From NCBI GenBank assembly GCA_017617635.1, contig JAFZVW010000007.1, forward strand, positions 1-62,114: DNA of 62,114 nucleotides. The letters run 5' to 3'. Position numbers and translations under genes: made by a program. The notes beneath the pieces were generated by a model, which made no database searches, had not been told where the DNA came from, and saw only the letters and a program-made list of their open reading frames with translations. Positions 1 through 62,114 of the stretch are shown piece by piece (the stretch's first letter is position 1; each line of letters starts with the position of its first letter). The stretch is from Bacteroidaceae bacterium. Its GTDB lineage: Bacteria; Bacteroidota; Bacteroidia; Bacteroidales; Bacteroidaceae.

Positions 1-13
1 ATACAAACCTAGT

Positions 14-46
14 AAAGGCACAAAGTAGCTAACTCTGTGCCTTTTT
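14..46 (-). terminator. Hairpin over the end of the tail chaperone gene
   Basis: Arms 14-25 and 33-44 pair over 12 bp with one G-U, around a 7-nt loop that contains the stop codon of the frameshift reading frame. There is no clear T-run on the minus strand after the stem. It could be a weak terminator or attenuator before the tape-measure gene expected to the left. Confidence 0.4.
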
Positions 47-337
47 GTTGAGTCGGTGTTCCCATGCACGAGCATCAGGAGCCAACCTTTTTTGTATTTT
101 CTCAATATCTTCCTTGGTATATTCGTTTTCCTTTTGGTTCTCGTTGTCCCAAGGATATTTTGGCATTGTGTAATTCTTGGCAAACAAAGTTCCTATAATA
201 CTATGTAACATACGCGCTGTTTCATATATTGGACGCGAACGTCTGGCAATACCATCTTGTAATAGCCTCGCTTCATGAAATGTCAGTCGCTCATGGAAAT
301 ATTCCGGCGAGATATTGCCAGTACCCACAAGCTCCAT
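29..337 (-). CDS. Tail assembly chaperone, -1 frameshift extension (lambda gpT-like)
   Basis: This 102-codon frame follows the upstream chaperone frame and probably has no start of its own. Reading back from its first ATG the frame stays open to 361, where a slippery heptamer lies in the preceding gene. It is best read as the C-terminal part of a gpG-gpT type fusion, in which a minority of ribosomes make the long form that loads the tape-measure protein. The residues include FHERLTFHEARLLQDG and a polar, lysine-rich tail. The position after the tail tube gene fits. The family is assigned from order and frameshift, not from a sequence match. Confidence 0.75.
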   Translation of the reverse strand: MELVGTGNISPEYFHERLTFHEARLLQDGIARRSRPIYETARMLHSIIGTLFAKNYTMPKYPWDNENQKENEYTKEDIEKIQKRLAPDARAWEHRLNKKAQS

Positions 338-354
338 GAACGCTTCATCGAGGC

Positions 355-699
355 TTAATCGTTTTTTGGGTCATCCTCCCCAGACTTTTCTTTACCCTCC
401 GGCAAAGGATCGAGTTCTTTCCAGCGCTCCCAAAAATATTCACGCATCTGCCTCATTATGGCACCTGACATATTACACTCAAAATCATCGTAGTTCTCTA
501 TCTCATTCTGTTTCTTGTTGGATTGCCTGAATACAGTATAGTATAAATACAAATGATGACGCGGGTTATCAAGATCCAACTCTATGCGTTTGCCTGTCTC
601 TTCATCCTTTGGCATCGTGCGCTGTGTTGCCCAAACTATACCTACAGTTCCATTCATCTCGAAATTGTAGGTTTTACCATTGTTTAATGTAATTTCCAT
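355..699 (-). CDS. Tail assembly chaperone (lambda gpG-like)
   Basis: 114 residues from the ATG at 699 (MEITLNNGKTYNFEMNG). A longer frame reaches 726, but this start fits the compact domain and an AG-rich leader (gagagagaga) lies just upstream. Chaperones of this class coat the tape-measure protein during tail assembly. The evidence is size, position after the tail tube gene and the in-frame A AAA AAC heptamer near the stop. Middle residues resemble small tail chaperones only in general character: an acidic, charged C-terminus that ends in SGEDDPKND. Confidence 0.75.
   Translation of the reverse strand: MEITLNNGKTYNFEMNGTVGIVWATQRTMPKDEETGKRIELDLDNPRHHLYLYYTVFRQSNKKQNEIENYDDFECNMSGAIMRQMREYFWERWKELDPLPEGKEKSGEDDPKND
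361..367 (-). promoter_or_regulatory. Programmed -1 ribosomal frameshift site A AAA AAC
   Basis: On the minus strand the last in-frame codons of the 355-699 gene are CCA AAA AAC GAT TAA. The heptamer A AAA AAC is the classic bacterial slippery sequence. A -1 slip gives CGA TTA AGC and continues without a stop into the 29-337 frame, predicting a fusion of about 223 residues (113 + 110). Confidence 0.85.
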
Positions 700-792
700 T
701 TTCTCTCTCTCTTTAAGAGGGCACATGTCCTAGATATTTTACGAGTGTATACCCCGACAGTGCCCTCGTGATTATTACAAAACAGATTAACG

Positions 793-1704
793 CTATGCTG
801 CTGTTGATATTACAGGAGCACCACACAATTGAAATTCAGCAGTATATGTACTATTCTCCTTGTTGGGAGCATTCACACTGAATGATGTACATAAGAAATC
901 ACCTTCAATTAGGATTTGGTCTGCCTCACCCCAATTGTCTGTCTCGGAATCCACTGCATGACCAACAGCACCTGGATAGTAACCGAATGCAAGAGCTGTT
1001 ACACATCCATTCATTGTTATACCAAGAACATCTTCTGTTTGTATACAAGAGTCATGACTAACATCTGAGATAAGATGTTCACAACTCAAAGACATGCTCT
1101 TGCCGGTAACTTCCTTGCTGATTGCCTGATCATTATCATCTTTTGTCTTTACATCTGCTGTCTGTACATTGATACTAAGCTTGTGACTTGTAGCATAGCA
1201 GAATGTACGGTATTCATTTGCATCATTTACTGCAACCATAAGTGCCTTGCCTCTTATCTTGTTACGCAAACCTGTTACCGGAGTAATGGTTATACCTTGA
1301 CTTACCGACAACGCAGAAGCACCCTCTAACGACAGGCTTACGCTAACAAAATCATCGTTAGGAGCATCAATTTCCAAGGACGTAATTATCGCTGTTCCAC
1401 GGTATGCAAAGTTATTAGAAACCTGGAACTGCACCACAACGGTAGCATCTCCTATTGCCACCTTTTCGAGAAGCGTCTTCAGATATGCAATGTCTACTAC
1501 GAAAGACTCGTTAGAGCATGACCAATCATAATATGTGAATTCTGGATTGTCCCATATTGGATTGGCATCATCTTTTGCTGCTGCATCGCTTGTATTTGCG
1601 GTCGCAGTAAAATCACATGACTTCGAGCCGGCAATCACTGTTGGATTACCCGAACTTCCTGTTCTTATCAGGATATTAACGTCATTTCCTTTAATATGTG
1701 CCAT
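793..1704 (-). CDS. Major tail tube protein
   Basis: 303 residues, beginning MAHIKGNDVNILI. Alternating beta-strand pattern, many Ser/Thr/Asn and small residues, and little charge, as in tail tube proteins of Bacteroidetes siphoviruses. The middle part has two similar beta-rich halves, so a two-domain protein is possible. It lies between the DUF3168-type completion protein and the tail chaperone pair, the usual place of the tube gene. The role rests on composition, size and order. Confidence 0.75.
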   Translation of the reverse strand: MAHIKGNDVNILIRTGSSGNPTVIAGSKSCDFTATANTSDAAAKDDANPIWDNPEFTYYDWSCSNESFVVDIAYLKTLLEKVAIGDATVVVQFQVSNNFAYRGTAIITSLEIDAPNDDFVSVSLSLEGASALSVSQGITITPVTGLRNKIRGKALMVAVNDANEYRTFCYATSHKLSINVQTADVKTKDDNDQAISKEVTGKSMSLSCEHLISDVSHDSCIQTEDVLGITMNGCVTALAFGYYPGAVGHAVDSETDNWGEADQILIEGDFLCTSFSVNAPNKENSTYTAEFQLCGAPVISTAA

Positions 1705-1722
1705 TGTTCATACATTTTAGTG

Positions 1723-2142
1723 TTAACTTTCTGTCTCAATAGTATATGTTAATACACGGCTGTAGTTCGCATCCTCATCAGAATATTCCTCAGGTCCTGC
1801 TGTCATTGTCTGGTCCACCACATCGAAAGGTGTTACCGATAAAGAATTCCATTCTACCAGGGCAGTATTCATTGCCTTGCGTACAAGTTCAAGAACATCC
1901 AATAAACCATCGTACGTAGATGCTACTATTTCGATACTGACAGTTGTCGTATCACCATAGATACCATCCTTGGTATTCTGTTCTTTCATATTGTCACTAC
2001 GATACCAGATATACGGAGTCTTCGCTTCCTCTATTTCCGGTCCTACAACAGGAGAAACGCGCCCCATAACTACTTCATTAAGGTCCGGTGAGTTTTGTGC
2101 GCTTAGAGCAAATTTGATATATTTACCTATAGCAAGAGCCAT
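1723..2142 (-). CDS. Tail completion/terminator protein (DUF3168-like)
   Basis: 139 residues from the ATG at 2142 (MALAIGKYIKFAL); an upstream in-frame ATG at 2205 would add a poorly protein-like leader. The pattern fits the gp17/DUF3168 tail-completion family: an N-terminal helix, then YIWYRSD, a TTTVSIEIVAST strand and the helix LLDVLELVRKAMNTAL. These proteins close the tail at the head side. It is followed directly by the tail tube gene; its stop lies 18 bp before that start. Confidence 0.7.
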   Translation of the reverse strand: MALAIGKYIKFALSAQNSPDLNEVVMGRVSPVVGPEIEEAKTPYIWYRSDNMKEQNTKDGIYGDTTTVSIEIVASTYDGLLDVLELVRKAMNTALVEWNSLSVTPFDVVDQTMTAGPEEYSDEDANYSRVLTYTIETES

Positions 2143-2174
2143 GTCATTAAATTTTTGAGAATGTGAGAGGGACT

Positions 2175-2194
2175 GACGGGCTATCAGCCCCGTC
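2175..2194 (-). terminator. GC-rich hairpin after the capsid gene
   Basis: A GACGGG...CCCGTC stem sits in the 109-bp gap between the capsid stop and the tail-completion start. No T-run follows on the minus strand, so it may act as an mRNA 3'-end stabiliser or attenuator that keeps capsid output high rather than as a full terminator. Confidence 0.4.
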
Positions 2195-2251
2195 CCACTC
2201 ACCACACACAGATTGAGAGAGAAACCTGTAGTTAATACTCTCCTATCTCAC

Positions 2252-3430
2252 TTACTTACCAATAGCGAACGGCTCGCTTTTGATTGTTGTCAGACTGAAG
2301 TCTGCATTGTAAATGAATAGCGTCTTGTTGTTCTTGGCCCCAGTATATGGATCGATTACCAAGAAATCATTGCCATGCTGATTCAATGCGACATATCCAA
2401 AACAGCCTGCTGCAACGACACCGGCATACGCGGGATCTGCGGTTAAGAATACCGGAGCACCATCAATCTTTCCGTTCTCGATAACGAATGTACCAGAACC
2501 CGTATCCTTGGAAGTTGCTTCCAAAGTACTGAACATAGCAGCATCCATCACATAGCAGAAACCTGACATCTGCGCCCCGGTCTTCAGGACTTTGCCCTTT
2601 AGTGCCTTTATCTCCTTGTAAGTCGGAGCATTAGGAGTAGCGAAACTCTCTGTCTGAGCAGCTACAATGGCATCCTGGGCATCTGTACGATTTTGGCTCT
2701 CAGTATTCAGGGCAACAGCGATGTCCTTCAGTGGACCGACAAAACCAGGTTTTGCCACAGGAGTTGTCAACATAAGTATACGTTTGTTAAGCGTACGACC
2801 TACAGCCTTGTTGATCTGGGTAGCAACAGTGCCGAGCAAATCAAACGACGCATCATTGATGGCCTCATTTGAGACTGCAATACTGATACCCAGCTTATAT
2901 GGAGTTGCCGTAATCTTACTGAAGTCCAAAGTCACGTCCCCAACGGCATCCAGTTCTCCACCTACTGTTACCTCTGCTGATGTATCAAGACAAGGCCACT
3001 GAAGTGCACCTCGCACACCTGTTGCAACCTGAATACCAAGCAGATTGTAGATAAGGTCCATTTCCAGAGGCTCAACCAATGGTTTGTTCTCTACAGGCAA
3101 ACCTGCCGACACCATATTGGTTTTCTCTCCTGATTGGATGACAGCTGATGTGATTGCATTAGTAGCATCACGAAGATTCAGCTCACCGTCACGCTTACCT
3201 GCTCTTACCTCCATAACAATTTCACGGAACTGCTCATTTGGCGACTTTACAAGAGTCATTGGTTCGGAAGCCTCACGATTACGCAGGTTCAGGTTCATTT
3301 CATACTCGCGCTTGACATTGTTAAACTCACGTTCAAGTGCATTGTAATTCTCGTCTGCTGAAGCCATTGCCTTCAGCTGGTTGTTGAGCTCACGCATGCG
3401 TGACTCAGCCTGTTTGAAGTTGTAATCCAT
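2252..3430 (-). CDS. Major capsid protein (HK97 fold)
   Basis: 392 residues. The first 60 or so form a charged coiled coil (scaffold-like delta domain), followed by a segment rich in NEQFREIV and then a beta-rich shell domain with EPLEMDLIYNLLG, GALQWPCLD and the late VLRT-like part AKPGFVGPL. The domain order, size and position after the prohead protease fit HK97-type capsid precursors, in which the N-terminal coiled coil is removed by the protease. The C-terminus (NADFSLTTIKSEPFAIGK) is typical of this family. Confidence 0.9.
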   Translation of the reverse strand: MDYNFKQAESRMRELNNQLKAMASADENYNALEREFNNVKREYEMNLNLRNREASEPMTLVKSPNEQFREIVMEVRAGKRDGELNLRDATNAITSAVIQSGEKTNMVSAGLPVENKPLVEPLEMDLIYNLLGIQVATGVRGALQWPCLDTSAEVTVGGELDAVGDVTLDFSKITATPYKLGISIAVSNEAINDASFDLLGTVATQINKAVGRTLNKRILMLTTPVAKPGFVGPLKDIAVALNTESQNRTDAQDAIVAAQTESFATPNAPTYKEIKALKGKVLKTGAQMSGFCYVMDAAMFSTLEATSKDTGSGTFVIENGKIDGAPVFLTADPAYAGVVAAGCFGYVALNQHGNDFLVIDPYTGAKNNKTLFIYNADFSLTTIKSEPFAIGK

Positions 3431-3453
3431 AGTTTTTGCTATATATAGCGGGT

Positions 3454-4134
3454 CTAAATGCCCATTAGATAAAGTTCACGTTCACGATCTAAGTCTGTCT
3501 TTTCCTTTTTGCTTTTAGCTTGCGCCTCCCTTGCCTTAGCTTCGGCGATTTCCCGTTCACGACAATCTTCTCGTAGCAGGAAATGTTCACGCAATCCTAC
3601 CGATGTATCCTTGTATGCAGGATCCATAGCAATAGTAAGTGCAGAAATCCTCTTGAATTTAGTATGAGTAACCAATGTATCTTCTCGACCGTCTGCCAAA
3701 GTATTTTTTGCCATAGTGTACTCATCTTCCAAAAACTCAAAACTACAACCGGTAAAAGTTTTGTTGCGTATGAGCTCAAGACATCTGTCTCCAAGGTCGC
3801 ACTTTGGCATCTCAGCTGAGAAATAGAGTCCATCCGGTCTTAGATCCAGGATAAGAGTACCTACACCCTTATTGTTACGCGCCACAGTTTGCTCTCGGTC
3901 ATGGAGCATATTCAACTTAACATCCTGAGTCTTTAGAAAATCCTCAGTAATACATGACGGATTGATTATTTCACGATGACGTGTATACTTGCCATCCCAT
4001 AAAACCGTCTCACAATTAAACACAACTGCGCAACCCTCGACTGTTCGGCTTTCCTGTCCGTCATTACCTTCCCGTATTTTCATTCCAGTAGGCTGAAACA
4101 GAACACGCTGTTGCTTTTCCCTGTTTTTATCCAT
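3454..4134 (-). CDS. Prohead maturation protease (HK97 type, U35)
   Basis: 226 residues. Likely catalytic residues are His78 in MLHDR and Ser131 in TGCSFEF, the arrangement of herpes-like prohead proteases. The protein cleaves the scaffold domain of the capsid precursor during head maturation. The C-terminal 60 residues are a charged helix (AKAREAQAKSKKEK) and may be the part that binds the capsid. It lies directly upstream of the capsid gene. A copy of the 32-bp phage element ends 19 bp before the start. Confidence 0.92.
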   Translation of the reverse strand: MDKNREKQQRVLFQPTGMKIREGNDGQESRTVEGCAVVFNCETVLWDGKYTRHREIINPSCITEDFLKTQDVKLNMLHDREQTVARNNKGVGTLILDLRPDGLYFSAEMPKCDLGDRCLELIRNKTFTGCSFEFLEDEYTMAKNTLADGREDTLVTHTKFKRISALTIAMDPAYKDTSVGLREHFLLREDCREREIAEAKAREAQAKSKKEKTDLDRERELYLMGI

Positions 4135-4152
4135 ATTTCAAAGTTTGGTTTT

Positions 4153-4184
4153 TATTTTACGGTAATTCTCCATAATTGGTTAAC
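4153..4184 (-). repeat. 32-bp phage intergenic element, copy E (before protease)
   Basis: On the minus strand it begins GTTAACC and has CCGTA at positions 23-27, the same spacing as the other five copies. It overlaps the stop of the head-closure gene and ends 19 bp before the protease start. Confidence 0.6.
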
Positions 4185-4521
4185 TCTGTGCCTTTTGAAT
4201 ATCCTCGACCGTTATTGCCGTAATCTGACACTCATTAATCGTACGTTCTGCATGGAAAGAGTGCTGCACATAGAAACATCCATCACATTCCAAACGTGTT
4301 TTCTTAGTCAATTTCTCATGACAGTCACTCTTGAACATAGCCATTGTATACACGTCATACACTCCGTTACTCAGTGAGCGCCTTCCTTTCTCAAACCCCA
4401 CATTTGCCCATATTGGTTTTTGCTCACGCACATATTCCGTATGTTGTCCAGTATCTGTGTCTATCTTCTGCGGATTCCACAGGTAAACTCTTTTGTTAAG
4501 GTCTCCACGATTATAACTCAT
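4180..4521 (-). CDS. Head closure / head-tail adaptor protein
   Basis: 113 residues. The opening MSYNRGDLNKRVYLWNPQ and the following QHTEYVREQKPIWANV fit the head-tail adaptor family (SPP1 gp16, HK97 gp7 type), which starts with a rigid Arg-Val strand and an 'iWA.v' strand. It starts by a 4-nt overlap with the connector gene upstream. In mature virions this ring closes the portal channel and receives the tail. Confidence 0.75.
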   Translation of the reverse strand: MSYNRGDLNKRVYLWNPQKIDTDTGQHTEYVREQKPIWANVGFEKGRRSLSNGVYDVYTMAMFKSDCHEKLTKKTRLECDGCFYVQHSFHAERTINECQITAITVEDIQKAQS

Positions 4522-4808
4522 ACGCTTATTTTCTTGAAAGGTCTAACCATTGCCTTTAGTACAGGGTTTACCCTGATATCCACACGGCTTGTTCCCTCAC
4601 GATCACGATACAACGAACCGACAATCATACTCACAGCATTCTTGATTGATGACGGTATTTTCCCATAATCATTATAGAAGTCATTCCAGGTTCGGTTACA
4701 ATAAGTACAGATTAACTCTTCGGCACTTTCTATGAACGACTCCAATACTTCGTCTTCATCATCAGACTCTATGTGCAAGTGTTTTTTTACATATTCCAGT
4801 TCTATCAT
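4518..4808 (-). CDS. Head-tail connector (HK97 gp6-like)
   Basis: 96 residues, helical, with MIELEYVKKHLHIESDDEDEVLESFI at the start (read in two parts here: MIELEYVKKHL, then acidic DDEDEV), then YCNRTW and VSMIVGSLYRDRE. This is the pattern of gp6-like connectors ('l..vk..L.id.d.dD..l...i..A...ie..'). It overlaps the portal gene by 4 nt upstream and the closure gene by 4 nt downstream, so the three are translationally coupled. Confidence 0.8.
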   Translation of the reverse strand: MIELEYVKKHLHIESDDEDEVLESFIESAEELICTYCNRTWNDFYNDYGKIPSSIKNAVSMIVGSLYRDREGTSRVDIRVNPVLKAMVRPFKKISV

Positions 4809-6034
4809 TCTGAGTCCTCCTGTAATTTAGGTTCCTGCGGTATTTGTTTCATTATAAGCGTATCACCCTCTGGATGGGGAGCAAGCCCCATCAGCATGCG
4901 CTCCTCGTTGCTGGTAGTAATGCCAGCATTGCGTCGTGCATTCGCCGCCTGTGCCTTGGTGTTGTCACTATCCAGGCAAAGCATATCGGTCGAATAGGTA
5001 AAACGCAAAACATCGTGATAATCCTCGCCAAATACCTTCGCATTGAATTCCTGGACAACTGTATCCATCAAAGGATTCAAAAACAGCTCAATGAACGTAT
5101 GCCATGCATCGTCAACAGATTTGTACACAGCATTAGTAGCAGTGAACATGAGTGGCAGAGGCACAGAGCAAATACGACCGACCTCAGAAACTATTGCATC
5201 CTTGGTCATTAAAACCTGAAGGTCTTGATAACTTTGACTACGCACCTTCACATCCAAATTACCCTGTGAAAATATCAGGTCCATGTTTTCTGCGGCCTGT
5301 TCTCTCAAGTCATCAACCGCTTTGTGTACCTCACTGTCATCAAGTGAAGCAAGCCCTTGGAGAGGATCACTATTTACCTCCTCGGACACAAATAGCTTCA
5401 TAGTACCACCTTTGGCTAATGTATCTAATGCAAAGTTATCTGCCGTTAGGGATATACTCAGCGATTTCTCGGCAACATCCTTGAGACTCTCACCCATTGG
5501 ACGTCGCAAAGTCTGCATACCACACATGATTATCAAATCGTTTGCCGGAACAACTAACGACTTCATGAGTTCATCACTGACAACATGGTACGTATTATTC
5601 AAACCGTTCCAGCTTAGATTGTGTACAGGATACAACCGATATACCATACCATTAGCCGTACGGCCCAACAAAATGGCACAACTGCCTTCCATGTCACGCC
5701 AATAAGATAGTCTGCGCCACATCTGGTCTGCAGTCATATACTCATTCGGCTTTACCTGTATCAGATATTGAAGATGTCTTATGTCCTGTGCATGGGCAAT
5801 ATCTCGCACAGCAGGCATCCAGACACCACCAATATTACGTTCTATACGAATATCTGCACGTGCAAAGGTATTTGCACGCAGATTTATTGCATGATAGAAA
5901 GCTGCCACCTGTAAAGCACTGGTATTTGTTGCCCACACGCGACTGCCACGCACTTGCACACCTTTTTGCGTACCGGTTGACGGCTTTGCGTCTGTGACAG
6001 ATTCGCGTTTCTGCCAAAAATTAAATAGTCCCAT
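4805..6034 (-). CDS. Portal protein (HK97/SPP1 superfamily)
   Basis: 409 residues, the usual size for HK97-type portals. Recognisable parts are AFYHAINLRANTFARA near residue 45, YLIQVKPNEYMTADQ, LPLMFTATNAVYKSVDDAW and the late LMGLAPHPEGD. The dodecamer forms the DNA entry channel and docks the terminase. It lies between the terminase and the connector genes. The start codon lies inside a predicted mRNA hairpin (6027-6064), which may limit translation. Confidence 0.92.
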   Translation of the reverse strand: MGLFNFWQKRESVTDAKPSTGTQKGVQVRGSRVWATNTSALQVAAFYHAINLRANTFARADIRIERNIGGVWMPAVRDIAHAQDIRHLQYLIQVKPNEYMTADQMWRRLSYWRDMEGSCAILLGRTANGMVYRLYPVHNLSWNGLNNTYHVVSDELMKSLVVPANDLIIMCGMQTLRRPMGESLKDVAEKSLSISLTADNFALDTLAKGGTMKLFVSEEVNSDPLQGLASLDDSEVHKAVDDLREQAAENMDLIFSQGNLDVKVRSQSYQDLQVLMTKDAIVSEVGRICSVPLPLMFTATNAVYKSVDDAWHTFIELFLNPLMDTVVQEFNAKVFGEDYHDVLRFTYSTDMLCLDSDNTKAQAANARRNAGITTSNEERMLMGLAPHPEGDTLIMKQIPQEPKLQEDSE

Positions 6035-6050
6035 ATAGTTTATAACTTTT

Positions 6051-6082
6051 TACTATACGGGACTACTTAGATAATGGTTAAC
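6051..6082 (-). repeat. 32-bp phage intergenic element, copy A (before portal)
   Basis: Minus strand: GTTAACC at positions 1-7 and CCCGTATAGTA at 22-32. Its 3' part pairs with the portal start region: arms 6052-6064 and 6027-6039 match over 13 bp with one mismatch and include the ATG. Confidence 0.65.
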
Positions 6083-6085
6083 TCT

Positions 6086-7948
6086 TCACGGCTTTAATTC
6101 CATTTCCATCTTAATACCTGAAATAATAGCTTGTACGGGATCTACCTTGGCGTTAGCATGACGTTTTATCGGTTTAACATTGTCCAGACGGTCAACGTCA
6201 AGAATCGCATTAGAAAAACACCAAGGCAAAACCTCATTTCGGCTAACCCACAACTTTTGAGGCTGTTCATTTACCATTTTCCATGCAATATTGGTGGGAG
6301 CACTATATGAAGCCCACGTCTGCGAGACAGGAACAATCATGGACTTCAGCAATTCTTCTATCTGATGAGGACTTTTGCCCTGAGCTTTTAGTTTCATCAC
6401 AAACCATGTCCGTATATCATTCAGATTATCAGTCGCATCATAAGCATCATAACCCAACCTCACTATCGGAGCATGTCGGTTTATCTCTTCCAAACGCTCT
6501 ACAAGCAGAGATGAAGGTATAACCTTTGTTGAACTTGTATGCATATCCCCAGCCTCAATGAAATGTTGATACAAAACGGCATTTGGATTGCTCGATAACT
6601 GTTCCTCTGCTATCCACACATCACAATCCCAGAAATACTGACGTGTCCTGATATTCACGCAATGGTATCCTAATGTATGTAAATCATCACCATGAGAAAA
6701 GTCACATCCTACAAAGCACCTCCACTCCTTTGAATCCAACTGGTCAATCCTATATTCTGTTTGCAGCCTTCTAATATCCTCGGCCTGAATCCAAGGCTTA
6801 CTGCTATTGTTGATAAATTGGTTAAATAGTTTTGTAACTGTCTCTTTGTATACTTCCGGATCTCCCTGCGCCTTGTTCCACTGCTGTTCGTAGTAATCCT
6901 CCTGTATTGTAATTCCAATATGTGGATTCACTTTTCTGTGCATACGTGGTTGTGCATAATATTCATCAGTATATTCCCATGCGTCAGGATGCAATGCCAG
7001 CATAAATTGCCAGTCAGTTTCTGCCGTTTGTGTATATTCGTAATCAAGTTCCTTGTAAAGAGCATTTTGCGCCACTCGCATTTTCTGCTCAAAAGGTCCA
7101 TCTATCACACGACCGGCAGTAGTTGCGATAACGGTTAGAGGATTAGGTCGTGGACCCATCGACGACTCATAGACGTTCAAAGCATCAGACATATCGCAAT
7201 GGTCCTTTACATATTGTGCCGACCCATATTCGTCAGCTAACACCAATGATGCAAAAGCACCATCCTTTGTTTTACCACCTGCCGTATGTGCCTGAATAAG
7301 CCCGCCAAATGGTATAACCCTGCCTCCGACTTCGGCTTTCGCACCATGCTTGAAATTAATCTCGTTTGCCGTGAATCGCAACATGCTTCCGTTTGGATCC
7401 AATTGCATGAGCAAAGCCCTTGCCTCCTTGAAAGCAATCTTTGCCTGTGCCTCAGCATTAGCCACAATATGACATTCACTATTCTGAATCGGACTGAGAA
7501 TGTCATCTGCAGCAAGAGCTGCCAGATAGGTGGTCTTTGCAAACTTACGTGGAATAAAGATTATTGCCTCGCGTACCACACGTCTGCCGTCATCCTTGAT
7601 AAATGCGAATATGCCAGCAGTCATATAGGCTTGTATCGGAGTCATGCTATAGCATGTCCGGCCCTTCATGCCAGAGAACTTGAACTTCTCATACATCCGT
7701 ATGAATTCTTTCACATGTTGTACATCCAGATTGTATGTATTTGCCATTCGCATAAATCTACAGCATGCTGCCACTTCATCAATATTGTGGAGATCTTCCG
7801 CTGTCTCGTCAGAATGAAGTGCTACATCCGAAATGTAATGTGGTATTCTGGAATCTATTCCCTCAAGTTTGTGCATTACAGACCCCAATTGATTGCACAT
7901 GGTCTGTAGCCGCATAACAAAGGATTTCTTCTGTTCCTTGTCGGTCAT
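6086..7948 (-). CDS. terL: Terminase large subunit
   Basis: 620 residues. The N-terminal ATPase has a Walker A variant PRKFAKTT (133-140) and Walker B LVLADE (235-240). The C-terminal RNase H-like nuclease begins at GCDFSHGDD (about 415-422), has an acidic pair in LGYDAYD, and ends with a late Asp in KVDPVQA. The enzyme cuts concatemeric DNA and drives it through the portal. The type goes with P27-family small terminases. Start ATG at 7948, 26 bp after a copy of the 32-bp element. Confidence 0.95.
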   Translation of the reverse strand: MTDKEQKKSFVMRLQTMCNQLGSVMHKLEGIDSRIPHYISDVALHSDETAEDLHNIDEVAACCRFMRMANTYNLDVQHVKEFIRMYEKFKFSGMKGRTCYSMTPIQAYMTAGIFAFIKDDGRRVVREAIIFIPRKFAKTTYLAALAADDILSPIQNSECHIVANAEAQAKIAFKEARALLMQLDPNGSMLRFTANEINFKHGAKAEVGGRVIPFGGLIQAHTAGGKTKDGAFASLVLADEYGSAQYVKDHCDMSDALNVYESSMGPRPNPLTVIATTAGRVIDGPFEQKMRVAQNALYKELDYEYTQTAETDWQFMLALHPDAWEYTDEYYAQPRMHRKVNPHIGITIQEDYYEQQWNKAQGDPEVYKETVTKLFNQFINNSSKPWIQAEDIRRLQTEYRIDQLDSKEWRCFVGCDFSHGDDLHTLGYHCVNIRTRQYFWDCDVWIAEEQLSSNPNAVLYQHFIEAGDMHTSSTKVIPSSLLVERLEEINRHAPIVRLGYDAYDATDNLNDIRTWFVMKLKAQGKSPHQIEELLKSMIVPVSQTWASYSAPTNIAWKMVNEQPQKLWVSRNEVLPWCFSNAILDVDRLDNVKPIKRHANAKVDPVQAIISGIKMEMELKP

Positions 7949-7973
7949 TCTCTCTCAATTGTAATTTAACGTA

Positions 7974-8005
7974 TATTACACGCCAATTACACGAATTTAG
8001 TTAAC
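7974..8005 (-). repeat. 32-bp phage intergenic element, copy D (before terL)
   Basis: Shares 25 of 32 positions with copy C, starting GTTAACTAA. It also contains a TGTAAT...ATTACA dyad (7960-7980) that resembles the half-sites near the repressor gene. Confidence 0.65.
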
Positions 8006-8031
8006 TCAGTGAAGAGAGAGATTCATCAAAA

Positions 8032-8604
8032 CTATTGCACACTTTCCATAAAAGCAGACAGAGGAGGGTTACTTTCCATTGCTCGACCACTATCTTTTAC
8101 ATTCATAGTCAACTTCGTAAGATCATCCCTCACGGTTGCACTCCATTTGCGCATTTGGTCTGACAGTCTGATTTGCTCATCATAGTCAGCAAAATTAATA
8201 GCAGAAGCATAATCCTGACATGACTTTTCATAAGCCAGCCAATCACGCGCTGCCAACTCAATCTGAAGTTCCAGGGCAGGATCATCAGTACCGGCCAACT
8301 TCAACAACTGGCGTATCTTGTCTGTCTGCTTTTGCAGATCCTGTTCATACTTAATGATAGCCACATGACGATCGTCAGCATTCTGTTCACGTTCGCCACG
8401 GCTTACTACATCAGCTTCCTGCAGTATTTTCCATCCTAACCCGCCATCCTTGAAACCTTTCTTTAAAATCTGATCACACAGAACTTCATGCCATGTTAAA
8501 TCATGGCCATTTCTCATAATCTGTTTACCATCTGCATCACGTGCCGGCTGTACCAGCATTTGACGCATGGTCCGTTTGAAATCAAGATCGTTGCTGCTAT
8601 TCAT
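8032..8604 (-). CDS. DNA-packaging accessory protein, second small-terminase candidate
   Basis: 190 residues from the ATG at 8604, which overlaps the stop of the upstream small gene (ATGAATAG). The opening NSSNDLDFKRTMRQML and HEVLCDQILKKGFKDGG recalls DUF5681-like phage proteins, followed by a long charged helix region. It lies immediately upstream of terL, where small terminases usually are, but a P27-like protein at 15513-15860 is a better family match. Function is therefore open: DNA-recognition subunit, or accessory. Confidence 0.5.
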   Translation of the reverse strand: MNSSNDLDFKRTMRQMLVQPARDADGKQIMRNGHDLTWHEVLCDQILKKGFKDGGLGWKILQEADVVSRGEREQNADDRHVAIIKYEQDLQKQTDKIRQLLKLAGTDDPALELQIELAARDWLAYEKSCQDYASAINFADYDEQIRLSDQMRKWSATVRDDLTKLTMNVKDSGRAMESNPPLSAFMESVQ

Positions 8605-8803
8605 TTGCTTTTTGCTGCTCGTTGTATTTATCAATGTACCACAACAACAAATCGTCACCCCAATCTTCATCAAGTTCATTGGCTAAGGCTTCTGCTTCGT
8701 CTATGAGTCTACAAATTGTAGCAAGTTCTTTTCCTGCCGGTTCATAGCCAGGAATATTCGATTTCTTGATTAGAGCGATTTCTTCTTTACTTAATTTAAT
8801 CAT
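8597..8803 (-). CDS. Small acidic partner protein of zincin B
   Basis: 68 residues from the ATG at 8803 (MIKLSKEEIALIKKSN). A longer frame reaches 8956, but that part overlaps the zincin gene. It is acidic and helical and ends LLLWYIDKYNEQQKANE. It is a paralogue of the 9492-9740 product: both start KL(S/T)xEEIxxI and end with WY(I/Y)(D/N)KYxEQQ. Each copy follows a zincin gene, so a functional pair is likely (inhibitor, immunity or cofactor), but no family is recognised. Confidence 0.65.
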   Translation of the reverse strand: MIKLSKEEIALIKKSNIPGYEPAGKELATICRLIDEAEALANELDEDWGDDLLLWYIDKYNEQQKANE

Positions 8804-8825
8804 AGGTTCTCTCTCTTTTATATTA

Positions 8826-9443
8826 TTACTTCCCAAGGTTATATTTCCTGATAATAGCACGAGCATTAGTAGTATACTTATCATGCTTGCCATAAAAAGA
8901 CTTAGCAACGGTCTCTGCCCAAAATTCGTCAACATTTTTTGTAGAATATGTGCCATACCCTGTCTTTTTCGTATCTTTTTGCCAGGCTCTATACATTTTT
9001 CTTATTTCCTTGCCTGCTGCCTTATACTTTGCCTCGCTTAATAGTGTCGACCATGTTGCATGCCCCAACTCATGAATCATTGTATGTCGCATCACCTTGG
9101 ACGTCTTCGTTGACCATCCACTGGCCATATCGCCACCTTTTGCCTTTATCAGAACTTTACTGTCATTGAAGTACTTGCTGTTAAGAGTAATTCCCACTAA
9201 CTTGCCACCTTTAAATGTTGTATATGCATATTCTGAACCATTTGTGTCAGCTACTTTTATATTGATGGACTTAATACCTATTTCTTTACTGAATTCCTCA
9301 ACAGCAGCAATAACCTCCTTCCTTAATACCGGATCCTTTATCTTTGACAGATCCTTGATGTTTGCCTCATGAGTAGCACCTATACCAGATTTTGTGCCAA
9401 CGCCAATAGATACGGTTCTACTTCCGCCTGAATTCTTTCCCAT
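8826..9443 (-). CDS. Zincin-like metallopeptidase B
   Basis: 205 residues. The zinc motif is HELGHATW (about residues 126-133), with a likely third ligand in NVDEFWAETVAKS about 45 residues later, which fits an HExxH...E zincin. It begins MGKNSGGSRT, nearly the same as its paralogue at 9796. There is no signal peptide. Free-standing zincins near head genes of phages may be virion proteins or injected effectors; neither is shown here. A perfect 9-9-9 dyad (9447-9473) lies just before the start. Confidence 0.7.
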   Translation of the reverse strand: MGKNSGGSRTVSIGVGTKSGIGATHEANIKDLSKIKDPVLRKEVIAAVEEFSKEIGIKSINIKVADTNGSEYAYTTFKGGKLVGITLNSKYFNDSKVLIKAKGGDMASGWSTKTSKVMRHTMIHELGHATWSTLLSEAKYKAAGKEIRKMYRAWQKDTKKTGYGTYSTKNVDEFWAETVAKSFYGKHDKYTTNARAIIRKYNLGK

Positions 9444-9464
9444 AGTTGTATTGTAAATAACATC

Positions 9465-9496
9465 TACAATACACCAAATACAGGAAATTAGTTAAC
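9465..9496 (-). repeat. 32-bp phage intergenic element, copy C (before zincin B)
   Basis: Starts GTTAACTAA at the end of the upstream small gene and ends 22 bp before the zincin start. Its last 9 bases form one arm of a perfect inverted repeat: TGTATTGTA (9447-9455 plus strand) and TACAATACA (9465-9473), with a 9-nt spacer. Confidence 0.65.
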
Positions 9497-9740
9497 CATT
9501 TAACTGTGCTTGCTGCTCTAAATACTTGTTGTAATACCATGTAAGAACACACATTTTTGGAACTTCAGACAACTCTTCATAGGCTTTGAGCTTATGTAAT
9601 AATGCATCACATCTGTCTACCAACTTATAAAAAATCTTTTCTTTGTGTGCATCACCTACAAATGGGGGAAAACCTAGATGGTGATCTCGAACATATTCTA
9701 TTATTTCTATTTCTTCCTGCGTCAGTTTTAATTTTTCCAT
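9492..9740 (-). CDS. Small acidic partner protein of zincin A
   Basis: 82 residues, starting MEKLKLTQEEIEIIEYV and ending TWYYNKYLEQQAQLNG. It is paralogous to the 68-residue product at 8597-8803 and also follows a zincin gene. It is mostly helical with no cysteines apart from two scattered ones and no known motif. A perfect -7 box lies 28 bp before its start, so it may be expressed apart from zincin A, as an inhibitor or immunity protein might be; that role is only inferred. Confidence 0.65.
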   Translation of the reverse strand: MEKLKLTQEEIEIIEYVRDHHLGFPPFVGDAHKEKIFYKLVDRCDALLHKLKAYEELSEVPKMCVLTWYYNKYLEQQAQLNG

Positions 9741-9767
9741 CTCCTTTGATTATTATGTTTCGGATGA

Positions 9768-9775
9768 CAAATATA
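9768..9775 (-). promoter_or_regulatory. Promoter -7 box (TATATTTG) inside the zincin region
   Basis: Perfect TAnnTTTG on the minus strand with a TTG about 16 bp upstream. It would start transcription between zincin A and its partner gene. Confidence 0.5.
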
Positions 9776-9795
9776 GTATTTTTATCAAACCAATA

Positions 9796-10398
9796 TTAAA
9801 GTCTATGTTTTTTTATTATAGAACGTGCTCTTTTTGTATACTCATCTGGTGTTCCATATAAAGCCTTGGTTACAACCTCTGCCCAAAATTCATCAATATG
9901 AGTTTTTGATAATGCTCCATAATATTTAACAGCAGATCTATTGGATTTCCAATCTGAAAATAGTTTATATATATCAGATCTTGCTTCTATATGACGTTGT
10001 CCGGTATAGTCAGATCTCCAAGTAGCATGTGCTAATTCGTGTGTTAAAACATGTTTTGAGGGTTGTTTTGTTGACACAGATTCACCTGCTCTATATTTTA
10101 CTATAATAGCCTTTTCTACCGCTTTTTTTCTTTGTGCAAAAAATTTAGCATTTAATTCAATAATAATCCTTCCATCAGCAGTCAATCCTGTAATACCATA
10201 TTCTACATAATTATTGGTAATCTTAATATCATTTGCTCTAATGCCAAACTTTTCTGCGTATAAATTAAATGCATCTGACTGATCTTTCCTTAGAGCATAA
10301 TCTTTAATCCCTTTTAAAAATCTTTTTAATGACTTGGATGTTTTTTTACGGCTATCACCTAATTTTCCTGTTCCACTGCCTCCTGCGTTCTTACCCAT
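9796..10398 (-). CDS. Zincin-like metallopeptidase A
   Basis: 200 residues from the ATG at 10398 (MGKNAGGSGT), chosen over an upstream ATG at 10437 because the paralogue at 8826 starts the same way. Zinc motif HELAHATW near residue 119, later Glu in HIDEFWAEVVTKALYG, and a basic C-terminal helix (RARSIIKKHRL). AT-rich compared with neighbours, which suggests a separate origin. The start codon lies in a CCCGTAT...ATATGGG mRNA hairpin. Role unknown; see zincin B. Confidence 0.7.
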   Translation of the reverse strand: MGKNAGGSGTGKLGDSRKKTSKSLKRFLKGIKDYALRKDQSDAFNLYAEKFGIRANDIKITNNYVEYGITGLTADGRIIIELNAKFFAQRKKAVEKAIIVKYRAGESVSTKQPSKHVLTHELAHATWRSDYTGQRHIEARSDIYKLFSDWKSNRSAVKYYGALSKTHIDEFWAEVVTKALYGTPDEYTKRARSIIKKHRL

Positions 10399-10416
10399 AT
10401 TTGTATACTTTGTATT

Positions 10417-10448
10417 TACAATACGGGCAAATAGCACAGACGGTTAGC
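10417..10448 (-). repeat. 32-bp phage intergenic element, copy B (before zincin A)
   Basis: Minus strand GCTAACC at 1-7 and CCCGTATTGTA at 22-32, overlapping the end of the ParB-type gene and ending 19 bp before the zincin A start. Confidence 0.65.
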
Positions 10449-11538
10449 TCTTGGCCAGAATATTCTCCTTACGAACATTTATAAAATCCTCATAATATAG
10501 CAAACCTTTCTGCTGGCAGAATTCTTTGATTTCCTTACCCCCACCATATACAACCATATTGGGTTTATCAAGACCGCTTATATCCTGAGCTGTTTGGAAT
10601 TCATCGTTCAACGAATCAAGCCATCCTGACATGCCGCGTGTAAAGAAAGCATTATAACCTCTGGGGACACCCATCTTGTTATATTCCTTGAATTTGTGTG
10701 CCACATTAAGATCCACCCAAACTTTCACACCACATTCCTGTAAATATCTTGCCAGATAACGCTTGCGGTATATTCTTTGCAACCCCAATGGAATGGGCAA
10801 CTGGTCATGAATGCTACAATTGGGTTCAACAATTGCTTTGCAGCCTGACAAAATCAGTTTTATAGGATCTTTGAACAGTGCCTCGAAGCGATAATCATCT
10901 ACATAGAAATGATAAGTCGTAATACCTGTTTTCAAACGTGAGTTTGCTCCCCAAGGTGTTATTGGCAATTCCAGATGTGCCGGTTGTTGGTCTATCAACA
11001 GATTAGGGATGTCAAAGTCATTGTCTGTGTCGTAAAGAAAATCACCCATCATACTTTTCGCAAAGGATTCCTTCTCAAAGTAATCATCATTGGATGTATT
11101 ATCGGAGCAGTCCTCAGAATTAGATATAACAGGCTCCTGGATATCTACATTCCAGTCTCCGATATCAATACCGGACTCTATCTTCAACTCGCTCAACAAT
11201 TCCTCATCCCACTCCAGATTTGCCCTTGCTGTTGCATTATCTGCCAATGCCAGCTCACGCCCTTCCGAAGTGTCCAAGCCAATATCAGTACGTTTGACGG
11301 CAATCAATTCATCACCTGTTGTTTCTATGATACGTACTTTTTTATGACCAAGCGATTCAAATGTCTTAGCAGTTTTATTACCGGCTATTATCCTATTGTC
11401 CTTATCAATCAAGATACTACGTCCGGCCCCAAACCTGACTAAAGACTGTTCCATAAGTCTCTGTCCTTCGTCTGTTCCCTTATTAAAGTTTTTATCATCT
11501 TGAATAAGGTCCGTTATTTTAACTATCCTATTTGCCAT
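10444..11538 (-). CDS. ParB-like nuclease domain fused to a DUF4417-like domain
   Basis: 364 residues. Residues 1-130 have the ParB/Srx pattern: KITDLIQDDKNFNKG, then SILIDKDNRIIAGNKTAK, as in phage ParB-like proteins that sit beside methyltransferases. After an acidic linker (about 130-175), residues 190-350 look like DUF4417: ITTYHFYVDDYRFEALF, CSIHDQLPIPLGLQRIYRKR and a late MVVYGGG. It lies 1 bp after the methyltransferase gene in the same operon. Possible roles are DNA marking, protection or genome segregation; none is shown. Confidence 0.65.
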   Translation of the reverse strand: MANRIVKITDLIQDDKNFNKGTDEGQRLMEQSLVRFGAGRSILIDKDNRIIAGNKTAKTFESLGHKKVRIIETTGDELIAVKRTDIGLDTSEGRELALADNATARANLEWDEELLSELKIESGIDIGDWNVDIQEPVISNSEDCSDNTSNDDYFEKESFAKSMMGDFLYDTDNDFDIPNLLIDQQPAHLELPITPWGANSRLKTGITTYHFYVDDYRFEALFKDPIKLILSGCKAIVEPNCSIHDQLPIPLGLQRIYRKRYLARYLQECGVKVWVDLNVAHKFKEYNKMGVPRGYNAFFTRGMSGWLDSLNDEFQTAQDISGLDKPNMVVYGGGKEIKEFCQQKGLLYYEDFINVRKENILAKS

Positions 11539-11539
11539 A

Positions 11540-13261
11540 TTACTTTATGTTTAGTTTTGATAAATTATGTTGTAACTTCTCACACAAAGCTGTACATAAC
11601 ACCCTTGACATATTCACCTCTACAGCATTTCCTATATATTTTTTCTGATCTGCCTGAGTGCCCACAAGAATATATTCAGACGGAAAACCCATAATGCGTT
11701 TCAACTCATCTATCTTCAACATACGCATACATATGTCTACTATGCCATACATAGCCATGAACTCCTTGACCTTGCATGTCCATAGGCTATCAGTGTCATA
11801 AATGGCAATGCCAAGCACTCCTGTTTTGGTAGTAATCAGGTATGGAGGCATTTTGTCCATACGGGCAATTAATGTGAAACATGGTTTATCCATGGAACCA
11901 CCAGCTGAAGCAAATTGCGGATTCATTAAATAGTGATACTTATGATTCGCAGTCACAACGGGAGCAGGTTCGTCTATAGAACTACCTACATTATTAAAGT
12001 TTGTATTCATTACCCATGGCTTACATGTAACAAGGTTCTGCTTAGGATGATTCACAATTGTAGGAGAGGGCATTTCAATAGACGCAGGACTTCCGTTACC
12101 GTACTGACTGTCGAGAAAATGCGTTGTCACCAACGAAATTCGGTCCTTGGTTGTAACAGTCGGTGAGGGCTCTTCGATGCTAGTATTGAATCCGTTTCCA
12201 TAATATGTTGTCACAAAAGCATGGTGATCTATCGTTGTAACAGATCCTGCAGGACCATCAACGGGAATATTCTTTCCTTCAGGATTACCACTGAACTGCT
12301 TCGACAAAAAATGACACTTTACTAACCCGAGCCGATTCTGACATGCTACCGTAGGACAAGGCTCATCGATAGAAGGAGCATTATGATGATTATTCTGGTT
12401 CATAGAGTTGTATTTCAGTATCCATGCCTCGTGTTGCTTTTTACCTCCTGCTACAAACTTTACAAGGCCAGCGTAAATACGCTCAAGAGTTTTTTCACAT
12501 AAAGGTTTCTTTTTGGAAAAAATACTCAATCCTTCATCGTTAAGGTCAAGCACTTCGCATACAGGTTTCCATGGCTTCACGGCATTTTCTGTGAACAGAC
12601 CTCCCTTGTCACTATCCTTGCATTTGGCATGGGTCGGAATAGGAAAGGCTATCGGAAGACCTTTCTTCGCAAACTGACCGAAGAATCTCTTTCGTGAGGT
12701 ATATGCTCCGAAATCGGCAGCGTTTAGAATGCGCCAGTCGTAATCGTATCCATATGAACATACGTTTTTTACCCACAATAGGTAAGATGTTCCCCTGTGC
12801 CGACTGATAGGCTTTCCATTCTCATCAAGATCTCCCCAACACATAAATTCCTCCACATTCTCTATCTGGATATAATCGGGCTTGATGGCTTCGATATATC
12901 GGAAAAGGTGTTCTGCGAGTGTCCGGCTGTCTGCATCCCTTGGCATCCCACCCTTTGCTTTGCTGAAATTGGTACATTCCAGCGAAGCCCACAGGACTAC
13001 ATGGGCTTCAGGGTATTTTGCTTTCATCTTCTCCAGATGCTCAACCATCGGGCTCAGTTCCAGCATTCGTATATCCTCGGTAAAGTGGACCGCATCGGGG
13101 TGGTTCGCCGCATGGGAGGCTATCGCGTTGGCATCATGGTTTACACACGCAATAACCTTGGCACACTTCTTACCATTGAGTGAGGCCTTCTCAACACCTG
13201 TGGAGGTTCCTCCTGCACCACAGAAAAGGTCAATGTATAAAAGTTTAACGTCGTTGTTCAT
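11540..13261 (-). CDS. C5-cytosine DNA methyltransferase with repeat-rich recognition region
   Basis: 573 residues. Motif I is DLFCGAGGTSTG (11-22), the catalytic loop is SLECTNFSKAKGG with Cys96 (ECT in place of the usual PCQ), motif VI is IENV (133-136), and motif X contains KYIGNAVEVN near 541-550. The enzyme would methylate phage or host DNA, most simply against host restriction; a type I system lies further right in this window. Residues 291-478 hold about six degenerate repeats with core S(I/M)(D/E)xPxPTV in the place of the target-recognition domain. No partner endonuclease is adjacent. Confidence 0.9.
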   Translation of the reverse strand: MNNDVKLLYIDLFCGAGGTSTGVEKASLNGKKCAKVIACVNHDANAIASHAANHPDAVHFTEDIRMLELSPMVEHLEKMKAKYPEAHVVLWASLECTNFSKAKGGMPRDADSRTLAEHLFRYIEAIKPDYIQIENVEEFMCWGDLDENGKPISRHRGTSYLLWVKNVCSYGYDYDWRILNAADFGAYTSRKRFFGQFAKKGLPIAFPIPTHAKCKDSDKGGLFTENAVKPWKPVCEVLDLNDEGLSIFSKKKPLCEKTLERIYAGLVKFVAGGKKQHEAWILKYNSMNQNNHHNAPSIDEPCPTVACQNRLGLVKCHFLSKQFSGNPEGKNIPVDGPAGSVTTIDHHAFVTTYYGNGFNTSIEEPSPTVTTKDRISLVTTHFLDSQYGNGSPASIEMPSPTIVNHPKQNLVTCKPWVMNTNFNNVGSSIDEPAPVVTANHKYHYLMNPQFASAGGSMDKPCFTLIARMDKMPPYLITTKTGVLGIAIYDTDSLWTCKVKEFMAMYGIVDICMRMLKIDELKRIMGFPSEYILVGTQADQKKYIGNAVEVNMSRVLCTALCEKLQHNLSKLNIK

Positions 13262-13291
13262 TTCCTTTTGTTATTGGTTTGACTTGTATTT

Positions 13292-13507
13292 TTAGAATTG
13301 AAAATCGAAGGTGAGTTGCACCTCACGCTTCTTTGGATAATATCCGCACCCTCCTCTATGGTCGAGGTTTACTTGTGGCCCATCAGGATCGACAGGAGCC
13401 ATGCCGTGCAGTCCGCAAAAATGCTCACCTTCTGCTCTCGGCTCATAGCGACTGTCAAGGTGATTGTAGTCGAAGTGGGTACAGAACCTGCATCTTATCT
13501 TTACCAT
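13292..13507 (-). CDS. Small Cys-rich phage protein (zinc-binding candidate)
   Basis: 71 residues. CRFCTHFDYNH near the start, then HFCGLHG and GGCGYYPKK, giving a possible four-Cys/His metal site. It lies 30 bp upstream of the methyltransferase gene in the same operon. Function unknown. Confidence 0.6.
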   Translation of the reverse strand: MVKIRCRFCTHFDYNHLDSRYEPRAEGEHFCGLHGMAPVDPDGPQVNLDHRGGCGYYPKKREVQLTFDFQF

Positions 13508-13515
13508 ATTTAGGG

Positions 13516-13662
13516 TTAATCATTATGTACCTTTTTCACTAACTTGCCATCTTTGGGGCATCGTTCAGGAATTGCCATAGAGCCGTCAAGTTTGTAGCCG
13601 CAACCATCAGGAATACCATCGGAATGCCAGCAATACTCACATTTCAGACAATCTCGTCTCAT
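13516..13662 (-). CDS. Very small Cys-rich protein
   Basis: 48 codons from the ATG at 13662: it starts MRRDCLKCEYCWHSDG, has a second cluster PDGCGYKLDG, and a Cys in ERCPKDG. The CxxC-xx-C layout suggests zinc binding. It is packed between genes at 13507 and 13676 in the same direction, and the frame fills the gap, which supports it as real. Confidence 0.6.
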   Translation of the reverse strand: MRRDCLKCEYCWHSDGIPDGCGYKLDGSMAIPERCPKDGKLVKKVHND

Positions 13663-13675
13663 GTTACACTAAGTT

Positions 13676-14158
13676 TTATATCCATTGTTTTACATCGTTC
13701 ACATAATCTGGTATGACAGGAAATGTAACCTCTCCGCGTTCCAATGCCTCAATCTCCTTTTTTAGTCTGCTGATTCTCTCATTCACCTCTTGGCTTTTGA
13801 AGCCAAACAGGTCATCATCAAATGGAGTGTTGACCAATGCTTCCAGTTTACGACTCCTGCTTTTAATCAGCACGGCTCTGCGATAATCTATAAACTCTTG
13901 CCCCAAACGCATCTTCGGGTTCATCCTGCCTGCTGTCAGTTCTACAACCCTGTGAGGGTGTGCAACCTTTATTCTGGCTTGCAGATACTCAAAGTACCAT
14001 AACCATCTCATCAGGAAATCAAACGTCATACGGCATCGGTAATAAACCGTCGCATCGTTTATGTTTGTATCATGCTCCAAGCTGACACACAATCTGACAA
14101 ACCAGACAGGGTCATTAAGCGACCATAAGGGGTTAAAACTATTGCTTGCCATACTCAT
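13676..14158 (-). CDS. Conserved-looking phage protein, unknown
   Basis: 160 residues. Aromatic-rich N-terminal half (NPLWSLNDPVWFVRLCVS, MRWLWYFEYLQARI) and a C-terminal coiled coil (VNERISRLKKEIEALERG). It overlaps the 14155-14421 gene by 4 nt. No family recognised; the place suggests an early-to-middle phage function. Confidence 0.6.
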   Translation of the reverse strand: MSMASNSFNPLWSLNDPVWFVRLCVSLEHDTNINDATVYYRCRMTFDFLMRWLWYFEYLQARIKVAHPHRVVELTAGRMNPKMRLGQEFIDYRRAVLIKSRSRKLEALVNTPFDDDLFGFKSQEVNERISRLKKEIEALERGEVTFPVIPDYVNDVKQWI

Positions 14159-14421
14159 GTTTTCATGTCGAAATCTAATTTGACTTCCTCAGCCTTACCC
14201 ATAATCACATCGTAGGAACTTGGGATAATGCCACGCCTTACGAGAAGGTGCTTGGTTGCCAGCTTAACCTCTGCTATTGCTGCCCTGCGTTCAGGGTCAA
14301 GCATCCATGAGGGATGATTATTGATGAGGCGAAGCACGGTACTTGCTAACTGCTGGGCTGCTATGAAGTAGCCTTCCCTGTAGCCGTTCTCATAAACTTC
14401 AAAATGTTCTTTGTTATCCAT
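14155..14421 (-). CDS. Small phage protein, unknown
   Basis: 88 residues, with YREGYFIAAQQLASTVLRLI and WMLDPERRAAIAEVKLA. Probably helical. It is coupled to the following gene by a 4-nt overlap and lies just after the alpha-CTD fusion gene. No function can be assigned. Confidence 0.6.
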   Translation of the reverse strand: MDNKEHFEVYENGYREGYFIAAQQLASTVLRLINNHPSWMLDPERRAAIAEVKLATKHLLVRRGIIPSSYDVIMGKAEEVKLDFDMKT

Positions 14422-14424
14422 TTT

Positions 14425-15480
14425 TTAATTACTTAAAACTTGTAATCTTTGTGCAATACGATCGCGATATATTTTATCTACATCCATGCCAAAGGATAAT
14501 CCGTGATCTTCCAAGAAATCTCTTAACTCGATTAATGACTTTTTGCCAAAGTTACGAAACCTCAACAAGTCGGTTTGTTGACATTTAACTAGATCGCCAA
14601 CGGTTTCTATATCTGCACTTTTCAGACAATTTAATGCTCGCACAGATAAATCAAAATTAACAAGCCGAGTTCTAAACATTTTTAACAATTCGTCCGTTTT
14701 TTCAATGAACTCAATACGCTCAGAGTCTTCCATTTCCTTTAAATTACGTTCGGTTTCTTGCTGTATTTTCAAGTCAAGACTCATCACTTGCATCGCTTGC
14801 TTCATGTCAGCAAGTTCAACTTTAAGTTTTTCCAGTTCGCTAAGCTGCTCCTTGATACATGCGAGTTTTTTTGCCTTGCGACACCCTATGTAGAAGATTT
14901 GAGCTATGCGATAACGTGTCAAGCCATATTCATCGGCTAACCATCCTATATCATGCCCATAAATAAGACTTTGCATGATGTTATTTTCCCTTGCGTTTAT
15001 TATACCCAATTCATTAAGCATTTGTGGAATGGTTGCAAAGAATTCCTTGATGAAAGGTGTTACACCCAAGGTATTAACAAGGCGCATTTGGTTGCGAATT
15101 TCGTGCAATATTTCACTTTCCTTGCGGTATGCTTGTACAATTGATGTACGTTCATTTTCGAGCATTTCCTTTGCACGTGCCACATCTTGCATTGTGTCAC
15201 CTAACGCCTCAATGGTATCAGCATCTACCCAGTTAGCATTGCCGGTCTTTCCCGTCTTGCGAATCCTGATAATTCCTGATTTACACCAATTTGACAAAGT
15301 TTGTCGGCTCACTCCCAATCTTTCAGCAGCTTCTGAGACGTTTATCAGTTTTATTGTTTCTTTTTGCGGCAATTCATCAATAAACGAAAGAAGTTGCTCA
15401 TATCCAACCAATTCATCCTGGCTTTTATATTCTGCCTTGCGTCGTTCAATTTCGACTTTTATTTTTTCAATATTTGTCAT
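14425..15480 (-). CDS. Phage transcription regulator: MerR-type HTH, sigma-4-like HTH and RNAP alpha C-terminal domain
   Basis: 351 residues. Residues 46-94 form a MerR/excisionase HTH (VSEAAERLGVSRQTLSNWCK). Residues 165-206 resemble sigma region 4 (IGWLADEYGLTRYRIAQIF). Residues 208-255 are coiled coil. Residues 274-333 closely match the alpha subunit C-terminal domain: LSVRALNCLKSADI and FGKKSLIELRDFL. The DNA-contacting residues known from E. coli alpha (R265, N268, C269, K271, G296, K298, S299, E302) are present as R281, N284, C285, K287, G312, K314, S315 and E318. It probably binds promoter DNA in place of, or beside, host alpha. It lies midway between replication and late genes, which fits a middle/late switch. 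Confidence 0.8.
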   Translation of the reverse strand: MTNIEKIKVEIERRKAEYKSQDELVGYEQLLSFIDELPQKETIKLINVSEAAERLGVSRQTLSNWCKSGIIRIRKTGKTGNANWVDADTIEALGDTMQDVARAKEMLENERTSIVQAYRKESEILHEIRNQMRLVNTLGVTPFIKEFFATIPQMLNELGIINARENNIMQSLIYGHDIGWLADEYGLTRYRIAQIFYIGCRKAKKLACIKEQLSELEKLKVELADMKQAMQVMSLDLKIQQETERNLKEMEDSERIEFIEKTDELLKMFRTRLVNFDLSVRALNCLKSADIETVGDLVKCQQTDLLRFRNFGKKSLIELRDFLEDHGLSFGMDVDKIYRDRIAQRLQVLSN

Positions 15481-15512
15481 AATTGCTGGAATCTACTAAT
15501 TACACTATTCCT

Positions 15513-15860
15513 CTACTCATCCATTACATCAGACATCCAAGCAGAAAAAGTTTTATCTACCTGTTCATCCATATTTTTACCCAGATTACCCATTCCGAGT
15601 TTTGCTTTACCATTGATACTGACCGCCAATAATTTGCGTGCCTCTACATATATCGGATTAAGGTTAATCTTTGTCTGACCCATACTTCCGGTTTGCTCCA
15701 ATAGAACCCGATGTCCTTTGAGATCCTGCTGATAGTTGTCCAGTATAAGTTCTGCCAGCGCCACGCTCTTAATCAAAGATTCGTTCCGCTCATGATATAG
15801 GCCATGTCTCTGCAGCTCTTCCCTAAGCCGGCAGATGTACGGTTTCAATTGTCTGCTCAT
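15513..15860 (-). CDS. terS: Phage terminase small subunit, P27-like
   Basis: 115 residues from the ATG at 15860; a longer frame to 16013 overlaps the neighbour and is unlikely. The pattern LREELQRHGLYHERNESLI, then helix LAELILDNYQ, then NLNPIYVEARKLLAV and GKAKLGM follows the P27 family (E..Gl......l....a......npa....k....l..lG). P27 proteins recognise the packaging site and partner large terminases of the type at 6086. It is 7.5 kb from terL, which is unusual; an HNH gene lies nearby, as in many cos phages. Confidence 0.6.
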   Translation of the reverse strand: MSRQLKPYICRLREELQRHGLYHERNESLIKSVALAELILDNYQQDLKGHRVLLEQTGSMGQTKINLNPIYVEARKLLAVSINGKAKLGMGNLGKNMDEQVDKTFSAWMSDVMDE

Positions 15861-15867
15861 TTGTGTG

Positions 15868-16188
15868 TTATTGTTTGTTTTTATCTCTCTCCAACAGCCA
15901 TGCGTACCTATCAAGCTGGTATTTGGTAAAATCAGTGGCAGAGACATGTATATCACCATTATAGGTAGCAAAGACCTTACGCCACTCTTTTTCCTTACAT
16001 CTGAACCTTGCATCTGGCTGTTTGCTTCCCCTGCCAGTCACAAATTTTTCATGGTTCGTCAAGAAACATTTCAAAGTGTACTTATCTCCATGAGGGACTT
16101 CGCTCTTTGGTCGTTTACCCAGCAACGGACATTCTGCACAGACACGAGGTCGCTCTAATGGTATAGAAATTACTTTTGGTCTCGGCAT
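15868..16188 (-). CDS. Cys-containing phage protein, unknown
   Basis: 106 residues, starting MPRPKVISIPLERPRVCAEC, with a CAEC...C...C set that may bind zinc, and KCFLTNHEKFVTGRG. It overlaps the upstream gene by 19 bp and precedes the P27-like gene by 7 bp. Function unknown. Confidence 0.55.
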   Translation of the reverse strand: MPRPKVISIPLERPRVCAECPLLGKRPKSEVPHGDKYTLKCFLTNHEKFVTGRGSKQPDARFRCKEKEWRKVFATYNGDIHVSATDFTKYQLDRYAWLLERDKNKQ

Positions 16189-16436
16189 TTCTTGTTCTCC
16201 TCCTTTAGCAACTCAAGTTCAACAGTTAAGGCATCATTTAATTTTTCCGACTTTTGACTGTAACCATAAAGATCACGATTGTTGTCCCGATGTTTATTCA
16301 ATTCATATTTGAGCCGGTTACATTGACGCTTGCTTTCAGATAGCTCCGATGCATATTTATACTCTCGGTTCTGTAATCCATTAATGTACTCATACAAACC
16401 GCATACATGTGCGATAACTTGCTGGAAATAATTCAT
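16170..16436 (-). CDS. Coiled-coil phage protein, unknown
   Basis: 88 residues. After an aromatic start (MNYFQQVIAHVCGLYEYI) the rest is charged and helical (LTVELELLKEENKKCRDQK). It is the first gene after a 273-bp gap and has a copy of the 32-bp element 51 bp before its start, so it may open a transcription unit. Confidence 0.55.
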   Translation of the reverse strand: MNYFQQVIAHVCGLYEYINGLQNREYKYASELSESKRQCNRLKYELNKHRDNNRDLYGYSQKSEKLNDALTVELELLKEENKKCRDQK

Positions 16437-16486
16437 TGTTTTATCTTTGATTTTATTATTATATGGTTAATGTAAGTTACGTAGTA

Positions 16487-16518
16487 CAATAAACGTGCTT
16501 TACGTTATTTTGGCTAAC
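16487..16518 (-). repeat. 32-bp phage intergenic element, copy F
   Basis: Minus strand GTTAGCCA at 1-8 and ACGT at 23-26. It is the weakest copy but keeps the fixed spacing. Confidence 0.45.
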
Positions 16519-16709
16519 TTGATGTATTTTGCTCCAATATCATTTGTTTATACATTGATTTATAGGTTTTTATACTAGTATTAAACGATTTTCGCGTAAA
16601 CTACAAAACGCCTAAAAAACGCTCAACCTAAATAATGATATTTATACAGAGAAAAGCCGCATGAGATTTGGGAGTTTTCCCGGGGGGCACGTCTCTAAAA
16701 ATCGGGAAG
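16519..16709. other. Phage non-coding gap with GC-rich tract, possible packaging site
   Basis: AT-rich region between the HNH gene and the coiled-coil gene with no convincing reading frame. Near 16670-16690 it contains a sharp GC-rich tract (GGGAGTTTTCCC, then CGGGGGGCAC). In cos phages the cohesive-end site often lies between HNH and small terminase genes, so this is a candidate, not a demonstrated site. Confidence 0.35.
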
Positions 16710-17066
16710 TCAATCCAAAGTCGGAAATGCTGCGAAATCTACCTTAACTCTGTCGGACTCGTATCTTTCTATCCTTTGGGCCTCTGCCCTCTGGTGTCCT
16801 ACTTTGCCAGTACCTTGCATTGATATGTGTACATCCCTGTGACATGAGTAGCATAGCACCTGAAGGTTGCTGCGGTCAAAACACAAACGTTCCATATCCT
16901 CATACGTCTTGCCAGACTCTACCGGCTTGATATGATGTACTGCCAATCTGTGGGTAACTACATGGCAGAGTTCGCACTCATAATTGGCTTTGAGTTTCAT
17001 TTCCCTACTCAGTGTTTGCCATCGCACATTACTCACCAGGCGATGATAGTTCCTGTCCTTGCTCAT
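16710..17066 (-). CDS. HNH endonuclease
   Basis: 118 residues from the ATG at 17066 (MSKDRNYHRL). Zinc Cys pairs CELC (31-34) and CYSC (72-75), the HH of LAVHHIKP (44-45), Asn68 in RSNLQ, and His80 in RDVH make a complete HNH site. Phage HNH proteins of this size help terminase make cohesive ends. It overlaps the upstream gene by 38 bp. Confidence 0.88.
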   Translation of the reverse strand: MSKDRNYHRLVSNVRWQTLSREMKLKANYECELCHVVTHRLAVHHIKPVESGKTYEDMERLCFDRSNLQVLCYSCHRDVHISMQGTGKVGHQRAEAQRIERYESDRVKVDFAAFPTLD

Positions 17067-17718
17067 TAGGTATAAAGTCAAATATCGTTGTCTGTCTAAC
17101 AGTCTTCTCTATTGCACCCATAGTATGCCAATTGTGTCTTATGTATTTCTGCAATCCTGTGTCACGCCCGAACTGACTACGCGCACAATCACGGAACATG
17201 TCACGGAAAGTCTGTTCGTCAGGATCCTCTACTAACTGGTGCAATGCACTTTGTATCGTTTCATAGTGCGACCCAGTACCACTTTGCATTGCAAGCAATG
17301 TCAGCTTTTTGTCCATTTCCGGGAACATGCGATGTATCATCATGTCCAGAATATTCTTTTTGTTGAATGTCACCTTCATATCCATGAAGAATGGCTTACG
17401 GGCCCAACACGCCATAGAACCAACCTTGTTTTCATCCTGGACAAAGTATACAGCCTCTGCCACTTTCCATTGCTGACCTATATCCGTCAGCGAGCAGACC
17501 TGTCCCCAGCCCTCAAACTTCTCGAATATATCAATGGCCTTTTGTAGTTCCGGATCCAGTTGATTGTCTTCGTCCATATACTGGATTAGGGAATTCACAC
17601 AATAGCACAGCAACTTATAGACGCTGTCCAAACCCGCCTTGTGCGCTAATGCATTTACACGATATTCGGTTTCTGCAGAAACCTTTGGACCTGGAAGTTG
17701 TTTTATTTTCTTACTCAT
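17029..17718 (-). CDS. Phage replication-region protein, unknown
   Basis: 229 residues, starting MSKKIKQLPGPKVSAETEYRV, a segment that looks like a ribbon-helix-helix or short DNA-binding start, followed by mixed helical sequence. It lies directly after the primase-like gene (4-nt overlap) and before HNH. No family recognised; a role in replication is only suggested by place. Confidence 0.55.
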   Translation of the reverse strand: MSKKIKQLPGPKVSAETEYRVNALAHKAGLDSVYKLLCYCVNSLIQYMDEDNQLDPELQKAIDIFEKFEGWGQVCSLTDIGQQWKVAEAVYFVQDENKVGSMACWARKPFFMDMKVTFNKKNILDMMIHRMFPEMDKKLTLLAMQSGTGSHYETIQSALHQLVEDPDEQTFRDMFRDCARSQFGRDTGLQKYIRHNWHTMGAIEKTVRQTTIFDFIPNEQGQELSSPGE

Positions 17719-18719
17719 GGTGAATATAATAAAATGTAGTCTCGTTCAAATTCGTCAAGTATATCAGTATTGGCAGAGTCAATAGCATAGTAATGGTCTT
17801 TTACATAATCGGATAACGTTATCTTGGCCTCGGGACAATCATGCTTCAACTGCTCAACTTTATCCCCCCATTTGCCGTACCCGTCAATATCGGGATGGCA
17901 AGTGATGTGTATGCCCCTATCTATCAGCGGTGCAAGTCTGTACTGATTCAGATTACCCAGTCCCATTGTTGCCATCCAGGTCATTGTAGGCTTGAACATA
18001 GTCATAAGTACCGCCGTTTTCTCGCTTTCCACAATCTGGACCTCCTTGATGTCCTTGTTGTTTTTCAGTTGGTGCAAACCAAACAGACAGCCTACATACT
18101 CAGCGCCCTCCTTTTGTTGCCCGACAAGTGGCGAACGATGCATCCAGCGAAAACCAAACTTGTCCTCTTTATCCCTATGACCATCCGACCTGTACTTCAT
18201 ACACTTGCCACTGCGTATACTGCCAGTCTCATCCACAATCCACCAGACAGTATAACCTCCAGGCAGTGAACCTACCATGAATTGTCTGAGCGCTGCTTTC
18301 ATCCTTTCCACATACTTAGTTGCCGTGTCGCTATGTTTGGGCGCCACATTCCTGATCAGGTTTGTCCAATAGCGCAACAACGGATTACGGACAGCCTTCG
18401 GTCCCAGACAGTACACCTGTAATGCCACATTCCTGTCTATCTTTATTGCCGGAGGTGGAGGTGGAGGCACATAGTTAGGATTGGTATGATCACCATCCTG
18501 ACTGTGTTCCTTGAACCACTCTTTAGGCGGTATGTGATAACCACAGCTACTCTCATGATCACATTTGCCACACTCCTCTGCAACTATCGTACCATCGGGA
18601 TGAATATAAGGCTTATACCCTACCCTATTGCAAGCTGGACAGCGCATCAACTTTATATTAAGTTCAATGCGTTCGCGCCATGTAGCCAAATGAGGATCCC
18701 TTGTTACATCGTAGCTCAT
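17715..18719 (-). CDS. TOPRIM/zinc-finger primase-like protein (DUF6371-like)
   Basis: 334 residues. N-terminal zinc ribbon with C27, C30, C50 and C53 (CPAC, CGKC), a proline run near 85-90, then a TOPRIM-like core: VQIVESEKTAVLM with the conserved Glu, and HPDIDGYGKW in place of DxD. It fits the DUF6371/primase-associated proteins of Bacteroidetes mobile elements. It would act with the RepA-like ATPase at 19135 in replication start. 4-nt overlaps on both sides indicate a tight operon. Confidence 0.75.
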   Translation of the reverse strand: MSYDVTRDPHLATWRERIELNIKLMRCPACNRVGYKPYIHPDGTIVAEECGKCDHESSCGYHIPPKEWFKEHSQDGDHTNPNYVPPPPPPAIKIDRNVALQVYCLGPKAVRNPLLRYWTNLIRNVAPKHSDTATKYVERMKAALRQFMVGSLPGGYTVWWIVDETGSIRSGKCMKYRSDGHRDKEDKFGFRWMHRSPLVGQQKEGAEYVGCLFGLHQLKNNKDIKEVQIVESEKTAVLMTMFKPTMTWMATMGLGNLNQYRLAPLIDRGIHITCHPDIDGYGKWGDKVEQLKHDCPEAKITLSDYVKDHYYAIDSANTDILDEFERDYILLYSP

Positions 18720-18994
18720 AATGCCTCCAACTCTTCGTCCAGTTCTGCCATCACCTTCTTAATACCATGGATCATGTCATCCATAAACAGAACAAGCTCA
18801 TCTACACCAGCCCAAAACTCTTTTGCATGAATACAATTGTCAGACTTACAGTGAACTTGCACCGACACCCGGACATCATGGTCTTGAGAATCATCGAGCA
18901 ATTCCGCCACCTTCACAATGGTATTAAGCCTTTGTTCTGCCACCTTATAAAGATCTCGGTTAAATTCAATCTTTTTACAATTCTCTTTATTCAT
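18716..18994 (-). CDS. Small phage protein, unknown
   Basis: 92 residues, acidic at the C-terminus (KVMAELDEELEAL), with a central beta-like RVSVQVHCKSDNC. It overlaps the primase-like gene by 4 nt, so it is probably part of the replication operon. No function can be named. Confidence 0.55.
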   Translation of the reverse strand: MNKENCKKIEFNRDLYKVAEQRLNTIVKVAELLDDSQDHDVRVSVQVHCKSDNCIHAKEFWAGVDELVLFMDDMIHGIKKVMAELDEELEAL

Positions 18995-19083
18995 AATTAA
19001 TTTTAGTCTAATAATTATCAGTCTATGAATTTATAGTTAACGCACGAGGGGTTAATTGAGCCAGTACTAATTCCAGTTACTCA

Positions 19084-19112
19084 GTACTCTATACCTATTG
19101 GTATAAGAGTAC
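19084..19112 (-). terminator. Strong hairpin between replication genes
   Basis: GTACTCTATACC (19084-19095) pairs with GGTATAAGAGTAC (19100-19112) with one bulged base and a 4-nt loop. There is no T-run on either strand, so it may be a processing site or attenuator, or part of a phage origin. The 140-bp gap around it has no gene. Confidence 0.45.
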
Positions 19113-19134
19113 GAGTACGGAAGTACGGCAACCA

Positions 19135-20238
19135 TTAAAACGGAGCTTCAGACTGAACCTCCGGAAGGTCATCTTCTATCTTGCGATTTACCATCCTGTA
19201 TTTACCGTTTATAACTCTTTCTATTACCTTGAGATTAATCGCTTCGTTGACTATGCTGACAGCTCTGGCTTGGATGCATCGCTCACCCTTTCTGACCTCG
19301 TCACGTAACCTTGTTTTGCTTATGGCTGCTATAGGCGGCATATACTTCTGTATTATGGCTCTTACAGCATCTTCTCGACTCTGGTCGATTTGCTGACTCT
19401 GCGAGGGTGTAAGTTCCTCGGGTATTCCGTAAGGCAAATCGTCATTGATACGAAAACGTATCGAGCGTATGTCTTTGTGACCACGCGAGTCTGTCTCCTC
19501 GACCTTGTATGTTACAACATCTTCATTATTAGGGTCTTTCTCCTTTGACATGAACAGCAGATCTGCAACCTTGTTACCGGCTTCTGTACCCAAATGCCCA
19601 CGCATCTTCTCACTGCCAGGATTAACATGTAGCACCGTCCAGATTGCACAGTTACATTCACTGCTTAGCGTCATAAAGTTCTGTATGACATTAGCACTCT
19701 CGTCCAGATTGTTGAAATCCCTGAGCAAGTCGCGTATGCCATCAATAAACACAAGGTCAGGATTGAAGTATCGAATAGCCTTTTGTACGAACTCAAGTCT
19801 TTGTGCCGCATTAACCTCACGAAGATGAAACAGCATAAATCTGTCTTCGTCGCGATTAAATAGCCAACCCTTGTCTCTCATGGCATAATGTATACGTCTC
19901 TGTATGCGCTGACCGTCAATAGGGTCCTGTTCTGTGTCAAAGAATATCACCCTGGCTTGCTCTACATTGCTCGTCATACCCAGGAACCCACCGCTTAGAA
20001 CAGCGGCACATATACTCATGCCCATCCATGTTTTACCCGCTTTTTTTTCTGCGGCTATTATCATTATGTTGCCACGAGGCGAAAAACCTATACCATCTCT
20101 GTATAGCAACCAGTCATGCTCATCATATTCACTAGAAGCCTTGATACGGTATTTTTCACACAGTTGCAAGAATATGTGTTCGTCAGCTATCTGCTCCTCA
20201 GTCAGCAAATCCTTCCCTAATTCAAGATCTTCATTCAT
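19135..20238 (-). CDS. RepA-like AAA ATPase / replicative helicase
   Basis: 367 residues from the ATG at 20238 (MNEDLELGKD). RecA-fold core: Walker A AEKKAGKT (63-70), Walker B-like PDLVFIDGIRDL, then a histidine-bearing strand ending LHVNPGS. The C-terminal 80 residues read as a winged helix (KTRLRDEVRKGERCI). This is the AAA_25/RepA layout used by phages and plasmids for replication. It is followed by the primase-like gene in the same direction. Confidence 0.85.
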   Translation of the reverse strand: MNEDLELGKDLLTEEQIADEHIFLQLCEKYRIKASSEYDEHDWLLYRDGIGFSPRGNIMIIAAEKKAGKTWMGMSICAAVLSGGFLGMTSNVEQARVIFFDTEQDPIDGQRIQRRIHYAMRDKGWLFNRDEDRFMLFHLREVNAAQRLEFVQKAIRYFNPDLVFIDGIRDLLRDFNNLDESANVIQNFMTLSSECNCAIWTVLHVNPGSEKMRGHLGTEAGNKVADLLFMSKEKDPNNEDVVTYKVEETDSRGHKDIRSIRFRINDDLPYGIPEELTPSQSQQIDQSREDAVRAIIQKYMPPIAAISKTRLRDEVRKGERCIQARAVSIVNEAINLKVIERVINGKYRMVNRKIEDDLPEVQSEAPF

Positions 20239-20294
20239 TCTCTCTCGATGTGTGAAGAAGTTGTACCAGATTTCCCTGTGCAACTATGTTAAAA

Positions 20295-20627
20295 CTAAAA
20301 TGGTAAATCGCCACTGTCGTCACCCGAAGCCTCAGGCAAATCTTCTGCGTCTATCTTCTGTACGAAATAAACACTTGACACATTGTTGTAAACAACACCA
20401 TTCTGTGATGTACGGATACCCAGAGTGTAACTCAGCTCAACGAAATCACCTTTGTGTACTGCTGCTTCACGCATTTTGTCACCAAACATGCTGAATGTCA
20501 TGCGATGACTATGCCCCTGCTCGTCTATTGCTTGCATTACATACTCAGTCAACTCATAGGCTGCGCCTGTACTTTGCGAAAAACCTTTTTTGTAGGTTGC
20601 TTCTACTACCTGTCCTTTGATTCTCAT
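20295..20627 (-). CDS. DUF3127 OB-fold, SSB-like protein (phage copy)
   Basis: 110 residues. MRIKGQVVEATYKKGFS opening and the FSMFGDKMREAA segment match DUF3127, an OB-fold family. The C-terminus ends SGDDSGDLPF, an acidic tip with a final Phe like that of single-stranded DNA-binding proteins. It lies directly before the RepA-like ATPase. A chromosomal member (41601-42014) in the same window ends the same way (NEDLPF), so this phage carries its own version. Confidence 0.8.
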   Translation of the reverse strand: MRIKGQVVEATYKKGFSQSTGAAYELTEYVMQAIDEQGHSHRMTFSMFGDKMREAAVHKGDFVELSYTLGIRTSQNGVVYNNVSSVYFVQKIDAEDLPEASGDDSGDLPF

Positions 20628-20640
20628 ATTTGTTTGTTGT

Positions 20641-20955
20641 TTAAAGGTTTATGTTTTTGATTGCTTTAATCCATGCATTCTTTGGTCTCCATGCCACGCA
20701 GCGCGTAGTCCTGTAATCCTTAATATTCATGGCATGACCATTGTCCATTATGTTCTGGGTGCATATATAATGTGACCGGTTATTTAATTGGCAATGCTGA
20801 CAACTGTGACATCTTACCTTTATCTTGATCCCAACACCCTTAACTTTGCAAATGGCAGGAGTACCGCCTACATAGATTGTCGTACCATTACAATCATGCT
20901 TTTTTAAATAACTGCCTAAGCAGTGTTCGCTCATTTGTTCCATACAATTAATCAT
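20641..20955 (-). CDS. Cys-rich small phage protein
   Basis: 104 residues; the ATG at 20955 is supported by a 4-nt overlap with the upstream stop. RCHSCQHCQLNNR plus further Cys (YICTQN, TRCVAW) suggests zinc binding. Possibly a zinc-finger protein of the early operon. No family recognised. Confidence 0.6.
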   Translation of the reverse strand: MINCMEQMSEHCLGSYLKKHDCNGTTIYVGGTPAICKVKGVGIKIKVRCHSCQHCQLNNRSHYICTQNIMDNGHAMNIKDYRTTRCVAWRPKNAWIKAIKNINL

Positions 20956-21206
20956 TTGATATTACACTGTCTGATACAATCCCATAGGTTATACCTAAGG
21001 TATCTTCCGGGTTTGGTTCTCACTGTTCCTGTTTTAACAGCGTCTTGAAGATCACTCATGCTGTAGACCATCTTGTTGTGTAATGTGTAACGCGGAAAGA
21101 ACATGACCGCTTTGGGAGCTGCCACCCAAACATCACTTGCCGCTACCTCGATTGCTACCGAATTTAATCTTAATACATTTTCCATAACACACTTCGTTAT
21201 TAACAT
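20952..21206 (-). CDS. Small early phage protein, unknown
   Basis: 84 residues. The start at 21206 overlaps the stop of the 34-residue gene upstream, so it is preferred over the later ATG (MENVLRLN). Contains VWVAAPKAVMFFPRYTL. Function unknown. Confidence 0.55.
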   Translation of the reverse strand: MLITKCVMENVLRLNSVAIEVAASDVWVAAPKAVMFFPRYTLHNKMVYSMSDLQDAVKTGTVRTKPGRYLRYNLWDCIRQCNIK

Positions 21207-21304
21207 TCTTCATTGTCTATCCACTCTCTGATTTTTGGCACACTGTGATATAATACTACACTAAATGCCACGCAACCTAAAATGATAAAAGACGTAATAT
21301 CCAT
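21200..21304 (-). CDS. Very small membrane peptide
   Basis: 34 codons from the ATG at 21304: MDITSFIILGCVAFSVVLYH, then a charged tail KIREWIDNEEC. One transmembrane helix. Its end overlaps the next start by 7 nt, a sign of real coupled translation. Immunity-region genes of this type can encode exclusion proteins; that is a guess. Confidence 0.5.
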   Translation of the reverse strand: MDITSFIILGCVAFSVVLYHSVPKIREWIDNEEC

Positions 21305-21316
21305 AATTCGTTTTGT

Positions 21317-21523
21317 TTAACTTAACCTCATTACCCTATAATTAGTATTATCCAATGCAACGACCCTGTAAAAACGGTTCAAACGCTTGTTCGCATGGGA
21401 ACATAGATTCCGAGCAGATTCTCTTGCCATATCAAAAACGCTGATATCAAAGTATGTGTTCACATCCATTGATTCCAGCGTCTTTGTAAAATCAGGCCTT
21501 GTCAAAAAATTAATTTCTCTCAT
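21317..21523 (-). CDS. First gene of the leftward early operon, unknown
   Basis: 68 residues (MREINFLTRPDFTKTLESMD), basic at the C-terminus (RLNRFYRVVALDNTNYRVM). It follows the early promoter and operators, so by position it could be a Cro-like or anti-repressor gene, but no HTH is evident. Confidence 0.55.
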   Translation of the reverse strand: MREINFLTRPDFTKTLESMDVNTYFDISVFDMARESARNLCSHANKRLNRFYRVVALDNTNYRVMRLS

Positions 21524-21606
21524 TTTTTTATTATTACATTATTTATTTATATATTTGCGCTATCGTTATAATGTTTGTTTATATAATACATCAACATTTG
21601 ACGATG

Positions 21607-21614
21607 CAAATATA
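21607..21614 (-). promoter_or_regulatory. Leftward early promoter -7 box (TATATTTG)
   Basis: Perfect TAnnTTTG on the minus strand, directly next to the first operator half-site at 21622, so bound repressor would block it. A second TATATTTG on the plus strand at 21550-21557 points toward the repressor. Confidence 0.6.
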
Positions 21615-21621
21615 CAACAAA

Positions 21622-21672
21622 TTGTAATAGTATGATATGCATTTTGTAATAGTTGTATTACATTTTGTAATA
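21622..21672. promoter_or_regulatory. Repressor operators: three TTGTAATA sites
   Basis: TTGTAATA occurs at 21622-21629, 21644-21651 and 21665-21672, spaced 22 and 21 bp (two helical turns). Between the last two an inverted TATTACA (21656-21662) makes palindromes with both neighbours. They sit between the early promoter and the repressor start, as expected for CI-type operators. Confidence 0.7.
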
Positions 21673-21698
21673 TTTAACATTTATTGACTGCTAGTATT

Positions 21699-22328
21699 AT
21701 GTTAAACGGAGAAAAAATTAGACAAATACTCATTACGCTCTGTAATAACAATCAGTCTGAGATGGCAAGAAGGTTGGGGTTATCGCAACCAACGATTAAT
21801 GCATGGCTTAAAAGAAATTCGATAGATTACGATAAAATTGCAGCTGCTTTCCCAGAGTTATCGGCAGAGTGGCTGTTACGCGGCCAAGGCGATATGCTTA
21901 AAGATCAGCTATCGGCAACAGTCACTTATGATTCCAACGTTGGCACACCATACTATGATGTTGATTTTATGGGAGGGTTCTGCGAAACACTAAATAACCA
22001 GACATCTTTACCTACTTGTGGCATAATTGCACCAGGTTTTGAAAAGGCAACTGTATGGTGCAACGTTACGGGACATTCTATGGAACCTAAAATTAATCAT
22101 GGTGACATTATAGCGTTGCGTGAATGTACCATAAATGACATCCAATATGGAGAGATTTACGCTGTTGTTCTGGACACAATACGCACCATCAAGATTCTGC
22201 GTCGCGGACGTTCACCTGACGTGTTACGATATGTTCCTATCAACAGCGAATACGACGAACAGGAATTTCCGGTATCGCGTATAATACGGGTTTTCGAGGT
22301 CATAGGATCTCTTGCCCGATTCTTTTAG
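21699..22328 (+). CDS. Phage repressor, HTH plus S24 LexA-like peptidase domain
   Basis: 209 residues from the ATG at 21699 (a TTG at 21684 is in frame but less likely). HTH at about 20-43 (SEMARRLGLSQPTINAWLKR). The C-terminal S24 domain has the serine in TGHSMEP (Ser127) and lysine in RTIKIL (Lys165), so SOS-triggered self-cleavage is possible; the exact cleavage pair is not clear (a Cys-Gly lies at about 107-108). It keeps the lysogenic state. It is the only phage gene on the plus strand and faces the early operon. Confidence 0.92.
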   Translation: MLNGEKIRQILITLCNNNQSEMARRLGLSQPTINAWLKRNSIDYDKIAAAFPELSAEWLLRGQGDMLKDQLSATVTYDSNVGTPYYDVDFMGGFCETLNNQTSLPTCGIIAPGFEKATVWCNVTGHSMEPKINHGDIIALRECTINDIQYGEIYAVVLDTIRTIKILRRGRSPDVLRYVPINSEYDEQEFPVSRIIRVFEVIGSLARFF

Positions 22329-22381
22329 AGACCCCCAAAAAAGGACATCAAATATTATGACATCCTTTAGAAAATAAAACA

Positions 22382-22401
22382 TAACTAACCTAGTAACTAA
22401 C
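22382..22401. repeat. Direct repeats TAACTAAC beside the attachment site
   Basis: TAACTAAC at 22382-22389 and 22394-22401, with related ACTAAC at 22415-22420, 12-21 bp apart, all inside the prophage edge. They could be integrase or excisionase arm sites. Confidence 0.35.
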
Positions 22402-22421
22402 TGATTAACATGGGACTAACT

Positions 22422-22467
22422 ATTCGTAATGCGTGGGTCGCGGGTTCGAGTCCCGCAGGTGGCTCCA
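22422..22467 (+). other. Attachment site: 3' half of tRNA-Thr(CGU)
   Basis: The sequence from the anticodon loop (TTCGTAA) through anticodon-stem 3' strand, T arm (GCGGG TTCGAGT CCCGC) and acceptor 3' strand (AGGTGGC, discriminator T, CCA) is a perfect tRNA 3' half. The matching 5' half (expected to begin GCCACCT) is absent; the upstream bases do not pair. This is the usual footprint of a phage integrated in a tRNA gene. The restored tRNA should lie at the other prophage end, outside the window. Confidence 0.85.
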
Positions 22468-22470
22468 CGT

Positions 22471-25026
22471 ATGAAGCTATTATTCACACTTGACTATCAG
22501 ACGGCGTGGGGGCAGGATGTCCGTGTGGACGTTACCGTAACACGCAGCAACGGTGTTAAGAAAACAAGTCAGCACAACCTGTATACCAGCGACGGTGTAC
22601 ACTGGAGCGGCGAGGCATCGATAACGGAACGCGATGCACAGACATTTGCGTACCGCTATATTATCTGTGCCGGAGATGCGGTTATCCGCCGCGAATGGAA
22701 CGGTGTACCGCGAACATTCCCATACGATGTGCGACTCACATTTATCCTGAATGACTATTGGAAGGACATACCACGGCTGAGCCACCTGTACAGCTCGGCA
22801 TACTGCCATTGTATGCACCTGGCTCTTGACGGATGGCCAAACGCAACATTTTTTGACCATTCGCTGATGTTCAGGGTACAGGCACCACAGCTGATGCAGG
22901 GACAATGCCTGGCCTTGCTGGGTTCGTTGCCGCAGTTGGGACAGTGGATGCCTGAGCGGGCTCTGGTAATGCAGCGCGGCAGTACGCATGAATGGTGTCT
23001 GACACTAAATGCTGCAGGGCTGCAGCTGCCGTTTGAGTACAAGTATGTGGTAATGGACGAGAAGACGGGGGACTTTATTGCATGGGAAGAGGGTGACAAC
23101 CGTGTTTCGCCGCATGCAGTACCGGGCAGCGTCCAGGTTATCTGGGACAAGCAGCTAAGGCTCAAGGACGAGCATTGGAAGGTTGCCGGCGTGGTTCTGC
23201 CTGTTTTCTCGATGCGAAGCCGGCACAGCCAGGGGTGCGGTGACTTTGGAGACTTGCGCCTGATGGTTGACTGGGCTCAGCGGACAGGAATGCGTATTAT
23301 CCAGGTTCTGCCAATATACGACACTACACAGACAGGGACATGGATGGATTGTTATCCATACAATGCCATAAGCATATATGCCTTGCATCTGATATACATG
23401 GACCTGAGCCAGCTGTCAGAAATTGCTGACGTGGAATTCATGAACGAGTATGAGTCAGAGCGTGAACGTATCAATGCCCTGCCGCAGATGGACTACGAGG
23501 CTGCGTTCAACCTGAAGATGAAATACCTGCGTCGCCTGTACGCACAGGAGGGTGCTGCGACAGTACAGAGCTCACGCTTCGGTGCCTTCATGGACAGCAA
23601 TCAGGAATGGATAACTGACTATGCCGTATTCTGCCATCGTCGTGATGCTGAGAAGACAAGTGACTTCAAACGCTGGCACGTATTGTCGGCATACAGGAAA
23701 AAGGATGTACACGACTATGCCCTGAACAATCAGAAGGAGGTAAACTTCTACTGCTATGTCCAATACCTGCTGGATCAGCAGCTGTCGGGCACGGCACGAT
23801 ATGCAAGGCAAAAGGGTGTATTGCTGAAGGGCGATATTCCCATCGGTATTTCGCGCACAAGTGTGGAAGCTTGGAAGGAGCCGCAGTATTTCAACATGAA
23901 CGGCTCTGCGGGAGCTCCGCCTGACGATTTCAGCGCAGACGGCCAGAACTGGGGATTCCCGACATACAACTGGGATTGTATGGCTCAGGACGGATACAGC
24001 TGGTGGATAAACCGTTTCCGCAAGATGGCTCAGTATTTCGATGCCTACCGTATTGACCATGTACTGGGGTTCTTCCGTATATGGGAAATTCCGCATGACG
24101 AAAAGAGTGGCCTGATGGGGCATTTCTCACCTCAGCTGCCACTGACAATCGGTGATATTGAACGTATGGGCCTGCCCTGGCGTCCTGACATGTACACGAA
24201 GCCCAATGTAAGCGAGAAGCTGCTACGCCAGCTGTTGGGTGATGACGAGAAGGAGATAGAGAGCATCCTGCTGCATAAGGACGAGGACCGTCTGTTTATT
24301 GCCGTACCGCAAGCTGACGGGACAAACTGTTACATTCCACGAATATGCGCAAACCGCACGTTCGTATACCGTCTGCTTCAGGAGGACGACCGCAAGGCGT
24401 TTGACAGTATTTACGAGGACTTCTATTTCCATCGCCACAATGATTTCTGGGCATCAGAGGCAATGAAACGCCTGCCTGCCCTGGTCGAGGCGACAGGCAT
24501 GCTGTGCTGTGCCGAGGATCTGGGTATGGTACCGTCCTGTGTCGGACCAGTAATGCAGGCATTGGGAATCCTGTCGCTTGAAATACAGACGATGCCAAAG
24601 GAATTTGGCATACGTTTTGCCCGACTGGAGAATAATCCGTATCGCAGCGTAGCGACTATCTTTACACACGACATGCCCACATTGCGTATGTGGTGGGAGG
24701 AGAATGCCGGGCGCAGCCAGGAATACTACAACCAGATACTGCAGATAGACGGACGTGCTCCCAAACAGATGCCCGGGTGGCTGTGCAAGGAGGTTATCGC
24801 ACGGCACCTGTTCTCGCCCAGTATGCTGTGTCTGATATCCTTGCAGGACTGGCTGGCTATGGACGAGGAACTGCGTGCGGCAGATCCGATGACAGAGCGT
24901 ATCAACATCCCTGCCGATCCGCAGCATTACTGGCGTTACAGAATGCATTTGGACATCGAGCAATTGATGGATGCCGCTGATTTTAACAACAATGTCCGTG
25001 AAATGATAGAACGTTCAGGAAGATAG
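22471..25026 (+). CDS. malQ: 4-alpha-glucanotransferase with two CBM20 domains
   Basis: 851 residues from the ATG at 22471; upstream in-frame sequence is tRNA and is not coding. Two starch-binding CBM20 domains (about 1-110 and 125-220) precede a GH77 catalytic domain. The nucleophile lies in FDAYRIDHVLGFFR (about 529), the acid/base in CAEDLGMVP (about 682), and a third Asp in FTHDMPTL (about 734). It moves maltodextrin chains between glucans in the cytoplasm (no signal peptide). The start is 3 bp after the tRNA fragment, so the prophage has replaced its native upstream DNA. A terminator follows at 25083. Confidence 0.95.
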   Translation: MKLLFTLDYQTAWGQDVRVDVTVTRSNGVKKTSQHNLYTSDGVHWSGEASITERDAQTFAYRYIICAGDAVIRREWNGVPRTFPYDVRLTFILNDYWKDIPRLSHLYSSAYCHCMHLALDGWPNATFFDHSLMFRVQAPQLMQGQCLALLGSLPQLGQWMPERALVMQRGSTHEWCLTLNAAGLQLPFEYKYVVMDEKTGDFIAWEEGDNRVSPHAVPGSVQVIWDKQLRLKDEHWKVAGVVLPVFSMRSRHSQGCGDFGDLRLMVDWAQRTGMRIIQVLPIYDTTQTGTWMDCYPYNAISIYALHLIYMDLSQLSEIADVEFMNEYESERERINALPQMDYEAAFNLKMKYLRRLYAQEGAATVQSSRFGAFMDSNQEWITDYAVFCHRRDAEKTSDFKRWHVLSAYRKKDVHDYALNNQKEVNFYCYVQYLLDQQLSGTARYARQKGVLLKGDIPIGISRTSVEAWKEPQYFNMNGSAGAPPDDFSADGQNWGFPTYNWDCMAQDGYSWWINRFRKMAQYFDAYRIDHVLGFFRIWEIPHDEKSGLMGHFSPQLPLTIGDIERMGLPWRPDMYTKPNVSEKLLRQLLGDDEKEIESILLHKDEDRLFIAVPQADGTNCYIPRICANRTFVYRLLQEDDRKAFDSIYEDFYFHRHNDFWASEAMKRLPALVEATGMLCCAEDLGMVPSCVGPVMQALGILSLEIQTMPKEFGIRFARLENNPYRSVATIFTHDMPTLRMWWEENAGRSQEYYNQILQIDGRAPKQMPGWLCKEVIARHLFSPSMLCLISLQDWLAMDEELRAADPMTERINIPADPQHYWRYRMHLDIEQLMDAADFNNNVREMIERSGR

Positions 25027-25082
25027 ATTTCACTATCATTGAACAACCTGAAACAACTATTTAACAACTATTTGATAACATA

Positions 25083-25110
25083 AAAAGCAGTCCTTTTCAG
25101 GGCTGCTTTT
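25083..25110. terminator. Bidirectional terminator for malQ and tRNA-Ala
   Basis: AAAAGCAGTCC and GGGCTGCTTTT pair over 11 bp with one G-U around a 6-nt loop; T-runs follow in both directions. Confidence 0.85.
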
Positions 25111-25119
25111 CTGTTTCCG

Positions 25120-25194
<75 letters not shown>

Positions 25195-25251
25195 TGACCG
25201 AGTGCAAATATACGGAGATTCTGTGAATAAAACACAAAAACAGCAGGATTT

Positions 25252-25283
25252 TTTGTAATTATTTGACAAATGTCTTAACTTTG
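25252..25283 (+). promoter_or_regulatory. Promoter of the M6 protease gene
   Basis: TTTG at 25252-25255 and TAACTTTG at 25276-25283, 20 bp apart, the Bacteroidetes -33/-7 pattern. The start codon is 20 bp further. Confidence 0.75.
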
Positions 25284-25302
25284 CGCCTAAATTCAGAATC
25301 GT

Positions 25303-27087
25303 ATGAAGAAAATATTTGCCATCGTTGCACTTTTGGGTGCAGTTATAAACGCCAATGCCCAGACAGAGGACGGTATTGAGCTGCTTGAGAATCCTTTCCC
25401 GCAGGTTGACCGTCAGCCATGTATGATAGACTTTACGCCTACAGCATCTGCCAATGTGGCACGACCTGGCATGCGACGTTCAAACATGAAGCAGCAGGAT
25501 GCACCTCTTGGAGGCAAGGGCAGCCCTGAGATTCCTGTCATACTTGCCAATTTCAGCGACGAGCAGTTCCAGGACCCATCGACGGCCACCGACGATAACG
25601 GCTATGCATTTCATTTCCGTGGCACACTGGCGGAGTTGTATGATTCGTTCTTCAACGGCAGCAACTTTCTCGGTAATCCCAGTAAACGCCCAGGTATGAA
25701 CCGTTTCTCTGTAGCAGAGTATTTCAACCTGGTAAGTCAGGGCCAGTTCACGCCACATTTCACTATTCTTGATCCGGTAACATTGCCAAAGACAAAAAGC
25801 GGATACGGCACAGACCGTGCAGCATTCCGTAACGCAGCCCTGCTGGCTGCTGCCGATCAAATCAAGGGTCGTATCCCGGATTTTGACAAAGACCGTGGTG
25901 TTCAGGACGGCATTGTGGACGGAGTGATAATCATATTCCCGGGTCAGGGCAAAAACACGACAAGAACAGGCTCGGCACATCCCGGCTACCTGCACCCGTG
26001 CTGCTGGGGCGGCAAGGTTACATCCGACGGCGTAAGCTATGCCACACAGCTGATAGTTCCCGAACTATTTGAGAACGGCAGCACAATGATACTGAACGGC
26101 TTTGGTGTGTATGTGCACGAGATGTCACACATGCTTGGCCTCCCAGACTTCTACGACACAAACTACAAGGGTTCGGGTATGGACTACTGGAGCCTGATGG
26201 ATGCCGGCGAGTATGTAAATGCGGGGTTCAATCCGACTCCATATACTGCATACGAGAAAATATATATGGACTGGATACAGCCTGTTGAACTGAACAAGCC
26301 GACATCGGTCGAGAATCTGACTAACGTGTCTGACGGCGGTAACGCATATATCATCTACAATGATGCAAATCACAGCGAGTATTATCTGCTGGAGAATCTG
26401 AACAACAACAACAATGTGGTATATGGGACAATGCAGAACTACTTTGGCGGAGGCCTGATAATCTATCACGTTGACGAAGATGCAACCGCATGGAACAACA
26501 ACAATGTGAACACTGTTGTCGACCATCAGCGTATGACCATTGTCCCTGCAAACGGACATTTTGAGATTCAGGACAACTTCACCAAGGGCACAAGTGCAGA
26601 TTTAAGCAAGCTTGCCAGTGAGCTGATCGGGCATCTGTGGCCACTGAAGGAAGTACCATTTACTACGTACTACACCAGGGATGAAGCTGGGAATCCTGTT
26701 GTAATTGACCCTCTGCAGTACTGGGGAATGGTAAGCGGAAATAACCAGCTGACAGACGAGGAGCGTACTGAAGACGACCGCATTGCTCCGGCCGCAACAT
26801 TATTCAACGAGAATAGTGACGGGCAGAAACTGATGCACAAGTCAATCACCGACATCACACTCAATGACAACGGTACGGTGTCCTTCAATTTCATGGGTGG
26901 TGAACCGACTGCCGTACGTGATATAGTAAGCGAAAATCCGGATGATGTCATTGAGATATACACCATCAATGGTGTACGTTTGGGACAGAGCACGCTGCGT
27001 TCACAAATAGGCAGCACTACCCTGTCCCATGGTGTCTATATCTTGCGCAATACCACAACCGGCAAGACTTACAAGCGGTTTATGTGA
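25303..27087 (+). CDS. Secreted M6-family metalloprotease with type IX-like C-terminal tail
   Basis: 594 residues. Signal peptide MKKIFAIVALLGAVINANAQ. The zinc site is HEMSHMLGLPDFYD (about 271-284), the M6/immune-inhibitor-A pattern, followed by MDYWSLMDAGEY. The last 60 residues (TINGVRLGQSTLRS, SHGVYILRN, KTYKRFM) look like a type A sorting domain for the type IX secretion system, so the enzyme is probably exported to the cell surface or medium. Monocistronic behind its own promoter. Confidence 0.9.
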   Translation: MKKIFAIVALLGAVINANAQTEDGIELLENPFPQVDRQPCMIDFTPTASANVARPGMRRSNMKQQDAPLGGKGSPEIPVILANFSDEQFQDPSTATDDNGYAFHFRGTLAELYDSFFNGSNFLGNPSKRPGMNRFSVAEYFNLVSQGQFTPHFTILDPVTLPKTKSGYGTDRAAFRNAALLAAADQIKGRIPDFDKDRGVQDGIVDGVIIIFPGQGKNTTRTGSAHPGYLHPCCWGGKVTSDGVSYATQLIVPELFENGSTMILNGFGVYVHEMSHMLGLPDFYDTNYKGSGMDYWSLMDAGEYVNAGFNPTPYTAYEKIYMDWIQPVELNKPTSVENLTNVSDGGNAYIIYNDANHSEYYLLENLNNNNNVVYGTMQNYFGGGLIIYHVDEDATAWNNNNVNTVVDHQRMTIVPANGHFEIQDNFTKGTSADLSKLASELIGHLWPLKEVPFTTYYTRDEAGNPVVIDPLQYWGMVSGNNQLTDEERTEDDRIAPAATLFNENSDGQKLMHKSITDITLNDNGTVSFNFMGGEPTAVRDIVSENPDDVIEIYTINGVRLGQSTLRSQIGSTTLSHGVYILRNTTTGKTYKRFM

Positions 27088-27102
27088 TTGGAACGTTTCC
27101 GT

Positions 27103-29706
27103 TTACCGGATTACCACTTTTTTGCCGTTTTGGATAAAGATTCCCTTTTGATTGGGCGTAGTAACACGTCCCTGCAGGTCGTATGTCAGCGCATTAGTGG
27201 TATTGGCAGATATTTCGGATAAACCCGTAGGTGAATCACCGACTTTTTCAATGAGCCAGAGCGAACCTGCTGATGTGGGTGCGCCATAGTCAACGTATGT
27301 GCCTGATGTTCCCATATACCAGGCACGCGAATTGTCGCTGTCGGGATCTCGCTGGATAGTTACACCCTTCTGGCCGTTGATTGTCGTTCCGGTAATGGTC
27401 CAGTTGTAGGCAGAGGATGTCTGTGCCCATGAGTTGCGTCCGTTGAGGGCGATGCTTTTATCCTGCGTGTTGTGTATCTTGACCGAGAGATGGTCTTCGA
27501 CCTTACTGCCGGTAAAGAAATAGCGGCTGGTCTCAGTCGGTTCGGTCACGGTGTACATATAGCTGGTAAAGCCCTGGGCATAATCAGCATACTGGCCACG
27601 TCGTACGTTCTTGATGGTATACAATACCGGTGCATCGGTATCTTCCGTCAGCTGGGGCAGGTATTCTGAATAGTCAGGACCTTCGGGGGTAACATCGGTA
27701 AGCACGAAGTAGTTGGCTTCTGTGGGAACTACATCTGCACCCGGCAAATACTGCAGATATGATACAGTAGCACGGTAGTAGAAGTAGTCGTTGGTGTGTT
27801 TGTTGCCATTAATCGTGAATACGTTGGTAAAACCGTCTACGGTGTCGATTGACCAGCAGTCATTGCCTTTTCCAGACGTATACGTACCTACATAACCCGG
27901 ATTATCACTGCCACGGGGGTTAAGCCACAGACCTGAGGCATAGGAAGTATCTGCCGGACGCAGGAGATATGCTCCCTCGAACCCTGTTATGCTCCAGTAA
28001 GCACCATTCTCCATTGTCGGAGTTGTTGTATATTGGACTTTTTTGGTTCCTGCAGAAGTACCCCATGCCGAAGCACTTACTGCGTAAAGATACTTCGTCT
28101 GATTCGTATATGGTTGGATGGTATATACGTGTCCGGAAACAACATGCGGTATTTCCTTGCCTACCAACTCGACTGCCTCGTCCGGCCATATTACGTATTT
28201 GCCGGCTTTGGTCGGACGTGCTGCATCGTAATTCTTCAGGCTGTCGGTAAGTGCCTTTGCCATCTCGGCAAGTATTTCGGGTTCACTTTCTGCAAGGTTG
28301 TTCTGCTCTCCCCTGTCTTCCCTCAGATTATACAGGCGCAATTCGCGCTTTTCCCAGAAATAGAGCAAATGATAGTCGCCTTTCATATATGCCGACCATG
28401 CGCCATATCCTTCGTTTGTATCCTGGGTTTCACCCCAGCGGTTGGGATAGTGCCATACTATGGGACGCTCGCGTACAATGGTGTTGTCTTCCAGCAGATC
28501 AACGAAACTCTTGCCGTCAACTGTTTGTACTGTGGTATAGTCTGTTACGCCTGCCAGTTCCAGAATGCTGGGGAAAAAGTCCTCGATCATTACGTGATTC
28601 GTATTCTTGGCTCCCTGTGAATAATGACCTGGCCATGAAACAATCATAGGTTCGTGCACGCCTCCGTCATAGCAACTTCCCTTTCCTCCACGTGCCGGAT
28701 AGTTGGGGTCGCGGTTGAGTGTACCCTGGCGGGGGCTGACTCCCTGTCCGCCATTGTCGCTCATAAACAGTATGACTGTGTTCTGCGCCACCTCGGGATT
28801 ATCGTCCAGATACTGCATGATATCCCCCAAAGACTTGTCCATGCCTTCGATAAGTGCAGCGCGGTTGCGCTCGCTGCTGTTAAGAGTAGTACCGAACTGC
28901 TCGTCGACTATGCCCTCGTAATTGCCTGTAAAACGCGTATCTGCCTGATATGGCGTATGGATTGCATAATGGCTCATATACAGATAGAACGGTTTTTGCT
29001 TGTTGACTGCTATCTGTATGTTCTTCAGCGCTTCCTGGGTCAGTGCTTCGGACAGGAACTCTCCCTTTGCGGCATATTCCTCCAATCCTCCGATTGCCTG
29101 AATTGCGCTGCCGTAGTTATCGGATGCAAGGTAGCTGCCGGGGCCGCCCTTGTAGCCGCCTGCGATGTTTACGTCATATCCCAGGTTCAGTGGATTTGCA
29201 CCCGGAGTATCCTGGGAACCGAAATTTCCCTTACCGCAATGTATGGTCATATAGCCGTTTGCCTTTAGCAGTTGTGGCAGTGGAGTAATCAACGTACAAT
29301 TGCTTACCGACTGGGCTTCTGCGTTACCGGTGGGCTGTACGCCGTTCCAGTTCCATGCAGGCAACGTAATGCTGCCGCCTGAATTGTTGGTGTTCTGATC
29401 CTTGCCTTCTATCCAGTTGGTCACGCCATGACGTGCTGCATTCATACCTGATAGCAAACTGGAACGAGACGGTGATGATACAGGACATGCATACGCGTTG
29501 GTAAACATCACTCCCTGCTGCGCCAGTTTCTCCATATTGGGTGTACGGTAACGGCGGTTCTGAGGTGTCTGCTCGTCCCACAACTGCACACTGGTATCCT
29601 GCCAACCCATATCGTCAACCAGGAAAAAGATGATGTTGGGTTTCTGGCTCTGCGCTACGGCAGGAATAATGCCAGACAACATTGCTGCGGTAAAAATGTT
29701 TCTCAT
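27103..29706 (-). CDS. Secreted sulfatase (serine type, S1 family)
   Basis: 867 residues. Signal peptide ending AVAQS, then NIIFFLVDDMGWQD, the sulfatase opening with metal-binding Asp pair. The active-site motif is SSPSRSSLLSG: Ser77 in place of Cys, to be converted to formylglycine by an anaerobic sulfatase-maturing enzyme. The catalytic domain runs to about residue 510; the C-terminal 300 residues are beta-rich modules and a type IX-like tail (YDLQGRVTTPNQKGIFI). It is the last gene of an operon with a GH43-like enzyme, so the pair may act on a sulfated host or plant glycan. Confidence 0.9.
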   Translation of the reverse strand: MRNIFTAAMLSGIIPAVAQSQKPNIIFFLVDDMGWQDTSVQLWDEQTPQNRRYRTPNMEKLAQQGVMFTNAYACPVSSPSRSSLLSGMNAARHGVTNWIEGKDQNTNNSGGSITLPAWNWNGVQPTGNAEAQSVSNCTLITPLPQLLKANGYMTIHCGKGNFGSQDTPGANPLNLGYDVNIAGGYKGGPGSYLASDNYGSAIQAIGGLEEYAAKGEFLSEALTQEALKNIQIAVNKQKPFYLYMSHYAIHTPYQADTRFTGNYEGIVDEQFGTTLNSSERNRAALIEGMDKSLGDIMQYLDDNPEVAQNTVILFMSDNGGQGVSPRQGTLNRDPNYPARGGKGSCYDGGVHEPMIVSWPGHYSQGAKNTNHVMIEDFFPSILELAGVTDYTTVQTVDGKSFVDLLEDNTIVRERPIVWHYPNRWGETQDTNEGYGAWSAYMKGDYHLLYFWEKRELRLYNLREDRGEQNNLAESEPEILAEMAKALTDSLKNYDAARPTKAGKYVIWPDEAVELVGKEIPHVVSGHVYTIQPYTNQTKYLYAVSASAWGTSAGTKKVQYTTTPTMENGAYWSITGFEGAYLLRPADTSYASGLWLNPRGSDNPGYVGTYTSGKGNDCWSIDTVDGFTNVFTINGNKHTNDYFYYRATVSYLQYLPGADVVPTEANYFVLTDVTPEGPDYSEYLPQLTEDTDAPVLYTIKNVRRGQYADYAQGFTSYMYTVTEPTETSRYFFTGSKVEDHLSVKIHNTQDKSIALNGRNSWAQTSSAYNWTITGTTINGQKGVTIQRDPDSDNSRAWYMGTSGTYVDYGAPTSAGSLWLIEKVGDSPTGLSEISANTTNALTYDLQGRVTTPNQKGIFIQNGKKVVIR

Positions 29707-29717
29707 AATTATTATAT

Positions 29718-30689
29718 TTATGGTCTTACAAGTGCTTTTCTGAAATTAAGCCGGAAGGTTTCCGTATACGGGAAATCGCATTTGCCGTCCTTCAGGCCAA
29801 TAGGCATCAGTATTATCTTGCTTTGTGGCAGGTCGGGATCCTTCCACCTGTCACCGACATACAGATATTGCGTATGTCTGCCTTTACTTAATGTAAGAAT
29901 ACTGGACGCCTGGGTATCATATGCCGTTTTATCCCCAACGGGCACCAGAGGACTCCAGCCTTCGGTAAGAGAACTGCTGGTTGACAGCATACATTGATTG
30001 GGTTCCCAACCTGTACATGCCGAGGAAAGCATATAGTATAGGCTGTCCACCCGTACAATAGCCGGTGCCTCGCGTCTGAGACCGCGCATAAGCACAGTAC
30101 ACTCCAACGGGCGGATGTAGTCATCGCTGAGACGGAAGAGTCCTAAGTGTTGGTTTTCCTCAATTGTGGAAATGAAATAGGCTGTCCCGTCGTTATCTGT
30201 AAAAACATTGCAGTCACGGCTTTTGATGCCCAGTGGACGACCACACCATTCCAATTGATAAGGGCCTGTAATACGCTCGGACGAGAATACTCCGACCTCG
30301 GAAGCTGAATAGTCCGATGCCTCGTAATGACACCATATAACGTACCGTCCTGTCTTGGGACAATGCAAAAGTTTGGGACGCTCTATCATGCGGGTTGTGC
30401 CCAATTCGGGAGTAGTAACTCCATTCTCGATTATCTTGCCGTCGTATTCCCATACCTCAAAATCACGACTGTGGTACAGATTGACATCAGGATGCCATGA
30501 ATGCGAACGGTCCTCACCTACCATATATACGATTCCATCCTCGATAAGGAAATTCCCGCCATGTGCCTGCACAGGATTGCCTTGTGTATCATACCACGGC
30601 TGTCCGTTGCAAATAAGGCTCCATCCCTTTTGTGCATATATACACTGGAAACACAAAAGCATGAATAATATGGCATAGAGTTTTTTCAT
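29718..30689 (-). CDS. Secreted GH43-like beta-propeller glycosidase
   Basis: 323 residues. Signal peptide MKKLYAILFMLLCFQCIYAQ. Five-bladed propeller patterns: QAHGGNFLIEDGIVYMVGED, RPKLLHCPKTGRYVIWCHYE, SRDCNVFTDNDGTAYFI and REAPAIVRVDSLYYML, as in GH43 subfamilies acting on galactose-containing glycans. Conserved acidic residues appear in each of these blades, but the catalytic set is not certain. It starts 3 bp after the lipoprotein stop and ends 11 bp before the sulfatase start, so the three genes form one operon. Confidence 0.8.
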   Translation of the reverse strand: MKKLYAILFMLLCFQCIYAQKGWSLICNGQPWYDTQGNPVQAHGGNFLIEDGIVYMVGEDRSHSWHPDVNLYHSRDFEVWEYDGKIIENGVTTPELGTTRMIERPKLLHCPKTGRYVIWCHYEASDYSASEVGVFSSERITGPYQLEWCGRPLGIKSRDCNVFTDNDGTAYFISTIEENQHLGLFRLSDDYIRPLECTVLMRGLRREAPAIVRVDSLYYMLSSACTGWEPNQCMLSTSSSLTEGWSPLVPVGDKTAYDTQASSILTLSKGRHTQYLYVGDRWKDPDLPQSKIILMPIGLKDGKCDFPYTETFRLNFRKALVRP

Positions 30690-30692
30690 AAT

Positions 30693-31088
30693 CTAAAATC
30701 CTGCATGAAGTGTCTTCACCCATGTACCACCACCGCGAGTAAGGGTAAAGGTACATTTGGATTTGGCATATGGAGATTCGTCCTTCTCGTCCTTAAGGTA
30801 TTTTACATATGCGTTAAGCCGGCCTTCGGCTACACTGCGCTTGACAGACGAGAATGTATACAGTTCGTTGATTTCCTGTTCGGTATTTTCGTTCCAGAGA
30901 CTTTCCTCCTGATCGATTTCCTGTGGTGTCATGCCTTTGCACTCCGCACAGTTACCGAGGTCCCAGTCAGCACGTACCTGATAGTCCATGGCTATATTGT
31001 CGTCATCGGATGGATCAGCGGATTCATAGTCAGCACTGCATGCACTGAACAGAATGGCTGTGAGAAGGAAAAGGAGTATATGTTTCAT
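30693..31088 (-). CDS. Small lipoprotein, unknown
   Basis: 131 residues with lipobox LFSAC (Cys17). Acidic, with NCAECKGMTPQEIDQEE. It is the first gene of the GH43/sulfatase operon and may bind glycan or help the enzymes at the surface. No family recognised. Confidence 0.7.
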   Translation of the reverse strand: MKHILLFLLTAILFSACSADYESADPSDDDNIAMDYQVRADWDLGNCAECKGMTPQEIDQEESLWNENTEQEINELYTFSSVKRSVAEGRLNAYVKYLKDEKDESPYAKSKCTFTLTRGGGTWVKTLHAGF

Positions 31089-31114
31089 TAATGAAAGCAG
31101 ACGTTTTATAAAGT

Positions 31115-31750
31115 TCAGACATTTCCTGTTTCTGCACCAATGGTCGTTTCGGGACCATGCCCCGGGAGGACAAGCGTATCAGCAGGCAGGGTAAACAATT
31201 GTGTTCTGATACTGTTGATAATCTGGCTGTAGCTGCCACCTGGCAAATCGGTACGTCCGATACCTTGGCGGAAAAGTGTGTCACCACTGAAGAGAATACG
31301 TTGCGAAGATATGTAGAAACATACTCCTCCTGGCGTATGACCTGGCGTATGAATTACCTGTATATCAATGTTTGACAATGTTATAACAGTTGATGGTAAA
31401 AGTGTTGGTTGACATGGCGGCATACGATTGCTGATATCCATGCGGAACCAACGCAAAACCATTTCTGCGGAAGACGCGTACACTTCCTGCTCTGCCGGAT
31501 GACATGTAGGCAGAAGCCCATACTGACGATGTACGAAATCTGCTCCCATGGTATGGTCGAAATGCATGTGTGTCTGCAGCGCATGGCGCAGTTTTATGCC
31601 TTCGCCTTCAACAAATTCCTGCAGGCGTTTCTGTTCGGTTTCGTTCCACGCCCCACAATCAATTACAGCTCCGTCGTGCGTTTCTGTATCCCACAGCACA
31701 TAGCAATTGACCTGCACGGGGTTCATTACAAATGTCTTATATTGCAACAT
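31115..31750 (-). CDS. Metallo-beta-lactamase-fold hydrolase (glyoxalase II-like)
   Basis: 211 residues from the ATG at 31750. Metal-binding HMHFDH (motif HxHxDH), His in HTPGHTPGG, Asp in FSGDTLF, and a late LPGHG. The small size and pattern fit the YcbL-type hydrolase group. The start overlaps the rsmG stop by 14 bp, so the two are co-transcribed. The substrate is not known; glyoxalase II-like activity is the usual guess. Confidence 0.85.
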   Translation of the reverse strand: MLQYKTFVMNPVQVNCYVLWDTETHDGAVIDCGAWNETEQKRLQEFVEGEGIKLRHALQTHMHFDHTMGADFVHRQYGLLPTCHPAEQEVYASSAEMVLRWFRMDISNRMPPCQPTLLPSTVITLSNIDIQVIHTPGHTPGGVCFYISSQRILFSGDTLFRQGIGRTDLPGGSYSQIINSIRTQLFTLPADTLVLPGHGPETTIGAETGNV

Positions 31751-32357
31751 AGACGACTTTTTTTGTTTCGAAAAATTCCTCGGTAAAATAGTCACGGAGA
31801 TCCGTTATTTCCACTTTACGTCCCACGGGCATGACCTCGCGCTCAAGCTCCCCTCCCTTGAGGCATAGAAGACCGTTGGGCATGGCATTACGCTGCTGGC
31901 GGGAGATATTCTTGCGAACGAGTTTGACAAGATCACCAAGAGGCATCACGGCACGTGAGACGACAAAGTCGTAGTAATCCCTGACATCCTCGCCACGTGA
32001 CCATTGCGTGGTAACGTTATCAAGCCCCAAAGCACCTGACACCTCATTACATACACGTATTTTCTTGCCTATACTGTCTACCAGATGGAAATGCACATTT
32101 GGAAACATGATTGCAAGGGGGATTCCAGGGAATCCACCTCCACAGCCAAGATCCATAACCTGGGAGCCGTCCTTGAAACGAAGCACCTGCGCTATACCCA
32201 GCGAGTGCAGGACGTGGTGTTCATACAGGTTATCGATATCCTTGCGTGATATTACGTTTATCTTGGCATTCCAGTCGCGATACAGCGCATCCAACTGCCG
32301 GAACTGTTCAACCTGGCGCGGTGTAAGATCAGGAAAATATTTTAGTATCTGTTGCAT
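31737..32357 (-). CDS. rsmG: 16S rRNA 7-methylguanosine methyltransferase RsmG
   Basis: 206 residues from the ATG at 32357 (MQQILKYFPDL). SAM motif VMDLGCGGGFPGIPLA, then HLVDSIGKKIRVCNEV and a late CLKGGEL. RsmG methylates G527 of 16S rRNA; loss can give low-level streptomycin resistance. It is first in an operon with the hydrolase above. Confidence 0.93.
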   Translation of the reverse strand: MQQILKYFPDLTPRQVEQFRQLDALYRDWNAKINVISRKDIDNLYEHHVLHSLGIAQVLRFKDGSQVMDLGCGGGFPGIPLAIMFPNVHFHLVDSIGKKIRVCNEVSGALGLDNVTTQWSRGEDVRDYYDFVVSRAVMPLGDLVKLVRKNISRQQRNAMPNGLLCLKGGELEREVMPVGRKVEITDLRDYFTEEFFETKKVVYVAI

Positions 32358-32388
32358 GCGTGAAACAACATATTGGATTTCTATGGCA

Positions 32389-32396
32389 CAAATATA
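32389..32396 (-). promoter_or_regulatory. rsmG -7 box (TATATTTG)
   Basis: Perfect TAnnTTTG on the minus strand, 32 bp before the rsmG start. The -33 box is not clear. Confidence 0.6.
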
Positions 32397-32415
32397 CAAA
32401 AAATGTATCATACTC

Positions 32416-32446
32416 TTGCATCGTACCCGAAATTTCATTATCTTTG
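32416..32446 (+). promoter_or_regulatory. galE promoter
   Basis: TTG at 32416-32418 and TATCTTTG at 32439-32446, 20 bp apart. It overlaps the divergent rsmG control region. Confidence 0.65.
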
Positions 32447-32485
32447 TAGCGAAGAAATCATAACATATTTAACCTAATTCACATC

Positions 32486-33502
32486 ATGAAGATTCTTTTG
32501 ACTGGTGGTGCCGGTTTCATTGGCAGCCACACACTTATTGAACTGACTGAGGCTGGCCACGAAGCCGTCGTAGTTGATAACCTGGACAACTCGAGCCCCA
32601 TTTCGCTGAAGCGAGTTGCAAAGATTATTGGCAAAGAGGTTCCTTTCTACAAGGTCGACATCCGCGACCGCGAGGGTTTGCAGAAGGTTTTTGACGACCA
32701 CAAGTTTGACGCTTGCATCCACTTTGCAGGCCTTAAGGCTGTTGGTGAGAGTTGCGTTAAGCCTCTGGAGTATTACGAGAACAACATGAACGGCACGTTT
32801 GTTCTGCTGGACGTAATGCGTAAGAACGGATGCAAGAATATAATTTTCTCTTCTTCAGCCACAGTTTACGGTGATCCTGCCATAATCCCTATCACAGAAG
32901 AGTGTCCAAAGGGTCATTGTACCAACCCTTACGGCCAGACAAAGTCTATGTTGGAAGAGGTTCTGATGGATGTTCAGAAGGCAGACCCGGAGTGGAACGT
33001 AGTACTGCTTCGCTACTTCAACCCAATCGGTGCCCACAAGTCTGGCACTATTGGCGAAAATCCTAACGGCATACCCAACAACCTGATGCCATACATCACT
33101 CAGACTGCCGTCGGCAAGCGTACTGAACTGGGTGTGTTCGGCAACGATTATGACACACACGACGGCACAGGTGTACGTGACTACATCCATGTAGTTGACC
33201 TGGCAAGGGCTCATGTAGCTGCGCTGAAGGCTATTGTTGCCAAGAAGGGCATTGCCATCTATAATATCGGTACCGGCCACGGTTATTCAGTCCTGGATGT
33301 TGTCAAGGCATTCGAAAAGGCTAACGGCGTTCCTGTTCCATACAGCATCAAGCCCCGTCGCCCGGGTGATATCGCTACCTGTTACTGCAACCCTGCCAAG
33401 GCCAAGGCAGAACTCGGTTGGGAGGCTCAGTACGGTATCGAGGAAATGTGCCGTGATTCATGGAACTGGCAGAAGAACAATCCAAACGGTTTTGAAGAGT
33501 AA
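32486..33502 (+). CDS. galE: UDP-glucose 4-epimerase
   Basis: 338 residues, standard length. NAD site GGAGFIGSHT (7-16), Ser-Ala-Thr in FSSSATVYGD, catalytic YGQTK, and NIGTGHGYSV. It interconverts UDP-glucose and UDP-galactose for sugar use and cell-surface polymers. Single gene between its own promoter and a terminator. Confidence 0.97.
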   Translation: MKILLTGGAGFIGSHTLIELTEAGHEAVVVDNLDNSSPISLKRVAKIIGKEVPFYKVDIRDREGLQKVFDDHKFDACIHFAGLKAVGESCVKPLEYYENNMNGTFVLLDVMRKNGCKNIIFSSSATVYGDPAIIPITEECPKGHCTNPYGQTKSMLEEVLMDVQKADPEWNVVLLRYFNPIGAHKSGTIGENPNGIPNNLMPYITQTAVGKRTELGVFGNDYDTHDGTGVRDYIHVVDLARAHVAALKAIVAKKGIAIYNIGTGHGYSVLDVVKAFEKANGVPVPYSIKPRRPGDIATCYCNPAKAKAELGWEAQYGIEEMCRDSWNWQKNNPNGFEE

Positions 33503-33512
33503 ATAAAACAAC

Positions 33513-33543
33513 AAAGCCCCGTCATTTAACAGATGGGGCTTTT
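33513..33543 (+). terminator. galE terminator
   Basis: AAAGCCCC...GGGGCTTT stem with one G-U and T-run (TTTTATT). Confidence 0.9.
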
Positions 33544-33557
33544 ATTAAAAAACATAT

Positions 33558-33959
33558 ATGAAGTTTTTGTACACACTGGCAATCGGTTTGTTTTTTGCAA
33601 CCGGCATTCTTGCACAGAACGAGACACCTGATGCCATTTATGTATGGGTAGACGGAAGCGAAGTGTGCTATCGTCTGGATGCTGAACCTGTAGTTAAGTT
33701 TCAGGACAATCAGGCCATACTGTATGTCAATGGAGTGGAAGTACTGGTTCTGGACCTGGAGGAGCACGGAGACCTGAAAATTGTCTTTGGACAATACGAA
33801 AAGGAAAAGGATCCTACAGGTATCACGGATTTAGGGAATGAAAGCAATTCCTCAAATACAAAAGTAAGCCACAGTGGCAAGTACATCCGTGGCGGCAAGG
33901 TAATTATCGTCAAGGACGGCAAGATGTACGACACTAACGGTGTCGTTATTAAAAACTAA
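33558..33959 (+). CDS. Small secreted protein, unknown
   Basis: 133 residues. Signal peptide MKFLYTLAIGLFFATGILAQ. Beta-rich middle (YVWVDGSEVCYRLDAEPVV) and a short C-terminal tail with GGKVIIVKDGKMYDTNG, which looks like the tails of exported Prevotella proteins. It lies just after the galE terminator and before the transglutaminase-like gene; joint expression is plausible. Confidence 0.65.
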   Translation: MKFLYTLAIGLFFATGILAQNETPDAIYVWVDGSEVCYRLDAEPVVKFQDNQAILYVNGVEVLVLDLEEHGDLKIVFGQYEKEKDPTGITDLGNESNSSNTKVSHSGKYIRGGKVIIVKDGKMYDTNGVVIKN

Positions 33960-33979
33960 AATGGAGGTTAATGACTGAT

Positions 33980-35305
33980 ATGAAAAAGATTATTTTCATC
34001 ATAGCAGTGCTGGCGGCAGCAAATGCAAACGCCCAAGTTGTAAAAATATACCAAAGCGACAACACCCAGCCTGTAACATTCCGCAATCCCAGCAGCATAC
34101 ATTTCTGCACAGACACCGAGGATGAAACATATAACCCTGATGGGAGCACCGAAGATGCTTCGCTGTACAAGGCCACGCCATTTCTGTCGAGCAATAACCT
34201 GCTGGTATATACGACAGAAAACAACCTGGCAGGTAATCTGAGCAAGCTGCTGATTGTAGCAGAATCAAGCAATGCCTTCGGGCTGAACAGCGTTGTGATC
34301 AAACCTGAAGAATATCAGGAAATCAAGGAATTTACTGACAAGAATGTCGTAAACGGCATCTCATCCAAATTCAACAAGATGAAGGCAATCCTGGCATGGT
34401 GCAGAAACAACGTTTCATATATGAATGTAGTACCTGAATTTGACCCGGATGTTGAGCCTAACTGGGCTTATCAGGTATTCAAGAACCGTACTGCCGTTTG
34501 CCAGGGCTATGCCAATCTGTGCAACGTAATGCTGGAAAGCCAGGGTATTCCTGCCGTAAATGCAAACGGCTATCTTGCACCATATGGCGGACATGCCTGG
34601 GTCTACACACTGGTTGATGACACATGGTATGTGATTGATCCGACTAATGATGGATCCACAGCATACAAGGCCGCTGCGCAACTAACCAGTTACAACAGCA
34701 AACTGATTCCCTATTTCTTTGACATGCCTCTGTTCGAAGACAACACATGCGTGTATGGTTTCCGCGGCAAGACTTTCAACGTTGAGCAGGTCAAGTCTTC
34801 TGAAAGCGCTATCCTTTCCATCCCCTACGCTGTCCGCGGATACAAGCTGCAGTCATTTGACCCGCAGGCTCCACTGCCTTCAAATGTACGTGAAATATAT
34901 CTGCATCAGTTTATCCAATCCGTCGGTGACTATGTAGAGGGTCTGAAAAAATATGGAACAAACCTGGTAAATATATTCGTCGAGGATGCCAATACCAAAC
35001 TGTGCGACTTTGACGGATGCGTATATACTGTAGCAAACAAGCAACCTGATCAGTTGCTATACATTCCAGGCGCCAAGAAAGAGGTACATATAGCACCTAT
35101 GCAAACTATAGGCAAGAATACTGTTTCGGGCAATCAATCTCTTGAGAAGATATGGTTTGACGTTACCTCAAAGACCTTTGAAGGATGGGCTGTGGAAGAT
35201 TGTCCTAAACTGAAGGAAATCCACATTGCTACAGATGCCACATATAACGAAAACTCTTTCTCTGGGGTTCACAAGGATTGTAAAATCCTGAAGGATGTTG
35301 AGTAA
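33980..35305 (+). CDS. Secreted transglutaminase-like protein with leucine-rich tail
   Basis: 441 residues from the ATG at 33980 (MKKIIFIIAVLAAANANAQ). The papain-like fold has the catalytic set Cys in TAVCQGYAN (about 173), His in YGGHAWVY (about 203) and Asp in YVIDPTND (about 220). The C-terminal part (VREIYLHQF, LEKIWFDVTSKTF, LKEIHIATDATYN) has BspA-like leucine-rich strands, which are often used for surface binding. It may cut or cross-link proteins in the periplasm or outside. Confidence 0.8.
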   Translation: MKKIIFIIAVLAAANANAQVVKIYQSDNTQPVTFRNPSSIHFCTDTEDETYNPDGSTEDASLYKATPFLSSNNLLVYTTENNLAGNLSKLLIVAESSNAFGLNSVVIKPEEYQEIKEFTDKNVVNGISSKFNKMKAILAWCRNNVSYMNVVPEFDPDVEPNWAYQVFKNRTAVCQGYANLCNVMLESQGIPAVNANGYLAPYGGHAWVYTLVDDTWYVIDPTNDGSTAYKAAAQLTSYNSKLIPYFFDMPLFEDNTCVYGFRGKTFNVEQVKSSESAILSIPYAVRGYKLQSFDPQAPLPSNVREIYLHQFIQSVGDYVEGLKKYGTNLVNIFVEDANTKLCDFDGCVYTVANKQPDQLLYIPGAKKEVHIAPMQTIGKNTVSGNQSLEKIWFDVTSKTFEGWAVEDCPKLKEIHIATDATYNENSFSGVHKDCKILKDVE

Positions 35306-36347
35306 CTGTAGGGAACATAGTTTCTTATTAATTATGATATTTCTGCTGCTGGCATCATGTCAGCAGCAGAAATCGCATAAGCCCTCGGTCATTTTTGCCA
35401 GGGACACAGATACGACAGATATCGTTGAACTGGAGGGAATACAACAGAGCGGTACCGTGATTGCCGGTACTCTTAACGGTCCCGAATACTACTACGAATG
35501 GCACGGTCATGGTATGGGTGTACAGTATCTGTTGGCAGACGCCTTTGCACAGAGCATAGGTGCACGCCTGGAAATGCAGGTAGCAAAGGACAGTACCGAA
35601 CTCAGGTCGTGGCTGGAAGCAGGGCAAATAGATTTTATTGCCATAGGTGACGTAAGAAAAACCGACAGTGCTCCGTGGGAAACCAATATTCAGTCCTTGC
35701 GAAATGCAATGGACACATGGTGGAGTCCCAAACGCGAGAGCGAAGTCATGGCCCAGTTTACGTACCGTGTAAAACAGGGAACGCGCATACGCCGTCGACC
35801 TATGTGGAGAAATCGCGTAAAAGGAGTAATTTCCGATTACGACCACATTTTCATGCGTCATGCCAGCCGTATTGGCTGGGATTGGAAATTGATGGCTGCG
35901 CAGTGCTATCAGGAATCAGGCTTTGATCCACAGGCTCGAAGTTGGGCTGGAGCTCAGGGGTTGATGCAGATAATGCCGGGTACAGCCAGGCAGTTAGGTG
36001 TTCCAAATAGCAGCATATGGAATCCTGAGACGAATATCGCCACTGCCGCACGACTGCTGAGCAACCTGAATGGGAAATACAGCGACATACATGACAGCGA
36101 CGAACGTATCAACTTCGTCCTGGCTGCATATAATGGCGGTGCCGGTCATATTGAGGATGCCCGAACCTTAACACGCAAGAATGGCGGTAATGCAGACAAG
36201 TGGAATGATGTCAGGCATTGGATTCTGCAGTTGCAGTATCCTGACACATACAGGGACCCAGATGTACGATGCGGATACATGCGCGGCACAGAGACCGTGG
36301 AATATGTACGCAGTATCCGCAGCCACTGGAACACCTACAGGAGATAA
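35295..36347 (+). CDS. mltF: MltF-like membrane-bound lytic transglycosylase
   Basis: 350 residues, lipobox LLLASC (Cys22). A substrate-binding (SBP_bac_3) half is followed by a GH23 SLT domain with the catalytic Glu in CYQESGFDPQARS (about 209) and QGLMQIMPGTARQLG, NIATAARLLSNL, FVLAAYNGGAGHI. It cuts peptidoglycan at the outer-membrane side. The start overlaps the upstream gene by 11 bp, so both are translated together. Confidence 0.92.
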   Translation: MLSNCREHSFLLIMIFLLLASCQQQKSHKPSVIFARDTDTTDIVELEGIQQSGTVIAGTLNGPEYYYEWHGHGMGVQYLLADAFAQSIGARLEMQVAKDSTELRSWLEAGQIDFIAIGDVRKTDSAPWETNIQSLRNAMDTWWSPKRESEVMAQFTYRVKQGTRIRRRPMWRNRVKGVISDYDHIFMRHASRIGWDWKLMAAQCYQESGFDPQARSWAGAQGLMQIMPGTARQLGVPNSSIWNPETNIATAARLLSNLNGKYSDIHDSDERINFVLAAYNGGAGHIEDARTLTRKNGGNADKWNDVRHWILQLQYPDTYRDPDVRCGYMRGTETVEYVRSIRSHWNTYRR

Positions 36348-36350
36348 AGG

Positions 36351-37790
36351 CTATTCCTGATTCTTTTTGGTCAGCAGCACAACATTTTCCACATGTTGCG
36401 TGTGGGGGAACATATCCACCGGCTGAATCCTGTCAACCTGATATGCCACGTTCAGCAACTGCAAATCACGTGCCTGTGTAGCAGGGTTGCAACTGACGTA
36501 GACAATGCGCTGGGGCGCAGCTTTAAGGATAACATTTATGACGTCGGCGTGCATGCCTGCACGAGGCGGATCGGTGATTATTACATCCGGACGTCCGTGC
36601 TGTGCAATAAAATCATCCGTAAGGACATCCTTCATGTCACCTGCATAGAAATCGGTATTAGCGATACCGTTAATCTGACTGTTGACCTTTGCGTCCTCGA
36701 TTGCCTCAGGCACGTATTCTATTCCTATTACCTTGCTGGCCTTCCTGGCCACAAAGTTCGCAATGGTTCCCGTACCTGTATAAAGGTCATAGACAACCTC
36801 ACTGCCTGTCAGACCGGCAAAACTGCGGGCTACTGAATATAATTCATAGGCCTGGTCGGTATTGGTCTGGTAGAAAGATTTGGGTCCTACCTTGAAGCGC
36901 AGGTCCTCCATTTCAAGGAAAATGTGGTCATTGCCCTTGAATACCAGGATGTCCTGATCTCCGATTGTGTCGTTGCATTTCTGGTTATCCAGATACAGGA
37001 GTGATGTAACCTGCGGAAAACTGTCCGCAACATGCTGCAGCAATCCACGTGCCTCTTCCCTACTCTGCCTCAGCGTATCGTCACTTGTATGATCGTAGTG
37101 AAAATGCAGGATTACCATCCATTCACCGCTGTTGCTACACCTTATAATAATACCACGCATTAGACCGACCTGCTGACGCAAGTCGAAGAACGACAGATTG
37201 TGCTCCAAAGCATAGTCCCTGACGGAATTGCGGATATCGTTATGAAGAGGCTGCATCAGATGGCACTCCTGTATTGGCAGAATCTTGTCAAAGGCGCCGC
37301 TGACGTGGAAGCCTACTGCCGGAGCAAACGGAATACCTTCCTGCATCTGCTGACGCGTGAGCCATTGCTTGTTGCAGCATCCGAAATCCAACTTGTTGCG
37401 GTAATGCCTTGTCTGCCTGCTGCCTATAATGGGCTGGCATTCCGGCAGATTTATATGCCCGATGCGCGTCAGGGCATCTACAACCTGCTTCTGTTTCCAG
37501 CGTATCTGTTCGTCATAAGGCAGGCATTGCCACTTGCATCCGCCACATACTCCAAAGTGTTCACAGAACGGTTCCTGACGCAATGGACTGGGTTGTACGA
37601 TACGCTCTATCTCGCCTTCCATGAAACTATGTTTCTTTCGGGTTATGCGCACATCCACGACATCTCCAGGCACAGCATACGGGACAAATAAAACCTTGTC
37701 ATTTATACGTGTCAGCGACTTGCCCTCAGCAGCCACATCGGTAATCCGGACATTCTCTATGATGATAAGTTTATTCTTCTGTCTGCTCAT
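36351..37790 (-). CDS. rlmD: 23S rRNA (uracil-5-)-methyltransferase RumA/RlmD
   Basis: 479 residues from the ATG at 37790. N-terminal TRAM/OB part, iron-sulfur Cys set CEHFGVCGGC (C76, C82, C85), SAM fold YDLYTGTGTIA, and the catalytic Cys in YVSCNPATQARDL. The 37809-37816 -7 box is its promoter. It converges with mltF with a gap of 3 bp. Confidence 0.94.
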   Translation of the reverse strand: MSRQKNKLIIIENVRITDVAAEGKSLTRINDKVLFVPYAVPGDVVDVRITRKKHSFMEGEIERIVQPSPLRQEPFCEHFGVCGGCKWQCLPYDEQIRWKQKQVVDALTRIGHINLPECQPIIGSRQTRHYRNKLDFGCCNKQWLTRQQMQEGIPFAPAVGFHVSGAFDKILPIQECHLMQPLHNDIRNSVRDYALEHNLSFFDLRQQVGLMRGIIIRCSNSGEWMVILHFHYDHTSDDTLRQSREEARGLLQHVADSFPQVTSLLYLDNQKCNDTIGDQDILVFKGNDHIFLEMEDLRFKVGPKSFYQTNTDQAYELYSVARSFAGLTGSEVVYDLYTGTGTIANFVARKASKVIGIEYVPEAIEDAKVNSQINGIANTDFYAGDMKDVLTDDFIAQHGRPDVIITDPPRAGMHADVINVILKAAPQRIVYVSCNPATQARDLQLLNVAYQVDRIQPVDMFPHTQHVENVVLLTKKNQE

Positions 37791-37808
37791 ATCATATGTA
37801 TTTGATTG

Positions 37809-37816
37809 CAAAAGTA
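37809..37816 (-). promoter_or_regulatory. rlmD -7 box (TACTTTTG)
   Basis: TAnnTTTG on the minus strand, 18 bp before the start. Confidence 0.6.
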
Positions 37817-37869
37817 GTATATTTTATCGAAAAAGTTGGGAGATTAACCCAAGTTTTCGTTTTTATTAC

Positions 37870-37877
37870 TATATTTG
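37870..37877 (+). promoter_or_regulatory. ppdK -7 box (TATATTTG)
   Basis: Perfect TAnnTTTG on the plus strand with a TTTTCG stretch at the -33 side, 44 bp before the start. Confidence 0.65.
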
Positions 37878-37921
37878 CACCTACGATAATTATTTTAATA
37901 ACTAATAAAAACTAACTACAC

Positions 37922-40648
37922 ATGAGTCAGAAAAGAGTCTATACTTTCGGCAACGGACAGGCTGAGGGTAACGCTACCATGCGTGAGGTACTAGGCGGTA
38001 AGGGTGCTAACCTGGCCGAGATGAACCACATCGGTGTACCAGTACCTCCAGGTTTCACAATTACAACTGATACCTGCAACGAGTATTACGAGGTTGGTCA
38101 GGACAAGATTGTTGAATTGCTGACTGCTGAGGTTGATGCTGCTGTAGCTCATACCGAGAAGCTTATGAACTGCAGGTTCGGTGATCCCAAGAATCCACTT
38201 TTGGTTTCCGTACGTTCAGGTGCCCGTGCCTCAATGCCAGGCATGATGGATACCATCCTGAACCTGGGTCTGAACGACGAGGTAGCTGCAGGTATGGTCG
38301 AGAAGACAGGCAACCCTCATTTCGTATACGATTCATACCGTCGTTTCGTACAGATGTACGGTGACGTGGTAATGGGTCTGAAGCCGGAAAACAAGGAGGA
38401 CATCGATCCGTTCGAGGCTATTATCGAGAAGGTCAAGGAAGAACAGGGCGTAGTTCTGGACAAGGACTTGAGTGTTGAGTCACTGAAGAAGCTGGTTGAG
38501 TTGTTCAAGAAGGCAATCAAGGACCAGACAGGCCAGGACTTCCCCACCGATCCCAAGGAGCAGCTCTGGGGCGCTATCTGTGCTGTGTTCCGCAGCTGGA
38601 TGAACGAGCGTGCCATCCTCTATCGTAAGATGGAAGGTATACCTGATGAATGGGGTACTGCAGTATCTGTAATGGCAATGGTATTCGGTAACATGGGCGA
38701 CACCTCTGCTACCGGCGTATGCTTCAGCCGTGATGCAGGTAACGGTGAGAACCTCTTCAACGGTGAGTACCTGATCAATGCTCAGGGCGAGGACGTTGTT
38801 GCTGGTATCCGCACACCTCAGCAGATTACCAAGATCGGCTCTCAGCGTTGGGCTGAGCGTGCAGGTATAAGCGAGGAGGAGCGTGTAGCAAAATATCCTT
38901 CTATGGAAGAGGCTATGCCTGAACTTTACAAGGAGCTGGATGCTCTTCAGGACAAGCTCGAGAAGCACTACCACGACATGCAGGATATGGAGTTCACAGT
39001 ACAGGAAGGCAAGTTGTGGTTCCTGCAGACCCGTAACGGCAAGCGCACAGGTACGGCAATGGTAAAGATTGCAATGGATCTGCTGCACGAGGGCATGATT
39101 GACGAGAAGACTGCCCTGTTACGCTGCGAGCCCAACAAACTGGACGAACTGCTGCATCCGGTATTCGACAAGGCTGCACTGAAGGCTGCCAAGGTGATTA
39201 CTCAGGGGCTGCCTGCATCACCAGGTGCTGCATGCGGTCAGATTGTATTCCACGCAGATGATGCCGAGGTATGGCATGCCAAAGGCCGCAAGGTAATTAT
39301 GGTCCGCATCGAGACAAGTCCCGAGGACCTGGCCGGTATGAGTGCAGCCGAGGGTATTCTGACAGCTCGTGGAGGTATGACATCACACGCAGCCGTTGTT
39401 GCACGCGGCATGGGTAAGTGCTGTGTATCCGGTGCCGGTGAGATTCACGTTGACTATAAAGCCAAGACCGTTGAAATTGACGGCGTAGTTTACAAGGAAG
39501 GCGACTACATCTCCCTGAATGGTACAACCGGTCAGGTTTATGCCGGTCAGATTGCCACCAAGGAAGCTGAGGTTTCAGGTGACTTCAAGGAGTTGATGGA
39601 CCTTTGCGACAAGTACACCAAGATGGAGATACGTACAAATGCCGACACACCACACGACGCACAGGTTGCCCGCAACTTCGGTGCCAAGGGTATCGGTCTT
39701 ACACGTACCGAGCACATGTTCTTCGAAGGTGAGAAGATCAAGGCTATGCGCGAAATGATTCTGGCTGACAGCGTCGAGGGTCGCGAGAAGGCACTTGCCA
39801 AGCTGCTGCCTTTCCAGACAGAGGACTTCTACGGAATTCTGAAGGCTATGGACGGTTGCCACGTGAACATTCGTCTGCTCGACCCTCCTCTGCACGAGTT
39901 CGTACCTGCTGATGACAATGTTCAGGGTCAGAAGGATATGGCTGCCGAGATGGGTGTAACTGTCGAGGAAATCCAGCGTCGAGTACATTCTCTGCACGAG
40001 AACAACCCAATGTTGGGTCACCGCGGTTGCCGTCTGGGCATCACATTCCCCGAAATCACTGCCATGCAGACTCGCGCTATACTGACTGCAGCATGCCGTC
40101 TGAAGAAGGAAGGCTGCGATCCGCATCCTGAAATCATGGTTCCACTTATCGGTATCATGTACGAGCTGAAGCAGCAGAAGGAAATTATCCAGCGCGTTGC
40201 CAAGGAAGTATTTGCCGAGCAGGGTGTTGAAATCCCATTCGAAATCGGCACGATGATTGAGATTCCACGTGCTGCACTGACAGCAGACCGTATTGCAACT
40301 GAAGCAGAATACTTCTCATTCGGTACAAATGACCTGACACAGATGACCTTCGGATATAGCCGTGACGACGTAGCAAGCTTCTTGCCTGACTATCTGGAGA
40401 AGAAGATTCTAAAGGCAGACCCGTTCCAGGTTCTGGATCAGAATGGCGTTGGTCAGTTGATAAAGATGGCCGTAGAGAAAGGCCGTGCTGTTCGTCCAGG
40501 TATGCGCACAGGTATCTGCGGTGAGCACGGTGGTGAGCCAAGTTCTGTTAAGTTCTGCGCCAAGGTTGGTATGAACTACGCATCTTGTTCTCCATTCCGT
40601 GTGCCCATTGCACGTCTGGCTGCCGCGCAGGCTGCTGTAGAAGAGTAA
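37922..40648 (+). CDS. ppdK: Pyruvate, phosphate dikinase
   Basis: 908 residues. ATP-grasp N-terminal domain (GGKGANLAEM, RSGARASMPGMMDT), the phospho-carrier His in GGMTSHAAVVARG (about 488), and the C-terminal PEP/pyruvate site ending FCAKVGMNYASCSPFR. It interconverts pyruvate + ATP + Pi and PEP + AMP + PPi; in Bacteroidales it works in PEP-centred glycolysis. Codon use is that of a highly expressed gene. Confidence 0.97.
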   Translation: MSQKRVYTFGNGQAEGNATMREVLGGKGANLAEMNHIGVPVPPGFTITTDTCNEYYEVGQDKIVELLTAEVDAAVAHTEKLMNCRFGDPKNPLLVSVRSGARASMPGMMDTILNLGLNDEVAAGMVEKTGNPHFVYDSYRRFVQMYGDVVMGLKPENKEDIDPFEAIIEKVKEEQGVVLDKDLSVESLKKLVELFKKAIKDQTGQDFPTDPKEQLWGAICAVFRSWMNERAILYRKMEGIPDEWGTAVSVMAMVFGNMGDTSATGVCFSRDAGNGENLFNGEYLINAQGEDVVAGIRTPQQITKIGSQRWAERAGISEEERVAKYPSMEEAMPELYKELDALQDKLEKHYHDMQDMEFTVQEGKLWFLQTRNGKRTGTAMVKIAMDLLHEGMIDEKTALLRCEPNKLDELLHPVFDKAALKAAKVITQGLPASPGAACGQIVFHADDAEVWHAKGRKVIMVRIETSPEDLAGMSAAEGILTARGGMTSHAAVVARGMGKCCVSGAGEIHVDYKAKTVEIDGVVYKEGDYISLNGTTGQVYAGQIATKEAEVSGDFKELMDLCDKYTKMEIRTNADTPHDAQVARNFGAKGIGLTRTEHMFFEGEKIKAMREMILADSVEGREKALAKLLPFQTEDFYGILKAMDGCHVNIRLLDPPLHEFVPADDNVQGQKDMAAEMGVTVEEIQRRVHSLHENNPMLGHRGCRLGITFPEITAMQTRAILTAACRLKKEGCDPHPEIMVPLIGIMYELKQQKEIIQRVAKEVFAEQGVEIPFEIGTMIEIPRAALTADRIATEAEYFSFGTNDLTQMTFGYSRDDVASFLPDYLEKKILKADPFQVLDQNGVGQLIKMAVEKGRAVRPGMRTGICGEHGGEPSSVKFCAKVGMNYASCSPFRVPIARLAAAQAAVEE

Positions 40649-40661
40649 AAACAACTCGTAT

Positions 40662-41522
40662 ATGGCAATGATCAAATGCCCCGAATGCGGGCAGAGAGTT
40701 TCATCAATGGCCCTTACATGTCCACACTGCGGTGTGGGCATTAAGGGTCATTTGAGGGAATGTCCTATGTGTGGCGAATGGCTGTTGGATGACCAACCCC
40801 GTTGCCCCGAGTGTAATTCAGTGGTTGAGTTGAAACAAGCCGACCAGAACATCCCATCCGACAACGATAGGAACAATCAGGACGATAAGGATAAACAGAG
40901 CTCCAAAAAGAATAAAAACTCAAACACTGTCATATGGGTTCTTGTCTTCCTGCTTCTGCTGATTGGCATTGGCGTTGCCTGGGCTTTCCAAGCGTATTCT
41001 GACTACAAGGAAGAAGAACGCCGTATGTTCGAGGAAGAAATGAAAGAGCGCAGGCTGGAAGAGGAAAAGCGAAACAAGGAGTTTGCCGAAATTCAGCGCA
41101 AGGACAGTCTGGATTGGGTATATGCCCAGGAAGTAAACACCGTTGCATCAATGGACCGCTATCTGCAGTTGCACCCACGTGGCAACTATATGGACGAAGC
41201 CATGATGAAGCGCGATGATCTGAAACGCACCGAGGTTACCGAAGAGGATCGTTCACGTATCCGTAATATACTGGAAAGCAGACTAACCGAAGCATCAAGC
41301 CGCAAGCCCTCTGTTGGCGACATAATTGGTATTCACTACCAGATAAGCGGTGACCTGTCAATCACAAAGGAACAGACCACAACAGGTTCAGTACAGTTCT
41401 ACGCAAAATGCAAGGTAAGCGAAACCATCTCACGCACTGATCCTACAAAGCCTACAGACTCTACATTCATCCTGAGGGCCATTCTGGATATTGACAAGAA
41501 TGTTATGGAGATAAATCTGTAA
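40662..41522 (+). CDS. Zinc-ribbon membrane protein
   Basis: 286 residues. Two zinc ribbons (CPECGQRV...CPHCG; CPMCGEW...CPECN), a charged linker, one membrane helix (VIWVLVFLLLLIGIGVAW, about 91-108), a charged coiled coil (EEERRMFEEEMKERRLEEE) and a globular C-terminal part. The topology suggests cytoplasmic ribbons and an extracytoplasmic coiled coil. Function unknown; it follows ppdK by 13 bp and may share its transcript. Confidence 0.7.
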   Translation: MAMIKCPECGQRVSSMALTCPHCGVGIKGHLRECPMCGEWLLDDQPRCPECNSVVELKQADQNIPSDNDRNNQDDKDKQSSKKNKNSNTVIWVLVFLLLLIGIGVAWAFQAYSDYKEEERRMFEEEMKERRLEEEKRNKEFAEIQRKDSLDWVYAQEVNTVASMDRYLQLHPRGNYMDEAMMKRDDLKRTEVTEEDRSRIRNILESRLTEASSRKPSVGDIIGIHYQISGDLSITKEQTTTGSVQFYAKCKVSETISRTDPTKPTDSTFILRAILDIDKNVMEINL

Positions 41523-41542
41523 CCTATACGTACATATATAAT

Positions 41543-41575
41543 AAGGAACGACGCACAGCAATGGCGTCGTTCCTT
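41543..41575. terminator. Terminator between converging genes
   Basis: AAGGAACGACGC and GCGTCGTTCCTT pair perfectly over 12 bp with a 9-nt loop. Confidence 0.9.
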
Positions 41576-41600
41576 ATTTATATACTATTGTCTATTTTTT

Positions 41601-42014
41601 TTAGAAAGGTAAGTCCTCGTTGCTCTCTGTTGGCGTGAAAGGAGCCTCGGCAGGAGCGCTCGTCGGCATTGGAGCTGCAGCTGGTGCAGCATCAAAAGGA
41701 GCAACAGAAGGCGCTGCCATCGGTGCTGGAGCAGCCTCCAGGTTACGATCCACATTCCATGCACGGATTGAATTGAACCAACGGCCATTGTACTCGTGGG
41801 CATCAATGTCAAAACTTACACGCACCATCTCGCCTGACTGTATATTGAACTGTTGTATTTTTTCTGACCCGAACACTTCGAACATCATCTTACGCGGGAA
41901 GCGGTCACTTACGGTTTCCAATACATACGAAGCAAGCTTCCATTCATTTCCATTACGTGCTGATACGCCGCTGCGCTCCGGCAGAACGGCAATGATTTTA
42001 CCTATTAATTCCAT
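41601..42014 (-). CDS. DUF3127 OB-fold, SSB-like protein (chromosomal copy)
   Basis: 137 residues. OB-fold opening MELIGKIIAVLPERSGVS, a strand with KMMFEVFGSEKIQQF, then an Ala/Pro-rich linker (about 90-125) and the tip ESNEDLPF. The order, with an acidic final Phe, follows single-stranded DNA-binding proteins. It lies beside dnaN, which supports a role in DNA replication or repair. See the phage paralogue at 20295. Confidence 0.8.
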   Translation of the reverse strand: MELIGKIIAVLPERSGVSARNGNEWKLASYVLETVSDRFPRKMMFEVFGSEKIQQFNIQSGEMVRVSFDIDAHEYNGRWFNSIRAWNVDRNLEAAPAPMAAPSVAPFDAAPAAAPMPTSAPAEAPFTPTESNEDLPF

Positions 42015-42036
42015 ATTAGTTACTTTGATTTGTCTA

Positions 42037-42068
42037 CAAAGGTAGTTAAAAAGAGACAGACAGACAAA
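42037..42068 (-). promoter_or_regulatory. Promoter of the DUF3127 gene
   Basis: Minus strand TTTG (42065-42068) and TACCTTTG (42037-42044), 20 bp apart. Confidence 0.75.
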
Positions 42069-42084
42069 TTTACATGTCTATTTT

Positions 42085-42115
42085 TTTGAGTTATCGGGAA
42101 AAAAGAGTATTTTTG
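42085..42115 (+). promoter_or_regulatory. dnaN promoter
   Basis: TTTG (42085-42088) and TATTTTTG (42108-42115), 19 bp apart; divergent from the DUF3127 promoter. Confidence 0.75.
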
Positions 42116-42144
42116 CGCGAGAATAAAGACTAAATCTACATCAT

Positions 42145-43266
42145 ATGAATTTCAAAGTATCTAGCACGGCTCTGAACAGCCGTATCACAAGTGCCAGCAA
42201 GGTTCTGGCCAGTAAGAACTCCATGCCAATACTGGACTGTTTCCTCCTGGAGGTCATGGACGGTCAGCTGCAGGTTACTGCAAGCGATTCGGAGAAATGC
42301 TACATAACCAGCCTGCCTGTTCTGGAACAGGAAGGAACAGGAAAATTCTGCGTACCTGCCAAGACTTTGATGGACAGCTTGCGCGAGATTCCAGAGCAGC
42401 CCATATCACTTGAAATCAACGACAACACCCTGGAATTGAAAGGCCGTCACAGCAGCGGTCAGTTCACCATAATGGCCCAGGACGCTGCAGCCTACCCTGC
42501 CCCACGTCCTGTAACCGAGGGCAACGAACTGGACATCCCATCCGAGGTACTGCTTAACGGTATCAACCGCTGCCTTTTCGCTACGGCAAACGACGAGGTC
42601 CGTATGGTGATGAACGGCATATTCTTCGACATGAAGCAAGATCAAATCATATTTGCCGGCACAGACGGTCGCAAACTGGTAAAGAACACTATCAGGAGCG
42701 TTGCTCCCGGCATCGAGGGCAATTTCATACTCCCCAAGAAGGTGGCAACTATCCTGAAGAATGTACTAGGTCGTGACGAGCAGGATGTACACATCAGGTA
42801 CGCAAGCGACCGCGCTACGATAACAACCGAGGATATGACTATGCATTTCCGTCTGATAGACGGCAACTACCCCAACTACAATGCAGTCATTCCAACGACC
42901 AACCCATATCGCGCTATCATCGACCGCCAGGCACTGAGCAGTGCACTCAAGCGTGTAAGCGTCTTCTGTAACCAGAGTAGCGGTCTGGTCAAGCTTGAAC
43001 TTACACAGAACAGCATACGCCTGACAGGTCAGGACAACGAATATGCAACCAGTGCCGAGGAGTATCTGACCTGCGACTACAACAACAATGCCATCAGCAT
43101 CGGTTTCTCATGCCAATTCCTGATTGAAATATGCAACATTCTGGATGGCGAGAGCATTATCCTGGAACTGGCAGATCCAAGCCGTCCCGGTGTTGTTCGC
43201 CCTGCAGAGGAGAAGGAGGATGAAGAACTGCTGATGCTGCTGATGCCAATGCGCGTAGAGGACTGA
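42145..43266 (+). CDS. dnaN: DNA polymerase III beta clamp
   Basis: 373 residues, the standard length, with three clamp domains (LLEVMDGQLQVTASDSE, ILPKKVATILKNVL, NAISIGFSCQFLIEI) and the family-typical end LLMLLMPMRVED (a variant of the usual MPMR). It tethers polymerase to DNA. Start of a long plus-strand run of housekeeping genes. Confidence 0.97.
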   Translation: MNFKVSSTALNSRITSASKVLASKNSMPILDCFLLEVMDGQLQVTASDSEKCYITSLPVLEQEGTGKFCVPAKTLMDSLREIPEQPISLEINDNTLELKGRHSSGQFTIMAQDAAAYPAPRPVTEGNELDIPSEVLLNGINRCLFATANDEVRMVMNGIFFDMKQDQIIFAGTDGRKLVKNTIRSVAPGIEGNFILPKKVATILKNVLGRDEQDVHIRYASDRATITTEDMTMHFRLIDGNYPNYNAVIPTTNPYRAIIDRQALSSALKRVSVFCNQSSGLVKLELTQNSIRLTGQDNEYATSAEEYLTCDYNNNAISIGFSCQFLIEICNILDGESIILELADPSRPGVVRPAEEKEDEELLMLLMPMRVED

Positions 43267-43287
43267 TCCTCAGAACGTAAGTGTATT

Positions 43288-44055
43288 ATGAAGTTGAATC
43301 TCGAAAAGCCCATAGTCTTCTTTGACCTGGAGACTACGGGTATAGATATTGCACGCGACCGCATTGTCGAAATATGCCTGATACGTGTAGAGCCAAACGG
43401 CAACCGTCAGGCACTGACGATGCGCATCAACCCCGAGCGCCATATCCCCGAGGAGGCAAGCAAGGTACACGGCATATATGATGCCGACGTACGGGACTGT
43501 CCGACCTTCCGCTACAAGGCCCAGGAACTGGCAAACCTGTTCGAGGGTTGTGACCTTGCAGGATTCAACAGCAACCGTTTCGATATCCCGCTGTTGGCCG
43601 AGGAGTTTATACGTGCCGGCATCAATATCGACCTGACACTTGCCCGTCGTGTGGATGTGCAGAACATCTACCACAAGCTGGAGCGCCGCACACTTGCAGC
43701 CGCATACCGGTTCTACTGCGGAAAAGATCTGGAAAATGCACACTCTGCCCTTGCAGATACCGAAGCCACACTGGAAGTTCTGGAAGCTCAGCTGGACCGT
43801 TATCCGGACACTTTGGAGAATAACATCGGTTTTCTTTCGGATTTCAGCTGCCGCGACAGGAATGTCGACTTTGCCGGACGCTTTGTATATAACGATGCCG
43901 GTGAGGTCGAAATCAATTTCGGAAAGCACAAGGGACGCCTTTTACGCGAAATCCTGCGCATCGAACCCAGTTACTACAACTGGATAATGCAGAGCGATTT
44001 TACGATGAATACCAAGCAGGTACTGACCAGGCTGAAATTCAAATATCAACAATAG
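43288..44055 (+). CDS. DnaQ-like 3'-5' exonuclease
   Basis: 255 residues. DEDDh motifs: FFDLETTGID (D13, E15), Asp in NRFDIPLLA, and HSALADTEATLEVLEAQL with the His. Size and place right after dnaN fit the polymerase III epsilon-type proofreading subunit of Bacteroidetes. The C-terminal part (INFGKHKGRLLREIL) is a short extra domain. Confidence 0.9.
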   Translation: MKLNLEKPIVFFDLETTGIDIARDRIVEICLIRVEPNGNRQALTMRINPERHIPEEASKVHGIYDADVRDCPTFRYKAQELANLFEGCDLAGFNSNRFDIPLLAEEFIRAGINIDLTLARRVDVQNIYHKLERRTLAAAYRFYCGKDLENAHSALADTEATLEVLEAQLDRYPDTLENNIGFLSDFSCRDRNVDFAGRFVYNDAGEVEINFGKHKGRLLREILRIEPSYYNWIMQSDFTMNTKQVLTRLKFKYQQ

Positions 44056-44070
44056 TTCCATAGCCACAAG

Positions 44071-45264
44071 ATGTTGAAAGGCAAGAAGATAGTACTTGGA
44101 ATAACCGGATCAATAGCAGCCTACAAGGCATGCCTGCTGATTCGCTGTCTTATAAAGCGCGGAGCTGAGGTTCAGGTTGTAATAACACCTGCTGGCAAGG
44201 AATTCATAACTCCCGTGACACTCAGTGCCCTCACACAGAAGCCCGTCGTAAGTGAATTCTTCTCACAGAAAGACGGTTCGTGGCACAGCCATGTGGATTT
44301 AGGGTTGTGGGCAGATGCAATGCTTATTGCACCCTGTACAGCATCAACATTGGGCAAGATGGCACACGGGATAGCCGACAACATGCTGATTACGACATAT
44401 TTGAGTATGAAAGCCCCCGTCTTCGTCGCACCAGCAATGGATCTGGACATGTATGCCCATGCATCCACACAGGACAACATCAAGCTATTGCAGTCACGCG
44501 GTGTGACGATTATCGAGCCCGGTACAGGTTTTCTTGCATCCACTCTGGAAGGCAAGGGACGTATGCAGGAACCCGAGCAGATTGCAAACGAGTTGGAAAA
44601 CTGGTTTGCACAGCGTGACGGAGACCTCAAGAACCAGCGCGTCATGATTACCGCAGGACCTACGTTCGAGAAGATAGACCCCGTTCGCTTCATCGGAAAC
44701 CATTCCAGCGGAAAGATGGGACTCGCCCTTGCGCAGGCATGCATCAGGCGCGGTGCCAGAGTCGAACTGATTCTGGGCCCCACATCACTTGATATAACAC
44801 CGTCACCCCTGTTGCATGTTACAAATGTAGAGAGTGCACAGGAAATGTATGATGCCGCCACCAGGCTGTTCCCCGACTCCACCGCTGCAATCATGTGTGC
44901 AGCCGTCGCAGATTTCACACCTGCAGACGTGGCAGAAGAAAAGATCAAGCGCGAAGGCAACCAGATGATTCTACACCTTAATCCTACCCGTGACATCGCC
45001 GCTGCAGTCGGCAAGATGAAACGCAATGAGCAGAAACTGTGCGGATTCGCCCTGGAAACCCATAATGCCCTGGAACACGCCAAGGAGAAACTGTCACGCA
45101 AGAATCTGGACATGATTGTACTTAACTCCTTACAGGACAAAGGCGCAGGTTTCCGTGTCGACACCAACAAAGTCACCCTGATAACGGCAAGCAGCACTAC
45201 CCCGCTGCCACTGATGTCCAAGCAGGAAGTTGCAGAGAATATCATTGCCAAACTCTTTGCCTAA
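44071..45264 (+). CDS. coaBC: Phosphopantothenoylcysteine decarboxylase / phosphopantothenate-cysteine ligase
   Basis: 397 residues. N-terminal CoaC flavoprotein with GITGSIAAYKA, His in SWHSHVDL, and a PAMDLDMY loop (Asp in the usual Asn place). C-terminal CoaB with ITAGPTFEKIDPVRFIGNHS and later KLCGFALET. Catalyses two steps of CoA synthesis. It starts 15 bp after the exonuclease stop. Confidence 0.96.
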   Translation: MLKGKKIVLGITGSIAAYKACLLIRCLIKRGAEVQVVITPAGKEFITPVTLSALTQKPVVSEFFSQKDGSWHSHVDLGLWADAMLIAPCTASTLGKMAHGIADNMLITTYLSMKAPVFVAPAMDLDMYAHASTQDNIKLLQSRGVTIIEPGTGFLASTLEGKGRMQEPEQIANELENWFAQRDGDLKNQRVMITAGPTFEKIDPVRFIGNHSSGKMGLALAQACIRRGARVELILGPTSLDITPSPLLHVTNVESAQEMYDAATRLFPDSTAAIMCAAVADFTPADVAEEKIKREGNQMILHLNPTRDIAAAVGKMKRNEQKLCGFALETHNALEHAKEKLSRKNLDMIVLNSLQDKGAGFRVDTNKVTLITASSTTPLPLMSKQEVAENIIAKLFA

Positions 45265-45276
45265 CAGTATAGAATT

Positions 45277-46188
45277 ATGAAGAAGGCACTACTAATAGTT
45301 TTGTCTGTCGTCTGCGCTTTTGCATTTGCCACTGTTGCACAGGCTCAGGAACTGAATGCAAAGATAATCATCAACACATCCAAGCTGAACAACACCAAGC
45401 TGGATGCGTGCGAGGCATTCCGCGACAAGGCACAGGAGTTCCTCAACAATCACCAGTGGACCGATATCAAATATCAGGAGAACGAGAAGATTGACTGCAC
45501 CTTCAACATAACCATCAACAAGTACAGCGACCAAGACGGACTGTTCGAATGCACACTGCTCCTGAATGCCAGCCGTCCCGTATACAATGCATCATACACC
45601 ACAACGCTTTACAGCGTAAGGGACGCAGCATTCAATTTCCGTTTCGAAGCCGCAGATCAGCTGGAATGGAATCCCGACAATCTTGACAACCAGCTCATAG
45701 CACTGCTTGTATATTACGCACATTTCATTATCGGAATGGATTTGGATTCATTCTCGCCAATGGGCGGCACAGATGTACTGAAGGCTGCAGACAATATCGT
45801 ACAGAAGGCCCAAAGCCTGGGCTTTGCCGGCTGGGCAGCATTCAGCGACAACGACAACCGCTATGCCCTGCTCAACGACTACATTGACGGCTCGATGGAA
45901 AGCATGCGCGAACTCACATACCAGTACCATCGCAACGTACTTGACCAACTGGCAGATTCAACCGACAAGGCCCTGAATACAATGTTCGAATGCATCGAAC
46001 TGCTTGACAAGGCCCATCAGGGACGCAACATGAGCCTCGTTCCGCAACTTTTCTGTGAATACAAGAAAGACGAACTTGTAAACATCCTCAAAGGCAAGGG
46101 AACATCCGACCAGCGCAAACGGGCATACGACGTACTTTTCGCAATCAACCCCAGTATGGCCGGAGAATGGGAGAAAATCAGGAAGTAG
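45277..46188 (+). CDS. DUF4835 / PorD family protein (type IX secretion linked)
   Basis: 303 residues with signal peptide ending TVAQAQ. Middle YSDQDGLFECTLLLNASRPVY and end NPSMAGEWEKIRK are typical of the DUF4835 family. The order coaBC, DUF4835, recN is conserved in Bacteroidetes. The family includes the PorD protein required for type IX secretion; the presence of type IX-like tails in this window fits that. Confidence 0.8.
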   Translation: MKKALLIVLSVVCAFAFATVAQAQELNAKIIINTSKLNNTKLDACEAFRDKAQEFLNNHQWTDIKYQENEKIDCTFNITINKYSDQDGLFECTLLLNASRPVYNASYTTTLYSVRDAAFNFRFEAADQLEWNPDNLDNQLIALLVYYAHFIIGMDLDSFSPMGGTDVLKAADNIVQKAQSLGFAGWAAFSDNDNRYALLNDYIDGSMESMRELTYQYHRNVLDQLADSTDKALNTMFECIELLDKAHQGRNMSLVPQLFCEYKKDELVNILKGKGTSDQRKRAYDVLFAINPSMAGEWEKIRK

Positions 46189-46209
46189 AACCCTGCTTCA
46201 AGCCATTTT

Positions 46210-47889
46210 ATGCTTAAACACCTACACATAGAAAACTACGCTCTCATTGAGCACCTCGACATAGACCTGGACAAAGGCTTCTGCGCCATTACCGGTGAAA
46301 CCGGTGCCGGCAAGAGCATTCTGCTGGGAGCCATAGGACTGCTGACCGGTGACCGCGCAGACCTCAGCACCATCCAGACAGGCAAGCAGCGCTGCACGCT
46401 CGAGGCCACGTTCGACATCGAAGGATACAATCTTAAAAACTTCTTCGAAGAGAATGACCTCGATTACGACACCCAGTGCATCGTACGCAGGGAACTGACG
46501 GCGACAGGCAAGAGCCGCGCCTTCATCAACGATACCCCCACCACCGTGTCATGCCTCAAGGCATTGGGGCAAAAACTCCTGGACATACATTCACAACACC
46601 AGAATCTGCTCCTGTCCAGCGAAAACTTCCAGCTTGCCGTATTGGACGTAATGGCAGGAAACAACAGGAAAGGCCCAAACACCACATCCCTGCTGGAGCA
46701 ATACCAGGCAGCATACCACGCCTGGCGTAAAGCAGAAAAAGAACTCGACGATGCACGCGAGGCAGCAAAAAGCAGCAGGGACAACGAGGAGTATCTGCGT
46801 TTCCAATACACACAGCTACAGGAATTCAATCCCCAGCCAGACGAGGACTCACAGCTGGAGAGCGAATGTCAGATGCTGGAACATGCCGAGGAAATACGCC
46901 AGTCACTTACTGCCGGCTACCAGATACTGGACGGAGACGGACAGTCTGCCGTTGATGCCCTGCGAATGGCAGCCCAGCAGCTGAACAGCATCAGCAAGGT
47001 GTACCCACAGGCAACAGCATTGGCCGAACGAATCGAACAATGCAATATCGAGTTGCGCGACGTTGCACAGGAACTTGAAAGCAGCAGCGAAGGCATTGAA
47101 TACGATCCCCAGCGACTGGAATACGTGCACGAAAGGCTAAACCAGCTGTATTCGCTCGAGCAGAAACATCATGTCGGTAATTCCGACGAGCTTATCGCCC
47201 TAATGGCAGAACTGCAGCAGCAGCTCGATGCAATGGATTGCAGCGAGGAGCATCTTGCAGAACTCGAACAGGCAGTAAGCAAGACACGCGCCCAAGTAGA
47301 TTCCTTTGCAGCAAAGCTCACCCAATCCCGCACAAAGGCAGGCAAGGAAGTCGAGGCGACTATGGTCCGAAGCCTCATACCGCTGGGAATGCCCAATGTA
47401 CGCTTTCAGGTCGGTATTACACAGCTTCCGCAACCATCAGCCAACGGAACCGACCAGGTAACATTCCAGTTCTCAGCCAACAAGAATACACCCCTGCAGG
47501 ACATCAGACACGTAGCCAGCGGAGGTGAGATAGCACGCGTCATGCTCTCGCTCAAGCAGATGCTTACCGGAGCCACCTCGCTACCCACCATCATCTTCGA
47601 CGAGATAGACACCGGCGTTTCGGGACACATAGCGGAAAGCATGGCACGCATCATGCAACAAATGGGAACAGCCGGCCGTCAGGTCATCAGCATTACCCAC
47701 CTGCCACAGATTGCCGCTATGGCCGGGAGCCATTACCGCGTATGGAAGGAAGACACGCAGGATGCCACACTCACCCATATCAGCGCCCTGACTCAGGAAG
47801 AACGCATAGGTGAAATCGCCAACATGCTATCAGGCTCAACCGTCAGCCAGGCCGCCATCAACAATGCCAGGGAACTATTAGGAATATGA
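46210..47889 (+). CDS. recN: DNA repair protein RecN
   Basis: 559 residues. Walker A GETGAGKS (29-36), two long coiled coils, ABC signature SGGEIARVMLSL and Walker B TIIFDEIDTGVSG. SMC-like ATPase used in double-strand break repair. Its stop overlaps the next start by 4 nt (ATGA). Confidence 0.96.
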   Translation: MLKHLHIENYALIEHLDIDLDKGFCAITGETGAGKSILLGAIGLLTGDRADLSTIQTGKQRCTLEATFDIEGYNLKNFFEENDLDYDTQCIVRRELTATGKSRAFINDTPTTVSCLKALGQKLLDIHSQHQNLLLSSENFQLAVLDVMAGNNRKGPNTTSLLEQYQAAYHAWRKAEKELDDAREAAKSSRDNEEYLRFQYTQLQEFNPQPDEDSQLESECQMLEHAEEIRQSLTAGYQILDGDGQSAVDALRMAAQQLNSISKVYPQATALAERIEQCNIELRDVAQELESSSEGIEYDPQRLEYVHERLNQLYSLEQKHHVGNSDELIALMAELQQQLDAMDCSEEHLAELEQAVSKTRAQVDSFAAKLTQSRTKAGKEVEATMVRSLIPLGMPNVRFQVGITQLPQPSANGTDQVTFQFSANKNTPLQDIRHVASGGEIARVMLSLKQMLTGATSLPTIIFDEIDTGVSGHIAESMARIMQQMGTAGRQVISITHLPQIAAMAGSHYRVWKEDTQDATLTHISALTQEERIGEIANMLSGSTVSQAAINNARELLGI

Positions 47890-49550
47890 AAAGAACCATT
47901 ATATATATAATCTGCCTGTTTGCCACCATCAGCATAACGGCACAGGTACAGAAATGGCAGAAGCAAGCCCGTCAGACACAGATTACCGTATTCACCTGGA
48001 ACGCAGCCGGAGAAATGAAGCAGGCACAGGGAGTATGGATTGACGCAACAGGTCATGCAGCCACACAATACGACATCCTGAAAGGCGCAGTACGTGCCAG
48101 CATCACCGACGCCAAAGGCAAGGAATACAAGGTGACAGGCATCTACGGTGCAAGCAGCCTTTACAATACCGCAGTCCTTGCAACCGATGCCAGGAAAAGC
48201 CCTGCCCCCAACGTATACACAGCACAGCCCTCAGTCGGCGAATATGTATGGCTTATGCCCACATCCAAGGCCGACGCCAAGGTTCCGGCTACCCGTGACA
48301 GCATCACCAGGATAGACCAGTTCAACGAGGTCTACAACTACATCACCGTCAACAACCCGCTGGAGGAACGCCAGACAGGAGTTCCGGTAATGAATGCCTC
48401 CGGCCAGATGATAGGCCTCACCCAGGCATCAGGACGCAATGACACCAAGGCATACGTCATCGACATCCGCTATGCACAGCAGCTCAGGCTCAGCGTCATG
48501 GATGCCACACGCCCCGATTACCGCGACATCCTTATCACCAAGATATTGCCCGATGACGAGAAGGACGCACAGACATTCATATATCTCTACGGCACACAGG
48601 ACACCCTCCAGTATCTGTCAATGACTGACGCATTCATTGCACGCTATCCTGCAGTTTCCACCGGATATACCTCTAAGGCCGAGATGCTTTGCGCACAAGG
48701 CAGCTACGACGCGGCAGCGGCAACATACCAGGATGCCCTTAAAGTCAAGGTAATCGCCCTGGACGAAATTCAGTACAGCATGGCACGCATGATGTACCAG
48801 GCATCCAACCGCAATCCTTCGCCCTACCCCGCATGGACATTGCAAACCGCCCTGGACGCGACAAACCGCGCAATAGCAGCCAAGGACCTGCCCATATACC
48901 ACATCCTCAAGGCACACTGCCTGTTCGCACAGAAAAACTATCTCGAAGCCGAGAACGAGTTCCTGCACGTCTGCACCACCAATATGCGCAGTGCCGAGAA
49001 CTTCACCTACGCCTCCCAATGCCGACAGATGCGCGGTGACAGCATACCGAACATCATTGCACTGCAAGACAGCGCACTTGCATGCTTCTCAAAGCCATAC
49101 CCCAAGGATGCAGCACCCATACTCCTGCTGCGTGCCGTCAACCTGACACAGGCAGGACGCAAGCGCGAAGCCATTGCCGACTACAATACCTACGAGCACC
49201 TTGCCGGCAGCAGCTCGCTCACCTACCTGTTCTACTACGAGCGCGAACAGCTCGAAGCCCAGTGCCGCATGTACCCCGCAGCCCTCAACGACATCGAGCG
49301 AGCCATCAAGCTCAATCCCGGCGAAGCAATATTGTATGCCGAACTTGCATCACTCAACTATCGCGTAAACCAGTTGGACGATGCCGAGCGTGCAGCACGC
49401 GATGCCATCCAGGTCAACGACAAGCTCCCCGATGCCTGGCGCATACTGGGAGTCATCATGCGCGACAAAGGCAAGGCCGAAGAGTCACGCAAAGCCCTTG
49501 AGAAAGCAGCAGAACTCGGTGACGGGATAGCCGCAAAACTATTGAAATAA
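47886..49550 (+). CDS. Pseudo-protease (trypsin-like) with TPR repeats
   Basis: 554 residues. Signal peptide MKRTIIYIICLFATISITAQ. Residues 30-190 have a trypsin-like fold (GVWIDATGHAATQYDIL, ASSLYNTAVLATDA), but the usual serine motif GNSGGP reads TGVPVMNASGQM, and no catalytic His appears in HAATQYD's neighbourhood with a proper triad. Residues 240-554 carry TPR repeats (MTDAFIARYPAVSTGY, YERAIKL-like ERAIKLNPGEAILYAELA, AWRILGVIMRDKGKAEES). Probably a periplasmic scaffold. Overlaps recN by 4 nt. Confidence 0.75.
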   Translation: MKRTIIYIICLFATISITAQVQKWQKQARQTQITVFTWNAAGEMKQAQGVWIDATGHAATQYDILKGAVRASITDAKGKEYKVTGIYGASSLYNTAVLATDARKSPAPNVYTAQPSVGEYVWLMPTSKADAKVPATRDSITRIDQFNEVYNYITVNNPLEERQTGVPVMNASGQMIGLTQASGRNDTKAYVIDIRYAQQLRLSVMDATRPDYRDILITKILPDDEKDAQTFIYLYGTQDTLQYLSMTDAFIARYPAVSTGYTSKAEMLCAQGSYDAAAATYQDALKVKVIALDEIQYSMARMMYQASNRNPSPYPAWTLQTALDATNRAIAAKDLPIYHILKAHCLFAQKNYLEAENEFLHVCTTNMRSAENFTYASQCRQMRGDSIPNIIALQDSALACFSKPYPKDAAPILLLRAVNLTQAGRKREAIADYNTYEHLAGSSSLTYLFYYEREQLEAQCRMYPAALNDIERAIKLNPGEAILYAELASLNYRVNQLDDAERAARDAIQVNDKLPDAWRILGVIMRDKGKAEESRKALEKAAELGDGIAAKLLK

Positions 49551-49554
49551 AGCA

Positions 49555-50760
49555 TTGAAACTACCCGACATTACTTCACTCCTGAACGACAACGGCAGCT
49601 CTCCCCTCTGGCTCGTCGCACTCAGCGGCGGAGCAGATTCCGTAGCACTGTCCCTGATGATTAGACAATCAGGGATTGATGTCCGTGCCCTGCACTGCAA
49701 CTTCCACCTGCGCGGCGAGGAAAGCGACAGGGACGAACGTTTCGTGCGCGATTTCTGCCGGCAAAACCACATTGCGCTTGACGTCAGGCACTTCGACACC
49801 AGGGCTGAGGCACAGGAACACCGTGAAAGCATCGAGATGGCAGCCCGCCGTCTGCGCTACACATGGTTCGCACAACGCGCACAGGAACTGCATGCAGCAG
49901 GTATCTGTGTTGCCCACCACATGGACGACCAGGCAGAGACCATCCTGCTCAATATCATTCGCGGCACAGGCGCCAAAGGCCTGCAAGGAATGCAGGCAGA
50001 CAGGACACAGGGCAACCTGCGCATTGTCAGGCCCCTGCTTAATATCACACGCCAGGAGATTCTCGAATACCTCCGATCCAATAACCAGAGCTACGTAACC
50101 GACAGCACAAACCTGGAACACGAGGCAACGCGCAATAGAATCCGTCTTCAGGTAATCCCGCTGCTACGGGAACTCAATCCCAACATTACCCAAACACTCG
50201 TCCGCATGGCCCAGAACCTTAGGCACGACCTCGACAGCGACCTGGAATCCCAATACTTCCAGCGCCTGCAGCCGTTAGGTTTCAGCCGCTCACAGATTCT
50301 GGACATCGCCGCACACAGTGACAGCGACAACAGCGGCAGGATATGGTCATCCGACACACATACCGCAACAGTCAAGGACGGCCAGCTTATCATCGCAGCC
50401 AATACCGACGACACCACCATGCCCGAATTGTGCATACAGGAAGTCAGCGAAACCCGATTTCAAAAAGGCATTGCCTACATTGACGCAGATACAGTACAAC
50501 TGCCCCTGACCCTGCGCAAGATGCAGCCAGGCGACAGATTCCGTCCCTACGGCATGCACAGCGGCAGCAAACTGCTGTCCGACTTCCTCACCGACCGCAA
50601 GGTCAATATCCTGGAGAAACAACGCCAGGTCGTAGTTACCGACCACACAGGCGCAATAGTATGGGTAGCACCGCGCGAGATTGACGATCGCAACAAGATT
50701 ACCCCGTCAACCACCCGCATCCTGAAACTTAGCCTGAACCCAGTAAAAGGTGGTGGTTAA
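49555..50760 (+). CDS. tilS: tRNA(Ile)-lysidine synthetase
   Basis: 401 residues with a TTG start at 49555, 4 bp after the upstream stop (MKLPDITSLLND). PP-loop SGGADS (24-29), LHCNFHLRGEES, and HHMDDQAETILLN. It modifies C34 of tRNA-Ile(CAU) to lysidine so that it reads AUA. Essential in most bacteria. The non-ATG start and coupling may limit its level. Confidence 0.93.
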   Translation: MKLPDITSLLNDNGSSPLWLVALSGGADSVALSLMIRQSGIDVRALHCNFHLRGEESDRDERFVRDFCRQNHIALDVRHFDTRAEAQEHRESIEMAARRLRYTWFAQRAQELHAAGICVAHHMDDQAETILLNIIRGTGAKGLQGMQADRTQGNLRIVRPLLNITRQEILEYLRSNNQSYVTDSTNLEHEATRNRIRLQVIPLLRELNPNITQTLVRMAQNLRHDLDSDLESQYFQRLQPLGFSRSQILDIAAHSDSDNSGRIWSSDTHTATVKDGQLIIAANTDDTTMPELCIQEVSETRFQKGIAYIDADTVQLPLTLRKMQPGDRFRPYGMHSGSKLLSDFLTDRKVNILEKQRQVVVTDHTGAIVWVAPREIDDRNKITPSTTRILKLSLNPVKGGG

Positions 50761-50816
50761 CACAGCTTTTCCGTGTCGTAATGTCTCCTTCCTTGATATT
50801 TCTTTTTGTCTTTTTC

Positions 50817-50847
50817 TTTGCTTGTATTTGATAAATTGTTAAATTTG
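50817..50847 (+). promoter_or_regulatory. Promoter of the toxin-antitoxin pair
   Basis: TTTG (50817-50820) and TAAATTTG (50840-50847), 19 bp apart, 54 bp before the mntA start. Confidence 0.7.
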
Positions 50848-50901
50848 CAATGCAAACTCCACAAAGTCTATAACCTAAGCATAGAGATTTAGACGGATAA
50901 T

Positions 50902-51195
50902 ATGTTAGACAGAACCCAAACCATAGAAAAGTTACGTTCCACACGCCAATATCTTGACGAGCACTATGGCGTACATTCCATGATGCTCTTTGGCTCTCTT
51001 GCCAAAGGCCAGCAGCATGAGGGCAGCGATGTCGATGTATGCGTTGAGATGGTGCCAAACCTGTTCAAACAAGCTGGCATAAAGGCCTATTTAGAAGAAC
51101 TACTCGGCTGCGACGTTGACGTAGTACGTATGAGGGAGTTCATGAATCCTGTCTTTAAACAACAAATTCAGAAGTATGGAATTCGAATCTACTGA
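50902..51195 (+). CDS. mntA: MNT-type nucleotidyltransferase antitoxin
   Basis: 97 residues. Nucleotidyltransferase motif GSLAKG (31-36) and SDVDVC (42-47) with both metal-binding Asp. In type VII pairs the enzyme adds AMP units to a Tyr of HepT and neutralises it. It overlaps the toxin gene by 20 bp, the usual arrangement. Confidence 0.9.
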   Translation: MLDRTQTIEKLRSTRQYLDEHYGVHSMMLFGSLAKGQQHEGSDVDVCVEMVPNLFKQAGIKAYLEELLGCDVDVVRMREFMNPVFKQQIQKYGIRIY

Positions 51196-51568
51196 ACAGA
51201 AGCAGATGGTCTGTGAGACCCTCAACAATATTCATCTTGCGATTACTCGGTTAGATAATCGCTCTATGAACGTCCACAGTGTTGATGATTATCTCACATC
51301 TCCATCAGGTATGGAGAAACTTGATGCTGCATGCATGGTGCTAATTGCCATTGGAGAAAGTGTAAAGACATTGGACAAGCTGACTGAGAAAAAACTGCTT
51401 CCCACTTATCCGTCTATAGACTGGAAAGGTGTTATGGGGGTAAGAGACATCATTGCTCACCACTATTTCGAAGTTGATCCTGATGCGGTCTTTGGCATCA
51501 TCAAAAATGACTTGACGCCTCTAAAACAAGCTATTGAATATTTCAAAAATCAGTTGGATATAAAATAG
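51176..51568 (+). CDS. hepT: HEPN toxin HepT (DUF86)
   Basis: 130 residues, all helical. RDIIAHHY at 90-97 gives the RX4HXY signature: Arg90 and His95 for RNase activity, Tyr97 as the site AMPylated by MntA. HEPN toxins cut RNA when not controlled. The pair forms a short operon that ends at a terminator. Confidence 0.9.
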   Translation: MEFESTEQKQMVCETLNNIHLAITRLDNRSMNVHSVDDYLTSPSGMEKLDAACMVLIAIGESVKTLDKLTEKKLLPTYPSIDWKGVMGVRDIIAHHYFEVDPDAVFGIIKNDLTPLKQAIEYFKNQLDIK

Positions 51569-51597
51569 TAATCCAAATTACTGATAGAATACGAGAG

Positions 51598-51625
51598 GCC
51601 CCCTGATGCAATTCAGAGGGCTTTT
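51598..51625 (+). terminator. mntA-hepT terminator
   Basis: GCCCCCTGA and TCAGAGGGC pair with one mismatch and are followed by TTTTC. Confidence 0.75.
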
Positions 51626-51816
51626 CTATATGGCGCTTTTATCTCAGCTGACGCTCAACTTTTCATCAAACTTACCACGCTCAGTTGTTCAATCGGGTGC
51701 AGGCCCAGTTACCTAATCAGTAAAATACAGTTGTTATATTAAGCCTTTTAGACTTAGTAGGGAACTCTAAAACCCTTGATTTTCTTATCTTCAGTAAAAT
51801 CTTTTTCGCCAAAAAC

Positions 51817-51847
51817 TTGCGTTATATATAATAAGTATGTATATTTG
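51817..51847 (+). promoter_or_regulatory. Promoter of the structured RNA
   Basis: TTG (51817-51819) and TATATTTG (51840-51847), 20 bp apart, a perfect Bacteroidetes pattern. Start of transcription expected near 51853. Confidence 0.75.
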
Positions 51848-51852
51848 TGTCG

Positions 51853-52192
51853 TCTTCACGCCGGAAGTGGTGTAAAAACCACTGGGCATGCCATCAGGAA
51901 AGAGTTCCTTTTTGGCGGTGTGGGACACCAAATATTTAAAAAGGCGTATATTACGCGCTTTGTTCTTGACGATCTGAAAGCCTAGGAAACTCTCAAATTA
52001 CTATCAAGGAACTCAGCAACGATAGGCGCCCATGGGTATGTAAATATCGTACCTCTTGCTCATGCGTTTTATGAGCAAGATTTGACGTTTACATATTTGC
52101 GTGGGGTCATAGTTGCTCGTTTCGATAGTAATGGGCAATCCTAGGGCCTCAGATCGTGGAGCGAGCAACGGACAGGTCTCCACGCTTTTTTT
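51853..52192 (+). ncRNA. Highly structured non-coding RNA of about 340 nt
   Basis: The 800-bp gap after hepT holds no convincing gene but a dense RNA fold between a promoter and a terminator. Local hairpins near the 5' end: AGTGGT...ACCACT, AGGAA...TTCCT, GGTGT...ACACC, GCGTA...TACGC. Long-range stems: GCCTAGGA (51980-51987) with TCCTAGG(G)C (52139-52147), ATTACTATC (51997-52005) with GATAGTAAT (52124-52132), and AGCAAC (52015-52020) with GTTGCT (52112-52117). Inside is a long arm: TATGTAAA (52037-52044) with TTTACATA, topped by a 10-bp TCTTGCTCAT/ATGAGCAAGA hairpin. It lacks the signature sequences of tmRNA, RNase P RNA or SRP RNA that I know. A 69-codon frame (51776-51985) crosses it but starts before the promoter and is rejected. 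Confidence 0.75.
52155..52192 (+). terminator. Terminator of the structured RNA
   Basis: CGTGGAG...CTCCACG stem with TTTTTTT. Its 16-nt loop carries CGAGCAAC (52162-52169), which is fully complementary to GTTGCTCG (52112-52119) in the RNA body, so loop pairing could form a pseudoknot or alternative fold. Confidence 0.85.
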
Positions 52193-52375
52193 GTATCTTG
52201 GGGTTAATGTAAATCATCAATTATTCAGGGGCACTATTTGGAGACGTAGTGCAAAAGAGAAAACTATGTCCAATTAAATAATGTCATTTTCGTATCCGCT
52301 AAGGTTTCATCAGGGTTTGAATTTTAGCGGGCACCGATTTACAAACAATCTATTAACCTTTTAATTAAATTCATT

Positions 52376-52837
52376 ATGAAAAAACAATTGTTTATGGCAG
52401 CCGTTGCTGCATTGTGTCTTGCTTCATGTACAACAACCACCAAGACTGCCCGTACCGAGGTTATGCCTTATGGCATGTACAACGCATCTGTTGCTGATCT
52501 GGATGTTTCTCCTGACCGAGTTGTTTACACTATAACACCATCCAAGGAACTGAATCGTGCCGGTGAGACAAACTGCAAGCGTGCCGCTGTACAGGAGTGC
52601 CTGAGCAAATATGGCAATGCAGACCTTCTGGTTGAGCCAATGTTTGTTGTCAGCGTGAAGAAGGGCTGGTTTGGCAAGAAGGTTACCAGCGTAACAGTAT
52701 CCGGTCGTCCTGCAAAGTATAAGAATTTCCGTTCATTGCCTGATGGAGTCTGGACAGATCCTGTATTCCGTGGTGCAAAGAACGTTAGTTACAAATTCAT
52801 TAACGGCAAGCCTGTTGACGGATGCCCCAAGAAGTAA
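52376..52837 (+). CDS. Lipoprotein, unknown
   Basis: 153 residues, lipobox LCLASC (Cys18). The rest is a small mixed domain with CKRAAVQECLSKYGNADLLVEP, which looks like a conserved periplasmic lipoprotein fold, and KKGWFGKKVTSVTV. The AT-rich 180 bp before it contain a CCGCTAA...TTAGCGG dyad but no clear promoter. It probably shares a transcript with the barrel protein 31 bp further. Confidence 0.75.
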   Translation: MKKQLFMAAVAALCLASCTTTTKTARTEVMPYGMYNASVADLDVSPDRVVYTITPSKELNRAGETNCKRAAVQECLSKYGNADLLVEPMFVVSVKKGWFGKKVTSVTVSGRPAKYKNFRSLPDGVWTDPVFRGAKNVSYKFINGKPVDGCPKK

Positions 52838-52868
52838 ATTAGTCATTGGCCTTTAAATATAATCAGTT

Positions 52869-53441
52869 ATGAAGAAGATTATATTTTTCATCAGCCTGAT
52901 ATTTCTGTTTGCTTCCACGACTAAAGCTCAAACAGACGATTGGCGAGGTGGCTATGAGGAGCTGCTTGACGAGCAGACAAGTATCAATGGAGGAGATGTT
53001 TTCTGGAAAACCTCAGATACAAAAAACTATAACCTTGTCCAAGTAAGCTATGTTGCGGATTCTGGTGGAAATGGAGTTTCCTTGAGCTATAAACGTGGCA
53101 TCAACCTGACCAAAGGCAGGCTTCCTCTTTATATTGAACCAGGTATAGAGGTGCAATATAATTCCGTTCCTGATTATCGTTGGTGGCGGGATAATAGTAT
53201 GAATTGCGGTACATTAAATATTCCACTCAACTTCTCGTACAAGTTCAAGTTCAACCAATTCTCTGTTGCTCCCATAACAGGACCTCAATTCAGCTATGAC
53301 AGCGAAAGGGATTGTGTGTTTGGATGGAATATCGGTGCACGTCTGGCATATGGTAAGGTATCTTTTGATTACCACTACACTGCAGCATTAGTCGGCCGTA
53401 GCGACGGGGTACATCAAGTAGGTATAGGTATTCTGTTCTAA
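52869..53441 (+). CDS. Outer-membrane beta-barrel protein
   Basis: 190 residues. Signal peptide ending TTKAQ. Amphipathic strands alternate (VQVSYVADSGGNGVSLSYKR, PLYIEPGIEVQYN, LARLAYGKVSFDY-like) and the last residues VHQVGIGILF end in Phe, as in outer-membrane barrels. Small 8-strand barrel likely. Role unknown. Confidence 0.75.
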   Translation: MKKIIFFISLIFLFASTTKAQTDDWRGGYEELLDEQTSINGGDVFWKTSDTKNYNLVQVSYVADSGGNGVSLSYKRGINLTKGRLPLYIEPGIEVQYNSVPDYRWWRDNSMNCGTLNIPLNFSYKFKFNQFSVAPITGPQFSYDSERDCVFGWNIGARLAYGKVSFDYHYTAALVGRSDGVHQVGIGILF

Positions 53442-53664
53442 CTAAAGAAAAAAACTTTAAATCAATTGGTGTCCGTAAAAACTACCCTGATGAGAACCTG
53501 GTGAATACAAAGACTAAAACCCTACCTCCTGTGTGCGGCCTATACCCAGAGCAGGACATTCCAAAAGCAACGGAAATTTTCATGTCCGAATTAAACAATA
53601 ACTAACTAACTCCAATGTGAATGTCACGCTTAGCGTGGCTGACCAGGAGGTAGGAATTCAACAG

Positions 53665-53701
53665 GAACGCGACGGCTTCATCAGCTGTCGCGTTCTTCTT
53701 T
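53665..53701 (+). terminator. Terminator after the barrel gene region
   Basis: GC-rich 9-bp stem plus inner GGC/GCT pairs, followed by a T-rich run. Confidence 0.75.
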
Positions 53702-53851
53702 TAGATGTAGTGTTTAGAACGGTGAATAACAATGCGTGACAAGTCTGGCTTTAAAGCCTGCAAATCAAAAGCCATAGTCGCAGATTCAATCTGTAACAAC
53801 CATGGAACGCGCCAACGGCGCATGGAACCACTATTTAACAAGCTACAAAAA

Positions 53852-53885
53852 CAAGAGCAGTTCCCCGGATGGAGAACTGCTCTTG
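53852..53885 (-). terminator. tRNA-Cys terminator
   Basis: CAAGAGCAGTTC and GAACTGCTCTTG pair perfectly over 12 bp. On the minus strand the stem is followed by TTTTTG. Confidence 0.85.
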
Positions 53886-53890
53886 TTTTG

Positions 53891-53965
53891 TGGAGGTGCC
53901 TGGCGGATTCGAACCGCCGTAGACGGTTTTGCAGACCGTTGACTAAGCCACTCATCCAAGGCACC
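53891..53965 (-). tRNA. tRNA-Cys(GCA)
   Basis: Full cloverleaf: acceptor GGTGCCT with AGGCACC, anticodon loop CTGCAAA with GCA, T loop TTCGAAT. The CCA end is encoded. Confidence 0.95.
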
Positions 53966-54050
53966 ATGGCTTTTTTGCGAGTGCAAAGATAAGACATTTG
54001 CATGAATTGTGCAAATGTTTCATAACTTTTTTATATCCCCCGGCAATATT

Positions 54051-54422
54051 TTACTCCCCCTGATTTGCTTCCTGTCGGTATTTCAACGACACTTTATATT
54101 CACCGCCATTGTCAAAATATATAACTGCAATGCGTTCTTCGCCACTGGTGTTGGCATCAAACGTAACCTCGGGATAAAGCTCATAGCGCTTGCCGTTTTC
54201 CACTACGTCGAAACTTCTCGTGCCCAGATGCACCCAGTCCTCGCTACAGCTCAGGTCGACGCTTTTGGTCGTAGTCAGGATAATCTTATTCGTCTGACCT
54301 GCAGCAGAAACAACATAGCTGTTGCTATCGTCGCGAACATTCAGAATCCACTCCTCGTAACTGCTCGTACACGATGTGCTGACGCCTATAATGGCAAGAA
54401 GGGCAAATAGAAACTTTTTCAT
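54051..54422 (-). CDS. BACON-like lipoprotein
   Basis: 123 residues, lipobox STSC (Cys18). The beta-sandwich pattern (VVSAAGQTNKIILTTTK, LSCSEDWVHLG, EERIAVIYFDN) fits a single BACON domain, a small Bacteroidales module with two typical Trp/Asp strands. The last gene of the lptD operon. Confidence 0.75.
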   Translation of the reverse strand: MKKFLFALLAIIGVSTSCTSSYEEWILNVRDDSNSYVVSAAGQTNKIILTTTKSVDLSCSEDWVHLGTRSFDVVENGKRYELYPEVTFDANTSGEERIAVIYFDNGGEYKVSLKYRQEANQGE

Positions 54423-54440
54423 CTTTATTTGTGTTTTTGA

Positions 54441-54779
54441 TTAGAAATCGAACATTAACTGTGTATGACGCGGGACATTGTGTCTGGCTTCCTTGATATG
54501 GTATTCAGGAGCATCCCAGAACAGGTCCAGCTGTACCGCCACATCGCTCCTTAGCGCGTATGTCCCGTACCTGATACGGCGGAACACCGACTCCCTGCGC
54601 CTGCTCTGCTTCCACAGGTACGACGATATCTGGCATCGCAGGTCGGTGTACGAGAGGTTCAGGTTAAACAGGTCGGCATGCATATTGTACACCCTTTTTG
54701 CAATAGCCTTCACCCGCATACCCTCAGCACCCTGCCTTATCAGCAGATTCATAATATCGCTATGATACACATTCTTCAT
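54441..54779 (-). CDS. Helix-turn-helix protein (HARE-HTH-like)
   Basis: 112 residues. Helices YHSDIMNLLIRQGAEGMRVKA, DLRCQISSYLWKQSRR and the end RRIRYGTYAL resemble the HARE-HTH winged-helix domain. The C-terminal part (QLDLFWDAPEYHI) differs. It lies between lptD (11 bp) and the BACON gene in the same operon, so it may link envelope state to gene control; this is inference. Confidence 0.6.
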   Translation of the reverse strand: MKNVYHSDIMNLLIRQGAEGMRVKAIAKRVYNMHADLFNLNLSYTDLRCQISSYLWKQSRRRESVFRRIRYGTYALRSDVAVQLDLFWDAPEYHIKEARHNVPRHTQLMFDF

Positions 54780-54790
54780 CCCGTCTGTAT

Positions 54791-57679
54791 TTAATACCAG
54801 TCAATATTACTGCTGTAGCTGCTCTGCTTACGCCAGCGCAACACATCGCGCAAAGCCGAGGCGTCCGCCTGGAACATGAAGTTGAAACTGCGGTACGGTG
54901 TGATGACCATACTGCATGACATACTGAAGCAATGCAGGTTACGGCTCAGCGAAGCCGTCGTCATACTCAACTTGTGGTAATTGAAGTCATAACCGCTGGA
55001 GAATGTGATATTCCACCCCTCGGATATACGCAGGTTACCGTTGAAGTTCAGTGTATGCGTGAATGCATACGGATAGCGCATCGTCTTAGGGTTGATAGGT
55101 GCCGACGTATCCTCGCGCATCATTACACCATAGCTCACCGTAAAGCTCCACGGCATCGAGAACTTCAGATAACCGTCATCGTCCAATGTCTGTTTCGACT
55201 TTTCCTTAGAACCCTTAGCAGCCTTTCGCCTGTCAGGATCCAGGTTCTGCATCTCGGGATCAACGTCATCCTCGTCAAAATCATCATCATCCCCGTCACC
55301 GTCGTCTTTACTGCTGCCTGACTTGCCCTTCAGCCCCCGCAGCTTGTCACGCCATTTCCTGAAAGTCTGGTTGTTGAACGTGTACGACAGGTTCTGGCTC
55401 ATACCCTGGAAACGCCCGAAACGCCCCTGACTCCACTCCGTCTTGTCGCTCACACGCACATTGCCGTTCTGGTCAAACTCATACGCATAGGTCGCAAACA
55501 CGGCATTCAGGCTGAACGTATAGCTCTTGCTCAGCTTCAGGCGCAGACGAGTGCTCAGGTCACTCCACGGACGCGTCTTGGCAGCCATGTTGTACGACAG
55601 CGACGCACCCAGCTCGTCGACAAGGCTTATCTTGCGATAACCCAGCGAATCCCGCTTCGAGTTGACCTTCATCTCGATATTGTTCGACACATCCATCGTC
55701 ACGTTACCCGTCATACCCTGCCCCGGAGTGCCATAGGCACCGCCGGCATAGTACGAATACTTCACAGGACTGCCCACAGGCTTTCCGTCACGGTCAGTCC
55801 TCTGATATTTGCCATAGTATCCATAGCTGTCGCTTCCGAAGTCAGGAGCATACGAGAACGACACACTGGGCGTGAAGACATGACGTATGGCCTGTATCTT
55901 CTTGCCGCCGAACCACTTGGCAGGCTTGTAGAAACCATACAGCTTCGTATTCAGCGACACACTCATATTGTAGTTGTACACATTGTAGAAGCCCATCGTC
56001 GTATCCCTCACCACCGTCTGACGCTCCTGATCCCAATCCTGGCGAATCTTCTTGGTGTACATACGGTCGGTAAAGTTGAAGTTCGTCGTAATATTCAGAT
56101 ACTTGAACAACTGGAAGCTGGCACTTATCGGAATCTGGTGACGCATGCCGTTTGTCCAGTCCTTCAACAGGTTGCTCTTGAACAGCTTGTAGTCCTTGGT
56201 CGAAATACTGTTCGTCAGCGTACCCGTATAGCTGAACGCAATCTTCTCGTACCAGCGCTCCTTGCCCACGGCATGCTTGCGCTTGAAGGGGTACATACGC
56301 GCCAAAGTGATGTTCAGCGTAGGCAACGTCAGCGAAATCATACTGTCACGCATGCTCTGCGACATATTCATCGAGGCACTCAGCGTAAGCCCTATGTCAG
56401 GGAACGTCTTGCTGTAGCTCAACGACGTCGTTCGCGTACTCTGCGTATAACTCTCAGGATTATACCGCGACGTCATATTGTTACGGTCGTAGCTCGTCGT
56501 CGCAAAGTTCACGCTTGCCGAGAAGCTCTGCGTGGGATTCGCCTTCGGGTCGCTGCGGTGCGTCCACGTCAGTTTGAAGTCATTGACCGAAGGCTGCGTC
56601 TTGTCGTCATACACCGTCTTCTGGAAACTGGCAAACAGCGTACCCGAGAAACGATAGCGCTTCTTGTAGTTCCACGTAGCCGAAACGCCCCACGAACCCT
56701 TGGTGTACACCTCACCCAGCAGCTTCAGATCCATATAGTCGCTTATCGCAAAGTAATAGCCGCCATCGCGCATATAGAAGCCGCGATACGTATCCTCGCC
56801 ATACGTAGGCATTATGAAACCGCTCTGGTACGAATGCGTGAAGGGGAAGAAACCATAAGGCAAAGCCAGCGGCAAGGGCACATCCTCGACCACCAGGTAC
56901 GCAGGACCGAACACCACATTCTTGCCCGGCCGTATCTTGGCACGCGTCATCTTCAGGTAGAAATGAGGCTCCTTGGCATCACACGTCGTGTACTTGCCGC
57001 CCTGCGCATACAGCAGGCCCGACGAATCACGCTTGCTCTCCGTCGTCTGCATGAAACCCTCGCCCTGCTTCGTATACACATTGGTGATGAACGCCTTCTT
57101 AGACTTGAAATTATAGCTTATCCTGTCAGGCTCATACTCATCCCCACCCTGCCTGAACGTAGGCTTGCACAACGCCTCGCCCAGGCTGTCCTCGCGGCTG
57201 AAGGCATGCACCAGGCTCGAATCCAGCGATATGTCAATCTCATCAGCCGTCAGCTGCAGGTTCTGGTAATTCACATTACTGTTGCCATACAGGTTAGCAC
57301 GGCTGTTATCCAGATCAAAGCAAATCGAATCCTGAGCCGTGTACTCCACAGGATCATCCAATGCACTCTTGCTCTTGCGCATCGTGTCCACCTGCGTCGT
57401 ATCCTTGTTCCACAGCGACGTGTCAGCATATATCGTATAACCCCTGCTGCTGTCCACAGCATTTCTCAGCTCACCATACTTCTCCAACGAATCCTGCGGA
57501 ATCTCGAAGTTCTCCGGAATATAGAACGTACTGTCCCCGTCCTCCACACTGTCCCGCTCAGACACCGCATTCTCAGCCGCCACCCTCACAAAGCGTACAA
57601 ACGGGACCGCAGCCGTAACCATTATCGCAATGGTACAGGTCAAAGCCAGAAGGATAAGAGTCTTTGTTCTCAAAGTCAA
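54791..57679 (-). CDS. lptD: LPS-assembly protein LptD
   Basis: 962 residues. Signal/anchor start, then an OstA-like N-terminal domain with NSRANLYGNSNVNYQNLQLT and ITNVYTKQGEGFM, then a very large barrel ending in Tyr (NIDWY). In Bacteroidales this protein places LPS in the outer leaflet. A highly acidic insert (SSKDDGDGDDDDFDEDDVD) sits in a predicted loop of the C-terminal half, an odd feature. First gene of the operon lptD, HTH, BACON. Confidence 0.9.
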   Translation of the reverse strand: MTLRTKTLILLALTCTIAIMVTAAVPFVRFVRVAAENAVSERDSVEDGDSTFYIPENFEIPQDSLEKYGELRNAVDSSRGYTIYADTSLWNKDTTQVDTMRKSKSALDDPVEYTAQDSICFDLDNSRANLYGNSNVNYQNLQLTADEIDISLDSSLVHAFSREDSLGEALCKPTFRQGGDEYEPDRISYNFKSKKAFITNVYTKQGEGFMQTTESKRDSSGLLYAQGGKYTTCDAKEPHFYLKMTRAKIRPGKNVVFGPAYLVVEDVPLPLALPYGFFPFTHSYQSGFIMPTYGEDTYRGFYMRDGGYYFAISDYMDLKLLGEVYTKGSWGVSATWNYKKRYRFSGTLFASFQKTVYDDKTQPSVNDFKLTWTHRSDPKANPTQSFSASVNFATTSYDRNNMTSRYNPESYTQSTRTTSLSYSKTFPDIGLTLSASMNMSQSMRDSMISLTLPTLNITLARMYPFKRKHAVGKERWYEKIAFSYTGTLTNSISTKDYKLFKSNLLKDWTNGMRHQIPISASFQLFKYLNITTNFNFTDRMYTKKIRQDWDQERQTVVRDTTMGFYNVYNYNMSVSLNTKLYGFYKPAKWFGGKKIQAIRHVFTPSVSFSYAPDFGSDSYGYYGKYQRTDRDGKPVGSPVKYSYYAGGAYGTPGQGMTGNVTMDVSNNIEMKVNSKRDSLGYRKISLVDELGASLSYNMAAKTRPWSDLSTRLRLKLSKSYTFSLNAVFATYAYEFDQNGNVRVSDKTEWSQGRFGRFQGMSQNLSYTFNNQTFRKWRDKLRGLKGKSGSSKDDGDGDDDDFDEDDVDPEMQNLDPDRRKAAKGSKEKSKQTLDDDGYLKFSMPWSFTVSYGVMMREDTSAPINPKTMRYPYAFTHTLNFNGNLRISEGWNITFSSGYDFNYHKLSMTTASLSRNLHCFSMSCSMVITPYRSFNFMFQADASALRDVLRWRKQSSYSSNIDWY

Positions 57680-57703
57680 CAGTACGCTATGATTTCAAGG
57701 GAA

Positions 57704-57735
57704 CAAAGTTACAACAAATATCAAATATAAGCAAA
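57704..57735 (-). promoter_or_regulatory. lptD promoter
   Basis: Minus strand TTTG (57732-57735) and TAACTTTG (57704-57711), 20 bp apart. Confidence 0.75.
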
Positions 57736-57759
57736 GCTTAAGCCCCAATATAGCAACTT

Positions 57760-58305
57760 TTAACTAAAACGACGCACCCAGTCATCCCAGCGCGACAGGT
57801 CGGCATCAGGAAAACGCGACAGCATCTGACGTACCTGGTCACACGTTTTCTCACGCTCAGGATGCGACTTCGAGAAGAACTTGTCAGCATAGCACACAAT
57901 CTCCTCCTCGACACTCACCGGACACAGCTGCGCATCCGGCGGCAAAGGCAGGTTCTGACGGCGTATCGTCTCCGCCGTCAGCCCCGTACCCGTATGACGC
58001 TCCGCAATACGCGCCAGCAACTCAAGGCCCTCGGCCCTCAGCAGCCTCGCCCCCAGCATACCGTGACAGATATAAGGCTCACTCCCATAGCAATGTATAC
58101 CCGCAGCATCCGTCAGGAAAATACCAATGTCATGCAACATCGCACCATCATATACCAGGTCACGGTCAGCCACAATCTCAGGATGCCTCTCCAGTACCTC
58201 CAGCGCCTTCTCACGCACACTCACACTATGCTTCAACAGCAACCCCCTCAGCTCCTCATTATCAGCATAATACCTGTCTATAATCGCATTCGCATCAACC
58301 CTCAT
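57760..58305 (-). CDS. HD-domain phosphohydrolase
   Basis: 181 residues from the ATG at 58305. HD motif MLHDIG, His in LLKHSVSV, later GERHTGTG-like AERHTGTGLT and a CYADKFFS Asp helix, as in small HD hydrolases of the YqeK/nucleotide type. Substrate unknown, possibly nucleotides or a signalling dinucleotide. Confidence 0.85.
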   Translation of the reverse strand: MRVDANAIIDRYYADNEELRGLLLKHSVSVREKALEVLERHPEIVADRDLVYDGAMLHDIGIFLTDAAGIHCYGSEPYICHGMLGARLLRAEGLELLARIAERHTGTGLTAETIRRQNLPLPPDAQLCPVSVEEEIVCYADKFFSKSHPEREKTCDQVRQMLSRFPDADLSRWDDWVRRFS

Positions 58306-58323
58306 AACACACTTATTTGCATG

Positions 58324-58331
58324 CAAATATA
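58324..58331 (-). promoter_or_regulatory. HD gene -7 box (TATATTTG)
   Basis: Perfect TAnnTTTG on the minus strand 18 bp before the start codon. Confidence 0.6.
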
Positions 58332-58389
58332 CAAAAAAATAAGACCACACGCAACATCTTTTCTAAGATTCCCTCTTGTTACATTCAAA

Positions 58390-58467
58390 AAAATGTGATT
58401 TTTCTTCGGATTTTTATACCGAAAATGTGATTTTTTACTTATATTTGTGGCTGAAAATGTGATTTTT
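58390..58467 (+). repeat. Three 14-bp repeats phased at 32 bp before the AAA ATPase gene
   Basis: AAAATGTGATTTTT occurs exactly at 58390-58403, 58422-58435 and 58454-58467, each 32 bp apart (three helical turns). Each is itself near-palindromic (AAAAT, ATTTT). The -7 box TATATTTG (58440-58447) lies between copies 2 and 3, so these are probably operators of an autoregulated promoter. Confidence 0.75.
58440..58447 (+). promoter_or_regulatory. AAA ATPase gene -7 box
   Basis: TATATTTG, in the middle of the repeat array; 25 bp before the start codon. Confidence 0.6.
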
Positions 58468-58472
58468 AAGAT

Positions 58473-59810
58473 ATGGGACTGCTTAAAAGAAAGATAGACA
58501 AGTACCTTTTGGATTGGAAAAACAACCCCCAAAGGAAGCCGCTGATAGTGAAAGGCGCCCGCCAGATTGGCAAGACGGAATCCATCCGTGCATTCGGTGA
58601 GTCCAACTATGAGTCGGTCATCGAAATCAACTTTGTGCTGCAGAAGAAATTCAGGGCCATCTTCGACGATGGCTACGAAGTGGAGACCGTCATCAAGAAT
58701 ATCTCCCTGCTGGAACCCTCATGGCGCTTCATCCCCAACAAGACGCTTATCTTTTTCGACGAGTTGCAGAAGTGTCCCGATTGCGCCACCTCGCTCAAGT
58801 CGTTCTGCCAGGACCGTCGCTATGATGTCATTTGTTCAGGTTCGATGATGGGCATCTATTACGAGGAAATTGAGAGCAATGCCGTAGGCTTCAAGGACGA
58901 CTTCGACATGTTCTCGATGGACTTCGAGGAGTTCCTGTGGGCTAAGGGCTATCAGCCGGAGCAGATAGAGGACCTGTATCGTCACATGGTGGAACTGAAG
59001 CCGTTCTCGCAGTTGGAGCTGGACACCATCATGAATGTGTTCCGCGACTATATGAGTCTGGGGGGAATGCCGGAAGTGGTGAAGATGTACATCGACAACG
59101 GCCACTTTGGGGGCACCCTTGAACTTCAACGTCAGCTGCTGAAAGACTACGAGGAGGACATCACAAAATACGCTAAGCAGACAGACAAGGCAAAGCTGCT
59201 GGCTGTCTATAACCACATATCCACCTTTCTGGCAAAGGAGAACAAGAAATACCAGATTACGAAAATTGCCAAAGGTGCCCGTAACAGGGAGTATATCGGT
59301 GCTGTCGACTGGCTGAAGGAAGCTGGTGTCATCAACGTCTGTTACTGTCTGAACAACGTGGAGCTGCCTTTGAAGGGCAATTATATGGCAGATTACTACA
59401 AACTCTACTATCACGACACGGGCCTGCTTATCGCCTCGCTCGACGAGGAGGCGCAGGAAGACCTGCGTGCCAACAAGAACTTCGGTACCTACAAGGGTGC
59501 TATATACGAGAATATCGTGGGCGAGATGCTGCGTAAGTCGGGCTATGAGCAGCTCTATTTCTACAAACGCGAGAATCCCGCCCTCGAAATGGACTTCTTT
59601 GTTCGCGATGCCAATTCATTAGTACCCGTTGAAGTCAAGGCTAAGGATAATGCCACCGCATCATTGAACAATTTGATTAAATGGGATTCCTATCCAGATG
59701 TAAAATACGGCATCAAGCTCGGCTATAAGAATATCGGTTGGAACGGCCAGTTCTATACCTTCCCCTATTTCCTCACCTTCCTGTTGAAACGTTTCCTGAA
59801 GGAAAGATAA
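58473..59810 (+). CDS. ATP-binding protein (AAA_14 with DUF4143)
   Basis: 445 residues. Walker A GARQIGKT (28-35), Walker B TLIFFDELQKC, sensor ICSGSMMGI. The C-terminal half has DUF4143 and an EMDFFVRDA...VPVEVKAK core, which looks like a nuclease-type Asp/Glu-Lys site. Proteins of this type are common accessory genes in Bacteroidales; their role is not known, possibly defence. Confidence 0.85.
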   Translation: MGLLKRKIDKYLLDWKNNPQRKPLIVKGARQIGKTESIRAFGESNYESVIEINFVLQKKFRAIFDDGYEVETVIKNISLLEPSWRFIPNKTLIFFDELQKCPDCATSLKSFCQDRRYDVICSGSMMGIYYEEIESNAVGFKDDFDMFSMDFEEFLWAKGYQPEQIEDLYRHMVELKPFSQLELDTIMNVFRDYMSLGGMPEVVKMYIDNGHFGGTLELQRQLLKDYEEDITKYAKQTDKAKLLAVYNHISTFLAKENKKYQITKIAKGARNREYIGAVDWLKEAGVINVCYCLNNVELPLKGNYMADYYKLYYHDTGLLIASLDEEAQEDLRANKNFGTYKGAIYENIVGEMLRKSGYEQLYFYKRENPALEMDFFVRDANSLVPVEVKAKDNATASLNNLIKWDSYPDVKYGIKLGYKNIGWNGQFYTFPYFLTFLLKRFLKER

Positions 59811-59840
59811 TCATTGCCTCTTTTTCTTGCTCACGTTTAT

Positions 59841-59874
59841 CCGCACCCGCTCATAAGCCCGTGCGGAATTTTTT
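59841..59874 (+). terminator. Terminator after the AAA ATPase gene
   Basis: CCGCAC...GTGCGG stem followed by AATTTTTTG. Confidence 0.8.
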
Positions 59875-59917
59875 GATTTATTTCCTGCGAGTACCCGGAT
59901 TTTAGAAGAAAAAAGAA

Positions 59918-59925
59918 TATATTTG
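59918..59925 (+). promoter_or_regulatory. hsdM -7 box (TATATTTG)
   Basis: Perfect TAnnTTTG, 40 bp before the hsdM start. The -33 box is not clear. Confidence 0.6.
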
Positions 59926-59964
59926 TAGGCGTGTAAAAAGGAGATAAAGGGAAAGAAACAAAAA

Positions 59965-61422
59965 ATGAAATACGAAAATACATTTAAAGCAATAGACCAA
60001 ATCCTGTGGAAGGAGCAGGGGTGTGGAAGTGAGTTAGACTATCTGGAGCAGAAATCATGGATGCTGTTCCTGAAATACCTCGATGATTTGGAAACGGAAC
60101 GCGAGGATGAAGCCGAACTTGAAGGTAAAACCTACAAGCGACTGGTTTCTGGCTTCTATCGTTGGAGCCAGTGGGCTACGCCAAAGAAGAAAGACCCCGT
60201 GACGGGCAAGATGGTATTGGATACCGTTAACGCCATGAGTGGTGACGACCTTGTGGAGTTTGTTGACCAGAAGCTCTTCCCATACCTGAAGGACTTCCAA
60301 AATACTGCGGCATCTACCGATACGCTTGAATACAAGATAGGTGAAATCTTTGGCGAGCTGCATAACAAGATTCGCTCTGGATTCAATATGCGAGAGATTA
60401 TCAACATGATTGATGAACTCCATTTCCAGAGTGCCGAGGACAAGCACGAAATGACTGTACTCTATGAGAGCAACATCCAGCGCATGGGTAATGCAGGCCG
60501 TAATGGTGGTGAGTATTATACACCACGTCCTTTGATCCGTAGCATCATCAAGGTGGTTGATCCCAAGATTGGCGAAACGGTCTATGACCCAGCTTGTGGT
60601 TCAGCTGGTTTCCTCTGCGAGGCTTTTCTTTATATGAAGGACAAAATCAAGAGCGTGAAAGACCACGATATCTTGCAGAAAGAAACTTTCTATGGCAAGG
60701 AGAAGAAAGGTCTGCCTTATATCATCGCAACCATGAACATGATATTTCACGGCGTTTCAGCGCCCAATATCACACATGGTAACACCCTTGCAATGAACCT
60801 CAGTCAGATTCAGGAGAGCGACCGCAAGAACGTTATCCTTGCTAATCCACCCTTTGGTGGCAACGAACGTGGCGAGGTATTGCAGAACTTTGAAATTCGT
60901 ACTTCCGAGACAGCCTATATGTTTATGCAGCACTTCATCAAGATGCTGAAGGCTGGTGGTCGTGCAGGTATTGTTATTAAGAATACGTTCCTGAGCAATG
61001 GCGATGCAAGTGCCATCCGTAAAATGCTTCTGGAGAATTGCAACCTTCATACCATCCTCGACCTTCCTTCGGGTGTGTTCACAGGTGCTGGTGTAAAGAC
61101 GGTTGTTTTGTTCTTCACCAAGGGCGAGCCAACGGAGAAAATTTGGTACTACCAGGTTGATAAGCACTTCACCAAGACTCAGCCATTGACTGAGGCTGAT
61201 ATGGAGGAGTTCCTCACTTTGCAGAAGACGCAGGCAGAAAGCGAACATTCGTGGACGCTTGATGTCAGCACCCTCGATGATTCTTGCGACCTCAGCGTGA
61301 AGAATCCTAATAAGGTGGAGGAAGTTGATGAGCGCACACCAAGCGAGATTGCAGAAACAATCCTTGCTCTCAACAGCGAGAATCAGACTCTTATTGACGA
61401 AATAATGGAGATGGTGAAATGA
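59965..61422 (+). CDS. hsdM: Type I restriction-modification methyltransferase subunit
   Basis: 485 residues. N-terminal helical HsdM domain (QILWKEQGCGSELDY), SAM motif I DPACGSAGF (208-216) and motif IV NPPF (294-297), both typical of N6-adenine methylation. It works with HsdS and HsdR; the S gene follows with an ATGA overlap, and HsdR is not in view. Confidence 0.95.
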   Translation: MKYENTFKAIDQILWKEQGCGSELDYLEQKSWMLFLKYLDDLETEREDEAELEGKTYKRLVSGFYRWSQWATPKKKDPVTGKMVLDTVNAMSGDDLVEFVDQKLFPYLKDFQNTAASTDTLEYKIGEIFGELHNKIRSGFNMREIINMIDELHFQSAEDKHEMTVLYESNIQRMGNAGRNGGEYYTPRPLIRSIIKVVDPKIGETVYDPACGSAGFLCEAFLYMKDKIKSVKDHDILQKETFYGKEKKGLPYIIATMNMIFHGVSAPNITHGNTLAMNLSQIQESDRKNVILANPPFGGNERGEVLQNFEIRTSETAYMFMQHFIKMLKAGGRAGIVIKNTFLSNGDASAIRKMLLENCNLHTILDLPSGVFTGAGVKTVVLFFTKGEPTEKIWYYQVDKHFTKTQPLTEADMEEFLTLQKTQAESEHSWTLDVSTLDDSCDLSVKNPNKVEEVDERTPSEIAETILALNSENQTLIDEIMEMVK

Positions 61423-62114
61423 AAGAAGGTTGGACATATAAGAAACTGGGGGAGGTCTGCGATTTTGAAGGTGGGTCTCAACCTCCCAAAAGTGAATGGA
61501 TTAATCATCCGCAAGATGGTTATGTTAGGATGTTGCAGATTCGAGATTTTACTAAGAGTAGGAATGCAGAGATTGAATATGTTAAAATCACAAAGAAGTT
61601 GAGAGTCTGTAAAGCTGATGATATTTTAATTGGAAGATATGGTGCTTCTGTTGGCAAAATTCTAACGGGGTTAGCTGGAGCATACAATGTGGCAATAATA
61701 AAATCCATTCCAAATGAGGGGTTAATCAGCAAAGATTTTATTAGAAGATACTTTGAATCTTCACTTTTCCAGAGTATTCTTTATAAAGTATGTACATCGA
61801 GAGCAGCACAAGCTGGTTTTTCGAAAGATGATATAAAAGATGAACTAATCCCTATCCCTTCTCTCTCCGAGCAACAATCCATCGTTGATTATCTTGACTC
61901 TGCTTTTGCTAAGATTGATGCGATGAAGGCTAATGCAGAAAAAGCCCTCAATGAAGCCAAAGCCCTCTTCCAAGCATCCCTCAAAGAAATGCTTGAACCA
62001 AAAGAAGGATGGGAGGAGAAAGCTCTAGGAGAAGTTGGTATTTTTATTCGTGGTGGTAACTTCTCCAAGAAAGATTTTGTAGAAGACGGGTTCCCTTGTA
62101 TACACTATGGTCAA
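61419..62114 (+). CDS. hsdS: Type I restriction specificity subunit (partial, runs off the window)
   Basis: About 232 codons seen, starting MKEGWTYKKLGEVCDFEGG. First target-recognition domain with RYGASVGKIL and IPIPSLSEQQSIVDYLDSAF, then the central conserved helix (MKANAEKALNEAKALFQASL) and the start of the second half (GWEEKALGEVGIFIRGGNFS). It decides the DNA target. Its ATG lies in an ATGA overlap with the hsdM stop. Confidence 0.93.
   Translation, partial: MKEGWTYKKLGEVCDFEGGSQPPKSEWINHPQDGYVRMLQIRDFTKSRNAEIEYVKITKKLRVCKADDILIGRYGASVGKILTGLAGAYNVAIIKSIPNEGLISKDFIRRYFESSLFQSILYKVCTSRAAQAGFSKDDIKDELIPIPSLSEQQSIVDYLDSAFAKIDAMKANAEKALNEAKALFQASLKEMLEPKEGWEEKALGEVGIFIRGGNFSKKDFVEDGFPCIHYGQ

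What the first reader, a model, noticed from the sequence alone, without database searches (positions are those of the whole stretch)
51853..52192. Large structured RNA of unknown family with switch-like pairing
Three nested long-range stems (8, 9 and 6 bp), an arm with perfect 8- and 10-bp helices, several 5' hairpins, a perfect promoter and a strong terminator mark an independent RNA gene. GTTGCTCG (52112-52119) can pair either with AGCAAC (52015-52020) or with CGAGCAAC in the terminator loop (52162-52169), and CTATC (52001-52005) can pair with GATAG locally or with the distant copy. This is a hint of a pseudoknot or of two folds. The size and complexity are those of large bacterial RNAs with special roles.
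Basis: seen in the sequence. Interest (0 to 1): 0.8.

Follow-up and report, generated by a model that had tools for sequence, protein, structure and literature searches.

The report
Shape-shifting RNA leader before accessory genes
In front of many different optional genes in Bacteroides-type gut bacteria sits the same intricate stretch of RNA, which looks built to switch between shapes and so decide whether the gene behind it is read; it matches no catalogued RNA family that was searched.

Summary
In detail: 51853-52192 is a highly structured RNA (z -8.6) with a Bacteroidota promoter, a U-tract terminator and real alternative pairings. It does not look like a free-standing RNA gene. Homologues are multi-copy and dispersed: 107 of 151 genomes of the family, up to 18 copies. 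The next gene is on the same strand in 101 of the 107 loci that have one, while the upstream gene is random (60:47); in 63 loci measured it starts a median 68 nt after the U-tract, without a promoter between. Covariation supports helices A and C and loop-loop helix B, and a hairpin beyond the terminator whose loop complements the terminator's 3' strand, so the unit reaches about 52252. A distant second type keeps the anatomy; there the only stem found next to the U-tract is E3:T3', and E3 can pair instead with upstream E5. Best reading: a cis-acting transcription-attenuation leader of a family absent from Rfam 15, before very diverse accessory genes (BREX, restriction, BspA adhesins, lipoproteins). 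Shown: conservation, position, exchangeable strands. Inferred: attenuation and its polarity. Unknown: the signal. No RNA data were available.

The parts
51840..51847 (+). Promoter -7 box TATATTTG (Bacteroidota TAnnTTTG)
   Evidence: homology of full-length copies begins at 51798-51840; TAnnTTTG present upstream in 101 of 113 homologues, 16.4 in shuffles
51855..51863 (+). P1 5' strand, near the 5' end of the RNA
   Evidence: P1 helix score >=17 in 31 of 75 elements, 11.2 when partners are swapped
51916..51924 (+). P1 3' strand (CGGTGTGGG)
51943..51956 (+). Conserved small hairpin GGCGT..ACGC
   Evidence: Alignment A1
51969..51977 (+). A5, 5' strand of covarying long-range helix A (partner 52149-52157)
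   Evidence: 98.7% of cells paired, 6 of 7 pairs with changes on both sides; 91 of 98 vs 15 swapped
51981..51987 (+). B5, within a GAA..TTC-type element, pairs with B3 52139-52145 (loop-loop helix)
   Evidence: 94 of 98 vs 29 swapped (score >=17)
51997..52005 (+). C5, 5' strand of covarying helix C (partner 52124-52132)
   Evidence: 91 of 98 vs 9 swapped
52015..52020 (+). S2 (AGCAAC): upstream partner of S3
   Evidence: 96.6% of cells paired, but nearly invariant; no covariation (88 vs 90 swapped at >=14)
52026..52034 (+). E5 (GCGCCCATG): upstream partner of E3
   Evidence: helix 3: 91.8% of cells; 47 of 85 vs 34.6 swapped at >=14, 7 vs 10 at >=17; type II E5 GCTCACGC pairs E3 in 33 of 35, 9.8 shuffled
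52035..52095 (+). F helix (52035-52041/52088-52095) and variable arm 52054-52080
   Evidence: F >=17 in 20 of 85 vs 7.2 swapped; arm differs in sequence and length between copies
52099..52106 (+). E3 (GCGTGGGG): exchange strand, pairs E5 upstream or T3' downstream
   Evidence: RNAalifold consensus pairs it with T3'; 106 of 110 elements, 20 with shuffled partner
52112..52123 (+). S3 (GTTGCTCGTTTC): exchange strand, pairs S2 upstream or S4 downstream
   Evidence: (S3:S4 in 97 of 98 at >=14; 96 swapped, so conserved rather than covarying)
52133..52148 (+). K3 hairpin GGGC[..B3..]GCC presenting B3 (52139-52145) in its loop
   Evidence: four K3 pairs kept in 44-45 of 45 sequences; B3:B5
52155..52161 (+). 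T5, 5' strand of the local terminator hairpin (type I only)
   Evidence: score >=12 in 87 of 104 type I vs 38 shuffled; type II 2 of 35 vs 2.7 shuffled
52158..52169 (+). S4 (GGAGCGAGCAAC), terminator loop strand, pairs S3
52176..52185 (+). T3' (GTCTCCACGC), the strand before the U-tract with three possible partners: T5, E3, X loop
52186..52192 (+). U-tract of the terminator
   Evidence: U-tract in 94 of 98 type I and 34 of 35 type II
52231..52252 (+). X hairpin GCACTA-TTTGGAGACG-TAGTGC; its loop TGGAGAC (52239-52245) complements GTCTCCA of T3'
   Evidence: loop:T3' score >=16 in 72 of 104 elements vs 22 swapped vs 8 shuffled
52376..52837 (+). Downstream same-strand gene, predicted lipoprotein of 153 aa; no Pfam match at 0.01

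Best explanation
A cis-acting transcription-attenuation leader. RNA polymerase starts at TATATTTG and makes a long leader. A 5' core of helices A and C and a loop-loop helix B holds the RNA together. Two central strands, E3 and S3, can pair either with upstream strands (E5, S2) or with downstream strands (T3', S4). T3' lies directly before the U-tract, so pairing of T3' makes a terminator stem and stops transcription before the gene; E5:E3 and S2:S3 would hold E3 and S3 away from it. In this type I copy an additional local hairpin, T5:T3', can also terminate, and S3:S4 covers part of T5. After read-through the X hairpin near the gene pairs with T3' and would keep it from re-forming the stem. 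Some signal that changes the core sets the balance and thereby switches the downstream accessory gene. Shown by sequence comparison: structure, same-strand position, lack of a second promoter, exchangeable strands. Inferred: actual termination and read-through, which state is on, and the existence of a signal.
For: Same-strand gene downstream 101 vs 6, upstream gene 60 vs 47; second type 30 vs 3 and 17 vs 14. Start codon a median 68 nt after the U-tract, quartiles 54 and 82; exact promoter motif in between in 1 of 63 (shuffle mean 2.3), but upstream of the RNA in 101 of 113 (16.4). Covariation: A 91 of 98 vs 15 swapped, B 94 vs 29, C 91 vs 9; helix A 6 of 7 pairs changed on both sides. E3 region complementary to the 12 nt before the U-tract in 106 of 110 elements, 20 with shuffled partner, without selecting on either strand. 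X loop:T3' 72 of 104 vs 22 swapped. Type II lacks T5:T3' (2 of 35, chance 2.7) yet keeps the U-tract (34 of 35) and E3:T3' and E5:E3 (34 and 33 of 35). Window energies: local terminator -10.2, E3:T3' -14.8, S3:S4 -19.0 kcal/mol.
Against: No transcript data. In type I both E3:T3' and T5:T3' abut the U-tract, so it is not clear which fold lets polymerase through. The exchange helices are conserved rather than covarying: with partners swapped S3:S4 97 vs 96, S3 against the upstream part 88 vs 90, E3:T3' 96 vs 94 at score 14 (59 vs 40 at 17), E5:E3 47 vs 34.6 at 14 but 7 vs 10 at 17; in type II E3:T3' 34 vs 33.4 and E5:E3 33 vs 32.2. The proposed S1:S2 pairing failed (15 vs 30 swapped at 17). With one mismatch allowed, promoter-like motifs lie between U-tract and gene in 30 of 63, 26 expected. 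The window's gene starts 184 nt after the U-tract, further than usual, with a tiny ORF at 52266-52277 between. The nearest homologue of that gene (87% identical) has no such RNA in the fetched stretch in front. Downstream genes share no pathway, so no ligand is suggested.
Confidence: 0.7

Rival explanations
1. A free-standing, multi-copy trans-acting small RNA (about 340 nt) whose genes happen to sit in front of accessory genes.
For: Own promoter and terminator; multi-copy like the FopS sRNAs of Bacteroides (PMC11697453, passages read). A terminated leader would also accumulate as a stable RNA.
Against: 101:6 orientation bias at a narrow distance without second promoter, covariation across the terminator into the X hairpin.
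Confidence: 0.12
2. A leader that acts on translation or mRNA stability (protein-binding 5' UTR), with the U-tract hairpin of minor importance.
For: The X hairpin lies shortly before the start codon and pairs with T3', which makes sense only after read-through. L181, L182 and L186 lack a clear U-tract.
Against: U-tract kept in 94 of 98 type I and 34 of 35 type II.
Confidence: 0.12
3. A mobile or recombination element (DNA hairpins) that carries an outward promoter and lands before genes.
For: Dispersed copies; gene homologues with and without it.
Against: Compensatory changes together with many G-U pairs fit RNA; no match to one member in 72,556 plasmid or 50,697 phage records and only 2 viral contigs; conserved distance to the gene.
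Confidence: 0.05

Closest known systems
Terminator-based riboswitches and attenuators (T-box, SAM, GEMM and others; recalled)
   Same: 5' position, terminator before the gene, strands that exchange partners
   Different: No Rfam match; leader of about 400 nt with a loop-loop helix and a post-terminator hairpin; downstream genes without common pathway
FopS paralogous sRNAs of Bacteroides (PMC11697453, passages read)
   Same: Multi-copy RNA family of Bacteroidaceae
   Different: 65-70 nt trans-acting sRNAs; 9 intergenic, 4 antisense and 1 3'-UTR-derived; here about 340 nt to the U-tract and in front of a same-strand gene
Flavo-1 (RF01705) and other Bacteroidota motifs of Weinberg 2010 (PMC2864571, passages read; Flavo-1 hits also in PMC9723704, passages read)
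   Same: Bacteroidota, structured, widespread
   Different: No covariance-model hit on the element in the members scanned
DUF805 RNA (RF03081)
   Same: Rfam type Cis-reg; one copy lies just downstream of a type II element (L208 704-773)
   Different: A separate, unlike 68-nt model; not the element itself
HMP2 candidate structured RNAs (PMC8040213, passages read)
   Same: Search for structured RNAs in gut metagenomes; Bacteroidetes candidates of about 100 nt, one near radical SAM genes
   Different: Supplementary alignments could not be read, so overlap with part of this RNA is neither shown nor excluded

Membership tests
Any Rfam 15 family (6S, Bacteroidales-1, OLE, GOLLD, Flavo-1 and others) | Covariance-model score at the gathering threshold, or a low E-value | tested here: not met
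   Window: 2 tRNAs only, two noise hits below gathering score. Homologue loci: none on the element (12 loci, 1, 3, 19)
Transcription attenuator (functional kind) | Same-strand leader position before a gene | tested here: met
   101:6, 30:3
Transcription attenuator (functional kind) | Promoter upstream of the leader, none between terminator and gene | tested here: met
   Exact motif upstream 101 of 113, between 1 of 63; one-mismatch motifs between at about chance level, 30 vs 26
Transcription attenuator (functional kind) | Terminator stem and mutually exclusive competitor | tested here: met
   E3:T3' versus E5:E3 in both types; sequence level only, with little covariation in these two helices
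Transcription attenuator (functional kind) | Regulated termination in vivo or in vitro | not testable with these tools
   No transcript data
Metabolite riboswitch | Downstream genes that share a pathway with a ligand | tested here: not met
   39 of 96 downstream proteins scanned, chosen by eye: adhesins, BREX, restriction, regulators, 10 without Pfam match
Metabolite riboswitch | Ligand binding | not testable with these tools
   Needs in-line probing
FopS-like trans-acting sRNA | 65-70 nt, position not tied to a downstream gene | tested here: not met
   Size and position against PMC11697453

The most novel reading that the evidence does not exclude
A class of RNA switches spread over the phylum Bacteroidota that serves as a common on/off gate for the accessory genome (phage defence, restriction, adhesins, surface lipoproteins, regulators), each copy carrying its own sensor core and reading one shared but unknown cellular signal, so that many unrelated genes form one hidden regulon per cell.
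Probability: 0.35. Interest if true: 0.92.

Novelty: new variant of a known kind. Interest (0 to 1): 0.78.

Why it matters
If the reading is right, a good part of the accessory gene content of gut Bacteroidales, including BREX and restriction operons and BspA-type adhesins, sits behind one RNA device that Rfam 15 does not contain. It would be among the larger leader RNAs, with a loop-loop helix and a hairpin that reaches past its own terminator, and it would turn the question of how these bacteria decide which optional genes to express into something testable with a reporter.

Tried and rejected
Free-standing sRNA: disfavoured by orientation, distance and missing second promoter. S1:S2 pairing (51962-51970 with 52005-52021), at first part of my switch model: rejected, the observed fit is worse than with swapped partners. 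Antiterminator of the window's MFE (GGTGTGGGAC with the terminator 3' strand): set aside by inspection because that 5' strand covaries with the RNA's 5' end instead (P1); not tested on its own. My first polarity (E3:T3' as antiterminator, note) was dropped after type II showed E3:T3' as the only stem found next to the U-tract there. I first took the type II hits in L181, L182 and L186 to lie on the strand opposite to the lipoprotein gene; two searches showed the same strand, with an HTH gene between, and the text was mended. FopS identity: rejected by size and position. Plasmid and phage carriage: no match for one member, L104. Structure prediction of proteins was not used.

Limits of the counts. 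ORF calling was mechanical (longest ORFs of at least 90 aa, 60 aa). One search used 63 of 119 loci for spacing. The 104 elements and the 98 (6 of 104 dropped for short upstream sequence) were extracted with patterns that required GTGGG in E3 and C.C before the U-tract; one search repeats the E3:T3' test without that (110 of 119; 9 lacked upstream sequence or a T-run). In one search, 85 of 98 passed a position filter. A1 holds 34 of the 37 extractable sequences (L040, L021, L028 left out by eye as near duplicates; L014 too short). A2 holds 41 of the 43 references drawn from 85, plus four; L066 and L124 were left out by hand without a test. One search used 35 of 36 listed hits; one was skipped for lack of a pattern match; the hits came from a model that contains E3:T3' pairs, so its E3:T3' count is not independent; its S2:S3 test also catches helix C and is not relied on. 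The first orientation count for type II (16:1) missed reverse-strand loci and is replaced. Only 39 of 96 downstream proteins were scanned with Pfam, chosen by eye, plus the window's and seven others, and 10 with PADLOC, chosen because they looked defence-related, so no enrichment is claimed.

Full report
OBSERVATION. The 340-nt stretch folds with -136.1 kcal/mol against -91.6 +/- 5.2 for shuffles (z -8.58, 0 of 100). A Bacteroidota -7 box TATATTTG lies at 51840-51847, and a hairpin with seven T ends at 52192. Rfam 15 gives nothing at the gathering score except two tRNAs elsewhere in the window, and only two noise hits up to E = 5 for the region.

IT IS A DISPERSED FAMILY. A DNA search found matches in 39 of 101 genomes of the genus, with four matches in the window's own genome. 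Similarity of full-length copies starts between 51798 and 51840; in more distant copies it covers about 51920-52200, ending at the U-tract, while the nearest copies run on to about 52280-52303. With covariance model R1 (3' domain), 107 of 151 genomes of the family and 22 of 25 genera have matches, up to 18 per genome and 7 in the window's genome; in the order 41 of 197 genomes; in the phylum sample 2 of 296, own genome included. No match was found to one member in plasmid or phage records; two viral contigs carry the pattern.

IT IS A LEADER. For the 119 loci the nearest downstream ORF is on the same strand in 101, opposite in 6, absent in 12; the nearest upstream ORF is 60 to 47, absent in 12. 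Where the terminator was recognised and a same-strand gene began within 250 nt (63 loci), the start codon lies a median 68 nt after the U-tract (quartiles 54, 82). An exact TAnnTTTG lies between in 1 of 63 (shuffle mean 2.3), with one mismatch allowed in 30 (26 expected), but exactly upstream of the RNA in 101 of 113 (shuffle mean 16.4). In the window the gene starts 184 nt after the U-tract, with a three-codon ORF at 52266-52277 between.

STRUCTURE. On 34 homologues helix A pairs in 98.7% of cells, 6 of 7 pairs with changes on both sides; for A and S3:S4 counted together 0 of 500 shuffles reach the covariation score or the percentage paired, 12 of 500 reach the number of pairs changed on both sides and 40 of 500 the number of pair types. 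On 98 elements I compared each helix with partners swapped between elements: A 91 vs 15, B 94 vs 29, C 91 vs 9 at score 17 or more; P1 31 vs 11.2 of 75, F 20 vs 7.2 of 85. B joins two loops: B3 sits in the loop of GGGC..GCC (pairs kept in 44-45 of 45), B5 between GAA and TTC. S3:S4 (97 vs 96 swapped at 14), S3 against the upstream part (88 vs 90) and E5:E3 (47 vs 34.6 at 14, 7 vs 10 at 17) are conserved but give little or no covariation in type I. S1:S2, which I had proposed, failed the test.

ALTERNATIVE PAIRINGS AT THE TERMINATOR. RNAalifold on 45 sequences of the 3' domain pairs E3 (GCGTGGGG) with T3' (CTCCACGC) and S3 with S4, not the local terminator. Without selecting on either strand, the E3 region complements the 12 nt before the U-tract at score 14 or more in 106 of 110 elements, against 20 with shuffled partner; a local partner (T5) reaches that score in 75, against 20. 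With partners swapped between elements E3:T3' falls from 59 to 40 of 98 at score 17 and T5:T3' from 70 to 46.7 at score 14, so both show some covariation. In the window the local hairpin is worth -10.2, E3:T3' -14.8 and S3:S4 -19.0 kcal/mol.

THE X HAIRPIN. Between U-tract and start codon lies a further hairpin with variable stem and a loop complementary to T3'. Score 16 or more in 72 of 104 elements, 22 when T3' is swapped between elements, 8 with shuffled sequence. Compensated examples in that call: L074 GACACCC/GGGTGTC, L083 GACCCGC/GCGGGTC, L126 CAGTTGCC/GGCGGCTG, L067 AAAATCCC/GGGATTTT. In the window it is 52231-52252. RNA beyond the terminator thus belongs to the same unit, which argues for read-through transcripts.

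A SECOND TYPE. Weak hits at order level led to a divergent type with the same order of parts. Model R2 finds it, or type I, in 68 of 197 genomes of the order (54 of 147 genera) and 22 of 296 of the phylum sample (10 of 140 genera; own genome and one of the same family included). In 35 unique members: downstream gene same strand 30, opposite 3; upstream 17 to 14; at score 16 A 30 vs 4.2, B 34 vs 5.4, C 32 vs 6.6 with swapped partners; at score 14 E3:T3' 34 and E5:E3 33 of 35 against 6.0 and 9.8 shuffled but 33.4 and 32.2 swapped; S3:S4 29 vs 18.8 swapped vs 13.4 shuffled at score 12; post-terminator region against T3' 18 vs 8.6 swapped vs 2.8 shuffled at score 16; a TAnnTTTG upstream in 26 of 35. 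Here E5 (GCTCACGC) and T3' (CCCACGC) are near copies of each other and both fit E3 (GCGTGGGC). A local T5:T3' hairpin is absent (2 of 35, chance 2.7), while 34 of 35 keep the U-tract. So in this type the stem before the U-tract is most simply E3:T3', and E5:E3 is its competitor. No Rfam hit falls on the elements scanned.

GENES BEHIND IT. Of 39 downstream proteins scanned (of 96, chosen by eye), 10 have no Pfam match at 0.01. The others include four BspA-type LRR proteins (L071, L078, L123, L144), Big_2 proteins, outer-membrane barrels, a T9SS-tail protein, LytTR and HTH_18 regulators, a NusG-like protein (L117), UvrD and HerA ATPases, a dynamin-like GTPase and methyltransferases. PADLOC models give BrxP for L140 (4.4e-258), BrxA for L163 (3.7e-41) and a type IIG restriction enzyme for L165 (2.3e-129); 2 of the 10 proteins scanned there have no match. 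By a crude rule 45 of 96 downstream proteins have a signal-like N-terminus, against 26 of 107 upstream ones. The window's gene product has no Pfam match. Homologues of it were found in 12 other genomes of 121 searched. In three of them (loci L181, L182, L186) a type II element lies upstream on the same strand, followed by a small HTH gene (L182: HTH_3) and then the lipoprotein gene or genes; in the fetched stretches of the other nine no element was found. The closest homologue (L179) aligns with the window only from 52374 onward. So leader and gene come together repeatedly and also part.

MECHANISM. I read this as a transcription attenuator with strand exchange: E3 and S3 either stay with E5 and S2, or pair with T3' and S4 next to the U-tract. 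For type II the likely polarity is that E3:T3' terminates and E5:E3 permits read-through. For type I, T5:T3' can terminate as well, and S3:S4 overlaps T5, so more than two states are possible and I do not claim which is on. The X loop can take T3' after read-through. What sets the balance is unknown; the diversity of genes speaks against a biosynthetic metabolite and for a general signal or a trans factor, which is inference.

LITERATURE. No listed title or abstract opening names such a family. I read passages, not whole texts, of PMC11697453 (FopS), PMC8040213 (HMP2 candidates), PMC7366714 (B. thetaiotaomicron map), PMC9723704 (F. psychrophilum) and PMC2864571 (Weinberg 2010). Supplementary alignments could not be read, so fragments may be listed there under other names.

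Noticed in passing
window 50902-51568: Two adjacent small genes upstream match NTP_transf_2 (3.3e-14) and HepT-like (2e-17) in Pfam, the make-up of an MNT-HEPN toxin-antitoxin pair.
   Followed up: partly
L181, L182, L186, L213: Elements of the second type precede small HTH genes; L182 and L213 match HTH_3, and in L181, L182 and L186 relatives of the window's lipoprotein gene follow. A possible partner protein. The gene behind L067 looks similar but has no Pfam match.
   Followed up: partly
L219 1718-2485 and L222 799-1401: In two distant genomes of the same class the first gene behind the element matches sigma-70 regions 2 and 4.
   Followed up: partly
L208 704-773: A DUF805 RNA (RF03081, 54.7 bits) lies just downstream of a type II element.
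   Followed up: no
L060 1254-1290: An abiF RNA (RF03085) lies near a type I element in Prevotella ihumii.
   Followed up: no
L036 and L069, downstream genes: The leader precedes a small Cys-containing lipopeptide-like gene; in L036 a gene that looks like a radical SAM enzyme follows (labels recalled). PMC8040213 mentions a 108-nt Bacteroidetes RNA near radical SAM domains; identity not testable here.
   Followed up: no
L178 (window copy), L181, L182, L229, L238: The 3' domain also scores weakly on its own reverse strand: it is partly palindromic at the DNA level, so strand calls rest on the much higher forward score.
   Followed up: partly
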